Part shown: positions 1-53,049 of the stretch, one piece after another
Layout: each line of letters begins with the position of its first letter
How positions within the stretch are numbered: the first letter of the stretch is position 1
From: an uncultured Bacilli bacterium
GTDB taxonomy: Bacteria > Bacillota_I > Bacilli_A > RF39 > UBA660
Direction of reading: 5' to 3'
DNA length: 53,049 nucleotides
Assembly (NCBI GenBank): GCA_947632345.1
Contig: CANROW010000008.1
Span: 1 to 53,049 of the forward strand
The notes under the pieces: generated by a model
Database searches by the model: none
What the model was told of the DNA's origin: nothing
Seen by the model: only the letters and a program-made list of their open reading frames with translations
Position numbers and translations under genes: made by a program

Positions 1-1
1 A

Positions 2-34
2 CAAAAAGAGAAAAATAACTTTTCTCTTTTTAAT
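2..34 (-). terminator. Intrinsic terminator downstream of the unknown gene at 75-914
   Basis: An A-rich/T-rich inverted repeat (AAAAAGAGAAA, short loop, TTTTCTCTTTTT) gives a stem flanked by A and T runs on both sides, so it can work in either direction. It sits just past the stop of the minus-strand gene. Confidence 0.6.
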
Positions 35-74
35 ACAAGTTCTTTTTTTTGATGTCTACCATTTGGGGTTCACA

Positions 75-914
75 TCAGTCTTCCATTCTTTTTGTCTTAA
101 TATTAGTATGACTTTTTCCTAAAATATTATGGTGGACGATTCGCGATGGTCCTTTATTGACGGCATCCACCATATTAAGGATATTAGCTCGTAAATTGGT
201 AACAACCTTTTTATTAACTTTATCACGATCATATGCATTTATCGCGATGCGCAAATGTCTTGAATAATAATACAACAAATCATCATCCAATGACAAAAGA
301 TTATCTTTCCAAACCTCTAAGGCATCTTCAATCAATCCCCGCATTACACCAGCTTTATCAACTTCTAAGGCGTATTGTAAAATTTGTTCAATAGTTAAAT
401 AATACTCACCATCAATCAATTTTGGGGTCATCCCCTTCTTGATTACTTCTTTATATTCTGACAATTTTAACTTTATATCAAAATCGGTAGTATCAGCAAA
501 GCGCTCATCCTTAAGCATTCTGCGCAAAAATAATTTATCTCTACTTCTAAATAATAATTTACGAGCTCTTTCGACTTCACTCTTAACTTCTTCTAAAGCA
601 CTCGTTCTCGTCCGAATTATTTTTTTATCATCAAGTAAAATTGGTAAATATTCACGATTTTCGCTATCAGCAATAAAGGCAACTGTAAAATTGCCATTAG
701 AACTGATGTTATGTTCAGCAATATATTTAGCATTTAAATTGATGAAATCATCGATGCGTTCTTTGAATTCCGCACTTTGACGCATTTCCTCAGTACTTTT
801 ATACTCTTTTGTACAATTGTCAATCATTTTTAGAGATCCACTTAATAGAATGAGTTCGTTAACATCGTTATTAGTTCTACTATCCAATGCATAACTAAGT
901 ATAGCTTTACTCAT
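75..914 (-). CDS. Conserved-looking protein of unknown function, divergent from lexA
   Basis: I do not recognise this 279-residue protein. The track start at 1097 lies upstream of the likely promoter. The ATG at 914 follows GGAG at a good distance and begins MSKAILSYALD. It has no signal peptide or membrane segment. The sequence is charged and mostly helical in character, with a Lys/Arg-rich middle (ARKLLFRSRDKLFLRRML) and a basic C-terminus. It shares an intergenic region with lexA but has its own promoter (963-991) and a terminator after the stop. The inverted repeat in its leader suggests specific regulation. Gene reality is well supported; function is not. Confidence 0.8.
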   Translation of the reverse strand: MSKAILSYALDSRTNNDVNELILLSGSLKMIDNCTKEYKSTEEMRQSAEFKERIDDFINLNAKYIAEHNISSNGNFTVAFIADSENREYLPILLDDKKIIRTRTSALEEVKSEVERARKLLFRSRDKLFLRRMLKDERFADTTDFDIKLKLSEYKEVIKKGMTPKLIDGEYYLTIEQILQYALEVDKAGVMRGLIEDALEVWKDNLLSLDDDLLYYYSRHLRIAINAYDRDKVNKKVVTNLRANILNMVDAVNKGPSRIVHHNILGKSHTNIKTKRMED

Positions 915-927
915 AAAATCACTCCTA

Positions 928-959
928 CTCTTAACAATTACACATATCTTCGTTAAGAG
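928..959 (-). repeat. Inverted repeat in the 5' leader of the 75-914 gene
   Basis: CTCTTAAC and GTTAAGAG form a perfect 8-bp inverted repeat with a 16-nt spacer. It lies between the predicted transcription start (about 956) and the Shine-Dalgarno. It could be a 5' hairpin next to the ribosome site or a repressor operator. Confidence 0.55.
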
Positions 960-962
960 ATT

Positions 963-991
963 ATAGTAACAAATTGTGAAGCAATTGTCAA
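963..991 (-). promoter_or_regulatory. Promoter of the 75-914 gene
   Basis: On the minus strand, TTGACA, 17 nt, TACTAT (running into TATAAT). The start would be near 956. Confidence 0.6.
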
Positions 992-1019
992 TATGCATTT
1001 TATGTAATAAAACAAAAGT

Positions 1020-1048
1020 TTGACATAAACAAGTGTTTGTGATAATAT
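1020..1048 (+). promoter_or_regulatory. lexA promoter with an embedded LexA box
   Basis: TTGACA at 1020-1025 and TAATAT at 1043-1048 are 17 nt apart. The spacer holds AAACAAGTGTTT (1027-1038), an inverted repeat close to the Gram-positive DinR/LexA box core GAAC-N4-GTTC. An operator between -35 and -10 fits the known autorepression of lexA. It also shows that the upstream in-frame ATG at 1047 lies inside the promoter and is not the start. Confidence 0.75.
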
Positions 1049-1073
1049 GATTTTTAGAAATGGATGTGTTTTT

Positions 1074-1691
1074 ATGGAAAAATTGACTAAACGCCAAGAA
1101 GATATCTTAAAAGCCATTAAAAAATTTATGGCCAAACATGGTTATCCACCTACGGTTCGCGAGATTGGAGCAATGTTAAATTTGCATTCACCAGCAACTA
1201 CGCATTTTCATCTCAATAAGTTAGAAGAAAAAGGTTATATTCGCAAGAATGAATCTAAAAATCGCGCTTTAGAGCTTCTCGTCCCAAACGAATTTATGGA
1301 CAAAGAAGAAAATGTTGTTGAAGTACCTTTGCTCGGTAAAATAACAGCAGGAAGTCCAATTGAAGCGATTGAAGTTCCAAATGAATATTTTGCTCTACCA
1401 GCAACTATGCTCAATGGGAAAAAAGAAGTTTTCACTTTAAGAGTCAATGGTGAATCAATGATTAATGCTGGCATCTATGATGGTGATATAATTGTTGTTG
1501 AACGAAGAAACACCGCCTCTAATGGTGAGAAAGTTGTCGCTATGACGGAAGACAATGAAGTCACAGTAAAGACATACTACAAAGAAAAAGGTCATTTTCG
1601 ATTACAACCTGAAAATGACACAATGGCTCCAATAATTCTTGATAAAGTCAGCATATTGGGTAAAGTCGTTGGACTATACAGAAAATTCTAA
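1074..1691 (+). CDS. lexA: LexA, SOS-response repressor and self-cleaving protease
   Basis: LexA represses DNA-damage genes and cleaves itself when RecA filaments form. The 205-residue protein has the N-terminal winged helix-turn-helix (TVREIGAMLNLHSPATTHFH) and then the S24 peptidase domain. The Ala-Gly cleavage site is in KITAGSP, the catalytic Ser in NGESM, and the catalytic Lys in VTVKTYYK. The start at 1074 (MEKLTKRQ) is used because the earlier ATG lies within the -10 region. Its own operator is visible upstream, and a terminator follows the stop. A related palindrome precedes tnpB at 13.5 kb. Confidence 0.97.
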   Translation: MEKLTKRQEDILKAIKKFMAKHGYPPTVREIGAMLNLHSPATTHFHLNKLEEKGYIRKNESKNRALELLVPNEFMDKEENVVEVPLLGKITAGSPIEAIEVPNEYFALPATMLNGKKEVFTLRVNGESMINAGIYDGDIIVVERRNTASNGEKVVAMTEDNEVTVKTYYKEKGHFRLQPENDTMAPIILDKVSILGKVVGLYRKF

Positions 1692-1696
1692 AAATT

Positions 1697-1725
1697 AAAA
1701 GAGAAATAATTTTCTCTTTTTTTTT
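1697..1725 (+). terminator. lexA terminator
   Basis: AAAAGAGAAA, a TAAT loop, TTTCTCTTTT and a continuing T run directly after the lexA stop. Confidence 0.8.
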
Positions 1726-1727
1726 AC

Positions 1728-1908
1728 AAAAAATGTCCAAGAGGTAGACGTTTAACGATAAAACCCGCCCTATACCAGCAGGTGGGTGTCCATACTTAAC
1801 CTTTAGGATCCCAAAATTAATTGGTCTTCAACACGGGTTAACGATCCGAACTCCCGTATCGTCATTTAGTCGGTTTTAATAGAAAACGCCTGTCCTCCTA
1901 GACATCTT
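1728..1908 (-). ncRNA. ssrS: Structured small RNA, probably 6S RNA
   Basis: This gene-free stretch holds an RNA of about 180 nt with its own promoter. The 5' and 3' ends form a long closing stem: ATGTCT with GGACAT, AGGAGG with CCTCTT, then GGCGTTT with AAACGTC across a small internal loop. A further stem TAAAACC/GGTTTTA follows, then a large open middle, an inner stem GGATC/GATCC and a small hairpin in CCCACCTGCTGGTATAGGG. The closing stem is followed by a T run and doubles as the terminator. Size, closed-rod shape, central bubble and an autonomous transcript fit 6S RNA, the RNA that binds sigma-A RNA polymerase. I cannot confirm the family without a covariance-model search; another structured RNA remains possible. 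Confidence 0.6.
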
Positions 1909-1909
1909 A

Positions 1910-1938
1910 ATTGTATCATACATAAATGATTCTTCCAA
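1910..1938 (-). promoter_or_regulatory. Promoter of the 6S-like RNA
   Basis: On the minus strand, TTGGAA (1933-1938), 17 nt, TACAAT (1910-1915). The predicted start falls at the base of the closing stem. Confidence 0.65.
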
Positions 1939-1968
1939 GAATTTTCAATAAATTTTACACTTCTTATA

Positions 1969-2307
1969 CTATTTATTATTTATATCACTAATAATTTGTT
2001 CAATCTTGTTGCCGTATTCAATTGACTCATCAAAGATAAAGCGAAGCTCAGGAGTATGACGAATGTCAATTCTTTTGCTAATCTCACCACGAATAAATGA
2101 TTTAGCTCGCTCCAATGCTTTAATCGTTTCATCGCGTTTATCCATATCTAAAACGGTAAAATATACTTTAGCATAACTTAAATCATTAGTTATTTCGCAT
2201 CCCGTTATAGTTACAAATTTTATATTTTCATCCTTTACCTCTGTAGCAAGAATTTCACTAATTGTCTTTTCAAACGCACTACCGAGTCTATCTATTTTAA
2301 CACTCAT
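1969..2307 (-). CDS. rbfA: RbfA, 30S ribosome-binding factor
   Basis: RbfA is a small KH-type protein that assists 16S rRNA 5'-end maturation in the 30S subunit. The 112-residue protein has the usual length and the family start (RLGSAFEKTISEILATEVKD), the central AKVYFTVLD strand and RHTPELRFIFDESI near the C-terminus. It lies 31 bp after infB, as in many Firmicutes, but a terminator-like stem lies between them. Some rbfA transcription may therefore be separate, or rbfA may depend on read-through. Confidence 0.95.
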   Translation of the reverse strand: MSVKIDRLGSAFEKTISEILATEVKDENIKFVTITGCEITNDLSYAKVYFTVLDMDKRDETIKALERAKSFIRGEISKRIDIRHTPELRFIFDESIEYGNKIEQIISDINNK

Positions 2308-2324
2308 GATTACACCTCAATTCT

Positions 2325-2353
2325 AAAAAAGAGATTAATTATCTTTTAATCTC
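2325..2353 (-). terminator. Terminator-like stem at the infB stop
   Basis: GAGATTAA and TTAATCTC pair over a 7-nt loop, followed on the minus strand by six T. It overlaps the end of infB and precedes the rbfA Shine-Dalgarno, so it may attenuate rbfA. Confidence 0.55.
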
Positions 2354-4447
2354 ATTTAATTCATAAGCTTCAATAATATCATTTTCTTTAATATCTTGAT
2401 ATTTATCTAAAGTAATACCGCAGTCCATACCTTTATTAACTTCTTTAACTTGGTCTTTTTCTCTTTGAATAGAATTAATTTTACCAGTGTATAAAACAAC
2501 ACCATCTCTAATTAGTCGAGCATTTCCACCATTTTTTATAACTCCATCAACCACATGCGAACCAGCAATATTTCCGACTTTAGAGAACTTAAATATTTGT
2601 CTTATTTCAGCGTGACCGATGACATTCTCTTCATAAATTGGCTCAAGCATTCCTTTCATTGATGCTTCAATATCTTCAATCATCTTATAGATGATGTCGT
2701 ACAATCTTATATCGACGTTATATTCTTTAGCAAAGTCAAGTGTTTTAGCATTTGGACGGACATTAAAACCGATAATGATAGCATTACTTGCATTAGCTAG
2801 AACGATATCACTCTCAGTAATAGTTCCTACGCCACCCAAAATGACATTAACTTTTACTCCCTCTACATCAATTTTATTCAAACTCTGTTTAATAGCTTCC
2901 AAAGAACCATTGACATCGGTTTTTAAAACCACATTTACTTCCTTAACACCTGATTGAATAGCTCCAAACAAATCCTCAAGAGTCATTCCACTCTTATTGG
3001 TATCCTGTTCACGACTGCGATTTTTTCGTTGTTCAGCAACAGCCTTTGCCTGTTTTTCCGTTTCGAATGACATAAACTTATCACCGGCTGAAGGAACAGC
3101 ATTTAATCCAGTTATTTCGACAGGAGTTGATGGCAAAGCTTCAACAACGTCAATTCCACGATCATTTTTTAAGGTACGAACTTTACCAAAGGATGTACCA
3201 ACGACTACTGGATCGCCTAGACGCAATGTTCCATTTTGAACGAGAACTGTTGCCACTGTACCAACTTTTTTATCAAGACGTGACTCAATGACTGTTCCCA
3301 TTGCATAACGGTTAGGATTAGCCTTTAATTCAGCCATTTCACTGACTAAAATGATGTTTTCAAGTAGTTCTTTAATTCCTTCGTGGGTTTTCGCGGATAT
3401 CTTATTAGTTACGATATCACCACCCCATTCTTCAGGAGTTAAACCATATTCAGTTAGTTCCGTCATAATTTTTTCAATATTAGCACCTGGTTTATCAATC
3501 TTGTTAATCGCAACAATTATAGGTACTTTAGCTGCGCGAGCATGGTCAATGGCCTCTTTAGTCTGTGGCATTACTCCATCATCAGCGGCAACAATAATGA
3601 CAACGATATCCGTAACACTTGCGCCACGAGCCCGCATCTCCGTAAATGCTTCGTGACCTGGAGTATCGATAAAAGTAATCTTTTTACCATCAAGTTCGAC
3701 TTGATAAGCACCAATTGCTTGCGTAATACCTCCAGCTTCACCACTGACGACATCCGTTTTTCTAATCGCATCCAAAAGTGAGGTTTTACCATGGTCAACA
3801 TGTCCCATAATGGTGACAACAGGTGGTCTATTAACTAAGTTTTCAGCTTTTTCATTTAAATGATAATTTTCAAAATTAGATATATCAACATTCTCTTCCC
3901 GCGTTAACTCTTTACCGTAGTCAACAACTAACAACTCGGCAACTTCAAAACTCAATGGATAATTGACATTAGCCATAACCCCAAGTTTCATCAACTTTTT
4001 GATAAGTTCAGTTGCTGATACATTCAAAGTGTTAGCCAAGTCAGAGACAGTCATATCATCAACATAAATGACCTTATTATTTAGTTCTTCATCTTCATTT
4101 GATTGGAGCTTTTCGCGATGTTTATAGATCTTTTTACGCTCTTTTTGAAAGTTAGTTTTATTATTTTCAACACGATCTTTCTTAGACTTCAATTTTTCCT
4201 TTTTATTATTAGTATCTATATTGATATTATTACCAGTAATGATATTTTCAACTTTTTCTTCCAAAATATCGTCTTCAGAAACAATATAATCTTCATTATC
4301 TTGAATTTCGTTATCCAACAATATGATATCATCTTCTGTTAACATGGTTTCTTGGCTATCACATGGTATGTCTAGCTTTTTACACAACCTCATTATCTCA
4401 TCTAAACTCTTATTAACATCTATTGAATATTCTAAAATACTCATCAT
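2339..4447 (-). CDS. infB: Translation initiation factor IF-2
   Basis: IF-2 is the GTPase that brings initiator fMet-tRNA to the 30S subunit and promotes subunit joining. The 702-residue protein has a variable charged N-terminus, the IF2-N module (MTVSDLANTLNVSATELIKKL, about residues 133-153), then the G domain with GHVDHGKT (G1), DTPGHEAF (G3), NKIDKPGA (G4) and SAKT (G5). IF-2 domains II-IV follow to the C-terminus. The start follows AGAGGTG. It is the main gene of the nusA operon; ylxR is 68 bp upstream. Confidence 0.98.
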   Translation of the reverse strand: MMSILEYSIDVNKSLDEIMRLCKKLDIPCDSQETMLTEDDIILLDNEIQDNEDYIVSEDDILEEKVENIITGNNINIDTNNKKEKLKSKKDRVENNKTNFQKERKKIYKHREKLQSNEDEELNNKVIYVDDMTVSDLANTLNVSATELIKKLMKLGVMANVNYPLSFEVAELLVVDYGKELTREENVDISNFENYHLNEKAENLVNRPPVVTIMGHVDHGKTSLLDAIRKTDVVSGEAGGITQAIGAYQVELDGKKITFIDTPGHEAFTEMRARGASVTDIVVIIVAADDGVMPQTKEAIDHARAAKVPIIVAINKIDKPGANIEKIMTELTEYGLTPEEWGGDIVTNKISAKTHEGIKELLENIILVSEMAELKANPNRYAMGTVIESRLDKKVGTVATVLVQNGTLRLGDPVVVGTSFGKVRTLKNDRGIDVVEALPSTPVEITGLNAVPSAGDKFMSFETEKQAKAVAEQRKNRSREQDTNKSGMTLEDLFGAIQSGVKEVNVVLKTDVNGSLEAIKQSLNKIDVEGVKVNVILGGVGTITESDIVLANASNAIIIGFNVRPNAKTLDFAKEYNVDIRLYDIIYKMIEDIEASMKGMLEPIYEENVIGHAEIRQIFKFSKVGNIAGSHVVDGVIKNGGNARLIRDGVVLYTGKINSIQREKDQVKEVNKGMDCGITLDKYQDIKENDIIEAYELNEIKR

Positions 4448-4515
4448 GCTAAATCACCTCTACTTTCTCAAATCTATATACTCTTTTATTATATGGCGGT
4501 ATTGACCATTTATAA

Positions 4516-4779
4516 CTATTTACCTATTTCTTCTTTTATATTTTCATAAACGTCATCCGTTATTTCGACTTCTAATTGTCTTTGAAGAATTTTTCCCTTT
4601 TGGGCTTTTTCTAATACTTCTAAACTCTTCTTTATATAACAACCATGTCCATTCATTTTTCCAGTTGGATCGACTAATACTTTCCCTTCTGGCGTTCTAA
4701 CAATTCTTAACAATTCATTTTTCGGTAATTTTTCACGTGTAACAACACAAGTTCGCAAAATAACCTTTTTTGTTTTCAC
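4516..4779 (-). CDS. ylxR: YlxR-family RNA-binding protein (DUF448)
   Basis: YlxR proteins are small basic RNA-binding factors of the nusA-infB operon; the B. subtilis member (RnpM) modulates RNase P. The family signature is clear: RTCVVTREKLPKNELLRIVR, then GKVLVDPTGKMNGHGCYI. The track start (GTG at 4788) overlaps the GAGGAAG Shine-Dalgarno. The GTG at 4779 is 8 nt beyond it and gives MKTKKVILRTC, 87 residues, the typical family start. YlxQ (L7Ae-like), which usually follows, is absent here. Confidence 0.9.
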   Translation of the reverse strand: MKTKKVILRTCVVTREKLPKNELLRIVRTPEGKVLVDPTGKMNGHGCYIKKSLEVLEKAQKGKILQRQLEVEITDDVYENIKEEIGK

Positions 4780-4784
4780 GAAAA

Positions 4785-5126
4785 TCACTTCCTCTTTTTC
4801 ATTTTCGCGAGTGGCGCACTCTTCAAACGAAGCGTTTTTATTTTCTCTTGTTGTTCTTCCGTTGGCGGCACACCACTCTCATTTATTTCACGGAACAAAG
4901 CGTTCCATTCATCATATAAATCAGTATCATTTTTTTCAATGCAGTTTAATAAGCGATGAGCTTTTCTCGTCAAAGGTGCACCATTCTCAATAGTCTTCTT
5001 ACCATCATCACAATCCTTTTGAATGTGATGATAAGTAAGAGGATTCTTTTTATTGAGAGTGAATCCCATCCAATCGACTTCATAAGTCCCAAATTTTTCA
5101 ACAAGTTGTTTTAATACTGCATTCAT
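4785..5126 (-). CDS. Small HNH-like protein inserted in the nusA operon
   Basis: This 113-residue protein carries an ordered His-Asn-His pattern: YHHIQK, then KTIENGAPLTRKAHRLLN. That matches the degenerate HNH-fold proteins found as hypotheticals in Firmicutes. No Cys-based zinc knuckle is visible, so nuclease activity is uncertain. It starts after a strong AGGAGG, follows nusA by 15 bp and runs close to ylxR, so it is part of the operon. Standard Bacillus operons have no gene at this position. HNH-fold assignment is an inference from the motif; its role is unknown. Confidence 0.75.
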   Translation of the reverse strand: MNAVLKQLVEKFGTYEVDWMGFTLNKKNPLTYHHIQKDCDDGKKTIENGAPLTRKAHRLLNCIEKNDTDLYDEWNALFREINESGVPPTEEQQEKIKTLRLKSAPLAKMKKRK

Positions 5127-5141
5127 AAAATCCTCCTGAAA

Positions 5142-6215
5142 TTAATCTTTAAAATTGATACCCATAGCAGCGGCTTGTTCCGTCGTCTTAATATCGATCT
5201 TGTAACGTGTCAACTTAGAAGCAAGGCGAGCATTTTGTCCTTTCTTACCAATAGCTAGTGAGAAATTATCACTATCAGCTACCACCGTACATTCCTGTTT
5301 TTTAGGATCAGTTATAATTACGTGCAAGTTTTTAGCTGGTTGAAGAGCATTTGCAATAAATACTTCTGGCTCTTTATCATATCTGACAATATCGATTTTT
5401 TCACCATTTACTTCTTCAATAATACGTGCAATCCTTGAACCTTTTTCACCAATACAAGCACCAATTGGATCAATATTAGCCTTCTCGGAGTAAACTGCTA
5501 CTTTACTACGGCTACCAGCATCACGAGCGACACTATATAGAAGGACAGATCCATCAGATAATTCTGGAATTTCATGTTCAAATAGTCTCTTTAAAAATCC
5601 ATAATGATTTCTTGACAAAAGAATAAACATTCCTTTACCACTATCGTCAACCTTGGTGACATAGGCTTTAATCTGTTTACCCATCTCAATCTTTTCACCA
5701 GGGATACATTCCTTTTTAGGCAAGATGGCGTTAATTCTTCCAATATTGATAAAGTAGTTATCAACATCCTCAAGTTCAACTGTACCAACTATTAATTCAT
5801 CCTGTTTGTCACCATATTCTTTAGCAATAGAATTTCTCTCAGCTTCACGCATCTTTTGAATGATGACTTGTTTAGCAGTTGAAGCCGCAACCCGTCCAAA
5901 ATCCTTTGGCGTTACTTCCGTATCAATTGTATCACCAACATTTAATGTCTTATTAATCTTCCGAGCATCACTCAAACTTATTTCTAAATCCAAGTCAATA
6001 TCATCATAATCGTCATCGACAACGGTTAAATAAGAATATACCTTAATATCTCCCGTCTCACGATTAATGATGATCTTTGAATTAGTCAAAGAATCAAAAT
6101 TTTTCTTATAAGCGGTGGCTAAAGCAAGTTCCATAGCTTCAAAAACCAATTCGCGATCAATTCCTTTTTCTTTGACAATCAAATCTACTGCCTTTATAAA
6201 TTCTTTACTATTCAT
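5142..6215 (-). CDS. nusA: NusA transcription termination/antitermination factor
   Basis: NusA binds RNA polymerase and nascent RNA and controls pausing and intrinsic termination. The chosen start at 6215 (MNSKEFIKAVDLI) follows AAAGGAGATGG; the track start is 11 codons earlier and lacks support. The 357 residues comprise the N-terminal polymerase-binding domain, an S1 domain (VGTVELEDVDNYFINIG), KH1 (DPIGACIGEKGSRIARI) and KH2 (AIGKKGQNARLASKL). No C-terminal acidic repeats are present, as is usual for Firmicutes. It overlaps the end of rimP by 8 bp. Confidence 0.97.
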   Translation of the reverse strand: MNSKEFIKAVDLIVKEKGIDRELVFEAMELALATAYKKNFDSLTNSKIIINRETGDIKVYSYLTVVDDDYDDIDLDLEISLSDARKINKTLNVGDTIDTEVTPKDFGRVAASTAKQVIIQKMREAERNSIAKEYGDKQDELIVGTVELEDVDNYFINIGRINAILPKKECIPGEKIEMGKQIKAYVTKVDDSGKGMFILLSRNHYGFLKRLFEHEIPELSDGSVLLYSVARDAGSRSKVAVYSEKANIDPIGACIGEKGSRIARIIEEVNGEKIDIVRYDKEPEVFIANALQPAKNLHVIITDPKKQECTVVADSDNFSLAIGKKGQNARLASKLTRYKIDIKTTEQAAAMGINFKD

Positions 6216-6465
6216 TATTTCCATCTCCTTTAGATTTTGCATATACATCTAATATGTATTCTTCATCAATCAAATTTTCTTTGTCAATTATCGGATTAAT
6301 AATACGGGTAACCATGACTACTTTATTTAAATCAATAACAAAGTCTGCATCCAAAACAACTCGTAAAAAAGTATCATCATTTTCTTTTTCAAACTTTATT
6401 TCATCGATGTAAATACCTAAATCCTTGATTTTTTCATCAATCAATTGCTTTAGTTTTTCTTCCAT
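6208..6465 (-). CDS. rimP: Single-domain RimP, ribosome maturation factor
   Basis: RimP assists 30S assembly. This copy has only 85 residues against about 150 in the family. It keeps the N-terminal alpha/beta domain (GIYIDEIKFEKENDDTFLRVVLD, then the acidic VTRIINPIIDKENLIDEEYILDV) and ends right where the usual SSPGL linker and C-terminal SH3-like domain should begin. nusA starts inside its last codons, so there is no room for a frameshifted second half. The start follows AAGGGGTGAT. Operon position identifies it. Whether the lone domain works is unknown. Confidence 0.85.
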   Translation of the reverse strand: MEEKLKQLIDEKIKDLGIYIDEIKFEKENDDTFLRVVLDADFVIDLNKVVMVTRIINPIIDKENLIDEEYILDVYAKSKGDGNNE

Positions 6466-6480
6466 ATCATCACCCCTTCA

Positions 6481-6509
6481 ATATAAAAAGTGGAAGCTTT
6501 CTTCCACTT
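6481..6509 (-). terminator. Attenuator-like terminator in the rimP-nusA leader
   Basis: A perfect 9-bp stem (AAGTGGAAG / CTTCCACTT, 4-nt loop) is followed on the minus strand by a weak T tract (TTTATAT). It lies inside the transcript between the promoter at 6521-6548 and the rimP ribosome site. Confidence 0.7.
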
Positions 6510-6520
6510 GATGTACTTGT

Positions 6521-6548
6521 ATTATAACATATTTTATCAATAATACAA
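6521..6548 (-). promoter_or_regulatory. Promoter of the rimP-nusA-infB operon
   Basis: TTGTAT, 16 nt, TATAAT on the minus strand. Transcription would start just before the attenuator hairpin. Confidence 0.55.
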
Positions 6549-6564
6549 ATAAAAAGATAAAAAA

Positions 6565-6597
6565 TTTTAAAAAAATTAACGCCAATAACAGCGTTAA
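6565..6597 (-). terminator. Terminator of the small membrane protein gene
   Basis: TTAACGC and GCGTTAA pair over an 8-nt loop, then a run of seven T on the minus strand. Confidence 0.75.
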
Positions 6598-6601
6598 ATA
6601 T

Positions 6602-6913
6602 CTATTTTTTCTTATGAATGAATATCTTGACAATGTATCCAAGGAATATTGCATACATGACGACATATGCCCATAGAAGAATTGTTTCGATGATACCACT
6701 CGTATAATTGCAAATCAAAGCTTCAATAGACGCTGGAAAATACTTATTGATTAAACTCTGCAACTCCGGTACAGGAACATTGGCCTGAATAAAATTTAAA
6801 ATTCTTAGAAAAATATCGATTATTGCAAAAGCATAGACAAAACTTGAAAAACGTCTGAAAAAAAAGACAACAATCAACAATAATACAACGACAACAACTA
6901 AATCAATATACAT
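6602..6913 (-). CDS. Small integral membrane protein of unknown function
   Basis: I do not recognise this 103-residue protein. It has about three hydrophobic segments: residues 4-19 (very rich in Val/Leu), roughly 26-43, and 73-97 before a basic HKKK tail. It starts after TAGGTG. A TATAAT sequence lies about 40 bp upstream and a clear terminator follows, so it seems to be a single-gene unit between queH and the nusA operon. Confidence 0.7.
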   Translation of the reverse strand: MYIDLVVVVVLLLIVVFFFRRFSSFVYAFAIIDIFLRILNFIQANVPVPELQSLINKYFPASIEALICNYTSGIIETILLWAYVVMYAIFLGYIVKIFIHKKK

Positions 6914-7001
6914 TTTACAACACCTACTACTCTCTAAATTAATTATAACATTGTTTTATTAAATTTGTTAGAAAAAGAGATATTATTTTTGCATTTGACA
7001 G

Positions 7002-7610
7002 TCACTCACCGCGTTTAGCTATTTTAGAATATATGCATCCGCAAAAATCTTGACGATATAAATCATACTGCTTAGATAATTCAATGCTGCGTTTATAACC
7101 ATTTCGCTTTTTAAAATCGGCATACAAGTAATTTATGGAATACTCTTTTTCAAGTTCGGAACCAATTTCATTTAGCTTTTGGGCATCCTTATGTGGACTA
7201 ATTGACAAGGTCGTCGTAAAGTAATCAAAGCCATTTAACTTAGCATATTTAGCAGCTTCCTCTAACCGTAAACGATAACACTTAAAACATCTTTCACCAC
7301 GTTCTGGCGCATCTTCTAAACCATTAGCTATTTGCAAAAATTCTTTTGGCTCATATCTTCCTTCAACTATTTCAATTTTATTAATATGGGGAATTTCAGA
7401 AACTAATCTTTTCAATTCATTTAAACGCTTATCATATTCTTCACGCGATGAGATATTGGGATTATAAAAAAGAATTGTTATATCGAAATGATTAGTCAAA
7501 TACTCCAAGACATAAGAAGAACAAGGAGCACAACAACTATGTAGTAATAGTGTCGGTATTTTGTCCTTGTTCTCTTCTAAAATTTCTTCCATTTTTAATT
7601 GATAATTCAT
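7002..7610 (-). CDS. queH: QueH, epoxyqueuosine reductase
   Basis: QueH carries out the last step of queuosine synthesis in tRNA, reducing epoxyqueuosine, as an Fe-S and metal-dependent enzyme unrelated to QueG. The 202-residue protein has the family Cys motifs: HSCCAPC near the N-terminus, CFKCY in the middle and DFCGC at the C-terminus. ERGERCFKCYRLRLEEAAK and TTTLSISPHKD are typical. The ATG at 7610 sits well after AAGGGTG; the track GTG at 7619 overlaps that site. No other queuosine genes are in the window. Confidence 0.93.
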   Translation of the reverse strand: MNYQLKMEEILEENKDKIPTLLLHSCCAPCSSYVLEYLTNHFDITILFYNPNISSREEYDKRLNELKRLVSEIPHINKIEIVEGRYEPKEFLQIANGLEDAPERGERCFKCYRLRLEEAAKYAKLNGFDYFTTTLSISPHKDAQKLNEIGSELEKEYSINYLYADFKKRNGYKRSIELSKQYDLYRQDFCGCIYSKIAKRGE

Positions 7611-7624
7611 ATCAATCACCCTTT

Positions 7625-9367
7625 TTATTTCTTCGTACCTATCGTTTTAACCTTGGCCTTTTCTTCAGGTGGATAAACTTGTCTTTTAGCTTGGTCATTG
7701 ATTGCGTATAAGACAAAATCTTTTGGATCTTCGATGGTCTCTTTCTTCAAAATCAATTCTCCTTTTTCACCATTCAACAAACGCACTTTGCGAACAGCTA
7801 CTTGAAGCATATCATCGACAATTCTCTTTAAGCCACTAGCTCCTGCTTTTTCCTTCATTGACTTTTCAGCAATACATTCTAAAATTGTACCATCATAGAT
7901 AAGTTCGGTATTATCGACATCACTAAAAGCTTTTTCATATATTTTTAATGGTGAAATATTTGAATCAGTCAAGATAGTTACTAAATCACTTTTACTCAAT
8001 TCATTAACAACTTTTATAATTTGTAATCGACGAAGCAATTCTGGCTTTAATCCATACTTGATTAAATCCTCTGGTCCCAAGACTACTCTAGAATTATTTT
8101 CAGCATTCTTTTCTTCTTTAGAACTTTCATCAGGCGAAATGTTAAATCCTATTTGAACTTTTGTCCTTTTGTCATGCATTTCTTTCTTCTTTTGCTCGAT
8201 CAAATCTTGCGCCGCTCCGGCACAAATGAAAGTTAAATCCTTAGTATTGAAAGTAATAGATGAATCATGATAGTTCTCAGCTGGAATGACAATCTCATCA
8301 CCTTCAAGCATTTTGAACAATTCATCTTGAACATCTTGTTTGTTAATACCATTGCCAATTAATTTATCAATTTCATCAATAAAAACAATACCATGTTCGG
8401 CCTTTTGGATATCACCACCGCAAGCTGAAATGAGACTTCTTATCGCCTGTGATGTGGAATTTCCTACATAACCAGACGCCGTAGCAGTTGATGCATCAAA
8501 GAAAACAATAGGAATATCTGTATGTCTTTTTATTGACCGGACAAGCTCTGTCTTACCACAACCACTTGGACCTAAAATCAACATATTAGATTTCAATCCG
8601 TCGTGGTCATGATAATGTTTATTTTTATAAAGCATTGAAACTAGTGCTGACGCAACATGATCTTGCGCAATTACTTCAGAGCATACCATTTTTTCCAATT
8701 CATCAGGATCAAAATCATAATTGATTGGCGTAAAAGAAGTGTTTTCAGGCGTAATGGACTGATCTTCCTCAACGTCATCATCATAATCGAACATATTATA
8801 TGGTTGAACGACGACAATTGGTGTATTACCCCCAAGGGCATCACCAACTAGTTTAGCAGCCATCCGCATCATTTGTTCATTTGATAGAGCACCTACCTCT
8901 TGCATTATATCATCATTAACATCAATATTATCATTACTATGGGAATCATATTTATCCATGATATAGAATAAATTATCATCAGCCTGTTCATCATAGACAG
9001 AATACAAGAAATATGACCTAACACTACGTTCATAGACAATGAATGGATCGATTGCGACACCCTGTTCTGCCAACATGCTCAACATAACATCTTCTTCAAT
9101 TGGGAAAGCATAGAATAAAGTCCCATCATCCCAAGTGTCATAAACCATCTCATTTTCGAGTGGGCAAAGCAAATTATCTTCATCAGAACCAAATGTTGGA
9201 ATTACATCATTGACGCAACGATACTCTTCCTTCGTCTCTAAATCAGTAAAAACTTCCCGTCTAAAATCACACGTTCCCCTAATTGTCTTCACTGGTTTAT
9301 AAGCAACAACTCCTGCATCAGGATATGATGCTTCATATAAAACTGTATAATAAATTTTGTCATTCAT
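7625..9367 (-). CDS. ClpX-like AAA+ unfoldase with a non-ClpX N-terminal domain
   Basis: The C-terminal part (about residues 220-560) is a ClpX/HslU-type AAA+ module. It has Walker A GPSGCGKT, the substrate-gripping pore loop GYVG, Walker B GIVFIDEIDKL and a sensor-2-like GASGLKRIV. It also has an IGF tripeptide in KVQIGFNIS, matching the ClpX loop that docks on ClpP. The first 220 residues are not the ClpX zinc-binding domain. They are acidic, lack the C4 zinc site and are rich in Asp/Tyr, with a DYDDDVEEDQS linker. ClpP is not in the window. I infer a ClpP-partner unfoldase with its own substrate-recognition domain. It is not canonical clpX (580 versus about 420 residues). Confidence 0.85.
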   Translation of the reverse strand: MNDKIYYTVLYEASYPDAGVVAYKPVKTIRGTCDFRREVFTDLETKEEYRCVNDVIPTFGSDEDNLLCPLENEMVYDTWDDGTLFYAFPIEEDVMLSMLAEQGVAIDPFIVYERSVRSYFLYSVYDEQADDNLFYIMDKYDSHSNDNIDVNDDIMQEVGALSNEQMMRMAAKLVGDALGGNTPIVVVQPYNMFDYDDDVEEDQSITPENTSFTPINYDFDPDELEKMVCSEVIAQDHVASALVSMLYKNKHYHDHDGLKSNMLILGPSGCGKTELVRSIKRHTDIPIVFFDASTATASGYVGNSTSQAIRSLISACGGDIQKAEHGIVFIDEIDKLIGNGINKQDVQDELFKMLEGDEIVIPAENYHDSSITFNTKDLTFICAGAAQDLIEQKKKEMHDKRTKVQIGFNISPDESSKEEKNAENNSRVVLGPEDLIKYGLKPELLRRLQIIKVVNELSKSDLVTILTDSNISPLKIYEKAFSDVDNTELIYDGTILECIAEKSMKEKAGASGLKRIVDDMLQVAVRKVRLLNGEKGELILKKETIEDPKDFVLYAINDQAKRQVYPPEEKAKVKTIGTKK

Positions 9368-9407
9368 AATTACTTCCCCCTACATGAACATCAATATACA
9401 TAGAATT

Positions 9408-9437
9408 ATTATATAACCAGATATAAAAAAAAGACAA
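9408..9437 (-). promoter_or_regulatory. Promoter of the ClpX-like gene
   Basis: TTGTCT, 18 nt, TATAAT on the minus strand, about 40 bp upstream of the start. Confidence 0.5.
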
Positions 9438-9438
9438 T

Positions 9439-9459
9439 AAAAAAATGCTTATTCAGCAT
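9439..9459 (-). terminator. Weak terminator after rpmF
   Basis: A short ATGCT/AGCAT stem overlaps the stop region and is followed by seven T. Confidence 0.45.
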
Positions 9460-9634
9460 CATTTTTCTCTACAACTTTTTTTCCTTTGTAAGAACCACAA
9501 TTTGGGCAAGCTCTATGAGGTTTAATAGCTGCTCCACATTCTTTACAAGTAACTACACCAACTGGAGTTAATGCATTGTGACTTCTTCTCATTCTTTTTC
9601 TTGTTTTTGAAACTTTTCTAAAAGGTACTGCCAT
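9449..9634 (-). CDS. rpmF: 50S ribosomal protein L32
   Basis: L32 is a small zinc-ribbon protein of the large subunit. The ATG at 9634 gives the canonical MAVPFRKVSKTRKRMRRSH start and lies 8 nt after GGAG, so the three extra track codons are dropped (61 residues). Zinc ligands are present in CKEC and CPNC, so this is the zinc-binding form. It follows yceD, the common bacterial arrangement. Confidence 0.98.
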   Translation of the reverse strand: MAVPFRKVSKTRKRMRRSHNALTPVGVVTCKECGAAIKPHRACPNCGSYKGKKVVEKNDAE

Positions 9635-9639
9635 AGTTA

Positions 9640-10107
9640 TCACTCCTCTTTCTCATTTTCTAATAAAGCTCGGAAAGGATTATTTTTATACTTTAATTCT
9701 TCTTCACTCATTAGTTTCCAACCGTCACCACTGTATTTACTATAATCAGTTACTTCCGTATATCTAAGTGGGACCTCTAAAACAATATTTTGCCATAAAA
9801 TCTCAAGAATATCAATAGTATTTTTATTTTTTTCAAGAAAATCTTCTAAATTTTCTTCTATTTCACTAGAAAATTGATAATTGACTTCTTCAAGACTTAT
9901 GGAATCTAAAATTGTCATCGTACCAGATAGTTTTCCACGAAGAACTATTTCTTCGTTACTATCCTTTTCTATTTTGCCACAAAAATGGATTGGTTGTAAA
10001 TCAATTATATCTTGCATATGATATTTTTCTTTATCAAAAGAGAACTCTTCATCTAAAAGGATGACATCTTTGATATTAGCATATATTTCTTCTAAACTGA
10101 TGACCAT
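9640..10107 (-). CDS. yceD: YceD/DUF177 protein linked to 23S rRNA/L32
   Basis: DUF177 proteins sit upstream of rpmF and are linked to 23S rRNA accumulation. The 155 residues include the family core (GKLSGTMTILDSISLEE, and a Trp-containing LEVPLR segment) and the conserved GDGWKLMSEEE near the end. The ATG at 10107 after GAGGTGG is better placed than the TTG at 10110. The stop is 5 bp before the L32 start, so the two are co-transcribed. Confidence 0.92.
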   Translation of the reverse strand: MVISLEEIYANIKDVILLDEEFSFDKEKYHMQDIIDLQPIHFCGKIEKDSNEEIVLRGKLSGTMTILDSISLEEVNYQFSSEIEENLEDFLEKNKNTIDILEILWQNIVLEVPLRYTEVTDYSKYSGDGWKLMSEEELKYKNNPFRALLENEKEE

Positions 10108-10126
10108 CAATCCACCTCGCGTTTAA

Positions 10127-10155
10127 ATTATATCTTAAATATTCGATCTTTGCAA
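10127..10155 (-). promoter_or_regulatory. yceD-rpmF promoter
   Basis: TTGCAA, 17 nt, TATAAT on the minus strand. Confidence 0.65.
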
Positions 10156-10189
10156 CTATCTTGTTAGTGCTATTGAAGAATAAATTTTT

Positions 10190-11026
10190 TTAACGAATCT
10201 TTTTCTTCGCTGCATAGTATGGCAAGGCCGCAACACCTGCATCACCAGGTAATTGTTGTAATTTTACTACTGGTTTAATACCATTGTCTCTTATCTCATC
10301 ATAGCTTAATTGATTCCAAACATCTGGTTGATAAAAGCGATAAAAATCCTCTTTATTCAAAACGAGATTTTGGGCAACATCAATACAATCGTCTCCCTTT
10401 TCAACCCAACTATGAAGAATCTTACCACTGATTGAAGAAATGAATCCCGTTACGCCTTTAGCCTTAAGTTTACAAGTCAAATAATAAGAAAGCTCATGGC
10501 AGCGATAGCCAGCACTACTCCTTCGATTGGTGAACAATTGTTTTTGCAGGTAAGCGTCACGAAAAGAATATGTATCCGTCAATTGGTAATAAGAAATCTT
10601 CCCACACTTCGTATCAATGATGAATTCTGGTCCATCGACACACATATCTTTTATTTGACCGCCGTATAAAAAAAGATTTTGTTTCAAGCCCTTTTCTCTA
10701 TCGGAATCACTTGTCTCCTTAGTAAAACAAGTATGATTCATCATATATTTCATCGTCACTGTTTCACTGGGAATTGTCTCTTGAATAATCTCATCATAAT
10801 ATGCTAAACAACCAGCCTGTTGGCAATAATTATATATTTTAGCCAAAGTCAAATTGCCATCCTTGGCTTTTTCAATCCACCAAGAATTATCTAAAAACTT
10901 GCCATCAGGACTACAAGCTGCTTTTTTGCGCACCGAAAGCAAAACATCAATCGTCCTATCCAGCGTCGAGTTTTCCTCAACTTGATTCTCCATTAAAAAA
11001 TCGTAGATTTGGTTATCTTTGCTCAC
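10190..11026 (-). CDS. Transglutaminase-like protein of unknown role
   Basis: This 278-residue cytosolic protein has a possible Cys-His-Asp triad in the order of papain/transglutaminase folds: the Cys of AGYRCHELSYYL, the His of ILHSWVE, and the Asp of DDCIDVAQNLVL. HSWVE followed by a strand with Asp is typical of transglutaminase-like enzymes. No signal peptide is seen, so the target would be inside the cell. The GTG at 11026 is 5 nt after AGGTGG, whereas the track GTG at 11035 overlaps that site. It is a single-gene unit with a strong promoter. The fold is inferred from motifs only. Confidence 0.7.
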   Translation of the reverse strand: MSKDNQIYDFLMENQVEENSTLDRTIDVLLSVRKKAACSPDGKFLDNSWWIEKAKDGNLTLAKIYNYCQQAGCLAYYDEIIQETIPSETVTMKYMMNHTCFTKETSDSDREKGLKQNLFLYGGQIKDMCVDGPEFIIDTKCGKISYYQLTDTYSFRDAYLQKQLFTNRRSSAGYRCHELSYYLTCKLKAKGVTGFISSISGKILHSWVEKGDDCIDVAQNLVLNKEDFYRFYQPDVWNQLSYDEIRDNGIKPVVKLQQLPGDAGVAALPYYAAKKKIR

Positions 11027-11055
11027 AATAGCCACCTATCCTTTTTTCGAGGCAT

Positions 11056-11084
11056 ATTATACACTATTTTTCTTTATTTGTCAA
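11056..11084 (-). promoter_or_regulatory. Promoter of the transglutaminase-like gene
   Basis: TTGACA, 17 nt, TATAAT: a consensus match on the minus strand. Confidence 0.8.
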
Positions 11085-11118
11085 AAAAATTATGCTATCA
11101 TAACGTCAGGTGATGTAT

Positions 11119-12249
11119 ATGCCGACAGTTGGTATAATATGCGAGTATAATCCTTTTCATAATGGTCATTCGTATCATTTAAAAAAAATAAAGGAGCTTT
11201 TCCCCGAATCTTTAGTCATTGCTGTCATTTCGAATTACTTTACGCAAAGAGGTGACATCAGCATTCTATCGAAAGAAGAAAAAACGAATATTGCCTTAGA
11301 GATGGGTATCGATTTAATCGTTGAATTGCCATTCATCTTTTCCAGTCAAAGTGCCGATATCTTCGCTAAAGGAGCAATTGCGATTCTAAAAGAGTTAAAT
11401 GCCGAATATTTAGTCTTTGGTAGTGAATGTAATGATATCGAAAAATTAAAAGAAATTGCTAATATTCAATTGAACAACTCTTTTTATGAAGAATTAGTAA
11501 AAGCTTATATGGATGATGGAGTGAACTATCCAACAGCGATGAGTAAAGCTATTAAAGATGTATCAGATTTAGAAATAGATACTCCTAATGATCTATTGGG
11601 ATTATCATATGTAAAAGAAATCATAAAACAAAAAGCCAATCTTATTCCCATCACCATCAAAAGAACTAATAATTATCACGATAAAGATCTCATTTCTAAC
11701 ATTGCTTCAGCGACAGCGATTAGAGAAGCTTTAAATAAAGGAAGAGATATAAGAGATAATGTTCCCAAGATGGTTTATGAGTTCTTAAAAGAGAAACCAT
11801 CATATGATTTTTTTCCCTTCTTAAAATATAAAATATTGGTTGAAGGAAAAGATATTGCTGAGTATCAAACTGTTGACGAAGGCATTGAAAATAGAGTTAT
11901 CAATAATATCTCTAACTGTGCAACAACCGAAGAGTTGATCAATAAAATTAAAACCAAGAGATATACCTATAATAAATTGGCAAGAATGTTAATCCATATC
12001 CTTGTATCTTTAAAAAAAGAGGAAGCTAGTAACCAATCATTACATTATCTTCGCATCCTAGGTTTCAATCAGTTGGGGCGCGATTACTTAAATAGAATGA
12101 AGAAAAATACCAACCTTCCCATCATTGCCAATATCAAGAAAAAAGATGAGGAATTGTTAAAAATTGATATCAGAGCTGAAAAAATATATGATTTAATCAC
12201 AAATAATAATCCCAATAATTATAAAAATCCCCCACTAAGAACAAAGTGA
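11119..12249 (+). CDS. tmcAL: TmcAL, tRNA(Met) cytidine acetate ligase
   Basis: TmcAL (YlbM) makes N4-acetylcytidine at the wobble base of elongator tRNA-Met using acetate and ATP. The nucleotidyltransferase-type N-terminus is clear (GIICEYNPFHNGH, with the HxGH-like site), followed by ISNYFTQRGDISILSKEEKT and ELPFIFSSQSADIFAKGA. The third in-frame start (11119) is spaced best from AGGTGAT and begins MPTVGIICEY. The C-terminus (NYKNPPLR) matches the expected family end, so the adjacent IS element did not truncate it. The IS right end begins at its stop codon. Confidence 0.93.
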   Translation: MPTVGIICEYNPFHNGHSYHLKKIKELFPESLVIAVISNYFTQRGDISILSKEEKTNIALEMGIDLIVELPFIFSSQSADIFAKGAIAILKELNAEYLVFGSECNDIEKLKEIANIQLNNSFYEELVKAYMDDGVNYPTAMSKAIKDVSDLEIDTPNDLLGLSYVKEIIKQKANLIPITIKRTNNYHDKDLISNIASATAIREALNKGRDIRDNVPKMVYEFLKEKPSYDFFPFLKYKILVEGKDIAEYQTVDEGIENRVINNISNCATTEELINKIKTKRYTYNKLARMLIHILVSLKKEEASNQSLHYLRILGFNQLGRDYLNRMKKNTNLPIIANIKKKDEELLKIDIRAEKIYDLITNNNPNNYKNPPLRTK

Positions 12250-12395
12250 TTTATAAATAAATCACGTCCAAACTTCACAATTTGAATTTTCTCCTTCATA
12301 GGATAACTCTACCCTCCAGAGACCAATTTCCGATAGTCGCTACCGTACTTTTATTTTTTAATTTATTTTTAACCCATTTGTCCCATATATTTTCT
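12250..12395 (-). ncRNA. Candidate omega (reRNA) guide RNA of TnpB
   Basis: TnpB nucleases use an RNA that covers the end of tnpB and the element's right end, with the guide read from flanking DNA. This 120-bp non-coding stretch can fold (GGTCTCTGGAGGGTAGAG, AGTTATCCTATGAAGG) and reaches the right-end hairpin. If correct, the guide would be copied from the tmcAL 3' end. Boundaries are inferred. Confidence 0.4.
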
Positions 12396-13517
12396 AATTC
12401 CTTCCGTTAATATATTTATACTTGCATTTATATCTCTATCCATCTCATTTTTGCATTCATCACATACAAAACTTCTTATTCTTAAATCCTTTAGTTCTTT
12501 CTTTCTATTTCCACATATACTACATATCTGACTACTTGGATAATATGTATCTATTTTTATCAGCTTTTTTTTCTCCCATAGACACTTGTACTCCAATTGT
12601 CTTACTATTTCTCCTAAAGAACTATTGGCAATTCTTTTTGATAAATGATTCTTTCCTTCTTCTATCATCTCTTTTACCTTTAATGTTTCACATACGATTA
12701 TGTCATTTTCTTTTACTAACTTACTAGTTATGAAATTCGTATAATATTTCCTTGCATTTCTCAATTTCTCATAATATCTTTCTAACTTTAATATTATTTT
12801 TCTTCTATTATTACTTCCTTTTTCACTTCTTGATAATGCCTTATTATATCCTTTTATCTTTCTTTCTATCTTACCTATATTTTCTAGTGCTTTATACTTT
12901 ACTCCTTCACTTGTTATTACTAAATCTTTTACTCCCAAATCTATTCCTGTTATATATCTTGGTATTACTTCTTTATCTTCCTTTTCTTCTTCCACATTTA
13001 CACTCGCATAATATCTTTTACCAACCTTACTTATTGTGACATTAAATATTTTAAATGGGAATTCTATAAGATTTCTATATCCTCTTATTTTTAATTTTCC
13101 CATCTTTGGTAATGTTATTTCCCTTTTATTTAAATCTACTTTTATATTACTATAATTTTTATCTTTGTAACTGCTTCTTATACATACTGTTCTATATTTA
13201 TCACTATGGTTTTTCTTTTTATATTTTGGATATCCACTTCCATTATAAAAGTTTAAGTATGCTCTATCTAAATCTTCTACTGACGTTCTTAAACAAGAAC
13301 TATCTACTTCCTTTAACCATTCATTTTCTTTTGATAAAAAGGAAATATCTTTTTTCATATCCTTTAAAGTTAATATTTCATTATTTTTGTACATCAATTC
13401 TTTTTTATTTAAATAGTAATTATAAACAAATCGACTACAACCAATACACTTATTAATAAACTTTTTTTGTTCTTCTGTTGGATATAATCTAAATACATAT
13501 GCTTTATTAACTAACAT
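12369..13517 (-). CDS. tnpB: TnpB, RNA-guided RuvC nuclease of IS605 family
   Basis: TnpB is the compact RNA-guided DNA nuclease ancestral to Cas12. The ATG at 13517 follows GGGGG and gives 382 residues starting MLVNKAYVFRLYPT. The catalytic RuvC residues are present: Asp in GIDLGVKD, Glu in IIVCETLKV, and Asp in MDRDINASINI. The C4 zinc finger (CSICGN ... CDEC) is complete and the frame is unbroken, so the protein is probably active. The + strand ORFs over it are shadows. Its promoter contains a LexA-box-like palindrome. Confidence 0.95.
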   Translation of the reverse strand: MLVNKAYVFRLYPTEEQKKFINKCIGCSRFVYNYYLNKKELMYKNNEILTLKDMKKDISFLSKENEWLKEVDSSCLRTSVEDLDRAYLNFYNGSGYPKYKKKNHSDKYRTVCIRSSYKDKNYSNIKVDLNKREITLPKMGKLKIRGYRNLIEFPFKIFNVTISKVGKRYYASVNVEEEKEDKEVIPRYITGIDLGVKDLVITSEGVKYKALENIGKIERKIKGYNKALSRSEKGSNNRRKIILKLERYYEKLRNARKYYTNFITSKLVKENDIIVCETLKVKEMIEEGKNHLSKRIANSSLGEIVRQLEYKCLWEKKKLIKIDTYYPSSQICSICGNRKKELKDLRIRSFVCDECKNEMDRDINASINILTEGIRKYMGQMG

Positions 13518-13538
13518 TTTATTCCCCCTAACAGCAAC

Positions 13539-13567
13539 ATTATAATTCAAACATATGTTTTGGTCAA
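13539..13567 (-). promoter_or_regulatory. tnpB promoter with LexA-box-like palindrome
   Basis: TTGACC (13562-13567), 17 nt, TATAAT (13539-13544) on the minus strand. The spacer contains the perfect 12-bp palindrome AAACATATGTTT (13549-13560), close to the Gram-positive LexA consensus core GAACATATGTTC. It is in the same position as the box in the lexA promoter of this window. Confidence 0.65.
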
Positions 13568-13604
13568 CAGTAAATTTACTCTTTATAGAAATTTCCTTAT
13601 AAAC

Positions 13605-13630
13605 AAAATAGAGTCAGGTCACCCTGACTT
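13605..13630 (-). terminator. pyk terminator
   Basis: AGTCAGG and CCTGACT pair over a 4-nt loop after the pyk stop. T-rich flanks on both sides allow use in both directions. Confidence 0.6.
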
Positions 13631-13633
13631 TTA

Positions 13634-15049
13634 TTATATTTTTTCAATTTTTAAGAAGTTTGTTTCATTTTCAACCGTATCGGTGTGAATACCACCAGCA
13701 ATGACAATTACATCATTTTTCTTAAGTTTTAGAATACGTGTTGCTTCTTTCCGAGCAATTTCTGCAATGCTAGACAATTCATCAACAATTGGAGCAACAC
13801 TACAATAAACGCCAAAATTGAGGGACAAACTGCGAGCGACTTTATCATTTGGACAAATCGCAATAATGATTGGATAAGGTTTTAAATTGCTGATGACGCG
13901 GGCACTATGACCTCCCATCGTCGGAACAACAATGGCTCCCGCATCAACCTCATCTATACTAGCTATGACCGCTTTGGCGATGGCCGCAGTTATAGCTTTA
14001 TCATGTTGATAATCAAATTTATAATTATAATCGTAATATTCTTCCGTCTGTTTACAAATATCACTCATGTATTTAACCGCTTCAATCGGATGTTTTCCAA
14101 CCGTTGTCTCACCACTCAACATAACAGCATCGCATCCATCTAAAACCGCGTTCGCAACATCAGACACTTCAGCTCTAGTTGGTCGACTACTCGTATACAT
14201 AGATGCTAACATTTCAGTAGCAACAATACAGAATTTGCCTTGTTCCCGACATTTTTGAATCATCACCTTTTGAAGGATTGGTAACTCCTGCATTGGGAGT
14301 TCAACTCCTAAATCGCCACGGGCTACCATAATTCCATCACTCTCAGAAATTATTTCATCCAAATTATCAATCGCTGTTTTACTCTCGACTTTAGAAATTA
14401 TTTGCATATCACTACGATTATTAGCTTTCAACAATTTGCGCACAGCTCTTATGTCTTCCGCACAAGTGACAAATGATAAAGCGATGAAATCACCATCATT
14501 GCGACAAGCATACTCAATATCTTTCTTATCTTGTTCAGATAAAAAAGGCACATCGAGTTCAATTCCTGGAGTAGCAACACCTTTATGGGATGATAAAACA
14601 CCACCATTAATGACTTCGCAAACAACTCCTTTTTTAGTATTGTCAAGGACTTTCATACTCATTAAACCATCATCAAACAACACTACATCATCTTTTTTTA
14701 ACTTATCAAGAACATTTTTGTAATTGACCGTAATTCGTTCACTATTACCGATGACATCATCTTTCACAAGACGAATCTGTTGGCCTTCAATCAGTTCAAC
14801 GCCATCGCTCTCCATCGCACCCGTTCGAAAATCAGGACCTTTCGTGTCATACATCAAACCGATATGACATCCTGTCTTTTCCCGAACCCTTTCCACCGTT
14901 TCTTTGACACTCGTATATTCATCATAGGTACCGTGAGAAAAATTGATGCGCACTACATTCATTCCCTCTTCAACTAGCCGTGTCATAACCTCTTCTTTTT
15001 GACTAGCTGGGCCAATACTACATATAATTTTCGTTCTCTTTATACTCAT
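13634..15049 (-). CDS. pyk: Pyruvate kinase
   Basis: Pyruvate kinase converts phosphoenolpyruvate and ADP to pyruvate and ATP at the end of glycolysis. The 471 residues cover the full A, B and C domains: RTKIICSIGPAS, NFSHGTYDEY, the active-site region ISKVESKTAIDNLDEI, the signature VARGDLGVELP, and MLSGETTVGKHP. It lacks the extra C-terminal PEP-utiliser-like domain of Bacillus pyruvate kinase. It is a single-gene unit with its own promoter and terminator. Confidence 0.97.
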   Translation of the reverse strand: MSIKRTKIICSIGPASQKEEVMTRLVEEGMNVVRINFSHGTYDEYTSVKETVERVREKTGCHIGLMYDTKGPDFRTGAMESDGVELIEGQQIRLVKDDVIGNSERITVNYKNVLDKLKKDDVVLFDDGLMSMKVLDNTKKGVVCEVINGGVLSSHKGVATPGIELDVPFLSEQDKKDIEYACRNDGDFIALSFVTCAEDIRAVRKLLKANNRSDMQIISKVESKTAIDNLDEIISESDGIMVARGDLGVELPMQELPILQKVMIQKCREQGKFCIVATEMLASMYTSSRPTRAEVSDVANAVLDGCDAVMLSGETTVGKHPIEAVKYMSDICKQTEEYYDYNYKFDYQHDKAITAAIAKAVIASIDEVDAGAIVVPTMGGHSARVISNLKPYPIIIAICPNDKVARSLSLNFGVYCSVAPIVDELSSIAEIARKEATRILKLKKNDVIVIAGGIHTDTVENETNFLKIEKI

Positions 15050-15074
15050 CAGTCATCATCCTCTATTCAACCTA

Positions 15075-15103
15075 ATTATAGCAAAATTAAAATTCATTAA
15101 CAA
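15075..15103 (-). promoter_or_regulatory. pyk promoter
   Basis: TTGTTA, 17 nt, TATAAT with an extended TGC before the -10, on the minus strand. Confidence 0.7.
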
Positions 15104-15140
15104 CATTTTTTCAGTTTCATAATTTATAGTAGGTGAAGTT

Positions 15141-15908
15141 ATGAAGTTTTGTGTAAATGACTTTACAATCTACTATGAGAAATATGGCAACGGTAATAAA
15201 AACATTTTAATACTCCCCGGTTGGGGAGACACTCGACCAACATTTAATCATTTGATCAGTCTGTTAGAAGAGATGTACACAATCTACATAATAGACTATC
15301 CTGGGTTTGGTCAAAGTCCCTTTCCTAACCGCGATTTAAAAATAGAAGATTATGCCAATCTCGTTAAAGATTTTATAAAAAATAAACAAATAGATAATCC
15401 CATCATAATTGCCCATTCCTTCGGTGGAAGAATTGTTATCGAGCTATTTACTAACCACAGAGATTTAAACATTAAAAATTTAATTCTTATAGATATTGCT
15501 GGTATTAAAGCTAAAAAGAGTTTTTATCAAAAAATGAAAGAGAAAATTTATAAAATATTGAAAAAAATAGGTAAGATTCTTCCTAAAAAATTTAGAAAGA
15601 GATATTTAGAAAAACTGATTCAGATATTTGGATCCAGTGACTATGCTGCCCTCAGTCAAAATATTCGTAACACCTTCATTAACATCATTAATCGCGATCA
15701 ACGAAATGATATTCCCAACATTGATGCTGATACCCTCATCATTTGGGGCGAAATGGATCGAGATGTACCTGTTGAAGATGGACGTTACATCAAAGAGAAC
15801 ATTAAAGATTCTGGTATTGTCATAATTCCTAAAGGTGGGCATTTTCCTTATTTAGATCACGCTTATTACGTCAACAAAATAATAATTGAATATTTAAAAA
15901 GTCTATGA
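15141..15908 (+). CDS. Alpha/beta-fold hydrolase
   Basis: This 255-residue cytosolic hydrolase has the nucleophile elbow AHSFGG, the acid in GEMDRDVP and the His in KGGHFPYLDH, with the oxyanion-region motif LPGWGDTRPT near the N-terminus. A Lys-rich cap (KAKKSFYQKMKEKIYKILKK) is inserted after the elbow strand. The substrate cannot be told from sequence. It starts after AGGTGAAG and converges on aspS, sharing the terminator at its stop. Confidence 0.85.
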   Translation: MKFCVNDFTIYYEKYGNGNKNILILPGWGDTRPTFNHLISLLEEMYTIYIIDYPGFGQSPFPNRDLKIEDYANLVKDFIKNKQIDNPIIIAHSFGGRIVIELFTNHRDLNIKNLILIDIAGIKAKKSFYQKMKEKIYKILKKIGKILPKKFRKRYLEKLIQIFGSSDYAALSQNIRNTFINIINRDQRNDIPNIDADTLIIWGEMDRDVPVEDGRYIKENIKDSGIVIIPKGGHFPYLDHAYYVNKIIIEYLKSL

Positions 15909-15932
15909 CATTCATAGACTTCTTTTTATTTT
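15899..15932 (+). terminator. Shared terminator between the hydrolase and aspS
   Basis: AAGTCTATGA and TCATAGACTT form a 10-bp stem that includes the hydrolase stop codon, then CTTTTTATTTT. The opposite strand also ends in T's, so it can serve aspS. Confidence 0.8.
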
Positions 15933-17665
15933 AGTTTTATTCCTAAATCATTTAATTGTTTTTCGTCAACAACATTAGGAGCTTCCGTCATCAAACAAGC
16001 AGCACTAGCTGTCTTAGGGAAAGCAACTACATCACGAATATTGTCTGTATCAGCTAAAATCATAATGAGACGCTCAAGACCAATACCAACTCCACCGTGT
16101 GGAGGAGCTCCATACTTAAAGGCATCTAAGAAGAAGCCGAATTTAGCCCTTGCTTCCTCATCGGTTAGACCAATGGCATCAAAGACTTTCTTCTGCATTA
16201 CCGCATCGTGAATACGAATAGATCCACTCAATAACTCATAACCATTTAAAACGAGGTCATAGGCTCTTGAATAACAATTAGCTTTATCAGTTAAAAGCTT
16301 ATCGACATCTTGTTTGCGAGGAGATGTAAAAGGATGATGAGCGGCTACATAGCGATTCTCTTCTTCTGAAAACTCATACATTGGGAATTCTGTTACCCAC
16401 AAGAAATTGTATTTCGTTTTATCAATTAGATCTAAATCGTGTCCTAGTTTACTACGCAAAGCTCCAAGCGCTGTCTTAACGATATTCTTCTGATCCGCTA
16501 CAATCAAAACTAAGTCATTTTCCGAAAGTTCTAATCGCTCTATCAATTCTTTACTCTCATCATTAGACAATACTTTAGAAATAGAACCAGACAATTCATT
16601 AGCATTATATTTTAGATAAGATAATGCTTTAGCTTTATATATTTTAACAAAATCAGTCAATTTATCTAAATCTTTGCGTGAAAATTTATCACTGGCATTT
16701 TTTACGACTAAACAATTGATAACCCCTTTGTCATAGATGATATTTTTAAATATTTCAAAAGTTGTGTTAGCAAAGATATCGGTAATATCTTGAAGTTCCA
16801 TTCCAAAACGAGTATCTGGTTTATCACTACCAAAACGATCCATACACTCATTGTAAGTTAATCTGACAAACTTATCTAATTTAACCCCTTTAATTTCTTT
16901 GAAGATTTCTTTCATCATCTCTTCAACGACATTCCAAATATCTTCTTCTTCAATAAAACTCATCTCAATATCAATTTGTGTAAATTCAGGTTGGCGATCA
17001 GCTCGTAAATCCTCATCACGGAAACATCTAGCAATTTGAAAATACCTCTCGATGCCTCCAATCATCAAAAGTTGTTTATAGATTTGGGGAGATTGTGGCA
17101 AAGCATAAAATTTACCATTAGAAATACGTGATGGTACTAAGTAGTCTCTTGCTCCCTCTGGAGTTGATTTACATAGAATTGGTGTTTCTACTTCAATAAA
17201 TCCTAAATTTGATAAGAAATTGCGGACAATCATTGTAACGCGATGCCGAAGAATTAAATTATCTTTGATGTTCTCACGTCTAATATCCAAATAACGATAT
17301 TTCAAACGGGTATCCTCAAGAGCGGTTGTATCTTTAGATATTTCAAAGGGAATATCAATACTATTATTGATGAGTTCCATTTCACTAACTAATACTTCAA
17401 TATCACCCGTTGGCAATTTCGGATTCTTACTCTCGCGTTCACTTATCTTTCCAACGACTTTAATAACAGCTTCACTCTTTAAAATGGCAGCTACTTCATG
17501 AGCAGCATCTTCTGGTCTAACGACTAATTGAATGATACCGCTTCGATCACGTAAATCAATAAAAGTAAGTCCTCCTAGATCCCTTTTCTTTTGGACCCAT
17601 CCGTAAAGAGTTACTTCTTCTCCAACATTTTTTATATTAAAACTGGCATTCATATTTTTTTTCAT
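15926..17665 (-). CDS. aspS: Aspartyl-tRNA synthetase
   Basis: This class II synthetase charges tRNA-Asp. The 579 residues show the N-terminal OB anticodon-binding domain (VTLYGWVQKKRDLGGLTFIDLRD), motif 2 (ARCFRDEDLRADRQPEFTQ), the bacterial GAD insertion domain and motif 3 (GVGIGLERLIMIL). The start follows AGGAGGT. It lies 20 bp after hisS and shares the hisS T-box leader. Whether it also aspartylates tRNA-Asn is not visible here. Confidence 0.97.
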   Translation of the reverse strand: MKKNMNASFNIKNVGEEVTLYGWVQKKRDLGGLTFIDLRDRSGIIQLVVRPEDAAHEVAAILKSEAVIKVVGKISERESKNPKLPTGDIEVLVSEMELINNSIDIPFEISKDTTALEDTRLKYRYLDIRRENIKDNLILRHRVTMIVRNFLSNLGFIEVETPILCKSTPEGARDYLVPSRISNGKFYALPQSPQIYKQLLMIGGIERYFQIARCFRDEDLRADRQPEFTQIDIEMSFIEEEDIWNVVEEMMKEIFKEIKGVKLDKFVRLTYNECMDRFGSDKPDTRFGMELQDITDIFANTTFEIFKNIIYDKGVINCLVVKNASDKFSRKDLDKLTDFVKIYKAKALSYLKYNANELSGSISKVLSNDESKELIERLELSENDLVLIVADQKNIVKTALGALRSKLGHDLDLIDKTKYNFLWVTEFPMYEFSEEENRYVAAHHPFTSPRKQDVDKLLTDKANCYSRAYDLVLNGYELLSGSIRIHDAVMQKKVFDAIGLTDEEARAKFGFFLDAFKYGAPPHGGVGIGLERLIMILADTDNIRDVVAFPKTASAACLMTEAPNVVDEKQLNDLGIKLK

Positions 17666-17685
17666 ATTTACCTCCTAATGATACT

Positions 17686-19011
17686 CTACTCATCAGTATT
17701 ATTTTCTAAGTATTTTTCTAAATCTTCATCACTGAATTCTTCTGATGAAGTCTTTTCTTCAAAGTAATATAAGATGTAATCAATTCCGACTAAAGTCTCT
17801 TCTTTAGTCTTATTATCCTTTATCTTGATGACATCGTTTTGCATTTCTTCTTCATTTAGAATAATTAAATGTTTACTGTTTAAGCGATCTGCCTGTTTAA
17901 ATTGACTCTTTAAACTGCGACCCATATATTCCATTTCCACTTTATAACCATTCATACGCAAATATTGGGTAAGACTAATCGCATACTCTTTTTCACTTTG
18001 AGATACATACATAATATAAGCATCTAATTCTTTTGCAACTGGTAATTCTATTTTTTCAAGGTCAAGCGCCATGATTAGACGACTCATTCCTAAGGCAAAA
18101 CCAATTCCTGGTGTCACTGGTCCACCAAGTAAATCAACTAAGCCATTATAACGACCACCAGCGGCTAAAACATTATTTGAACCAAAGCCATCGACTTTAG
18201 CTTCAATTTCAAAAACGACGTGATTATAATAGTCTAATCCTCTAACTAAACGTGGGTTTACTTCATACTCAACTTCTAAAAGTGTCAAATACTTTTTAAC
18301 ATCATCAAATCTCTTTTTACTCTCTTCATTTAAATAATCAAGAGTGATTGGGGCTTTTTTTAAAATGTCGCTATCCGCATCAACCTTACAATCTAGAATA
18401 CGTAAAGGATTCTTCTTAAATCTTTCTTGGCAATCCTCACATAGACAATCAATGTGTGGTTTAAAATATTCGACTAAGGCTTGACGATAATTATCCCGTG
18501 ACTCTCGATCACCCAAGGTATTAATATTTACTTTGACTTGTTGCAATCCTAAAGTTTTAAATAGATTAACGGGAATAGAAATAACTTCAGCATCAATCAT
18601 TGCATCATCACAACCTAAGACTTCAACACCAAATTGCGTAAGTTCACGATCACGTCCGGCTTGTGGGCGCTCATAACGATACATCGTTCCATTATAATAT
18701 AACTTAATAGGTTGAACACCATCACCATACATCTTATTTTCAATATAGCTACGAACAACTCCAGCCGTTCCTTCTGGTCGAAGGGTCATATTTCTATCGC
18801 CACGATCAACAAAATCATAAGTTTCTTTCGTAACAATATCGGTCGTCTCACCAACGCCGCGATGGAATAACTCACTAGCTTCAAAAATTGGTGTACGAAT
18901 ATAATCATAATTATATTTTTCCATCAAATCAGCGATAACTCCATTGACATAATTCCACTTTCTAGCTTCTTCGCCATAAAGATCATAAGTTCCCTTTGGT
19001 TTAACTATCAT
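17686..19011 (-). CDS. hisS: Histidyl-tRNA synthetase
   Basis: This class II synthetase charges tRNA-His. The ATG at 19011 (MIVKPKGTYDLYG) follows AGGAGG; the 12 extra track codons lie in the T-box leader. The 441 residues contain motif 2 (MYRYERPQAGRDRELTQ), the His-specific LVRGLDYYNHVVFE and AAGGRYNGL, and a C-terminal anticodon-binding domain. An acidic tail (EEFSDEDLEKYLENN) extends past the usual end. It forms an operon with aspS. Confidence 0.97.
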   Translation of the reverse strand: MIVKPKGTYDLYGEEARKWNYVNGVIADLMEKYNYDYIRTPIFEASELFHRGVGETTDIVTKETYDFVDRGDRNMTLRPEGTAGVVRSYIENKMYGDGVQPIKLYYNGTMYRYERPQAGRDRELTQFGVEVLGCDDAMIDAEVISIPVNLFKTLGLQQVKVNINTLGDRESRDNYRQALVEYFKPHIDCLCEDCQERFKKNPLRILDCKVDADSDILKKAPITLDYLNEESKKRFDDVKKYLTLLEVEYEVNPRLVRGLDYYNHVVFEIEAKVDGFGSNNVLAAGGRYNGLVDLLGGPVTPGIGFALGMSRLIMALDLEKIELPVAKELDAYIMYVSQSEKEYAISLTQYLRMNGYKVEMEYMGRSLKSQFKQADRLNSKHLIILNEEEMQNDVIKIKDNKTKEETLVGIDYILYYFEEKTSSEEFSDEDLEKYLENNTDE

Positions 19012-19018
19012 AATATTC

Positions 19019-19228
19019 CTCCTCATAAATAAAAAGGAAGCAACCACATAAGGACGAATATCATTCGTGGTGCCACCTTAATTCCATTAAATAATGCTTT
19101 CAAATCTTAACGCGATTACACGCCTCTACCCTTATTGAGTGTCTTCAACATAAATATCCTAAACACTTTCACCAAATGCGTTCTCTCTAAAAAGATAAAT
19201 TATATCTACTCTTCTCACATAGAAGACA
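19019..19228 (-). promoter_or_regulatory. T-box riboswitch leader of hisS-aspS
   Basis: The leader has the hallmarks of a T-box, which senses uncharged tRNA: AGAGTAG near the 5' end, AGAGAG followed by TTGGTGAAAG in the stem I apex, and the T-box sequence AAGGTGGCACCACG. A terminator stem ending in CTTCCTTTTT precedes the hisS ribosome site. A CAC triplet (in GAAGACACTC) sits where the specifier is expected and would read His. Uncharged tRNA-His would favour the antiterminator and raise hisS-aspS expression. The specifier placement is tentative. Confidence 0.88.
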
Positions 19229-19233
19229 ATTGT

Positions 19234-19262
19234 ATTTTATCGCAAGAAAACATTTTTTTCAA
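19234..19262 (-). promoter_or_regulatory. hisS T-box promoter
   Basis: TTGAAA, 17 nt, TAAAAT on the minus strand. Confidence 0.6.
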
Positions 19263-19288
19263 TATATTATTTTATTTTATCCAAAATA

Positions 19289-20149
19289 TTAAAGCAAATT
19301 AAATACTTTAATCGGTTTAATCAAGTTTCTATCTTTTTCATATACTTCGTAAATAGCCAGAACTTTTTTCTGAGAATTGATAAAAACAATTCTCTCATCC
19401 TGATAACGATTTTCTAAAACGCGCCCATTTCTAATCTTTTTCTCAAGGAAATCATCAACTTCAACCATTGGGAAATTAGACAAAGCTTCATAAAATGAAA
19501 CTAAATGGTAATTACCATTAGCGATATCTGAAAGCGTATAACTATTATCAATCGTAAAATGTCCTTGTTTGGTTCGTTTCAATTCTTTCATCGTACAAGG
19601 AATACCTAGTTTAATGCCAATATCACGAATGAGACTGCGAATATAAGTTCCTTTACTGACTGATACTTTAAATGTAAATGATTCCTTTTTCAATTCTAAT
19701 AATTCAATTGAAAAAACTTCAATTTCTCTAGTCGGTAAAGTAACTTCAATATTTTTACGAGCATATTCATATAACCTTTGACCATTTACTTTGACCGAAG
19801 AATATAGAGGGACTTCCTGAAGGCTTTTACCAACGAAACTATTTAAAACACTTATTATTTTTTCTCTATCTAAAACATAATCTTCCCGTTTTAAAACATT
19901 ACCAGTAATATCGAGAGTATTCGTAAGAATTCCTGGTTGTACTTCGGCAATATATTCTTTAGTATCACAACTGAGTAAATCAACGAGTTTTAATCCTTCG
20001 CCTAAAGCAATCACTAAAACTCCGGTAGCAAGCGGGTCAAGGGTTCCAGTATGTCCCACTCTTCCCATATCAAAAATCGAGCTTATCTTATTGACGACAT
20101 CCCGACTCGTCCAATCCTTTTCTTTATTGACAACAATTAATCCATCCAT
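19289..20149 (-). CDS. truB: TruB, tRNA pseudouridine-55 synthase
   Basis: TruB makes pseudouridine 55 in the T loop of tRNAs. The ATG at 20149 gives the normal start (MDGLIVVNKEKDWTSRDVV) and overlaps the mutM stop as TGATG, implying translational coupling. The catalytic Asp is in GHTGTLDPLATG, followed by KEYIAEV and the conserved KGTYIRSLIRDIG. The 286 residues are near the family norm, with a short C-terminal PUA-like part. It ends the polA-mutM-truB operon. Confidence 0.95.
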   Translation of the reverse strand: MDGLIVVNKEKDWTSRDVVNKISSIFDMGRVGHTGTLDPLATGVLVIALGEGLKLVDLLSCDTKEYIAEVQPGILTNTLDITGNVLKREDYVLDREKIISVLNSFVGKSLQEVPLYSSVKVNGQRLYEYARKNIEVTLPTREIEVFSIELLELKKESFTFKVSVSKGTYIRSLIRDIGIKLGIPCTMKELKRTKQGHFTIDNSYTLSDIANGNYHLVSFYEALSNFPMVEVDDFLEKKIRNGRVLENRYQDERIVFINSQKKVLAIYEVYEKDRNLIKPIKVFNLL

Positions 20150-20979
20150 CAGCTTCTTCTTTCCTGACACTTTGGACAATAATAAGTACCTCGTCCGCCA
20201 ATACGTGTCTTTTCAATAATACTATTACAGATCAAACATTTCTCTTTTTCTCGACAATGGACATATAAATTATTTTGAAATAAACCCGTGACACCCTCAT
20301 CAGAAGTATAACTACGAATAGTTGTACCACCTTCACTAATCGCCTTTTCTAAAGTCTTTTTGGTATTAATAATTATATTGTCCAAATCCTTTTCAACTAG
20401 TTCATTACAAGGAGTATAGGGATTGATTCTACTCAAAAACAATATTTCATCAGCATAGATATTACCAATTCCCGTAATGATTCCTTGATCCAAAATAACC
20501 GTTTTAATGGGAAGACGCTTACTCTTATATTTTTCTTCAAGATACTTATGAGTTAGATTTTTATCCCACGGCTCAAGTCCCAATTCCTGTATTGGCTTTG
20601 CTTCTTCTAATTTATCTTTAGGGACTAAATGCATTCGTCCAAACTTGCGCGTATCGTTATAGCGTAATGACGTGTTATCAGTAAAATTGAAGATGACGTG
20701 TTGATGCTTCGTCACTTCATCGTCAACCTTTTTCAAAAAGTATTTTCCTTCCATCCGCAAATGCGATAACAAACAATAATCATCTAGATGAAAGATTAAC
20801 CACTTTCCTCTTCGCGTTATATCTTTAATCGTTTGACCAGCTAAATTCTTAATGAACTCAGCGCTCGAAACATTTTCAATAATACTTGGGTAGTTAACTT
20901 CAACATCAGCTATCGTCTTTCCCAAAACCTTTCTCTTCAATGTCTCTTTAACGGTCTCAACTTCTGGTAATTCAGGCAT
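20149..20979 (-). CDS. mutM: MutM/Fpg, formamidopyrimidine-DNA glycosylase
   Basis: MutM removes 8-oxoguanine and formamidopyrimidines and nicks the abasic site. The catalytic N-terminus PELPEVET is intact after Met removal (Pro nucleophile, Glu). Lys is present in HLRMEGKYF, and the C-terminal zinc finger (CLICNS ... CPKCQ) is complete, with RGTYYCPKC. The 276-residue length is normal. It lies 17 bp after polA, a common Firmicutes pairing for base-excision repair. Confidence 0.96.
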   Translation of the reverse strand: MPELPEVETVKETLKRKVLGKTIADVEVNYPSIIENVSSAEFIKNLAGQTIKDITRRGKWLIFHLDDYCLLSHLRMEGKYFLKKVDDEVTKHQHVIFNFTDNTSLRYNDTRKFGRMHLVPKDKLEEAKPIQELGLEPWDKNLTHKYLEEKYKSKRLPIKTVILDQGIITGIGNIYADEILFLSRINPYTPCNELVEKDLDNIIINTKKTLEKAISEGGTTIRSYTSDEGVTGLFQNNLYVHCREKEKCLICNSIIEKTRIGGRGTYYCPKCQERRS

Positions 20980-20996
20980 ATGATCACTTCCTACTT

Positions 20997-23618
20997 CTAT
21001 TTGGCCTCATACCAATTATTTCCTTTATTGACATCAACTTTTAATGGAACATTTAACTTATAAGTATTCTCCATAATGTCAACAATAATGTTTTCAACTT
21101 CTTCTTCCTCTTCTTTTAAAACATTAAAAACTAATTCATCATGAACTTGAATGAGCATTTTACTCTTTAAATGCCGCTTTTTAAATTCAGCATAAATCTC
21201 AATCATAGCTTTTTTCAAAATATCGGCAGCACTTCCTTGAACTGGCGTATTTTTAGCCATTCTTTCACCACTAGATCTAATCATATAATTCTTATTTTTT
21301 AGTTCATCAATGATGCGTTTACGATTCATAATCGTCTTGACATAACCATCACGATGTGCATTTTCAACAATCTTATCCATGAATTCGCGAATGCTTGGAA
21401 AAGTGTCTAAATAATCATCAATAAATCTTTTAGCACTAGCAATATCAATGTTCAAATCTTCACTTAACCCAAAGCTGCTAATTCCATATAAAATACCAAA
21501 ATTAACCGCTTTAGCTTGCCGCCGCATATTAGAATCAACTTGATCAATAGGAACACCAAATATGTCACTAGCGGTCTTAGCATGAATATCAAAACCATGT
21601 TTAAAAGCTTCAATCATATTAGTAGCATTTGACATATGAGCAAAAACCCTTAACTCAATCTGGGAATAATCACTTGATAAAAGAACTGAATTATCTTCAG
21701 GAATAAACGCTTTACGAATGATTTTTCCTTCTTCAGTCCGCACGGGAATATTTTGTAAATTAGGATTGGATGATGATAGACGTCCCGTTCTCGTCAAAGT
21801 TTGATTAAAAATAGTATGAATTCGTCCATCTTCACCAACTTCCTCCATTAAACCGACGATATAAGTATTATATAATTTGGTAACCATTCGATAATCTTCA
21901 ATGAGACTGACAACGGGATGAAGATGTCTAATCTTATCAAGAATTTCTTTACTAGTTAAATATTTATTTTTTTCATCATCTTTTTTAGCCCTCTTCGGAT
22001 AATGAATTCCCAATTTTTCAAAAAGGACCTCGCCTAATTGTTTTGGTGAAGAGATATTGAACTCACAACCACACATCGTATAAATTTCTTCCGAAATAGA
22101 TTCGATTCTCTTTTTCAATTCTTCACCAATTTGCGATAAATAATCCTTATCAACCTTAATACCAGTTATCTCCATATCAGCAAGGACTTCAACTAATGGC
22201 ATTTCTAGTTTAGAAAAAAGATTTAAATCATTTTCTTCTTCTAATTTCTTCAAGAATTCATCTCTTTTATCATAGATAAACTTAGCTTTTAAACAAGCAT
22301 TTTTAGCAATGATTTCAATATCAGGTAAATGTAATTTAGCTTCACTACCAAATTCTTGTTCATAAAAATCAACTTTATAACCATTATTATTCATTAGATA
22401 TGACATATCATCTTTAATAGTTTGATTCAATATATAAGAAGCAACCATCATATCAAAAGAAACATTGGATATACTCAAATGGTGTCTAGATAAAGCATAG
22501 ATCAATTTTTTTAAATCATAAGTATATTTGTCATAAGAACTATTTAAAATAGTTGGATTTTTCATTAAAACATCAAAAGGAATATAATAAGAAACTTCTT
22601 TATTATAAATAGACACCCCTAAAATATCCGCTTTATGATAGTTATATCCAAATAGTTCAACATAAATAGAAAAATCTGATTTAATATTGATAGAATCCAT
22701 ATCATTAACTATTTTATAATCAATATCGACGACATTTTCACGAATATTATTCTCTTTGATATCCATTTTCTTTATCAATGAATAGAATTCTAAATCATTT
22801 AATAAATCGATGTAACGAAGAGTATCAATACCATTATATTTTATTTTAGAAAAATCCGTATCAATTGGTACATCTTTATAGATAGTCGCTAAATCATAAC
22901 TCATAAAGGCCTTATCACGATCAGCGATTAACTTATCTTTTAATTTACCAGCCATTTTATCAACATTATTGTATAAATTGCCAAGAGTCCCATATTCTTG
23001 TAAGAGTTTTAGAGCTGTCTTTTCACCAACACCACTAACACCAGGAATATTGTCACTAGCATCACCCATAAGAGCTTTTAAATCAATCATACGTGGTGGT
23101 TCAATACCATAAGTATTAATGAATTCTGACCGCGTCATCCGAATTGAATCATTGGTCTTCAATAATTTGACTTCAACTTCATCATTGATCAATTGCAACA
23201 AATCCTTATCACTAGAAATAATCGTCGCATTATATTCAGGATTAAGTGTTGCCGCTTTCGCAAAAGTACCGATTATATCATCAGCTTCATAATTATCAAT
23301 TTCAAAATACTTAAAGCCCATTGCCTCAACTATTTCTTTAGCGACAGGAAATTGCACTTTCAATTCATCAGGAGTCTCACCTCGTCCACCTTTATAATCA
23401 GCATACTTCTCATGTCTAAAAGTCTTACCCTTATCAAAAGCAATCATGACATATTCTGGATTTTCTTCATTAATTATCTTATTCAACATATTGATGAGTC
23501 CATATATTGCATTAGTTGGAAAACCTTTGCTATTTTTCATCGTATTGCCATTATAGGCTGTTGCATAATAACTGCGAAATAAGATATTATTACCATCTAT
23601 TAAAAGTACTTTCTTCAC
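20997..23618 (-). CDS. polA: DNA polymerase I
   Basis: PolA fills gaps and removes RNA primers. The 873 residues show the 5'-nuclease domain (LLIDGNNILFRSYYA, GDASDNIPGVSGVGEKTA) and the polymerase domain with motif A (SSDYSQIELRVFAH), motif B (RRQAKAVNFGILYGIS) and motif C (VHDELVF). The 3'-5' exonuclease domain is present but degenerate: the metal-binding DTE is replaced by IYVEL. Proofreading is probably lost, as in Bacillus PolA. GTG at 23618 is preferred over GTG at 23627 from the spacing to AGGTG. Confidence 0.97.
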   Translation of the reverse strand: MKKVLLIDGNNILFRSYYATAYNGNTMKNSKGFPTNAIYGLINMLNKIINEENPEYVMIAFDKGKTFRHEKYADYKGGRGETPDELKVQFPVAKEIVEAMGFKYFEIDNYEADDIIGTFAKAATLNPEYNATIISSDKDLLQLINDEVEVKLLKTNDSIRMTRSEFINTYGIEPPRMIDLKALMGDASDNIPGVSGVGEKTALKLLQEYGTLGNLYNNVDKMAGKLKDKLIADRDKAFMSYDLATIYKDVPIDTDFSKIKYNGIDTLRYIDLLNDLEFYSLIKKMDIKENNIRENVVDIDYKIVNDMDSINIKSDFSIYVELFGYNYHKADILGVSIYNKEVSYYIPFDVLMKNPTILNSSYDKYTYDLKKLIYALSRHHLSISNVSFDMMVASYILNQTIKDDMSYLMNNNGYKVDFYEQEFGSEAKLHLPDIEIIAKNACLKAKFIYDKRDEFLKKLEEENDLNLFSKLEMPLVEVLADMEITGIKVDKDYLSQIGEELKKRIESISEEIYTMCGCEFNISSPKQLGEVLFEKLGIHYPKRAKKDDEKNKYLTSKEILDKIRHLHPVVSLIEDYRMVTKLYNTYIVGLMEEVGEDGRIHTIFNQTLTRTGRLSSSNPNLQNIPVRTEEGKIIRKAFIPEDNSVLLSSDYSQIELRVFAHMSNATNMIEAFKHGFDIHAKTASDIFGVPIDQVDSNMRRQAKAVNFGILYGISSFGLSEDLNIDIASAKRFIDDYLDTFPSIREFMDKIVENAHRDGYVKTIMNRKRIIDELKNKNYMIRSSGERMAKNTPVQGSAADILKKAMIEIYAEFKKRHLKSKMLIQVHDELVFNVLKEEEEEVENIIVDIMENTYKLNVPLKVDVNKGNNWYEAK

Positions 23619-23657
23619 ATTAATCACCTAGACATATTATATCATAAATAAATTTAT

Positions 23658-23693
23658 AACAAAGAAAAACAAGTATAAATTAATATACTTGTT
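23658..23693 (-). terminator. Terminator after the VirB6-like gene
   Basis: AACAAGTATA and TATACTTGTT form a 10-bp stem followed on the minus strand by TTTTTCTTTG. It separates the VirB6-like operon from polA. Confidence 0.8.
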
Positions 23694-23714
23694 ATGTTAG
23701 AAATGTCTTACATT

Positions 23715-25928
23715 TTATCCATCTGAATTTCCCCAGAAAGTTTCAGGTTCACTATTGTTATCATTTTTTGAAGAAGGTGTTCCATTTCCAGCACTACTAG
23801 AGGAAGCTTCTGTTAGTTTATCAGAATCAACATCAACATCAACGTCAACTTCAAGACCAGGAATTGAAAGTTGGTTAGGATCAGCATCTACTTTATCTAC
23901 TTTGGCAGTGACTTCAGCTGTTTGACTTATGTTGGAATCACCAACTTTTGCTCCTAATTGTTGATTAACAGTTTGGGTTGCATCGCCAGCAGAATTGCCA
24001 ACCATAGTACCATACATTTGATTAACTATTTGAGTAATTTCTTGTTCTTTTGTTCCAATATGAGCCTCGGCAATTTGACCTACAACTTGATCTACAACTT
24101 GCTTAACAGCAGCTGGGGAATCTAACTTTCCACCATCGTCAACCACTCTCTTAACTCTTTGCTCTACTTCATCCAATGGTACATCAAGTTGTTCAGAAAC
24201 AACCTTGTGTATTTTTTGTGAAACAGTCTCCGTAGTCTCCTTACCATTTATATCTCCCTGAAGGGATGCGACCATTTTACCAGAAACATATGCTGTTGCA
24301 TTTGTTGTATTAGGATTATCAAGCTTTAGCCCCAAACTTCTAGCTGTAACGTTTGCTGCAATTACTCCATTCAAAGCTGTCGGATTTTCTCTTTTGACAA
24401 TCTCTGTAACTTCTCTAATTTCCTGACGTCTTGCATTTGTCATTAAGTCTTCGTGTCTTGAGGCCTCAATAGCAGCTTGTTCGTTTTCTTTTTTCTTAGC
24501 TTTTTCAGAATCCCTAGCCTTTTGATTACTACCATTTACAGCATCATTTTGTTCTTTCATTCCTTTATATGCTGAACCAGTAAACTGATTTGAGCCAAGA
24601 GCTGCTCCTAAAAATCCACTATTCATCCTTTTTCTCGCCTGTCCCATAGCGGCCAAACTAGGATGTTTTTCATTGAGTTTTTCCTTACTTGCATTATAAC
24701 CCTTACCTAACTTAGTTTGAGCCAAACCAGCTTTTCCCATAGCTACAGCGCCACCAACAGCAGCGCCTCCTAAAGCAAGTGCACCAACAGCAGCTCCCTT
24801 TAACATACCACCGACTTGTTTGAAGATACCACTAGCATTTCCATCTTGTTCCAAATCCAATCCAAAAATATCACCAATCAACTTTGGTAAATCAAGCATA
24901 AATCCAAGTAGCCCCATAATTATTATTGCCTTTAAAAACCAATCGTTAGTAGTTAGCAAACTTCCTTGGGCATAAACACCATCAGTTCTCATCAAAGATA
25001 TTACAAATAAAACAAACCATAAGGACAATATTCTTACGAACAACATAAAGTATGTACTTAATACCGCTTTTTTCCAAGATTTAAAGACACCATCATCTGC
25101 TCCGTTAATCATATACTCAATCATTGCAATAGGAGCTAACAATTGATACAATAACATTCTAAAAAACCTAACGACCACATCAAGACAATATTTTACCATT
25201 ATGTACAGTACATATCCTAAACAGAAAGTTGATATCAAAAAAAGATAATCAAACTGGTATTGTGCCCCAAGCCAGCCATCCAAAAACATCTTTCCTCCTA
25301 GAGATCCTAGATCATTGTTCTTAATTGCTAAATCATATGCTTTCTTATTTGCTCCCGAAGCAACTTCACTTGGATTAAGAAAGCCAGCCAAAACATAAGT
25401 TCCAATATATCTTCCACCATCAACTGACATTTTTTTAATATCCTCATACATTGATTGGGGCATAATTATTCTTTGAATCAATTGATCACTAATAACACTT
25501 TCTTGAAATTCTAAGGCTATATTAAATATTGTCGGTACAAAAATTATTCCAATTAATCCAATAATACATCTCTTAATCAAAGAAGACATTCCAAGTTTAG
25601 CATCACTAACCAAATCGGGATTAACCAAATACTTAATAACAACCATCATCAGTCTAAAAAACATAATTACTCCAATGAACATATAAACATTTCTGAGTAG
25701 TGCAGTAACTACAGCGCCATTAAACATAGTTCCATTTAATAGTGTTATAATATAGTGATATACCCTACTAATTAAATCAACTATTTTTATATCAATAAAC
25801 CAGCAAATTTTTCTTCCTAAAAACTGCCACCCTCCAAGAAAGAACCATGTAACAAATGCAAGGGAAGCAATGGATTTGAGTAATTCTAAGGTTAAAGTAA
25901 GTCCTACTGGGAAATCTAATGTGGGCAT
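23715..25928 (-). CDS. VirB6/TrbL-like polytopic membrane protein
   Basis: The first 390 or so residues hold six to eight hydrophobic segments and a VirB6/TrbL-like layout, including LLAPIAMIEYM, a motif region common in Firmicutes conjugation channel proteins, and FMLDLPKLIGDIFG. The remaining 350 residues are hydrophilic, first Ala/Gly-rich, then helical and Gln/Val-rich (TQIVNQMYGTMVGN), ending in an acidic VDVDVDVDSD tail. It starts after GGAGGTGAG, 22 bp after the pilin-like gene. No VirB4, VirD4 or relaxase is in the window. I infer a membrane channel or scaffold; a conjugative role is not shown. Confidence 0.75.
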   Translation of the reverse strand: MPTLDFPVGLTLTLELLKSIASLAFVTWFFLGGWQFLGRKICWFIDIKIVDLISRVYHYIITLLNGTMFNGAVVTALLRNVYMFIGVIMFFRLMMVVIKYLVNPDLVSDAKLGMSSLIKRCIIGLIGIIFVPTIFNIALEFQESVISDQLIQRIIMPQSMYEDIKKMSVDGGRYIGTYVLAGFLNPSEVASGANKKAYDLAIKNNDLGSLGGKMFLDGWLGAQYQFDYLFLISTFCLGYVLYIMVKYCLDVVVRFFRMLLYQLLAPIAMIEYMINGADDGVFKSWKKAVLSTYFMLFVRILSLWFVLFVISLMRTDGVYAQGSLLTTNDWFLKAIIIMGLLGFMLDLPKLIGDIFGLDLEQDGNASGIFKQVGGMLKGAAVGALALGGAAVGGAVAMGKAGLAQTKLGKGYNASKEKLNEKHPSLAAMGQARKRMNSGFLGAALGSNQFTGSAYKGMKEQNDAVNGSNQKARDSEKAKKKENEQAAIEASRHEDLMTNARRQEIREVTEIVKRENPTALNGVIAANVTARSLGLKLDNPNTTNATAYVSGKMVASLQGDINGKETTETVSQKIHKVVSEQLDVPLDEVEQRVKRVVDDGGKLDSPAAVKQVVDQVVGQIAEAHIGTKEQEITQIVNQMYGTMVGNSAGDATQTVNQQLGAKVGDSNISQTAEVTAKVDKVDADPNQLSIPGLEVDVDVDVDSDKLTEASSSSAGNGTPSSKNDNNSEPETFWGNSDG

Positions 25929-25950
25929 TTATTCTCACCTCCATAATTTT

Positions 25951-27339
25951 TTATTTAAACAAGCATTCTATATATTCTATAGCGCTTATTACTTCTTTAC
26001 TATCTATTTCGTTTTCTATTTTTTCGTCACCATCTTGTATTGTAACATCCGTAATATCAATATCTCCGCCAGAATCATCTCTAACTATCTCCAATGCCAA
26101 ACTAACAATCAATGGCAAGAAGAAAATCACCATGGCTGAAATAAACCTAATTATAATTTTCTTTCTCTGTTTAGGTAAATCTTCATCTATATTACCTGAT
26201 ATTACTACTTTAGCTACATCCAAGCCACACAATACTATAAGAAGTACAGGTACAAAAATTTGGATTACGTCTATAATTTTTGAGAGTGTTTTAGCCGTTT
26301 CAGGCATAACGACATCGCAAAAATCACCAGTCAAAATATCACTTGGATCATCCACAATTCCAGCATAAACATATTGAATTGTAGTTCCCGTTGTCCCATC
26401 TCTATCATAGCACGGTGATTTATCAGTTCTACAATTCTTATACCTAATTCCATATTTATTATAATAATAAGATATGTTATTGTCAGGATCCATTGAATTT
26501 TTAGGCGAAGCATCTGATAGAGTTATAGGACGTATTATATCCGCTATTGGTTGTCCATTTTCATCAAACTTCATATTAATTAATTCTTTCGTAACTGGAT
26601 CGCCATCTATATCTTCAAGATATGTAGTTTTTTCATTTCCTTTCACAAGAATTACATTATCAAAGTATAGTATATAAATATACTCAGGGCTTGATGATAC
26701 CTGGACAACTTCTCCATCTTTCTTTTTAGCTTCTGCTTTAAAAGCAAGAATATGATTAGGTTGAACATCATCTGGTAAAACAACATTTTCAGATACTAAG
26801 CTATAGTGTTTTAGATTTTTTTTAACTTCTCCAACATTATCAGTTTTCCACCACCACATACCAGTATCAGGTTTCAATTCGTCCGCAGAAAATTCTGTAT
26901 CACCGTTTTCACTAAATTTTATATATGTAGTGCCTGGATTTGTTACGTTACCATTATCATCGAATTCTATACCTAGCGTTCCAACATGCATATATTTATG
27001 GCAGCGAAAGGTTTGGCTGTGTCCTGGTAGTTGTGTAAAATAATCAGCGAATCCACCTACAAATGTAACTATTCCAGTATTCTCATCAATTTGCTTTGTT
27101 CCTCTTAAAGGATAGTTTCTGCGATTAATTACATATTTTTCCCCAGATGTACATCCGCCATTTTGTTTACACTCCTCTGTTTGAGTTTGAGTAACTATGC
27201 TCCCATCACTGTATATACATTGTAAAGAAACAGTTCCTTCGGTTAGATTAGTAGCGTCCACCTTACAATTTCCTATAGAAAGCAACACGATTATTAATAA
27301 TATGAAAAGAACATTGTTTTTTGTCTTTAATTTTTTCAT
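25951..27339 (-). CDS. Secreted ectodomain fused to a VirB2-like two-helix membrane module
   Basis: This 462-residue protein has a signal peptide (NVLFILLIIVLLSIGNC) and a large extracellular domain with about ten Cys, likely disulfide-bonded or metal-binding. The C-terminal two-helix unit (VIQIFVPVLLIVLCGLDVAK, then RFISAMVIFFLPLIVSLALE, with a basic loop between) is the pattern of TrbC/VirB2-like pilins of Firmicutes. The pilin unit is normally a separate small protein, so the fused ectodomain is unusual. It lies directly upstream of the VirB6-like gene and divergent from a class B sortase. Fold assignment is inferred from pattern. Confidence 0.7.
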   Translation of the reverse strand: MKKLKTKNNVLFILLIIVLLSIGNCKVDATNLTEGTVSLQCIYSDGSIVTQTQTEECKQNGGCTSGEKYVINRRNYPLRGTKQIDENTGIVTFVGGFADYFTQLPGHSQTFRCHKYMHVGTLGIEFDDNGNVTNPGTTYIKFSENGDTEFSADELKPDTGMWWWKTDNVGEVKKNLKHYSLVSENVVLPDDVQPNHILAFKAEAKKKDGEVVQVSSSPEYIYILYFDNVILVKGNEKTTYLEDIDGDPVTKELINMKFDENGQPIADIIRPITLSDASPKNSMDPDNNISYYYNKYGIRYKNCRTDKSPCYDRDGTTGTTIQYVYAGIVDDPSDILTGDFCDVVMPETAKTLSKIIDVIQIFVPVLLIVLCGLDVAKVVISGNIDEDLPKQRKKIIIRFISAMVIFFLPLIVSLALEIVRDDSGGDIDITDVTIQDGDEKIENEIDSKEVISAIEYIECLFK

Positions 27340-27451
27340 AAGTATACGATTACCCCTTTACTTTAACTCTATCATATAAATTATAAAACATATCCTGTGA
27401 TTTGACTAGAGGTAATTTTCATAAATAGACATTTTTTGTAACAACATCTTT

Positions 27452-27480
27452 TTGACTTTTATATTATAATATTATAGAAT
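27452..27480 (+). promoter_or_regulatory. Sortase gene promoter
   Basis: TTGACT, 17 nt, TAGAAT on the plus strand. Confidence 0.6.
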
Positions 27481-27497
27481 TATTTAAAGGTGAAAAT

Positions 27498-28388
27498 ATG
27501 AATAAAGAGGAACATGATAAGAAAAAGAAGTTTAAACTTAAGAAAAGGGTTAAATATATAATATTAGTACTTATATTAGGAATATGTATAGGTGTTTTGT
27601 CCTATTCACTTTTCAATATTTATAGATGGTATAAGGATTCTAAACATGTTGACAAAGTCAATGAGGAAATTCAAAATAATGTTGATATAAAAGAAATACC
27701 AGCTGAAGAAGAAGATAATGATGTAGTTCAAGTCGTTGAACCAGAAAAAGAGGTTGTTGAAGATAAGTCTAATCCTTATTGGGATTATATTAAGATGAAC
27801 TTAATCAATGTTGATTTATCTGAACTTGAAAAAACAAATTCTGATACAGTGGGATGGTTACAAGTCAATGGTACTAACATTAATTATCCATTTGTTCAAA
27901 CGAATAACAATGAATACTATTTGACCCATTCTTTTGATAAAACTTATAATAGTGCTGGTTGGGTATTCTTAGATTATCGCAATAATTTAGATAAAATAAG
28001 CGATATTGGAGAAATTGATCGAAATACTATCCTTTATGCTCACGCTCGTCTAGATAAAGTTATGTTTGGTACTTTAAAAAATATTCTTAAAAGTGATTGG
28101 TACAATAATAGTAATAATCACATAATTAAATTATCGACTGGTAATAAAAGTACTTTATGGCAAGTGTTCAGTGTCTATCACGTTCCAACTACTAGCGACT
28201 ATATTCAAGTAAAGTTTGATAGTGATGAAGAATTTAAATCTTGGGCTGACGCAATGCAAGCTCGTAGTTACTACAGCTTTAATACAAGTGTCAGCGAAGG
28301 TGATAAAGTTCTAACTCTTTCCACCTGTTATGGTCAAACAGAAAGAATGGTCATGCACGCTAAACTAATTAAATATTCCGACATATAA
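27498..28388 (+). CDS. srtB: Class B sortase
   Basis: This 296-residue transpeptidase is anchored by one N-terminal helix (YIILVLILGICIGVLSYSLF) after a Lys-rich cytoplasmic tail, followed by an acidic stalk. The class B core is clear: WLQVNGTNINYPFVQ, YLTHSFDKTYNSAGWVFLDY, the catalytic His in ILYAHAR, the catalytic Cys in LSTC and Arg in TERMVMHAKL. Sortases cut a C-terminal sorting signal and attach the protein to peptidoglycan. No substrate with a clear sorting signal is in the window. It converges on topA and is divergent from the pilin-like gene. Confidence 0.92.
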   Translation: MNKEEHDKKKKFKLKKRVKYIILVLILGICIGVLSYSLFNIYRWYKDSKHVDKVNEEIQNNVDIKEIPAEEEDNDVVQVVEPEKEVVEDKSNPYWDYIKMNLINVDLSELEKTNSDTVGWLQVNGTNINYPFVQTNNNEYYLTHSFDKTYNSAGWVFLDYRNNLDKISDIGEIDRNTILYAHARLDKVMFGTLKNILKSDWYNNSNNHIIKLSTGNKSTLWQVFSVYHVPTTSDYIQVKFDSDEEFKSWADAMQARSYYSFNTSVSEGDKVLTLSTCYGQTERMVMHAKLIKYSDI

Positions 28389-28420
28389 AAAGAATCAATG
28401 ATTTGATTCTTTTCGTTTTT
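28388..28420 (+). terminator. Shared terminator between the sortase gene and topA
   Basis: AAAAGAATCA and TGATTCTTTT pair, then CGTTTTTATT; A/T-rich ends allow use from both sides. Confidence 0.8.
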
Positions 28421-30449
28421 ATTCTTTTACGTAGTCACACTCACTACATTTAATTGTTCCTTTATTATCAACAAGTAAACCTTTACATTTAGGACAGAGT
28501 TCTCCGGTTGGCATATCCCAAGTTGCTACTTTACATTTTGGATAGTTATTACATCCATAGAAAACCTTACCTTTTTTGCTGACTCTTTCAATAATAGTTC
28601 CCTTACATTTAGGACATTTACAAATTTCTTTAACTTCTTTTTGTTCTTTTTTGATATATTTACAAGTTGGATAATTGCTACAAGCAACAAATTCGCCATA
28701 CTTTCCTTTTCTAACGACAAGACTACTTCCGCACTCTGGACATATTTCTCCGGTTTCCTCAGGTCCTTTCTTGTCCATATTCTTAAAAGCTTTTTGAACG
28801 AGTGGTTCAAACTCATCATAAAAATGGTGTAACAAGGCTATTTCATCTTTATTAGCATCAGAGATATCATCCAAATCTTTTTCCATTTTCGCTGTATATT
28901 CAACGTTGATAATATCCGCAAAGAATTCTTGGAGTTTATCAGTTGTTTCAAAACCAATTTCAGTTGGTTTAAACTTCTTATCATCCATTACTACATATTC
29001 TCTTTCTCTAATTGTGTCGATAATCTTAGCATAGGTAGATGGTCGTCCAATACCCAATTCTTCCATTTCTTTTATGAGTTTAGCCTCGGTATATCTTGAA
29101 GGTGGTTGCGTGAAGTGTTGTTCTTTTTCGATGTCTTTGGCATCGATTCCTCCATCTTTATATTTATCTAAAGCTGGTAGAATCTTATCTTCACTATTTT
29201 CATAATCTTTATAAACTTTCAAATATCCATCAAATACTAACACTTGCCCCGTTGCCTTAAATTGGTAATTATTATCATCTAGAATTACCGTCGTGGCATT
29301 GACTTTGGCATCGGCCATAATTGAAGCAAGTGCCCTAGCATAAATCATTGAATATAGTTTATATTCATCATTCGTCAAATATTTTTTGACCTTTTCTGGA
29401 GTACGTAAAATACTAGTAGGTCTGATTGCTTCGTGAGCATCTTGAACATTTTCAGTCTTTTTATTGATTTTGGTATAACCGATATATTCTTTACCATAGT
29501 TTTCTTCAATAAAATGGTAGCCACTGCCCACAAATTCATCAGATAATCGAACTGAATCAGTTCTCATATAAGTTATGAGTCCGACTGTTTCGTTAGCTAA
29601 ATCGACTCCTTCATATAACTTTTGGGCAAGACTCATCGTTTTCTTAGAAGGGAAATTCAATTTATTGACAGCATCTTGTTGAAGAGTACTTGTTATGTAT
29701 GGTGGCCTAGCCTTTTTAGCTTTTTGCTTCGTCTCAATACTATCAATTATGAAATGTTTATCAAGTTTTGCTAAAATCGCATCAGCTTCTTGTTCAGAGT
29801 GAATTTCAATATCTTTATGATCATAATTGAAAAGTTTGGCTTCAAATTCATCGAAGATAGCCGTTATATCCCAATACTCTTCAGGAACAAAAGCTTCTAT
29901 TTCTCTCTCGCGATCAACAATTAGTTTTAGAGCTACGCTTTGTACTCGCCCAGCACTTTTACCACCAGTTTTACTTTGCATTAATTTACTCAATCTAAAA
30001 CCAATAATTCGATCCAAGATTCTTCTAGCTTCTTGTGAATGAACCAAATTTTCATCAATCTTTCGCGTATGATTAAAAGCATCAATTACTTTATCTTTCG
30101 TTATCTCGTGAAATAAGACTCTTTCATAATCTTTATCATCAATATTCAATGTATCTTTTAAATGCCAAGATATAGCTTCCCCTTCGCGGTCAGGGTCAGT
30201 TGCTAAAAAGACTTTTTCGTGATTTGAAACTTCTTTTTTCAAATCATCGATTAATTTCTTTTTTCCATCGACTGCTACATAATTTGGTTTAAAATCATTA
30301 TCTATATCGACACCTAATCCATATTTACCAGTAGTTGCTAAATCTCTTATATGTCCTTTAGATGACACTACTTTAAAATCTTTACCTAGATATTTTTCAA
30401 TAGTTCTACTCTTACTAGGAGACTCAACTATAACTAAATTTTTTGCCAT
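28419..30449 (-). CDS. topA: DNA topoisomerase I
   Basis: TopA relaxes negative supercoils through a 5'-phosphotyrosine link. The 676 residues have the TOPRIM domain (LVIVESPSKSRTIEKYLG, DPDREGEAISWH), the active-site Tyr in GLITYMRTDSVRLS, and IGRPSTYA. Three C-terminal zinc ribbons follow (CPECGS ... CKYI, CPKCKG ... CKVA, CPKCKG ... CSEC). It starts after GAGGACGTG with a consensus-like promoter upstream. Confidence 0.98.
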   Translation of the reverse strand: MAKNLVIVESPSKSRTIEKYLGKDFKVVSSKGHIRDLATTGKYGLGVDIDNDFKPNYVAVDGKKKLIDDLKKEVSNHEKVFLATDPDREGEAISWHLKDTLNIDDKDYERVLFHEITKDKVIDAFNHTRKIDENLVHSQEARRILDRIIGFRLSKLMQSKTGGKSAGRVQSVALKLIVDREREIEAFVPEEYWDITAIFDEFEAKLFNYDHKDIEIHSEQEADAILAKLDKHFIIDSIETKQKAKKARPPYITSTLQQDAVNKLNFPSKKTMSLAQKLYEGVDLANETVGLITYMRTDSVRLSDEFVGSGYHFIEENYGKEYIGYTKINKKTENVQDAHEAIRPTSILRTPEKVKKYLTNDEYKLYSMIYARALASIMADAKVNATTVILDDNNYQFKATGQVLVFDGYLKVYKDYENSEDKILPALDKYKDGGIDAKDIEKEQHFTQPPSRYTEAKLIKEMEELGIGRPSTYAKIIDTIREREYVVMDDKKFKPTEIGFETTDKLQEFFADIINVEYTAKMEKDLDDISDANKDEIALLHHFYDEFEPLVQKAFKNMDKKGPEETGEICPECGSSLVVRKGKYGEFVACSNYPTCKYIKKEQKEVKEICKCPKCKGTIIERVSKKGKVFYGCNNYPKCKVATWDMPTGELCPKCKGLLVDNKGTIKCSECDYVKE

Positions 30450-30471
30450 TTAATCACGTCCTCACTAATTA

Positions 30472-30500
30472 CTTATACTAATAAAATATTAATTTGTCAA
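30472..30500 (-). promoter_or_regulatory. topA promoter
   Basis: TTGACA, 17 nt, TATAAG on the minus strand. Confidence 0.75.
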
Positions 30501-30530
30501 CAAAACAATTCCTACATAAATGTCAAATAA

Positions 30531-30568
30531 AATGAAAAATAATGTCTAATTTTTGACATTATTTTCAT
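30531..30568 (-). terminator. Terminator at the mutase stop
   Basis: A long stem (AATAATGTC / GACATTATT, extended by AATGAAA/TTTCATT) overlaps the stop codon of the mutase gene and ends in T-rich sequence. Confidence 0.7.
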
Positions 30569-31925
30569 TTATTAAGTCAATAAATTCTTTTTGTAATTGT
30601 TCTAAGCGCTCTTGAGTTGTTGCTTCAAAACGAGCTGTTATATTAGGACCAGTATTGCTGTATCTGACTAGAGCCCATCCATCATTAAAACTGACTCTTA
30701 CGCCATCTATCGTGTTCATTTCATAATTTTTATCTTTACAATAATTGATTACTTTTTCAACGACACTAGCTTTGATATCATCAGAAGATGGTATCTTTAT
30801 CTCTTCTGTTGAATAATAATTATTGATTCCAGCAAGCAATTGACTAGTCTTTTTATCCGTCTTACTCAATATCTCTAATAATCTTAAGCCCGCGTATAGT
30901 CCTGAATCAAAGCCTGGCCAACGATCACGGAAATAGACGTGTCCTGATAGTTCACCACCAAATGGCAAATCTTCTTCTCTAACCTTAGCCTTTGTATAAG
31001 AGTTACCTGTACGATAACAAATCGTTTCGCCACCCAATCTCTTAACTTCATCTTCAATAATTTTTGAACACTTGACGTCGTATAAAAACTTTTTATTTGC
31101 TACTTTATCAATGATATCACGTATGATGATGACCATATATTTATCAGTAGCTACATAGTTACCATTTTCATCAATGACACCTAACCTATCGCCATCACCA
31201 TCAAATCCTAATCCCACGTCAGCCTTAGTTTCAAGAACACGCTGTTTCAACATTTCTAGATTAGCTTCAACACATGGATCAGGGTGATGATTAGGAAAAG
31301 TTGGATCTGATTTTTCACAAATTATATCATAATCTATTGGAAAGTTTTTATAGACATCTTCTAAAATAGAAGTTGTCGTCCCATTTCCTGGATCCAACAC
31401 CACTTTTATTCGGCGATTACCAAAATCTAAACTCTTTTTAAATAACCCAATATATTCATCTCTTATGTCATACTTGGATATGGTTCCTAACCCTTCATCA
31501 AATTCTTGTTTAAGAGTAAAATCTAAAAATTCTGTAATCATTTCTCCTTTAGCATTTCCTCTTTCATCAAAAGAAAACTTAAAACCATTTTCATCTTTAG
31601 GATTATGACTAGCTGTTACCATAACGCCAGCTGGTATATTTAATTTTATTTGACTGTAATAATACATTGGTGTCGTAACTAAATCTAAATAGACAACATC
31701 GGTTCCGGCATCTAAAATACCCGTGACTAATGCTTTAGTCAATTCTGGTGAAGAGTAACGATTATCGTGCCCAACAACGCATCGACTCTGATTAAATTTC
31801 TTTACATAGGTTCCATAGCTTCTTCCAATTGTATAGGCTACATCCTCATTTAGATCAATGGGATATTTACCACGGATATCATAACCACGAAAAATGTATT
31901 TATTTATATCAGCTGTTATCTTCAT
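30546..31925 (-). CDS. Phosphomannomutase/phosphoglucomutase
   Basis: This alpha-D-phosphohexomutase moves phosphate between C1 and C6 of mannose or glucose, feeding sugar nucleotides for envelope polymers. The four family elements are present: catalytic Ser in VMVTASHNP, metal loop GFDGDGDRLG, sugar loop GGELSGHVYF, and phosphate-binding RYSNTGPNITARFEA. The 459-residue length fits AlgC/ManB-type enzymes. It starts after AGAGGAG, 11 bp after the membrane-anchored gene. Which hexose is preferred is not visible. Confidence 0.93.
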   Translation of the reverse strand: MKITADINKYIFRGYDIRGKYPIDLNEDVAYTIGRSYGTYVKKFNQSRCVVGHDNRYSSPELTKALVTGILDAGTDVVYLDLVTTPMYYYSQIKLNIPAGVMVTASHNPKDENGFKFSFDERGNAKGEMITEFLDFTLKQEFDEGLGTISKYDIRDEYIGLFKKSLDFGNRRIKVVLDPGNGTTTSILEDVYKNFPIDYDIICEKSDPTFPNHHPDPCVEANLEMLKQRVLETKADVGLGFDGDGDRLGVIDENGNYVATDKYMVIIIRDIIDKVANKKFLYDVKCSKIIEDEVKRLGGETICYRTGNSYTKAKVREEDLPFGGELSGHVYFRDRWPGFDSGLYAGLRLLEILSKTDKKTSQLLAGINNYYSTEEIKIPSSDDIKASVVEKVINYCKDKNYEMNTIDGVRVSFNDGWALVRYSNTGPNITARFEATTQERLEQLQKEFIDLINENNVKN

Positions 31926-31936
31926 TTTTTTCTCCT

Positions 31937-32542
31937 CTAACTTATATTACAACTATATGAATTACCTTCATAACTCATTCTTTGAACATCTAACTTCTTA
32001 ATATGCGCTTCTAACAACTCATTATTGCGCAATCCCGGATCGACTTTATAATCAATTTTAATTGTATATTTTCCTTCATTAGCAGTAACGTTTATTCCCT
32101 GTGAATCAATTTCAGATAAGGTGGCATACTCTGGTATTTCGATTTCTTCAAGTGTTATTGTTGCATCCTTATCAAGCGTTATCGTATAATTTATTTCTGT
32201 TGCGGTTACATATTCATTTGTATATGAGCTATTGATTTCTACTACATAAGAATAACCCTCTTCTTGAAAAGTTCTTTTACAAAACATATGATCTGTTCTG
32301 GCATCACTAGTTGTTGGTTCTTTTGTCTCATCAAAACGGTATGGATCATAATTAGGATCAAAACCCCTTAAAATTAGTGGTATAAAAGCTAACAAAAGAA
32401 AGCAAACTGAACCGATATAACACATCATATCTTTTTTATCCATCGGTTCCTTTGGTTGTTTATTTTTCTTGCTTTTGTCCGTCGTCTTTTGTTCTTCTTG
32501 TTTTACTTGTTCTGTAGTATTTTGATTTTTATTATCTTCCAT
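31937..32542 (-). CDS. Membrane-anchored protein with extracellular beta-rich domain, unknown function
   Basis: I do not recognise this 201-residue protein. It has a Lys/Gln-rich cytoplasmic tail of about 40 residues, one hydrophobic helix (MCYIGSVCFLLLAFIPLIL) and an external domain with alternating strands (INYTITLDKDATITLEEIEI). Two Cys in the external part (MFCKR and SYSCNIS) may form a disulfide. The start follows GAGGGTG; an extended -10 (TGCTAAAAT) lies upstream. It is co-transcribed with the mutase. Confidence 0.75.
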   Translation of the reverse strand: MEDNKNQNTTEQVKQEEQKTTDKSKKNKQPKEPMDKKDMMCYIGSVCFLLLAFIPLILRGFDPNYDPYRFDETKEPTTSDARTDHMFCKRTFQEEGYSYVVEINSSYTNEYVTATEINYTITLDKDATITLEEIEIPEYATLSEIDSQGINVTANEGKYTIKIDYKVDPGLRNNELLEAHIKKLDVQRMSYEGNSYSCNIS

Positions 32543-32587
32543 TTCAACACCCTCTATCTTGTTTCATTTTAGCATAAAAGACAACAA

Positions 32588-32610
32588 AAAAAAAGTCTTT
32601 AACAGACTTT
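32588..32610 (-). terminator. tig terminator
   Basis: AAAGTCT/AGACTTT stem overlapping the stop codon, then nine T on the minus strand. Confidence 0.8.
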
Positions 32611-33884
32611 TATTTATTTTCCTCTTTTAATATATCGACTACTTTACGAATTTCCATATCATAGCTAATCATTTCAATACCACCAAAGTTCTTTAAGAAT
32701 TCTTCTTTTGGCATATTATATTTCTTAGCTAGTTCTTCTGCTTGTTTATCAGCTTCAGCTTCACTAATTTCAATTTTTTCCATCTTAGCTATTTCTTCTA
32801 ACATCAAACGATATAAAACATTCTTATATGCTTCTTTTTCTAATTGATTGCGCAAATCAGCCTCAGTAGTCTTAGTTAGTTGGTAATATAAATCAAGAGA
32901 AACACCTTGCATTTGTAATTGTTGTGAATATCTACCGAGTAATCGATCAACTTCTTCTTCCACCATTTCTTCTGGAATGTCAACTTCAACATTTTTAGCA
33001 ACCGCATCTAATAGAGAATCAACATATCTATTTTCAGCATCCATTTCTTTTTGAGCTTCAATATTAGCTTTTAGTTCTTTTTCTAATTCTTCTTTAGAAT
33101 TAACACCTTCCATTGCTAAATCTTCAAATAGTTCAGCATCAAAATCTCTTTCAATCTTTTCTTTAATCTCGTGTAATTTAACTTTGAAAACAACTTTTGC
33201 TCCCTTTAGTTCTTCACTTGGATATTCTTCTGGGAAAGTGACATTGATATCTCTTTCATCATGAGACTTCATACCGATTAATTGTTCTTCAAATCCTGGA
33301 ATAAAGGTATTACTACCAATTTCTAATTCATAGTTTTCAGCTTTACCACCATCAAAAGCAACACCATCTTTAAATCCTTCAAAATCGATAACAGCGATAT
33401 TACCATTCTCTAGTTTACCATCTTCTTTAACTCGAACTTCACCATATTTTTCAAGGATGTTCTTCATCTCACGGTCAATTTCTTCTTGGGTTACTTCAAC
33501 TTTTTCTTTTTTAACTTTTAATCCTTTATATTTCTTAACTTTTACTTCTGGTTTGGTAACAATTGTAAATTTGAATTCAACAAAATCATCAGTTACGGCG
33601 GTAACATCTAATTTAGGTTGAACAACAGGAATTAATTTAGAAGAATCCAATGCCCGTTCATAAGCAATTTGAACAACGCTATCAACAGCTGTCATCCATA
33701 GACTCTCTTTACCAAAATTCTTCTCATAAATATTTCTTGGTACTTTTCCTTTTCTAAAACCGCTGACTGTTACATCTTTTCTCTTAGCTTCAAATGCTGC
33801 ATCAACAGCTTCTTTCCATTCATTTCCTTCAATTTTAATAATTATTTCTTTTTTATTTTCAATCTTTTCTTCTTTTTTAGCCAT
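32610..33884 (-). CDS. tig: Trigger factor
   Basis: Trigger factor is the ribosome-bound chaperone and prolyl isomerase for nascent chains. The 424 residues show the ribosome-binding signature (VSGFRKGKVPRNIYE), the FKBP-type domain (GNIAVIDFEGFKDGVAFDGG, NTFIPGFEEQLIG), and a long helical C-terminal cradle. It starts after GGAGG with a strong promoter and is a single-gene unit. Confidence 0.97.
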   Translation of the reverse strand: MAKKEEKIENKKEIIIKIEGNEWKEAVDAAFEAKRKDVTVSGFRKGKVPRNIYEKNFGKESLWMTAVDSVVQIAYERALDSSKLIPVVQPKLDVTAVTDDFVEFKFTIVTKPEVKVKKYKGLKVKKEKVEVTQEEIDREMKNILEKYGEVRVKEDGKLENGNIAVIDFEGFKDGVAFDGGKAENYELEIGSNTFIPGFEEQLIGMKSHDERDINVTFPEEYPSEELKGAKVVFKVKLHEIKEKIERDFDAELFEDLAMEGVNSKEELEKELKANIEAQKEMDAENRYVDSLLDAVAKNVEVDIPEEMVEEEVDRLLGRYSQQLQMQGVSLDLYYQLTKTTEADLRNQLEKEAYKNVLYRLMLEEIAKMEKIEISEAEADKQAEELAKKYNMPKEEFLKNFGGIEMISYDMEIRKVVDILKEENK

Positions 33885-33906
33885 ACTTTCGCCTCCAACA
33901 AGTTAT

Positions 33907-33935
33907 ATTATATAATATTCTTCTTCCTTAAACAA
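33907..33935 (-). promoter_or_regulatory. tig promoter
   Basis: TTGTTT, 17 nt, TATAAT on the minus strand. Confidence 0.7.
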
Positions 33936-33978
33936 GAAAAATATTTGGTAATGCTTTTTCACATAAAGTCATTATAAA

Positions 33979-34001
33979 TAAAAAAAGCATATTTCTATGC
34001 T
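33979..34001 (-). terminator. greA terminator
   Basis: AGCATA/TATGCT stem with a 4-nt loop followed by seven T on the minus strand. Confidence 0.8.
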
Positions 34002-34008
34002 CTTGACA

Positions 34009-34476
34009 TTATTTAATTTCAGTTATTTCAATCTTGTAAACACCATTTGGGCTTTCAACTTCAACGATGTCTCCTACTTTTTTATTCAAAATAGCTTTAG
34101 CTATTGGACTCTCATTAGAAATCTTACTCATAAATGGATCAGCTTCCTGACTACCAACAATCTTATATTCATCAGTATCATCATCATCTACATATTTAAT
34201 AGCTACTGTTGAACCAATTGTTACTTTATCAGTTGCAACTTTTTCAATTATTTCAACATTTTCTAACATTTTTTCAAGTTTTTTAATGCGTCCTTCAATT
34301 TCGGCTTGTTCATTTTTAGCTGAATCATAATCAGCATTCTCTGATAAATCACCTAAAGCTCTTGCTTCTTTAATTGAAATGATATTAGCAGGCCGCTTTA
34401 CATTTATTAAATCATCTAATTCACTTTTTAATTCTTCAAGTCCCTCACGAGTTAAATATATTTTTTTATCTGTCAA
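34009..34476 (-). CDS. greA: Transcription elongation factor GreA
   Basis: GreA rescues backtracked RNA polymerase by stimulating transcript cleavage. The 155 residues contain the coiled coil with its acidic tip (DLSENADYDSAKNEQ) and the C-terminal domain (NKKVGDIVEVESPNGVYKIEI). The start codon is TTG, 8 nt after AGAGGTG; no in-frame ATG or GTG fits better, as the protein must begin close to KKIYLTREGLEELK. A TTG start may keep expression low. Confidence 0.96.
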   Translation of the reverse strand: MTDKKIYLTREGLEELKSELDDLINVKRPANIISIKEARALGDLSENADYDSAKNEQAEIEGRIKKLEKMLENVEIIEKVATDKVTIGSTVAIKYVDDDDTDEYKIVGSQEADPFMSKISNESPIAKAILNKKVGDIVEVESPNGVYKIEITEIK

Positions 34477-34512
34477 TTTAATGCACCTCTTTTTTAATAA
34501 TATACTTCCTAC

Positions 34513-34541
34513 AAGATACTACATTTTAAAATTTTTGTCAA
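34513..34541 (-). promoter_or_regulatory. greA promoter
   Basis: TTGACA, 17 nt, TATCTT on the minus strand. Confidence 0.6.
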
Positions 34542-34561
34542 GAAAAATCCATCTTGCCAAA

Positions 34562-35698
34562 TCATTCATTTAATAGCTTGTTATAGTGAGATATAAAATA
34601 GTCATCCGTCATTCCTGCTAAAAAGTCAATAACGATTCTTTTATGATTAGTATTATTTAGATATTCAGCATTTTGTTTAGAAATGAAATCGACATAAATA
34701 TCACTATCTTCATTATTATATTCAATATCTTTTAAATATTTATCAAATAAACTATTAAATCCCTTTTTATAGTATGCTACCTCTTCTTCGGTATTAGCTT
34801 TACTATAAATGTTGTCATAGTTGAACTGTTTTAAAGCAACTATGGCTTCATATATTTCTTTACTCATTTTGATATATGGTTTTCCATAACTGTTTTCGAT
34901 GATATCATTCATAATGGTTCCTATTATATCGTGGTTGTTATCACCCAATACTCTTCTTATCTTATTGGGGATTTGTTCACGAGAAAATACTCCAATCATG
35001 ATTGCATCTTCGATATCACGTCCGATATAAGCAATGATATCAGATATGCGCACCACACATCCTTCTAGCGTCATCGGAATCAATTTCTTGGTGATTGACT
35101 TATCGGTATAACAAGCTTGGTATTCTTTCAAAAACTCTTCTTTAGTCTTAACTTTGGGATGATATTCGCCACTGACCATTTCACCATTGTGACATAAAAC
35201 GGCATCCAACACTTGAAGACTCAAATTACTGCCATCACCGCCACGGTCAATATACATATAAGTTCTTACTCCCTGAACATTATGAGCAAATATCTCGCCT
35301 AATTCCCGCTGTGATATTTCATTTAGAATTGCCTCTCCTAAATGACCAAGAGGGGTATGACCAATATCATGTCCTAAAGCGGCTGCTTCAATCAAATCTT
35401 CATTGAGATTTAACATTCGACCAAGTGTCCTAGCTACTTTACTAACTAATTGCACGTGGGTCATCCGCTTACTGATATGGTCATTATCCCGAAAAGAAAA
35501 GACTTGGGTCTTATCGGAATAACGCGTATAGGAAAGATTATAAATAATGCGATCAATATCGTGCCAAAAAGGTGGACGATAATCATCTTCAAATGGTTTA
35601 AAACGAATTACATCTTTATCCCGACAAGCATATTCACTCAAGGAATCTTGTCTTTTTTGTAATTGTTTATCAATAGCTTCTTGTATTTCTTTTTTCAT
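34562..35698 (-). CDS. dgt: HD-domain dNTP triphosphohydrolase (dGTPase-like)
   Basis: This 378-residue HD-superfamily protein matches deoxynucleoside triphosphate triphosphohydrolases, which cleave dNTPs to nucleoside and tripolyphosphate. Metal ligands are visible in RMTHVQLVSKVART, the HD of GHDIGHTPLGHLGE, and HNGE further on. The N-terminus (FWHDIDRIIYNLSYTRYSDKTQ) is typical. It lies 8 bp after trhP2 and starts after AGGAAG, so it is expressed with the tRNA-modification genes. The preferred dNTP is unknown. Confidence 0.9.
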   Translation of the reverse strand: MKKEIQEAIDKQLQKRQDSLSEYACRDKDVIRFKPFEDDYRPPFWHDIDRIIYNLSYTRYSDKTQVFSFRDNDHISKRMTHVQLVSKVARTLGRMLNLNEDLIEAAALGHDIGHTPLGHLGEAILNEISQRELGEIFAHNVQGVRTYMYIDRGGDGSNLSLQVLDAVLCHNGEMVSGEYHPKVKTKEEFLKEYQACYTDKSITKKLIPMTLEGCVVRISDIIAYIGRDIEDAIMIGVFSREQIPNKIRRVLGDNNHDIIGTIMNDIIENSYGKPYIKMSKEIYEAIVALKQFNYDNIYSKANTEEEVAYYKKGFNSLFDKYLKDIEYNNEDSDIYVDFISKQNAEYLNNTNHKRIVIDFLAGMTDDYFISHYNKLLNE

Positions 35699-35706
35699 AC
35701 TTCCTC

Positions 35707-36903
35707 CTAGACTTTGATACGCATCATCGAATAAGGTTCAATGGCAAAGGGTATGTTAACAGCAATCTTGATTATTTCTTCAGGATGACGAGCGACATCA
35801 ATTGTTTCCATATCTTCATTATACATCTTATCAATTGTAAATGTATAAGTATTTCCACTTGGCGTAAAAATTTCCACTTCATCGCCTACTTTAAAGTAGT
35901 TGCGCTCATAGAGAGTTAAAATCTTTTTCTCTTCGTCATAGCTATCAATAAGTCCTAAAAAATCTTGATTAGACAATTCTTGACGACCAGTATAGTATTG
36001 ATCTGTATGATCAGCTCTTTTATTTAAATAATGACTACTCGTTTCACGATTAGCTACTCGATCTAGAATATGATATTGTTCTTCTAAATATTCATCATTT
36101 TTACCATTTCCGTAATAGAAATCAATTATTTTGCGATAAGTACCGATGACTGTCGCTAGATAATACAATGATCGCATTCTTCCTTCCACTTTTAAACTAG
36201 TGACTCCAACATCAATTAGCTCTTTGATATGCCGTGACAAATTCAAATCTTTAGTGGCCATTGTGAACTTCACATCGCTATCATCCTCTTCAAGATTATA
36301 GGCAAAACGGCAAACTTGGGCACATCCGCCCCGATTAGAATCACGATTGGTCACATAATTTGATAGACAACAACGTCCACTATAAAAGGTACACATCGCA
36401 CCGTGGACAAATACTTCGACATCCACACCAACTTCATCAATTATTTCTTTCATTTCTGGCAAGGAAACTTCTCTAGCTAAGACTACTCTCTTTATTCCCT
36501 GCTCTTTAAAAAAGCGCACAGTATCTTTATTAGTCGTTGAATTTTGAGTGCTCAAATGAGCTTCAACATTGGGATATTTTTTGACTATATAACTTATGAT
36601 GAAAGGATCACTAATGATAAAAGCATCAATACCACATTTGACCACCTCATCAATATATTCTTCTAATCCCTCTAAGTCCTCATCATGAAAGACAATATTC
36701 AAAGTCAAATAGACCTTTTTATTGAGCTTATGGGCAAATTCACAAGCCTCTTTTATCTCCTCAATTCCAAAATTAGAAGCATTAGCTCGTAAACTATATT
36801 TTTTTCCACCAAAGTAAACAGCATCAGCTCCATATAACAAATTGACTTTTAAGCGCTCTAAATCGCCTGCTGGAGCTAATAATTCAATTCTTTTATTTAT
36901 CAT
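35707..36903 (-). CDS. trhP2: TrhP2 (YrrO-like), U32 peptidase-family tRNA hydroxylation protein
   Basis: Although called peptidase U32, YrrO-type proteins act in prephenate-dependent formation of 5-hydroxyuridine at tRNA position 34. The 398 residues contain the family core: LLAPAGDLERLKV, the metal/Fe-S Cys cluster (GAMCTFYSGRCCLSNY ... GGCAQVCR) and SLKVEGRMRS. A C-terminal beta-barrel segment ends at MMRIKV. It overlaps the end of trhP1 by 11 bp, indicating coupled translation. The order matches B. subtilis yrrN-yrrO. Confidence 0.9.
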   Translation of the reverse strand: MINKRIELLAPAGDLERLKVNLLYGADAVYFGGKKYSLRANASNFGIEEIKEACEFAHKLNKKVYLTLNIVFHDEDLEGLEEYIDEVVKCGIDAFIISDPFIISYIVKKYPNVEAHLSTQNSTTNKDTVRFFKEQGIKRVVLAREVSLPEMKEIIDEVGVDVEVFVHGAMCTFYSGRCCLSNYVTNRDSNRGGCAQVCRFAYNLEEDDSDVKFTMATKDLNLSRHIKELIDVGVTSLKVEGRMRSLYYLATVIGTYRKIIDFYYGNGKNDEYLEEQYHILDRVANRETSSHYLNKRADHTDQYYTGRQELSNQDFLGLIDSYDEEKKILTLYERNYFKVGDEVEIFTPSGNTYTFTIDKMYNEDMETIDVARHPEEIIKIAVNIPFAIEPYSMMRIKV

Positions 36904-37753
36904 TCTTTTTCACCATAAAGATAGTTTTTTTAAAGAAAAAATTAGTATTATTACCAATTAAATCTTCTATTTGACCAACAACCCTTTCCTCTCTATTAGT
37001 AAATAGTTCTTTGACCAAAGGAATTAATTTTTCAGCAATATCTTCCTGCACTAGCTCATCTGAAAAAACTATGTAGTCGACAGCACTATTGGTGACAAGA
37101 CATGTTCCATTGACAAATTCGCTATTTAAAAAAGTTGTCCCCGCTGAATCTTCCTTGACAAAGAACCGATTGCTATCATCATATATCGTACATACTTCAT
37201 TATTATATATTTGATTATGAATGACATAATGATTAGTTAGCAATGTTCTTCGACTATGCGCCATTATTGGATACCCATAAGCAAACGCTAACAATTTCAT
37301 ATCTGTTTTACTCTTTATTTCATTTATCTCTTCGAGAGTTATCTCGGTTGATAAAAAAGCATAGTTAACACCTAAATCGTGATAATAATTACAAGTGTTA
37401 TAATTAGTTACCATATGGGTTTGATTCCAGACCAAGTCAAGGTTTAAATGTCTTTTATTCCGCAAATATAGAATTGATAAGTCATAAAAGAGAACGCCTT
37501 TAATACTAATTTTTTCTAGTTCACACAAACAGTTTTCTACTCGTTCCAATTCATCGTTATAAAAGTTTTTATTCATGCTGACAAAAATTTCTAAATTTGG
37601 ATACTTTTTGGTCAAGTTACTGATCTCTTCTACCGTCAATTTGACATCAAAATTAACTGACATATCTTTTAAACCAATGATTAATCCATCACAACCACAT
37701 TTTATATATTTATCTATTTTTTCACGTTTTTTAGGAACAACTAATAACTTCAT
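36893..37753 (-). CDS. trhP1: TrhP1 (YrrN-like), U32-family partner protein
   Basis: This 286-residue U32-related protein lacks the Cys cluster of its partner, as YrrN does. The TIM-barrel start (KLLVVPKKREKIDKYI, CDGLIIGL) and the N-Q-T-H segment with MVTNYNT are visible, as is AYGYPIMAHSRR. Its job is expected to be with TrhP2 in tRNA wobble hydroxylation. The ATG at 37753 follows GAGGTGG; the track TTG is upstream of it. It begins a three-gene unit (trhP1-trhP2-dgt) after the trmR terminator. Confidence 0.85.
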   Translation of the reverse strand: MKLLVVPKKREKIDKYIKCGCDGLIIGLKDMSVNFDVKLTVEEISNLTKKYPNLEIFVSMNKNFYNDELERVENCLCELEKISIKGVLFYDLSILYLRNKRHLNLDLVWNQTHMVTNYNTCNYYHDLGVNYAFLSTEITLEEINEIKSKTDMKLLAFAYGYPIMAHSRRTLLTNHYVIHNQIYNNEVCTIYDDSNRFFVKEDSAGTTFLNSEFVNGTCLVTNSAVDYIVFSDELVQEDIAEKLIPLVKELFTNREERVVGQIEDLIGNNTNFFFKKTIFMVKKNDK

Positions 37754-37779
37754 AATCCACCTCAAACAAATACAGTACT

Positions 37780-37788
37780 ATTATATCA
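37780..37788 (-). promoter_or_regulatory. Extended -10 promoter for trhP1-trhP2-dgt
   Basis: TGATATAAT on the minus strand, between the trmR terminator and the trhP1 start; no clear -35. Confidence 0.45.
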
Positions 37789-37793
37789 TAATC

Positions 37794-37816
37794 AAAAAAA
37801 GAAGGCTATTGCCTCC
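37794..37816 (-). terminator. trmR terminator
   Basis: GGAGGC and GCCTTC pair over AATA at the trmR stop, then seven T on the minus strand. Confidence 0.7.
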
Positions 37817-38417
37817 TCGTTGATACCGCTACTCCATCGCCAATGTCATCATAAAATTTTGTTTCATATTCTTCATTATCTTTTAAGAACTGACGATATT
37901 CTTTAATTTTACGAACCAGACCGCGCAAATTGTGACTCTTAATCTCTGATAGTTCTTTATCAACATATCCGTGAAATTTCATATTATCAGTTATGATAAA
38001 ACCATCTTGGGTCAATAATTTTTCAAATTTTTCAAAAAAACGCTGATTCTGTCCTTTGGCCGCATCGATGAAAATTAAATCAAATTCTTCATCCAATTTT
38101 ATCTCTAAAGCATCATTAAAAAGAATTGTAATGCGATCTTCTAAATCAAATTTCTTGATGTTTTTGACCGCTTCTAAATAACGAGCTTCATCTCTTTCAA
38201 CCGTTGTAATTTTTAGTTTAGGATTAGCAAGGGCCATTGATATTGCCGAAAAGCCAATTGCGGTTCCAATCTCTAAAACATTATTGATTTGATGTTTAAT
38301 GACAAAAGTAGTCAAAAAATCAATTCCCTCATCATTCATGATGGGAACATCATTTTCTTTAGCATAAATTTTTATTTCACGCATTTGCGTATATTGGTTA
38401 TCTATCATCCGAGCCAT
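37806..38417 (-). CDS. trmR: TrmR (YrrM-like), tRNA 5-hydroxyuridine methyltransferase
   Basis: TrmR methylates 5-hydroxyuridine-34 to 5-methoxyuridine using SAM. The 203 residues have the class I SAM fold of the O-methyltransferase family: VLEIGTAIGFSAISMA (SAM loop), TTVERDEARY, DLIFIDAAKGQ and ITDNMKFHGYV. It overlaps the mltG stop by 13 bp. With trhP1 and trhP2 next to it, the full mo5U34 route is encoded in one place. Confidence 0.9.
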   Translation of the reverse strand: MARMIDNQYTQMREIKIYAKENDVPIMNDEGIDFLTTFVIKHQINNVLEIGTAIGFSAISMALANPKLKITTVERDEARYLEAVKNIKKFDLEDRITILFNDALEIKLDEEFDLIFIDAAKGQNQRFFEKFEKLLTQDGFIITDNMKFHGYVDKELSEIKSHNLRGLVRKIKEYRQFLKDNEEYETKFYDDIGDGVAVSTRRQ

Positions 38418-39484
38418 AGTCCATCCTTCTTTAATTTATTTATTTGCGCTAAATGTTCGCTGTAAGTTTTCATAAAGTACATAAGTCCATTTTTATCAGC
38501 TACAAAATAGTAAAAATCGGTCTCAATCGGTTCTAAAACAGCCTTTATAGAAGTTTCACTGACATTAGATATTGGACCAACTGGCAATTTACCAGCCATT
38601 GAAGATACGCGCGTATTATATGGATTGACATCATTTAACTGTGCTGTAGTAAGACGAGTACTACCATCCATATCAATTTTAGAGCCATAATACGCTGTAA
38701 CATCACTTCCAAGCGACATCTTTGTTTTTAAACGATTCAAAAAGACGCTGGCAATCTTATTCCGATAATCCACTTTAGGTGCTTCTTGTTCAACCATAGA
38801 TGCTAGAGTCAGAATCTCATGAACATTATAACTACTACTATTTATTTGTGTCTCATATTTAGCTAACACTTTTTCCGTCTCATCTAACATAGTCTTAAAT
38901 ATATCTCTAACAGTGACATCTTTGTTTTTAAAATTATAAGTATTTGGATATAAATACCCCTCCAAAGAATAATAAATATCTGGATTCTTTATCGCATCAG
39001 TTATGAACCAATAATTGGCGATTAGCTCATCTAGATAAGACTCATCTTTTAATAGCGCAAAAACATCATCCTCATTATTATTAGTTCTCTTTGCAATAAT
39101 ACTTGCCACTCTGCGCATAGTAATACCTTCATTAAAAGTAATAGATATCTCATCAGGATTATAACTATTTCCTTTTTCTAAGACATCAATAATTTTCTTA
39201 AGATCCATATTTTTAGATAATTCATAAGTCGTTGCTTTCAACGTGTCCACATCATATATCTTACAATAGAAATAGAAGAAATTTGCATTTCGAATGAGAC
39301 CTTGTTCTTCAAGCATATTTCCTATCTGTTTTACTGATGCACCACTAGGTATTATAACCATTATTTTGCTATTATCGTTCTTATCGATTGCTGTCAAATT
39401 ATAATTAAATAAGCAACAGACAATCACTACCATTATCGCTGTGGAAAAGAACAAAACCATAGCTATATTTCTCAACATCTTCAT
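38405..39484 (-). CDS. mltG: MltG, endolytic murein transglycosylase
   Basis: MltG cuts nascent glycan strands at the membrane and so sets their length. The 359-residue protein has one N-terminal helix (IAMVLFFSTAIMVVIVCCLF), a LysM-like region, and the YceG catalytic domain with the essential Glu in LASMVEQEA, plus YLYPNTYNF and DVNPYNTRV. No good Shine-Dalgarno precedes either ATG, and a stem-loop lies between yrzB and this gene, so translation may depend on coupling or be low. Confidence 0.95.
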   Translation of the reverse strand: MKMLRNIAMVLFFSTAIMVVIVCCLFNYNLTAIDKNDNSKIMVIIPSGASVKQIGNMLEEQGLIRNANFFYFYCKIYDVDTLKATTYELSKNMDLKKIIDVLEKGNSYNPDEISITFNEGITMRRVASIIAKRTNNNEDDVFALLKDESYLDELIANYWFITDAIKNPDIYYSLEGYLYPNTYNFKNKDVTVRDIFKTMLDETEKVLAKYETQINSSSYNVHEILTLASMVEQEAPKVDYRNKIASVFLNRLKTKMSLGSDVTAYYGSKIDMDGSTRLTTAQLNDVNPYNTRVSSMAGKLPVGPISNVSETSIKAVLEPIETDFYYFVADKNGLMYFMKTYSEHLAQINKLKKDGLWLG

Positions 39485-39508
39485 ACTGCTAACAAATAAC
39501 GAGCATTT

Positions 39509-39811
39509 TTATTGCTCGTTTGTCCCTTCATTATTAGGAGTTGTTTTTTTTCTTATCTCCTCTTGCAACGTATTCAATATTGTCTCAATAATTTTCCATT
39601 CTTGTTCTGTTTCAATTGGATCTAGCTTTGGATTTTCTTGTTTTGGATCATATATTGAAGCAAAAACTTGAATATTACCAGCTTCATCCCTAGTGTTATC
39701 AGTATAAACAATATAACTCTTGTTAGTCTCTTCAGAATCAAATGTGAATAGAATATCACAAACAATTTCTCTTCCTTCTTCATTAATTACTTTAAAAGTG
39801 TTATTTTCCAT
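39509..39811 (-). CDS. yrzB: DUF1292 protein (YrzB-like)
   Basis: This 100-residue acidic protein matches the DUF1292 family (FKVINEEGREIVCDILFTFDSEETNKSYIVYTD), found between ruvX and mltG in Firmicutes. Its molecular role is unknown. The start follows AAAGGAG. An inverted repeat (AACGAGCA/TGCTCGTT) covers its stop codon and may reduce read-through to mltG. Confidence 0.88.
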   Translation of the reverse strand: MENNTFKVINEEGREIVCDILFTFDSEETNKSYIVYTDNTRDEAGNIQVFASIYDPKQENPKLDPIETEQEWKIIETILNTLQEEIRKKTTPNNEGTNEQ

Positions 39812-39825
39812 ATCATTAATCTCCT

Positions 39826-40239
39826 TTATTTATTCTTATCTAAATATGATTGCAAAATTATTGTTGCAGCCATACTATCTATAACTTTTTTTCTTTTTTT
39901 CCGCGATGTATCATTATTGATCAGTAGATTTTCGGCCTGTTTAGTCGTCAAACGTTCATCTTGCAAGTAAACAGGAATATGCATTCTATCTTCTAACATC
40001 TCTTTGAAGTGAAATGACAACTCACCTTTTGGGCCAATTGTATTATTCATATTTTTGGGTAATCCTAAGACAATGGCTTCAATTTGTTTTTCTTTGACAA
40101 CGCTTTCTACTTCAGCGATAAGACCTTCATATTCTTCATCATGTCTAATTATTTTATAGCTTGAGGCAATTATTCCTAATGAATCACTGATAGCCATTCC
40201 CAATGTTCGGCTACCTAAATCTAATCCTAAATACCGCAT
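39826..40239 (-). CDS. ruvX: RuvX/YqgF, RNase H-like nuclease
   Basis: YqgF (RuvX) is an RNase H-fold nuclease implicated in pre-16S rRNA processing and in Holliday junction resolution. The 137 residues contain the first acidic motif GLDLGSRTLG, VLGLPKNMN, and the C-terminal DERLTT and IDSMAA. Its ATG overlaps the ireB stop (TAATG), so translation is coupled. Confidence 0.93.
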   Translation of the reverse strand: MRYLGLDLGSRTLGMAISDSLGIIASSYKIIRHDEEYEGLIAEVESVVKEKQIEAIVLGLPKNMNNTIGPKGELSFHFKEMLEDRMHIPVYLQDERLTTKQAENLLINNDTSRKKRKKVIDSMAATIILQSYLDKNK

Positions 40240-40487
40240 TAATCCTTATTCATATAATCCCGAAGCAAAACTTCAATAATTTTATTTCTTTCAAGACTGG
40301 TCATTTTCTTACGCGCTTCGCGATGGGAAGAAATATACCCAGGATCACCACTCATTATATAACCGATTAACTGATTGATGGGATTATATCCTCGTTCCTC
40401 TAAAGCATCATAGACATCGTTTAGCGTTTCTCTAATCAACCTATCTTCGAACTCTTCAACATTGTAAACTGTAGTCTCATCTGCCAT
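40239..40487 (-). CDS. ireB: IreB-family regulatory phosphoprotein (UPF0297, YrzL)
   Basis: IreB-family proteins are small substrates of the PASTA kinase IreK in enterococci and influence cephalosporin resistance. The ATG at 40487 after GAGGTGAT gives MADETTVYNVEEF, 82 residues, so the extra track codons are dropped. The family core (RETLNDVYDALEERGYNPINQ, then GYIMSGDPGYISSH) is intact. Thr residues near the N-terminus could be the phosphosite. It opens the ireB-ruvX-yrzB-mltG-trmR operon. Confidence 0.95.
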   Translation of the reverse strand: MADETTVYNVEEFEDRLIRETLNDVYDALEERGYNPINQLIGYIMSGDPGYISSHREARKKMTSLERNKIIEVLLRDYMNKD

Positions 40488-40517
40488 TGCTATCACCTCA
40501 ACTATCATCTCACTATC

Positions 40518-40546
40518 ATTTTAACATCTTTTCTTTTAGATATCAA
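40518..40546 (-). promoter_or_regulatory. ireB operon promoter
   Basis: TTGATA, 17 nt, TAAAAT on the minus strand. Confidence 0.65.
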
Positions 40547-40557
40547 CAAAAAGGTTT

Positions 40558-41694
40558 TTAAAACTGATGTTGAAACATCAAGAAAATCAAGAACGCAATG
40601 AGAATAATTGTAATAATACAACCATTAATTTTTTCAGATAGTGTGCTCTTATACTTTATTCCCAATCCCATAGTCGATGTAATACCAGCAACTAATCCAC
40701 CGATATGAGCAAAATTATCAATTCCTGTGGACATAAATCCTATAATTAAATTTAAAACGATCAAAGGAATGATTTGACTTTGCATAACGCCACCTAGATA
40801 AACCCGATAATGATAACCAAAGTATAGTAATGCCCCTAGTAAACCAAAAATAGCTCCACTGGCACCTACTCCTAAAAAGTTACCATTGTTTAAAGCAACG
40901 GATAATAAATTTCCAACTATACCACTTATCAAATAAACAGCTACATATTTAGTTCTTCCCAAGAAGCCTTCCAATTGTTTACCTATTACGTATAAGGCAT
41001 ACATATTGAATCCTAAATGTAAAATATTGGCGTGTAAAAACATTCCTGTAAATAGACGATAAAATTCGTGAAATTTGATGACCCCGATATTCCAAACAGC
41101 AAATGTTGACGTAACACCCGCAAAAAACATTTGACAGAAGAAAACCAAAACATTGATAGCTATTAAAACATAGGTGACATAAGGAACTTTTGGTTTAAAA
41201 ACATCATTGACCATTTGGGCATCCTTCTTATTTTTACGATTGATATCAGACGTTATTTTCATAAATAAACGCATTCCATCTTCACTAAATTTTAATTTTT
41301 TAGAGATATCAGGAAAAACTTCTTCGACAAAATCATATTTTTTGATATCATCAGTATCATACAAATAAACGGAATCAATGCCATCAACTTTTTCTAATTT
41401 GACATTATCACCAAGATCCGTAAAAATACTTAGAACTTTCATATCAAATGACAAAGTCTTTTTCTTAATTTTTTTAACAACCCGTTTTGTTTTAAACGTA
41501 TCAAAATCTAATTGTTCATTGTTGTGAACGTGTCCTGATACAATACGAATAATTTTGTATTCACTCTTTAAATTTTCCAACCAAATCTCATCTTCAGCAC
41601 CTTGAAGAATAATCGGATTATAATCTTGTTCCGTTATAAAGTAATGAAGTAGTTTCATGACTATTTCATTTTTTCTATCGATCAATTCCTCCAT
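40558..41694 (-). CDS. gluP: Rhomboid intramembrane serine protease (GluP/YqgP-like)
   Basis: This 378-residue protein has a cytosolic N-terminal domain of about 170 residues and a rhomboid core with about seven helices. The catalytic Ser is in GVGASGAIFGL and the His in FAHIGGLVAG. The motif H-x3-H-x3-N (HANILHLGFNMYAL) is present. In B. subtilis YqgP cleaves membrane proteins and supports quality control with FtsH. ATG at 41694 follows GGAGGG. It is separate from the ireB operon. Confidence 0.92.
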   Translation of the reverse strand: MEELIDRKNEIVMKLLHYFITEQDYNPIILQGAEDEIWLENLKSEYKIIRIVSGHVHNNEQLDFDTFKTKRVVKKIKKKTLSFDMKVLSIFTDLGDNVKLEKVDGIDSVYLYDTDDIKKYDFVEEVFPDISKKLKFSEDGMRLFMKITSDINRKNKKDAQMVNDVFKPKVPYVTYVLIAINVLVFFCQMFFAGVTSTFAVWNIGVIKFHEFYRLFTGMFLHANILHLGFNMYALYVIGKQLEGFLGRTKYVAVYLISGIVGNLLSVALNNGNFLGVGASGAIFGLLGALLYFGYHYRVYLGGVMQSQIIPLIVLNLIIGFMSTGIDNFAHIGGLVAGITSTMGLGIKYKSTLSEKINGCIITIILIAFLIFLMFQHQF

Positions 41695-41751
41695 ACTATC
41701 CCTCCACATAAAATATATTATATAACATTTTTTATCAAAACGACACTACAA

Positions 41752-42636
41752 TTACTCTTCTTCAAGCATTTTTAAGTAATCTTTAAATTCTTTTGGTACA
41801 TCACTTTCAAAATATAGTTCTTTTTTAGTAATGGGATGAAGAAATCTAATACTTTTCGAATGAAGCATTTGTCCAAAAGAAGTAACTTTTTTGCTTTTGC
41901 CATAAATTGGATCATTAACAATGGGAAACCCAATATAACTCATATGCACTCTGATCTGATGGGTCCTACCCGTCTCCAATTTACATTCAATTAAGGTATT
42001 GTTTTTAAACCTTTTTAAAACGCGAAAATGCGTAATGGCATTCTTACTATTGACGTCAGTCACCATCATCTTTTGTCGGTTGTTGATATCACGACCAATT
42101 GGAGCATCAACTGTTCCGGTTTCGTGTTTGATAACGCCATCAACAATGGCAACATATATTCTCTCCACTTCTTTTTTCTTAATCATATCAGCAAGAAGTT
42201 CGTGGGTTTTATCATCTTTAGCGACAACTAATAAACCACTAGTATCCTTATCAATACGATGAACTATTCCTGGTCTAATCACATCATGCGATAAATTAAA
42301 TTTGTTCATCAAGGCATTGACTAAAGTACCAGAATAATTTCCTGGTGCTGGATGAACAACCATTCCACTAGGTTTGTTGATAATGAGCAAATACTCATCT
42401 TCATAAACAACATCTAAAGGAATGTCCTCACCTTTGATATCAATCGCGAAATCCAATGAATCATCAATGACTACTTCATCATCTAGATGTACTTTATAAC
42501 TACTATTAATCGCTTTACCATTGACCAAAATTTTTTCATTTTGAATCAAGCGCTGAATCTTGCTGCGGCTGATATCTAATTCTTCCGCCAAATAAGCATC
42601 AATTCGTATATTTTCCTTTTCGCATGTGACGTGCAT
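41752..42636 (-). CDS. rluD: RluD-like ribosomal large subunit pseudouridine synthase
   Basis: The 294-residue enzyme has an N-terminal S4 RNA-binding domain (RIDAYLAEELDISRSKIQRLI) and the RluA-type catalytic domain with the Asp in HRIDKDTSGLLVVAK. RTHQIRVHMSYIGFPI is also conserved. It probably modifies 23S rRNA. It overlaps lspA by 38 bp, as with B. subtilis lspA-ylyB, and has its own AGGAGTG. Confidence 0.94.
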   Translation of the reverse strand: MHVTCEKENIRIDAYLAEELDISRSKIQRLIQNEKILVNGKAINSSYKVHLDDEVVIDDSLDFAIDIKGEDIPLDVVYEDEYLLIINKPSGMVVHPAPGNYSGTLVNALMNKFNLSHDVIRPGIVHRIDKDTSGLLVVAKDDKTHELLADMIKKKEVERIYVAIVDGVIKHETGTVDAPIGRDINNRQKMMVTDVNSKNAITHFRVLKRFKNNTLIECKLETGRTHQIRVHMSYIGFPIVNDPIYGKSKKVTSFGQMLHSKSIRFLHPITKKELYFESDVPKEFKDYLKMLEEE

Positions 42637-43186
42637 TCAACTCACTCCTAACTACATCAATAACCATTAACACAATTCCTAATACAATTAATATATCAGC
42701 AATATTAAAAACGGGATAATCATATCCTAAAATATAAAAATTTAAGAAATCGGTAACATATCCATTAAAAACGCGATCAATCAAATTACCAATAATTCCT
42801 GATAATAAAAGGCCATAATACGTAATCGCCATTTTTTTTAACTCTTCTTCCTTTTTTATGAAGAAATATACCATAATGCCCACAAAGGCACTGATAATGG
42901 CTAAAAAAGTCACATTATTTGAAAATAATCCCCAGGCCCCACCAGTATTCTTAACATTTATTATATAGAAAAAATTAGGTATTATTTCAATACCACGATT
43001 AGGAACTACTCGAAAGATACCAATTTTACCACCTTCACTGACCATTTCTGATAGACAATGGGCACAGGAAGTTAAATTAAACTGGGAACGTACGACAAAT
43101 TTTGTAATCTGATCAAGAACAATTCCTATAATTGCAATTAAATATATGTAAATTCTACTTCTTCGCAAGTCATCCTTTTTTTCCAT
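42599..43186 (-). CDS. lspA: LspA, lipoprotein signal peptidase
   Basis: LspA removes the signal peptide of prolipoproteins at the lipobox. The 195-residue protein has four hydrophobic segments and the two catalytic Asp in GNLIDRVFNGYVTDF and FNIADILIVLG. NVKNTGGAWGLF is also typical. An insertion around residues 40-65 (SCAHCLSEMVSEGGKIGIF) is longer than in most LspA proteins. ATG at 43186 is used (MEKKDDLRR). The lipoprotein at 47.4 kb is a likely substrate. Confidence 0.95.
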   Translation of the reverse strand: MEKKDDLRRSRIYIYLIAIIGIVLDQITKFVVRSQFNLTSCAHCLSEMVSEGGKIGIFRVVPNRGIEIIPNFFYIINVKNTGGAWGLFSNNVTFLAIISAFVGIMVYFFIKKEEELKKMAITYYGLLLSGIIGNLIDRVFNGYVTDFLNFYILGYDYPVFNIADILIVLGIVLMVIDVVRSELNARHMRKGKYTN

Positions 43187-43235
43187 CCAATCACCAACAC
43201 ACATATTTTATCAAAAAAACATCTATTTGTACATA

Positions 43236-43258
43236 TAAAAAGAGAGTTAAACTCTCTC
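43236..43258 (-). terminator. ylmC terminator
   Basis: AGAGAGTT/AACTCTCT stem at the stop codon, then T's on the minus strand. Confidence 0.65.
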
Positions 43259-43486
43259 GTGCATATTTACTAGGATGACATCTTCTCCTATTTTCTTAAT
43301 ATTTTCCCATCGGATTTCCGAAGCCCCATTTTTAGAGGAAAAAGAAAAGCCTCTTTTATTCTCTTCAACGATTAAAGATATAATATTACCAGTTTGTTCA
43401 TCCATTTTAACATCGACAATATTACCAATATTCTTCCCATCAGCCATATTGATGAGCGTCTTATTTTGTAAATCTGATAAAAGCAT
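43247..43486 (-). CDS. ylmC: YlmC/YmxH-type PRC-barrel protein
   Basis: This 79-residue PRC-barrel protein matches the YlmC/YmxH family (LLSDLQNKTLINMADGKNIG ... RWENIKKIGEDVILV). The family is named for sporulation in Bacillus, but it occurs in non-sporulating Firmicutes too and its role is not clear. It starts after AGGTGAT with TATAAT upstream, and has its own terminator. Confidence 0.85.
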   Translation of the reverse strand: MLLSDLQNKTLINMADGKNIGNIVDVKMDEQTGNIISLIVEENKRGFSFSSKNGASEIRWENIKKIGEDVILVNMHERV

Positions 43487-43535
43487 TTTATCACCTAATA
43501 AATTATATTAAAAAAGAAAGAAATTCATTCTAAAT

Positions 43536-43567
43536 AAAAACTCGAATTTATAATGATTCGAGTTCAA
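43536..43567 (-). terminator. tRNA-Glu(CUC) terminator
   Basis: An inverted repeat built on ACTCGAAT/ATTCGAGT is followed on the minus strand by TTTTTATTT, just after the encoded CCA end. Confidence 0.75.
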
Positions 43568-43575
43568 TAAGCATT

Positions 43576-43652
43576 TGGTAGTCTGCACGGGTTTCGAACC
43601 CGTGAATGCCACCTTGAGAGGGTGGTGTGTTAAGCCACTTCACCAGCAGACC
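43576..43652 (-). tRNA. tRNA-Glu (anticodon CUC)
   Basis: A complete cloverleaf of 77 nt including encoded CCA. The acceptor arm is GGTCTGC/GCAGACT with a G-U first pair. The anticodon stem CCACC/GGTGG holds the loop CTCTCAA (anticodon CUC), and the T arm is ACGGG-TTCGAAA-CCCGT. It resembles the tRNA-Glu at the window end in the D arm and flanks. It reads GAG. Confidence 0.93.
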
Positions 43653-43678
43653 ACATATAAATGTCACAAGACATAAAT

Positions 43679-43706
43679 ATTATACCATTAAATATTGTTT
43701 TTTCAA
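43679..43706 (-). promoter_or_regulatory. tRNA-Glu(CUC) promoter
   Basis: TTGAAA, 16 nt, TATAAT on the minus strand. Confidence 0.6.
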
Positions 43707-43756
43707 TAATTAAATTAATAAATTTTAAAATGTGCTACAATGAAGATGGTGATGAT

Positions 43757-44143
43757 ATGGATAAAAATAAAGAATTAATTCTTGATGTTTTAAAAAAATT
43801 AGACAAATCATCTTTTCGCAGTAGTTTTCATCTCAAACAAAGGGATTTATTATACATTGAAGAAAAAGGTTTAGATGAAATAAAGAAACACGCTTATGAC
43901 TTCATCAATACTCGTTTAGCTCCTAAGGCTATTTCTAATGATGGCAAACAAACACCAATGCGTGGTCATCCCGTCTTTATCGCCCAACACGCAACCGCAA
44001 CTTGTTGTCGGGGGTGTCTATATAAGTGGCACCACATTTCCAAAGATAAAGCTTTAAGTGATAATGAAGTAAATTATGTTGTTAGTATAATTATGACTTG
44101 GATAAAAAAAGAAGTTAAAAAAAACAACTCAAATAGAAATTGA
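43757..44143 (+). CDS. DUF4186 family protein
   Basis: This 128-residue protein carries the DUF4186 signature HPVFIAQHATATCCRGCLYKWHHI, with clustered Cys and His that could bind metal. Its function is unknown. The ATG at 43757 after GGTGAT is chosen; the track ORF starts upstream of TACAAT, the likely -10. The protein ends in a Lys/Asn-rich tail inside the terminator stem. Confidence 0.85.
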   Translation: MDKNKELILDVLKKLDKSSFRSSFHLKQRDLLYIEEKGLDEIKKHAYDFINTRLAPKAISNDGKQTPMRGHPVFIAQHATATCCRGCLYKWHHISKDKALSDNEVNYVVSIIMTWIKKEVKKNNSNRN

Positions 44144-44155
44144 GTTGTCTTTTTA
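44124..44155 (+). terminator. Shared terminator of the DUF4186 and SPFH genes
   Basis: ACAACTCAA/TTGAGTTGT stem that includes the DUF4186 stop codon, then CTTTTTATT. Confidence 0.8.
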
Positions 44156-45064
44156 TTATTTTGTCGTTGAACTATCGTTTTTTACATCCTTAAACATTTC
44201 TTCAACAGTAGTCGCAAGAGTTGCTACACTTTGTAAGTTAGATGGAACAATTATCTTTGTAGCTTTACCATCAGCCATTTTACCAATTGCTTCAAAACTC
44301 TTCAAAGCAAGAACAGATTTATCAGCTTTAGCTTCACGTAATAAGCGAATACCTTCAGCTTCGGCTTGTCTTATTTTCAACATAGCTTCAGCTTCACCTT
44401 CTGCTACTCTAATTTGAGCTTCACGGCTTGCTTCGGCTCTTAAAATAGCACTTTCTTTTTCACCTTCAGCAATTAAGATGCTTGACTTTTTCTCTCCTTC
44501 AGCTTGAAGAATCTTTTCACGTCTTTCACGTTCAGCACGCATTTGTTTCTCCATAGCTTCTTGAATATCACGTGGTGGAATAATATTTTTAACTTCAACA
44601 CGATTAATTTTAATTCCCCATGGATCTGTTGCTTCATCAAGAATAGAACGCATCTTAGCATTAATGATATCTCTTGATGTCAATGTTTGGTCAAGCTCAA
44701 GTTCACCAATGATATTACGAAGAGTTGTTGCTGTTAAATTTTCAATTGCTGTGATTGGATTTTCAACACCATAAGTATATAGTTTTGGATCAGTGATTTG
44801 ATAGTAGACAACGGTATCGATTTGCATCGTAACATTATCTTTAGTAATAACAGGTTGTGGTACGAAATCTTTAACAATTTCCTTTAGCGTTATTCTATTA
44901 GCAACGCGATCAATAAATGGTAATTTAATGTGTAATCCATTACTCCAAGTCTCAAAATAAGAACCTACTCTTTCCACAACATAAGCTTCAGCTTGTGGTA
45001 CAACACGTACACAAATGACAACAATAACAGCAATAATAACAAGTAAAATAATTAAAAAATTCAT
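44156..45064 (-). CDS. SPFH/Band 7 membrane scaffold protein
   Basis: This 302-residue flotillin/stomatin-type protein has an N-terminal membrane helix (LIILLVIIAVIVVICVRVV), the SPFH domain (VPQAEAYVVERVGSYFE, ELELDQTLTSRDIINAKM) and a long Ala/Glu-rich coiled coil (AEGEKESAILRAEASREAQI). Such proteins form membrane scaffolds and influence protease access. It follows the NfeD-like gene by 3 bp, the typical pairing. Confidence 0.93.
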   Translation of the reverse strand: MNFLIILLVIIAVIVVICVRVVPQAEAYVVERVGSYFETWSNGLHIKLPFIDRVANRITLKEIVKDFVPQPVITKDNVTMQIDTVVYYQITDPKLYTYGVENPITAIENLTATTLRNIIGELELDQTLTSRDIINAKMRSILDEATDPWGIKINRVEVKNIIPPRDIQEAMEKQMRAERERREKILQAEGEKKSSILIAEGEKESAILRAEASREAQIRVAEGEAEAMLKIRQAEAEGIRLLREAKADKSVLALKSFEAIGKMADGKATKIIVPSNLQSVATLATTVEEMFKDVKNDSSTTK

Positions 45065-45067
45065 AAA

Positions 45068-45481
45068 TTATACCTCCTCTACAATTAATTTAACCCCTTC
45101 AATTTTAATTATTTTGACAGTTTTTCCAACTTCAATAGTCTTATCAGAAATAGCTGTCCATCTCTTTCCGTCCACTTTTACTTCACCAGGATTGTTTTTA
45201 GAAATCTTTTCAGTAACGATACCTTCCATATCAACTACACGATCTAGATTTGTTTTATGTTTCGTCTTGTTAAGGACTTTTTCTAATGGTTTTTTAGTAG
45301 TGATAAATAAAATTACTCCTAGGATTACAAATACTGCGAATTGGATATAAAAGTCAATCTCAAAGAACGATAAAACTAAAGCAACTAGGGCCGATGCAAT
45401 AAACCATATACTGACCAAGTTCACAGTCACAATCTCAACAATACTGAGTAAAATGACGACCATGAGCCAAAAATACTCCAT
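45068..45481 (-). CDS. NfeD-like membrane protein
   Basis: The 137-residue protein has several hydrophobic segments in the first 65 residues and a C-terminal OB-type domain (GIVTEKISKNNPGEVKVDGK), as in short NfeD proteins (YbbJ type) that partner SPFH proteins. The start follows AGGAGGT. Together the two genes form one operon with a clear promoter. Confidence 0.9.
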   Translation of the reverse strand: MEYFWLMVVILLSIVEIVTVNLVSIWFIASALVALVLSFFEIDFYIQFAVFVILGVILFITTKKPLEKVLNKTKHKTNLDRVVDMEGIVTEKISKNNPGEVKVDGKRWTAISDKTIEVGKTVKIIKIEGVKLIVEEV

Positions 45482-45499
45482 ACTTTACCTCCTAAAATA

Positions 45500-45528
45500 A
45501 TTATACTATTTTTGACTAAAAAAGACAA
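45500..45528 (-). promoter_or_regulatory. NfeD-SPFH operon promoter
   Basis: TTGTCT, 17 nt, TATAAT on the minus strand. Confidence 0.6.
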
Positions 45529-45551
45529 TATGATACTAATACATATATATG

Positions 45552-45589
45552 AAAAAAAGAATAGATTATTCTTTAAAAAGATCTATTCT
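45552..45589 (-). terminator. gltX terminator
   Basis: AGAATAGAT/ATCTATTCT stem covers the gltX stop and is followed by seven T on the minus strand. Confidence 0.75.
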
Positions 45590-47221
45590 TTTAGCCATTC
45601 GTTCGCTTCCCAATATTTTTAAAATATCATAGAGATTAGGAGTCGTTGTCTTCGTTGTAAATACTACTCTGATGACGTTAGAAATATCGGCAATGCTTCC
45701 TTTATATTTATCAGGATTCTCTTTAAAACTATGCATATCTGTAGCATAATTCAAGCTCTCACTCAATTGTTTCATCTTCTCAAACCATTCTTCTTGTGAA
45801 TCATTGTAATCATAATATTTATCCATATATAAATCGATAATATTAATGGCCTCTTCGCGACTGATATTACTAGGTAATTCATAAACTCTGTCACTCTTCA
45901 TAAACAACTCATCATACATATACCAACTACCTGTTTTAATTTCACTGAGGCTAGCGTAATCTTTACGGGGCTTTTTCTTTTCTCTTTCAATGTTTAAATA
46001 AGCAATTGTCGCATCTTTGTATTTAGTGATTAAATCATAAAATTCTTCATCATACTCTTTTGACCACGCAAGGAGACGACTATACAAATCTTCTTTGCTC
46101 AAATAACTTATATAGTTTTTGGAGATGTTCAACAATTTATCCAAATCAAATAGGGATCCACTCGTCGATACCTTTTTAAAATCGAATTTGAAGTTATCAA
46201 TACTTCCCTTAGGATTAGATTGATACCAAGCTTCAAAATTGCTATTGGCAATGGTCATTAAGTATAATTGAACGACTTCGTTAGGAATTCCCAATTCGTG
46301 ATAATAACTTATTGCTGCATATGCATCTTTTCGCTTGCTGAGTTTTCTTCGCGAACTACCATCTTGAACCATAATTGGTGATAAATGAGCATACTTTGGC
46401 AATTTAAATCCCAAGGTATTAAATAGTTCAATATGTACAGGTAAAGAGCTAACCCACTCATCTCCACGAACGACGTGTGTAGTATGCATCAAATGGTCAT
46501 CAATCGCGTGAGCAAAATGATAAGTTGGTAGGCCATCAGACTTGACGATCACAATATCGAGATTGTTTTCTGGGAACTCTAACTCCCCTTTGATCAAATC
46601 TTTTATTTTAACTCGGCGCGTTATATCTCCTCTGGATTTTAATCGGATGACGTATTTTTCACCATTTTGAATTCTTCGCATTTGTTCTTCAATAGATAGA
46701 TGACGACATTTAGCAAAACTGCCATAATAACCGATTTCTTCTTTGTTGACTTCTTGCATTTGTCTAATTTCATCCAAATCTTCCGCACTACAAAAGCAAG
46801 GATAAGCAAGTCCTTTAGCAATTAAGTCCTTGACATAACACTGATAAATCTCTTTTCTTTGACTTTGAACATAAGGTCCATAATTACCAGTCTCTTTATT
46901 TTCACCGATAACGCCTTCATCAATATCAATTCCGAAATTGGTCAAATCGCGAATAATGTTTTCAATTCCGTTCTCAACTTTGCGTTGTTGATCAGTATCT
47001 TCAATACGAATATAAAAGATACCATTAGTATCCTTAGCCACTTTCGAAGCAAGAAAAGCGGCAAACAAAGATCCCATATGCACAAAGCCAGTTGGACTAG
47101 GAGCAAATCTTGAAACCACACTGCCCTCTTTTAAATCACGTTCGGGATACAATTTTTCATAATAACTGATATCTTTATCAATATTAGGAAAAATTAAATT
47201 AGCTAAGTCTTGATTATTCAT
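45566..47221 (-). CDS. gltX: Glutamyl-tRNA synthetase
   Basis: This class I synthetase charges tRNA-Glu. The 551 residues include the HIGH-type site in RFAPSPTGFVHMGSLFAAF, YRIEDTDQQR-like FYIRIEDTDQ, HVVRGDEWVSSLPVH and the KMSKS-type loop KLSKRKDA. It is longer than the roughly 480-residue norm because of a helical C-terminal region (YLNIEREKKKPRKDYASLSE). No tRNA-Gln synthetase is in view, so it may also load tRNA-Gln. It starts after AGAGGTG with an extended -10 (TGCTATAAT) upstream. Both tRNA genes in the window are tRNA-Glu. Confidence 0.95.
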   Translation of the reverse strand: MNNQDLANLIFPNIDKDISYYEKLYPERDLKEGSVVSRFAPSPTGFVHMGSLFAAFLASKVAKDTNGIFYIRIEDTDQQRKVENGIENIIRDLTNFGIDIDEGVIGENKETGNYGPYVQSQRKEIYQCYVKDLIAKGLAYPCFCSAEDLDEIRQMQEVNKEEIGYYGSFAKCRHLSIEEQMRRIQNGEKYVIRLKSRGDITRRVKIKDLIKGELEFPENNLDIVIVKSDGLPTYHFAHAIDDHLMHTTHVVRGDEWVSSLPVHIELFNTLGFKLPKYAHLSPIMVQDGSSRRKLSKRKDAYAAISYYHELGIPNEVVQLYLMTIANSNFEAWYQSNPKGSIDNFKFDFKKVSTSGSLFDLDKLLNISKNYISYLSKEDLYSRLLAWSKEYDEEFYDLITKYKDATIAYLNIEREKKKPRKDYASLSEIKTGSWYMYDELFMKSDRVYELPSNISREEAINIIDLYMDKYYDYNDSQEEWFEKMKQLSESLNYATDMHSFKENPDKYKGSIADISNVIRVVFTTKTTTPNLYDILKILGSERMAKRIDLFKE

Positions 47222-47310
47222 ATAACACCTCTCAAACTGAATTTTCTTCAGTCGACTAGCATATTATAGCACACATCTACCTAAAGAAACATATCTATTT
47301 TGTAAAATGC

Positions 47311-47339
47311 TTGGACAAACTGCTTTTCTATGATAAAAT
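47311..47339 (+). promoter_or_regulatory. Promoter of the lipoprotein-MBOAT-DHHW operon
   Basis: TTGGAC, 17 nt, TAAAAT on the plus strand. Confidence 0.65.
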
Positions 47340-47387
47340 GATTATGCAAACAACAAAAAATAATTGGTTGCAGGAAAGGATATAATT

Positions 47388-48188
47388 ATGAAAAAAATAT
47401 TAATAGTTCTAACACTAGTATGTGGATGTATATTCCTAGCTGGATGTGGCAAAGAAAATGTCAAATTGAATTTTACAGAATTAGCTGAAAAAATTGATAA
47501 TCTCGAAAATAAAGAGTTTGCTCGTGTCACCGCCGCAACTCTATTAGGTGAAAAGATGGAAGGGTTAGAAGAAATCTACCAAGGTAACTTCAATAAAGAA
47601 TTTGGTATCAACGATGACAACATTGAAGAAGCTAATATAGCTATTAATCGTAGTACTAATGATATGTTCTTAATAGTTAAAGCTGTTGAAGGAAAAAAAG
47701 ATGATGTCAAAAAAGAAATAGATGCATATATGGATAGCTTAGATGAAGAAGTCAAAGCTAAAGAAACTTTTGAAGAATACGATGAATATTTAATCTATAT
47801 CGTTAATGAAAATAGTAAGAATTTGATGAAAGAAGTTAAAGATTGTCATAACAAATTATTTACAGCTCTAATGGAAGTTGATGATGATACGCTTTCACAA
47901 AAATTTGGTATTGAAAAAGATATGGTTGATGAATATCTTGCCAAAATACCAATGATGGTTGTCAATTCAAATAGTTACATCATTTTAAAACCAGCTAGTG
48001 GACAAAAAGATGCTGTTAAAGAAAAGATGAATACTTATATGGAAAATCTTGAAAATCAATGGAAGACCTATCTTCCCGATCAATATGATCTTGTTAAAAA
48101 TAGACTTGAAAAAGAATATGGTGATTATTTGATCTATATCATTTCTCAAGACAATGACGCTGTCTACGACGCAATCAAAAATGAATAA
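47388..48188 (+). CDS. DUF4358-type lipoprotein with two repeated domains
   Basis: The ATG at 47388 follows GGAAAGGAT and begins a lipoprotein signal (KKILIVLTLVCGCIFLAGC) with lipobox Cys at residue 20. The 266 residues hold two copies of one domain of about 110 residues: FGINDDNIEE ... YDEYLIYIVN and FGIEKDMVDE ... YGDYLIYIIS. Each ends in a matching YLIYI strand. DUF4358 lipoproteins are common beside MBOAT/DHHW genes, so I infer a surface role in polymer O-acylation. The duplication within one chain is a notable detail. Confidence 0.85.
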   Translation: MKKILIVLTLVCGCIFLAGCGKENVKLNFTELAEKIDNLENKEFARVTAATLLGEKMEGLEEIYQGNFNKEFGINDDNIEEANIAINRSTNDMFLIVKAVEGKKDDVKKEIDAYMDSLDEEVKAKETFEEYDEYLIYIVNENSKNLMKEVKDCHNKLFTALMEVDDDTLSQKFGIEKDMVDEYLAKIPMMVVNSNSYIILKPASGQKDAVKEKMNTYMENLENQWKTYLPDQYDLVKNRLEKEYGDYLIYIISQDNDAVYDAIKNE

Positions 48189-48211
48189 AAAGAGCAGGAA
48201 AGGATAAATTT

Positions 48212-49609
48212 ATGGTATTTAGTAGCATTCCATTTATCTTTTTCTTTTTGCCTCTTTTTTTAATAATTTATTATTTGGTTCCCTTTAAGGTAAAAAATAT
48301 CATTTTACTAATTTTTAGTCTCATCTTCTATGCTTGGGGTGAACCAATATATATTCTATTGATGATCTTTTCATCAATCGTTGATTACATCAATGGGCAA
48401 TTATTAAAAAGAACTGAGAAAAAAGGAAAAAGAAAATTAATTTTAATTGAATCAATTATTGTCAATCTCTTACTATTATCTTTCTTTAAGTATAGTGATT
48501 TCTTAATTGAAAATATCAATCACTTATTTAAATTAAGTATTCATCTTCTCAACTTACCTCTACCAATTGGAATCAGTTTCTTCACTTTTCAAACGATGAG
48601 CTACACGATTGATGTCTATCGTAAAGAAGTTAAACCTGAAGATAATTTTTTCAACTTTATGGCTTATGTCTCAATGTTTCCCCAGTTGATAGCGGGACCA
48701 ATTGTCAGATATGAAACCATTCATAATGAATTAAAGGAAAGAGAAATATCTTTTAATAATTTCACAAGTGGTTTTATACGTTTTCTCGAGGGATTATTCA
48801 AAAAAGTATTAATTGCTAACACTCTCGGTGCTCTCTTTTTAGAGATCTCTACCAATTATGAAATATATTCATCAATGACTTTGATACTCGGAATAATCGC
48901 TTTTGCTTTTCAAATATATTTTGATTTTTCAGGATATAGCGATATGGCAATTGGTATTGGCAAAATGCTAGGATTCAACTATTTAGAAAATTTCAACTAT
49001 CCATATATTTCTAAAAGTATTACCGAATTCTGGCGACGTTGGCACATATCATTATCGAGCTTTTTCAAAGACTATGTCTACATTCCCCTTGGTGGTAGCC
49101 GTTGTTCAAAGCTAAAGAATATGCGCAATATCCTCATCGTTTGGTTTTTAACAGGTCTATGGCATGGTGCCAGTTGGAATTTTATTTTATGGGGATTATA
49201 TTTTGGAGTGATTCTTTTGATTGAGAAATTCATCTTAAAAAAATATTTAGAGAAATTACCCAATTTTGCCAAACATCTTTATAGCATTATTCTCATCCTA
49301 ATCGGATGGTTGATCTTTGCTTTTGACGATATCAATATTTTAGCTAGCTTTACGACTAAATTACTAGGCATAAATACTAATTTTATTGCGAACGACTTTT
49401 TCTTTCTCTTCAAGAATTACGCAATCATATTAGTTGTAGCGACTATCTTTTCAACACCATTTAGTCAAAAAATTAAAGACTTTGTCACGAGACAAAAGAA
49501 AGGAGTATATTATGTAATAATGTTTATGAGTTATGTCTTACTATTCATCGTGACTATATCCCTATTAGTAAGTGATACTTATAATCCATTCTTATATTTT
49601 AGATTCTAA
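48212..49609 (+). CDS. MBOAT-family O-acyltransferase (AlgI-like)
   Basis: MBOAT proteins pass acyl groups across the membrane to extracellular polymers. The 465 residues contain about ten hydrophobic segments with the family start (VFSSIPFIFFFLPLFLIIYY), QLIAGPIVRYE, DFSGYSDMAIGIGKMLGF, the invariant FWRRWHISLSSFFKDYVYIPLGG region, and the catalytic His in GLWHGASWNFILWG. It starts after GGAAAGGAT, 23 bp after the lipoprotein gene. The acyl donor and target glycan are unknown. Confidence 0.94.
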   Translation: MVFSSIPFIFFFLPLFLIIYYLVPFKVKNIILLIFSLIFYAWGEPIYILLMIFSSIVDYINGQLLKRTEKKGKRKLILIESIIVNLLLLSFFKYSDFLIENINHLFKLSIHLLNLPLPIGISFFTFQTMSYTIDVYRKEVKPEDNFFNFMAYVSMFPQLIAGPIVRYETIHNELKEREISFNNFTSGFIRFLEGLFKKVLIANTLGALFLEISTNYEIYSSMTLILGIIAFAFQIYFDFSGYSDMAIGIGKMLGFNYLENFNYPYISKSITEFWRRWHISLSSFFKDYVYIPLGGSRCSKLKNMRNILIVWFLTGLWHGASWNFILWGLYFGVILLIEKFILKKYLEKLPNFAKHLYSIILILIGWLIFAFDDINILASFTTKLLGINTNFIANDFFFLFKNYAIILVVATIFSTPFSQKIKDFVTRQKKGVYYVIMFMSYVLLFIVTISLLVSDTYNPFLYFRF

Positions 49610-49611
49610 TT

Positions 49612-50721
49612 ATGGACAAAATGAATAAATTAATCGCCATTTTCATATCAATTATGATTCTATCTTTTACCTTTTTCTTCTTCGTCAGTGATAAAAAAGA
49701 ATTTTCCGAAAATGAGTTTCGCTATTTAGAAAAATTTCCTAAATTTTCAATGGCTTCTCTTTTCGATGGAAAATACATCGCAAGCATTGAGGACTACACG
49801 ACTGATCACTTTCCTATGCGTGAAGAATTAGTATCATTAAAAATAGAAGTATTTACCATCATTCAACAAAAAATGATTAATGATGTTTATCTTGCTGAAG
49901 ATGACTACTTAATCAATCGCTTTAAAAGTCCTAAAAATAGTGACAAAATCATTAAAATCATCAATCGCTTTAAAGAAGAAAATCCCGACCTTAATGTATC
50001 GATGTTACTAGCGCCAACCGCTACCAGTATCTATCAAGAATTGCTACCCAAGAATAACATTAATGCTAGTGAAAGGGATGCTATCAATTACTACTATGAC
50101 AATTTAAAAGTTAAAAAAATAGATATATATGATATCTTGATGGCTAATAAAAATAAATATCAATTGTTCTATAAGACTGATCATCACTGGACCAGTTTTG
50201 GAGCTTATTTCGCTTATTACCAATATTGTCTTGATAATGATATAAAACCTTATGAATTAAAAGAACTACATATCGATAGAGTCAGTGACGATTTTTTAGG
50301 AACACTTTATTCTAAAGTTTTCACAATTAATCAAGATAGAGATAAAATCTATAAAATAAATTTAAAAAATTATGACTTCACTCTACAATATTTAACTAAG
50401 ACAACTACTGACTTCTACCAAGAGCAATATCTACGAGAAAAAGATAAGTACTCATATTTTTTAGGGACTAACGAACCAATAATCGAAATCACTAATAACC
50501 ATTCTGATAGTACTGACGAAATACTAATCATTAAAGATAGCTACGCTAACGCCTTTATTCCTTTACTTGCCAATCACTATAAGAAAGTTCATGTCATAGA
50601 TCCAAGATATTACAATTTAAAAATAAGTGATTATCTATCTGAAAAAGGAATTACAAATGTTCTTCTCGTCTACAACATCAATAATATTGATACTGATACT
50701 GGAATAATTAATCTACAATAA
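49612..50721 (+). CDS. DHHW-family (AlgJ/AlgX-like) O-acetylation protein
   Basis: The 369 residues begin with a membrane anchor (LIAIFISIMILSFTFFFFV) followed by an extracellular SGNH-like domain. The DHHW motif is in YKTDHHWTSFGAY, and the candidate Ser in LIIKDSYANAFIP. Such proteins act with MBOAT proteins to transfer acetyl groups to polysaccharides. It starts 2 bp after the MBOAT stop with no clear Shine-Dalgarno, so translation is probably coupled. A second ATG four codons in is also possible. Confidence 0.9.
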   Translation: MDKMNKLIAIFISIMILSFTFFFFVSDKKEFSENEFRYLEKFPKFSMASLFDGKYIASIEDYTTDHFPMREELVSLKIEVFTIIQQKMINDVYLAEDDYLINRFKSPKNSDKIIKIINRFKEENPDLNVSMLLAPTATSIYQELLPKNNINASERDAINYYYDNLKVKKIDIYDILMANKNKYQLFYKTDHHWTSFGAYFAYYQYCLDNDIKPYELKELHIDRVSDDFLGTLYSKVFTINQDRDKIYKINLKNYDFTLQYLTKTTTDFYQEQYLREKDKYSYFLGTNEPIIEITNNHSDSTDEILIIKDSYANAFIPLLANHYKKVHVIDPRYYNLKISDYLSEKGITNVLLVYNINNIDTDTGIINLQ

Positions 50722-50737
50722 AGGATTTAACCAATTT

Positions 50738-50768
50738 AAAAGGGCATTCATCGCCCTTTTATTTTTTT
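50738..50768 (+). terminator. Shared terminator of the DHHW gene and the 50748-51320 gene
   Basis: AAAAGGGC/GCCCTTTT stem, then ATTTTTTT on the plus strand; usable in both directions. Confidence 0.8.
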
Positions 50769-51320
50769 ATCTTTGATATCATTTAGAATTTGCATAACTT
50801 CTTCATAAACATAAGACTCTGTATTATCATTCTTATATGGTGCGACAAAATCATCTATCTCTGATAAGACTAAATCAATATTATCTTCATTAACTCTATC
50901 GTTAATTATTGCTAAACAGGTATTTTTGTATCCCCTTACAGCACAACCAGCTAGAGCTTTATAATAAGATAATTCTGGCAATTGCGATTTTTTATACAAT
51001 TCATTAGCCATTTCATCAGTTACTACTCTTGGATTATGAAGAATAATTTTATTACTTCTAAAGACGCCGTGGGGCGCTGAAACACTTGGACACTCTATTA
51101 CTTCAGCATCATTGGGTATTTCAACATCATAAATTGTATCGCCACGAACTAACCAGCGCAAAATTTTATCCTCAGTACTAAAATTAAAGCCACCCATTTC
51201 TTTGGGATCATTACTCTCAGGATGCCAATAATCAGCTATGTTAACCTCGTCTATTTTGTAAACTAAATCACTGTTAGCTCCTGATGTTCTACCAAACATA
51301 ACTTTTAAATATTTATTCAT
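50748..51320 (-). CDS. Conserved hypothetical protein
   Basis: This 190-residue soluble protein resembles a hypothetical family common in Firmicutes: GRTSGANSDLVYKIDEVNIADYW, then EMGGFNFSTEDKILRWLVRGDTIYDVEIP and APHGVFRSNKIILHNPR. No function is known to me. The ATG at 51320 after AGGAGAAAG is chosen over the upstream track start. Its promoter (51353-51381) lies in the tail of the decayed PBECR gene, at the edge of the accessory island. Confidence 0.75.
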   Translation of the reverse strand: MNKYLKVMFGRTSGANSDLVYKIDEVNIADYWHPESNDPKEMGGFNFSTEDKILRWLVRGDTIYDVEIPNDAEVIECPSVSAPHGVFRSNKIILHNPRVVTDEMANELYKKSQLPELSYYKALAGCAVRGYKNTCLAIINDRVNEDNIDLVLSEIDDFVAPYKNDNTESYVYEEVMQILNDIKDKKIKGR

Positions 51321-51352
51321 ATTCTTTCTCCTATTAATAATCATTTAACATA

Positions 51353-51381
51353 ATCATAATAACATAAAAATGATATATCAA
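51353..51381 (-). promoter_or_regulatory. Promoter of the 50748-51320 gene
   Basis: TTGATA, 17 nt, TATGAT on the minus strand. Confidence 0.6.
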
Positions 51382-51505
51382 AAAGTGTTTTTCTTTACTA
51401 TGATCTTTTACTTCTGGATATAATACTATTTTTCTACCCCCTATAATTTCCTAAATTCCACTGTTCTATAACAGCATTACTTACTTTGCCTAAAAACCTC
51501 TTCAT
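51375..51505 (-). pseudogene. Decayed PBECR/barnase-like gene (copy A)
   Basis: An ATG at 51505 after AGGTG opens 24 codons (MKRFLGKVSNAVIEQWNLGN) to a stop at 51434. The adjacent frame continues with IGGRKIVLYPEVKDHSKEKHF and then loses similarity. The pieces line up in order with the intact gene at 52032-52412 (GxISEAIAE with GKVSNAVIE; DIHTNKH with KDHSKEKH). I read it as a frameshifted and truncated relative. As in copy B, it begins about 30 nt after the terminator of a structured RNA. Confidence 0.6.
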
Positions 51506-51532
51506 GTCTTCACCTAATACCTCTTGTTTTTA

Positions 51533-51561
51533 ATAAAAAAAACTTACACTTTCGTATAAGT
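51533..51561 (-). terminator. Terminator of RNA A
   Basis: On the minus strand ACTTATAC, GAAA loop, GTGTAAGT, then eight T. The stem contains a G-U pair that would be an A-C mismatch on the plus strand, so the minus strand is the transcript. Confidence 0.8.
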
Positions 51562-51674
51562 CCTTTTCGAGTAATAAGCCTTTGCATCACTTGGCATCTC
51601 ATCGAATCCTAAGATTCTACACTTAAACTATTGCTAGTCGCGATAGGCGATGTCTCTCTATCCTTAATTATTCT
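51533..51674 (-). ncRNA. Structured RNA A of the RNA-nuclease module
   Basis: About 140 nt with a TATAAT (51681-51686) seven nt before the first stem. Elements in order: closing strand GAGAATAAT (pairs with ATTACTC near the 3' end), hairpin ACTA-GCAA-TAGT, hairpin GAATC-TTAG-GATTC, then the terminator. The same order, with other stem sequences, occurs in RNA B. It precedes the decayed nuclease gene. It is not a tRNA, T-box or known riboswitch that I recognise. Confidence 0.6.
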
Positions 51675-51850
51675 CTTATAATTATAAGAATATCTGATTT
51701 CAACAATACAGTAAGCCACTACAACTCGCACAATAATATTACTATAAATGTTGTAGCAATTCAATATAGATTTTGGACAAAAAATGTTTTTTATCACTTA
51801 TATTTTATCATTACACTTCTTTTTTTTATTTTCCTATATCATAGTAAAAA
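51675..51850. repeat. Direct repeat copy 1
   Basis: About 176 bp that match 52587-52873 closely except for a 99-bp insertion in the second copy. Shared landmarks are CTTATAATTATAAGAATATC, CAACAATACAGTAAGCCACT, AATATTACTATAAATGTTGT and ATATAGATTTTGGACAAAAA. It carries the RNA promoter on the minus strand and the start of a short hydrophobic ORF on the plus strand. Confidence 0.9.
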
Positions 51851-51927
51851 AGGCATCCCAAGAAGCTGTTATATATACCAATTTAGAAAATTCAAACATA
51901 AAGAATTACACAATAAAATCAAGTTAA
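51784..51927 (+). CDS. Possible small membrane peptide, copy 1
   Basis: This 47-codon ORF starts in the direct repeat with MFFITYILSL and a hydrophobic stretch, then SYIIVKKASQ and a polar tail. The first part matches in frame the ORF of copy 2 (MFFIISYFVL ... SYNIVKK). A single hydrophobic helix with Lys after it is the look of type I toxin peptides. The Shine-Dalgarno is weak (GGA). The longer tail suggests drift after the duplication. Coding status is uncertain. Confidence 0.35.
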   Translation: MFFITYILSLHFFFLFSYIIVKKASQEAVIYTNLENSNIKNYTIKSS

Positions 51928-52051
51928 TTTTAAAGGAATACATTTTGGTAAAAAACTAAAAGATGAGCTGCACGAAAAAGGACAAGCTGTTTTCAAAAAG
52001 GCTTATCCTAATTTGAAGTTTATAGATATATTTAAGGAGAATTACTTTTAA
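51923..52051 (+). pseudogene. 3' fragment of an unknown gene
   Basis: An open frame without a usable start reads KGIHFGKKLKDELHEKGQAV and then KKAYPNLKFIDIFKENYF to a stop. The composition is that of a real protein C-terminus. I do not recognise the family. It overlaps the stop of the opposite PBECR-like gene by 20 bp and looks like island debris. Confidence 0.45.
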
Positions 52052-52412
52052 CTTTTATGCACTTCTTCAATTTATCAATTTTGGCTTTACTTTGTGGGTA
52101 GAAAGTAGATACATAAATTGCTTTTTTATCTAATTTTACAATTATACAAACATATTGATCAGTTTTTCCATAATACTTTAAACTATTTTTTTTAGAATCA
52201 TATTCAACATAATATGGTTTCTCAATAACTTTATCTATATTTATTAGAGTGCTGTGATAACTATCTATACTAAAAAAATCATTTGCGTGCTTATTAGTAT
52301 GTATATCAAGTTTTACCGATTGCAAAATATCTTTATTGGCATATTGAGGAATACCGTTTGACTCAGCAATAGCTTCTGAAATAGTACCAACAATTTTTAA
52401 ATTTCTTTTCAA
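52032..52412 (-). CDS. PBECR/barnase-like putative nuclease toxin (copy B)
   Basis: The 126-residue protein ends with the layout of phage/barnase-EndoU-colicin-RelE-like (PBECR) nuclease domains: a His-rich helix (DIHTNKHANDFFS), a PYYVEYDSKKNSLKYYGK strand pair, VCIIVKLDKKAIYVSTFYP, and a Lys-rich end. TTG at 52412 is the likely start because GGGGAG lies 6 nt upstream; the track starts at 52430-52433 lack a ribosome site. A terminator stands just upstream of the ribosome site, so expression needs read-through past RNA B. Nuclease activity is inferred, not shown. Confidence 0.7.
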   Translation of the reverse strand: MKRNLKIVGTISEAIAESNGIPQYANKDILQSVKLDIHTNKHANDFFSIDSYHSTLINIDKVIEKPYYVEYDSKKNSLKYYGKTDQYVCIIVKLDKKAIYVSTFYPQSKAKIDKLKKCIKVKSNSP

Positions 52413-52433
52413 TGTTATCACTCCCCTCATCAC

Positions 52434-52463
52434 AAAAAAAGCCTACATTCATAGAATGCAGGC
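52434..52463 (-). terminator. Terminator of RNA B
   Basis: On the minus strand GCCTGCATTC, TAT loop, GAATGTAGGC, then seven T. A G-U pair on the minus strand would be A-C on the plus strand, which fixes the transcribed strand. Confidence 0.85.
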
Positions 52464-52586
52464 AATGAGTAATATGGTAGGTCTCCCAGTCCCTACTTAT
52501 ATTCTTTCGGCCTAAGCCTACTCGGACTTACTAGCAAGTAGTAAGCGTCAGTGCAAGAAGAATATTTACACCCTCAATATTACTCG
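52434..52586 (-). ncRNA. Structured RNA B of the RNA-nuclease module
   Basis: About 150 nt with TATAAT at 52593-52598. Elements in order: closing strand GAGTAATAT (pairs with ATATTACTC), inner stem AATATTCTT/AAGAATAT, hairpin CTTACTA-CTTGC-TAGTAAG, hairpin GGC-TTAG-GCC, hairpin GTAGG/CCTAC, then the terminator. It ends about 25 nt before the PBECR-like gene. The parts match those of RNA A in order, with changed stem bases. Candidate RNA antitoxin or attenuator. Confidence 0.65.
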
Positions 52587-52617
52587 CTTATAATTATAAG
52601 AATATCTAATTTCAACA

Positions 52618-52716
52618 TATGTCGAAAAAGATACTATAATTATCTGTTTGTAAAACAAACTCACATAATAACTTATGTGTTGCATATTGTAACACATAGA
52701 AAAATTTGTGTCAACA
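52618..52716. other. Insertion carrying a strong promoter
   Basis: A 99-bp segment present only in copy 2, bounded by TCAACA direct repeats. It contains hairpins (CACATAA/TTATGTG and GTTTG/CAAAC) and supplies a promoter towards RNA B. It could be a small mobile insertion with a 6-bp duplication, or copy 1 could have lost it by recombination between TCAACA repeats. Confidence 0.6.
52686..52714 (-). promoter_or_regulatory. Consensus-like promoter towards RNA B and the PBECR-like gene
   Basis: TTGACA (52709-52714), 17 nt, TACAAT (52686-52691) on the minus strand. The -35 spans the TCAACA junction. Confidence 0.65.
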
Positions 52717-52795
52717 ATACAGTAAGCCACTATCAACTTACACAATAATATTACTATAAATGTTGTTGCAATTCAATATAGATTTTGGACAAAAA

Positions 52796-52888
52796 ATGTT
52801 TTTTATAATTTCATATTTTGTCTTATTATTCATCATTACATATATTTATGTATTTTCCTACAACATAGTAAAAAAACTAGTCGTTTAG
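52796..52888 (+). CDS. Possible small membrane peptide, copy 2
   Basis: A 30-residue ORF, MFFIISYFVLLFIITYIYVF then SYNIVKKLVV, nearly all hydrophobic with two Lys near the end. It is in frame with the ORF of copy 1 across the direct repeat. It resembles type I toxin peptides such as Fst-type proteins in size and layout, not in sequence. Translation is not proven; the Shine-Dalgarno is weak. Confidence 0.4.
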   Translation: MFFIISYFVLLFIITYIYVFSYNIVKKLVV

Positions 52889-52931
52889 ACCAGCTCTTAA
52901 ATTACATCAGACTATTTACTTAATAATTTAT

Positions 52932-52963
52932 AAAAAAATAAAACCCTTATCAAATAAGGGTTA
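52932..52963 (-). terminator. tRNA-Glu(UUC) terminator
   Basis: AACCCTTA/TAAGGGTT stem followed on the minus strand by TTATTTTTTT. Confidence 0.8.
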
Positions 52964-52972
52964 TGTCAAATA

Positions 52973-53049
52973 TGGTGACCAGTACGGGATTCGGACCCGT
53001 GAATGCTGCCGTGAAAGGGCAGTGTGTTAAGCCACTTCACCAACTGGCC
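52973..53049 (-). tRNA. tRNA-Glu (anticodon UUC)
   Basis: A complete cloverleaf of 77 nt whose first base is the last base of the window. The acceptor arm is GGCCAGT/ACTGGTC with encoded CCA. The anticodon stem CTGCC/GGCAG holds the loop CTTTCAC (anticodon UUC), and the T arm is ACGGG-TCCGAAT-CCCGT. The accessory island lies on its 3' side, a common integration target. Confidence 0.93.

Follow-up and report, generated by a model that had tools for sequence, protein, structure and literature searches.

A ClpX-like unfoldase gene with an acidic N-terminal domain in place of the zinc domain in the Bacilli family UBA660

Introduction

Few unfoldases are as well conserved as ClpX, whose zinc domain and loops for reading the ssrA tag are regarded as standard. 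The window, meaning the whole stretch of 53,049 nucleotides analysed here, carries a gene for a ClpX-like protein from an uncultured member of the family UBA660, and the question raised by this locus is which substrates and which partner such an unfoldase would serve when these standard parts are missing. A preliminary description had read the protein as a second ClpP partner with a recognition domain of its own. A large family of small AT-rich bacteria that lacks canonical ClpX, and that has a fast-diverging derivative with an unplaced N-domain and a mostly changed tag ending, offers a natural case for studying how the specificity of an unfoldase can be rebuilt, and clpP deletions that leave an IGF-type loop behind provide a system for asking what this loop does without ClpP.

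The gene and its neighbourhood

An open reading frame of 580 amino acids was found on the minus strand, with a GGGGGA ribosome-binding site ahead of its ATG; the plus strand of the same interval contains many stops. The reading frame is kept in eight congeneric genomes at 27-56% identity, and queH is the next gene after it in congeners wherever the contig covers the site. Conservation at this level of divergence, both of the reading frame and of the queH pairing, shows it to be a real gene. The upstream side is occupied by yceD and a 64-aa reading frame resembling rpmF.

7625..9367, minus strand: gene for the ClpX-like AAA+ unfoldase (P0001); open reading frame, NF003745 match of 208 bits from residue 217, Foldseek match to ClpX at 6.6e-25
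7002..7619, minus strand: queH, an operon-like conserved partner 5 bp downstream of the ClpX-like gene; PF02677 match at 5e-73, synteny

The neighbouring genes evolve more slowly across the congeners, with 85-91% identity for IF2 and 69-83% for QueH. Within the ClpX-like protein itself, divergence is quicker in the N-terminal part than in the motor (32-43% versus 61-68% identity to the closest congeners).

Two further genes in the window were noted. The minus strand at 10190-11035 encodes a 281-aa protein without a match in Pfam, NCBIfam, PHROGs or PADLOC, whose site holds a 40% identical relative in congener G004 and a gene of 367-368 aa in others. At 12369-13550, also on the minus strand, a TnpB-like/IS605 OrfB transposase gene with a Cas12f1-like TNB domain lies between the pyruvate kinase gene and a HIGH-NTase gene, a spot taken by other genes in congeners.

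The AAA+ module

Homology to ClpX spans approximately residues 217-554 (NF003745, 1.9e-61; PDB ClpX sequence, 8.7e-46), and the AAA+ part also matches ClpX structures by Foldseek. The scores lie below the NCBIfam equivalog cut-offs, at 208.2 bits versus 359 for NF003745 and 180 versus 371 for TIGR00382. Identity as HslU was considered and rejected, as the HslU equivalog scored 63.6 bits versus 362 and no HslV (PF00227) was detected in 59 genomes.

7628..8713, minus strand: ClpX-type AAA+ module, residues 219-580; profile, PDB and Foldseek matches, high pLDDT
8549..8572, minus strand: Walker A GPSGCGKT, residues 266-273; G and K positions invariant in the family alignment
8462..8473, minus strand: pore-1 loop GYVG, G299-G302
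8363..8377, minus strand: Walker B DEIDK, residues 331-335; E332 invariant
8330..8362, minus strand: shortened pore-2 segment, 10 residues versus 18 in canonical ClpX
8246..8305, minus strand: segment at the expected place of the RKH loop, RKH missing
8144..8152, minus strand: IGF loop, I406-G-F408
8027..8029, minus strand: box VII arginine finger R447; Arg shared by all retrieved family members that are complete
7835..7837, minus strand: sensor-2 position, Ser511 for ClpX Arg370 (E. coli R370), GASGL versus GARGL

The first two claims about the motor held up, since G299-G302 align with the ClpX pore-1 loop and I406-F408 with the ClpP-docking tripeptide. The protein would form a ClpX-like hexamer. 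Eight of the eighteen residues of the canonical pore-2 segment are missing. In this subclade the sensor-2 arginine has become serine, so that the coupling to ATP may differ.

The N-terminal domain

Residues 1-218 contain 46 Asp or Glu, 13 Lys or Arg and only three Cys, with a pI of 4.05, and the C-x2-C...C-x2-C zinc site is absent from them. A search of the genome with the zinc domain profile PF06689 gave no match. With three Cys and no C4 site, a divergent zinc domain was ruled out, and the earlier view that an acidic N-terminus which could not be placed stands where the zinc domain would be was borne out by profile searches with this part, which found no match in Pfam, NCBIfam or PDB sequences.

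8933..9367, minus strand: N-terminal domain, residues 1-145, predicted alpha/beta; AlphaFold2 mean pLDDT 84, pTM 0.77
8714..8932, minus strand: acidic linker, residues 146-218, 16 Asp or Glu versus 2 Lys or Arg; poorly predicted, pLDDT mostly 33-63

The AlphaFold2 model of the domain has seven predicted strands (6-17, 20-34, 39-42, 48-51, 84-91, 119-126 and 131-138) and two predicted helices (92-101 and 108-116). Foldseek comparison of this model gave nothing significant against the PDB (best E 0.37, TM approximately 0.2 or less) or against BFVD (best E 0.23); when we call the domain unmatched, we mean unmatched in Pfam, NCBIfam, PDB and BFVD. Across the family, the beginning of these proteins is recognisably homologous. 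The N-domains of other Clp proteins suggest by analogy that this one may act as a recognition domain. One family ClpX-like protein, L024 (G011), matches IrrE/ImmA-type PF06114 at residues 21-81 (E 3.1e-5) rather than carrying the usual N-domain.

Distribution and phylogeny

Neither this genome nor any of 36 family genomes contained a canonical ClpX at the equivalog cut-off, and the zinc domain was found in none of the ClpX-like proteins of those 36. A single PF06689 match was obtained in the family (G017), but it was weak, below cut-off and on a different 260-aa reading frame. Ten relatives of the same class have an ordinary zinc-bearing ClpX. The search for a canonical clpX elsewhere in the genome having found none, the ClpX-like protein is the genome's only ClpX homologue. 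Thus the reading as a second ClpP partner fails as first worded, while the best reading is still that of a motor of the ClpX type equipped with a recognition domain of its own.

Of 193 family genomes searched with a profile of the variant, 83 contain the ClpX-like gene, and some of these carry two or three copies; at the cut-off used it was not found in the other 110. Neither the RKH motif nor the C4 site occurs in any of the 77 family sequences retrieved. In a tree with 73 of these 77, the family sequences are monophyletic (support 0.88); outside the family, the variant was found nowhere among the sequences searched. Given the long branches, we place no trust in the precise point at which this clade joins the ClpX tree. 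Judged by its sequence, the protein thus combines a ClpX-type core, without a zinc domain, with a family-restricted N-domain, and has lost RKH and much of pore loop 2.

Only seven family sequences lack an xGF-type loop, and six of these group together. The members of this IGF-less subclade (L026, L285, L288, L305, L306 and L312; support 1.0) are short, at about 450-465 aa. G208 has one IGF copy and one IGF-less copy, and G074 carries three diverged ClpX-like copies (L294, L295 and L296) and no detectable ClpP.

Patchy presence, fast evolution and up to three copies per genome are features that a phage-derived ATPase, or one belonging to a defence system or mobile element, might also have; phage ClpX-like proteins exist, and the AAA+ part is weakly similar to IetA (PADLOC). 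We nevertheless consider such an origin extremely unlikely, given that the phage ClpX proteins examined are either canonical or similar to those of Lachnospiraceae and do not group with the family clade, that tblastn of the N-domain against phages gave no match, and that the queH synteny, among translation genes, is stable within the genus.

The ssrA tag

In E. coli ClpX, the Ala-Ala end of the ssrA tag is read by Y153 and V154 of pore loop 1, T199 and V202 of pore loop 2, and R228 and H230 of the RKH loop (PMC7652416). Only the pore-1 pair is retained here; the segments holding T199/V202 and R228/H230 are gone. The genome's own tmRNA encodes a tag ending in AVSFA. Across 24 family genomes, 22 tags do not end in Ala-Ala, compared with two among nine relatives with canonical ClpX, seven of which keep the Ala-Ala end (p=2.6e-4, a value that ignores kinship). 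A tie between the tag change and the replacement of ClpX is suggested by this comparison. However, the change is not specific to the replacement, because AFA is likewise the tag ending of two canonical-ClpX relatives, G037 and G049. Two above-cut-off tmRNA matches were seen in one small genome, G030 (L363, at G030:C10, and G030:C3:50422-50797).

The protein could instead be a fast-evolving orthologue that still does the usual job of ClpX, including degradation of ssrA-tagged proteins. It is the only ClpX homologue present and it retains the catalytic motifs, but the zinc domain and RKH loop are gone, as is much of pore loop 2, the genome's own tag ends in AVSFA, and the gene was not detected at the cut-off used in 110 of 193 family genomes; we regard this reading as highly unlikely. 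Instead, ssrA-tagged proteins are probably no longer the main clients of the ClpX-like protein and are likely handled by Lon. In mycoplasmas, Lon is reported to have taken over ssrA tags (Gur and Sauer 2008; Ge and Karzai 2009). Both of these are cited in PMC3985003 and PMC11986505, and mycoplasmas, which are without ClpXP, have the same AFA tag ending (PMC3985003).

ClpP and the IGF loop

No clpP was found in the assembly, from which the conserved clpP neighbours yvcK, whiA, udk and gapA are likewise missing. Because these flanking genes are missing too, the absence of clpP is uninformative, reflecting an assembly gap, and a true loss in this genome cannot be claimed. The search for clpP proposed at the outset thus came out empty in this assembly and positive in five of the eight congeners. 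The other three (G001, G005 and G006) have lost it by clean deletion, leaving a whiA-udk gap of 55-78 bp (L380, L381 and L382). All three keep the ClpX-like gene and an IGF-type loop, reading VGF, IGF and IGF respectively, and in all three the pore tyrosine is replaced by leucine.

At the level of the family, ClpP is found in 70 of 83 genomes bearing the ClpX-like gene and in 94 of 110 others (p=0.84), indicating no association, and clpP is unlinked to the ClpX-like gene in the regions read. All 17 sequences from ClpP-lacking genomes have an xGF tripeptide, strictly [ILVM]GF-like in 15, and among 58 sequences from genomes with ClpP, 47 have the IGF-type loop in its strict form. Other proteases and Clp ATPases were also surveyed. 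The genome encodes Lon and FtsH as well as a ClpB lacking Clp_N, and the four homologues identified in the genus are of the ClpB type rather than the ClpC type; several other genera of the family have ClpC-type proteins with LGF, VGF or IGF loops. The ClpB-type disaggregase (L378, G000:C6) has 704 aa, and the same short form without Clp_N occurs across the family.

A partnership with ClpP is a reasonable inference from the IGF loop, and the family-wide occurrence gives it no support. The three deletions of clpP at its conserved locus, the xGF tripeptide of the ClpP-lacking genomes, the lack of association over 193 genomes and the ClpC-type proteins elsewhere in the family would all fit a ClpP-independent unfoldase or remodelling chaperone, whose IGF-type loop contacts another protein or subunit while ClpP works mainly with other Clp ATPases. 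Weighed against this, an IGF-type loop is the hallmark by which ClpX serves ClpP and is strict in most sequences from ClpP-bearing genomes, the losses of clpP may be recent, and some of the ClpP-lacking genomes are incomplete; we judge this alternative possible but rather unlikely. A more specific proposal, that the conserved loop is used with some partner that is not ClpP, that the new N-terminal fold picks the clients, and that selection on this arrangement persists after clpP is lost, is offered as speculation that is more doubtful still.

The reading we prefer, and hold to be moderately probable, is that of a lineage-specific ClpX derivative which took the place of canonical ClpX, with clients chosen by the N-domain and delivered to ClpP where it is present, and with ssrA-tagged proteins left to Lon. 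Under this reading, N-domains on acidic linkers would capture substrates or adaptors, and pore loop 1 would pull on the captured substrates and unfold them. In ClpP-bearing species the IGF loop would then dock on ClpP and the chain would be degraded, and ssrA-tagged proteins would have shifted to Lon, as in mycoplasmas.

Comparison with known systems

The protein resembles bacterial ClpX (NF003745/TIGR00382) in its AAA+ fold, Walker motifs, arginine finger, GYVG and IGF loops, but differs in having no zinc domain and no RKH, a short pore loop 2 and Ser at sensor 2. Variant-zinc ClpX-like proteins of Lachnospiraceae (L109, L112 and L117) likewise have an extended N-terminus and no RKH motif, although theirs keep a zinc-type Cys4 site, and L109 and L112, the ones placed in the tree, branch outside the clade of this family. 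The family's own ClpC-type ATPases (L391, L392 and L402) share an LGF or VGF loop and could serve ClpP, whereas they are built from a pair of AAA+ modules with another kind of N-domain. The switch of ssrA tags from ClpXP to Lon in mycoplasmas is similar in that the tag ends in AFA rather than ALAA and canonical ClpX is absent (PMC3985003), but in the family studied here ClpP is retained by most genomes, and a derivative of ClpX by many.
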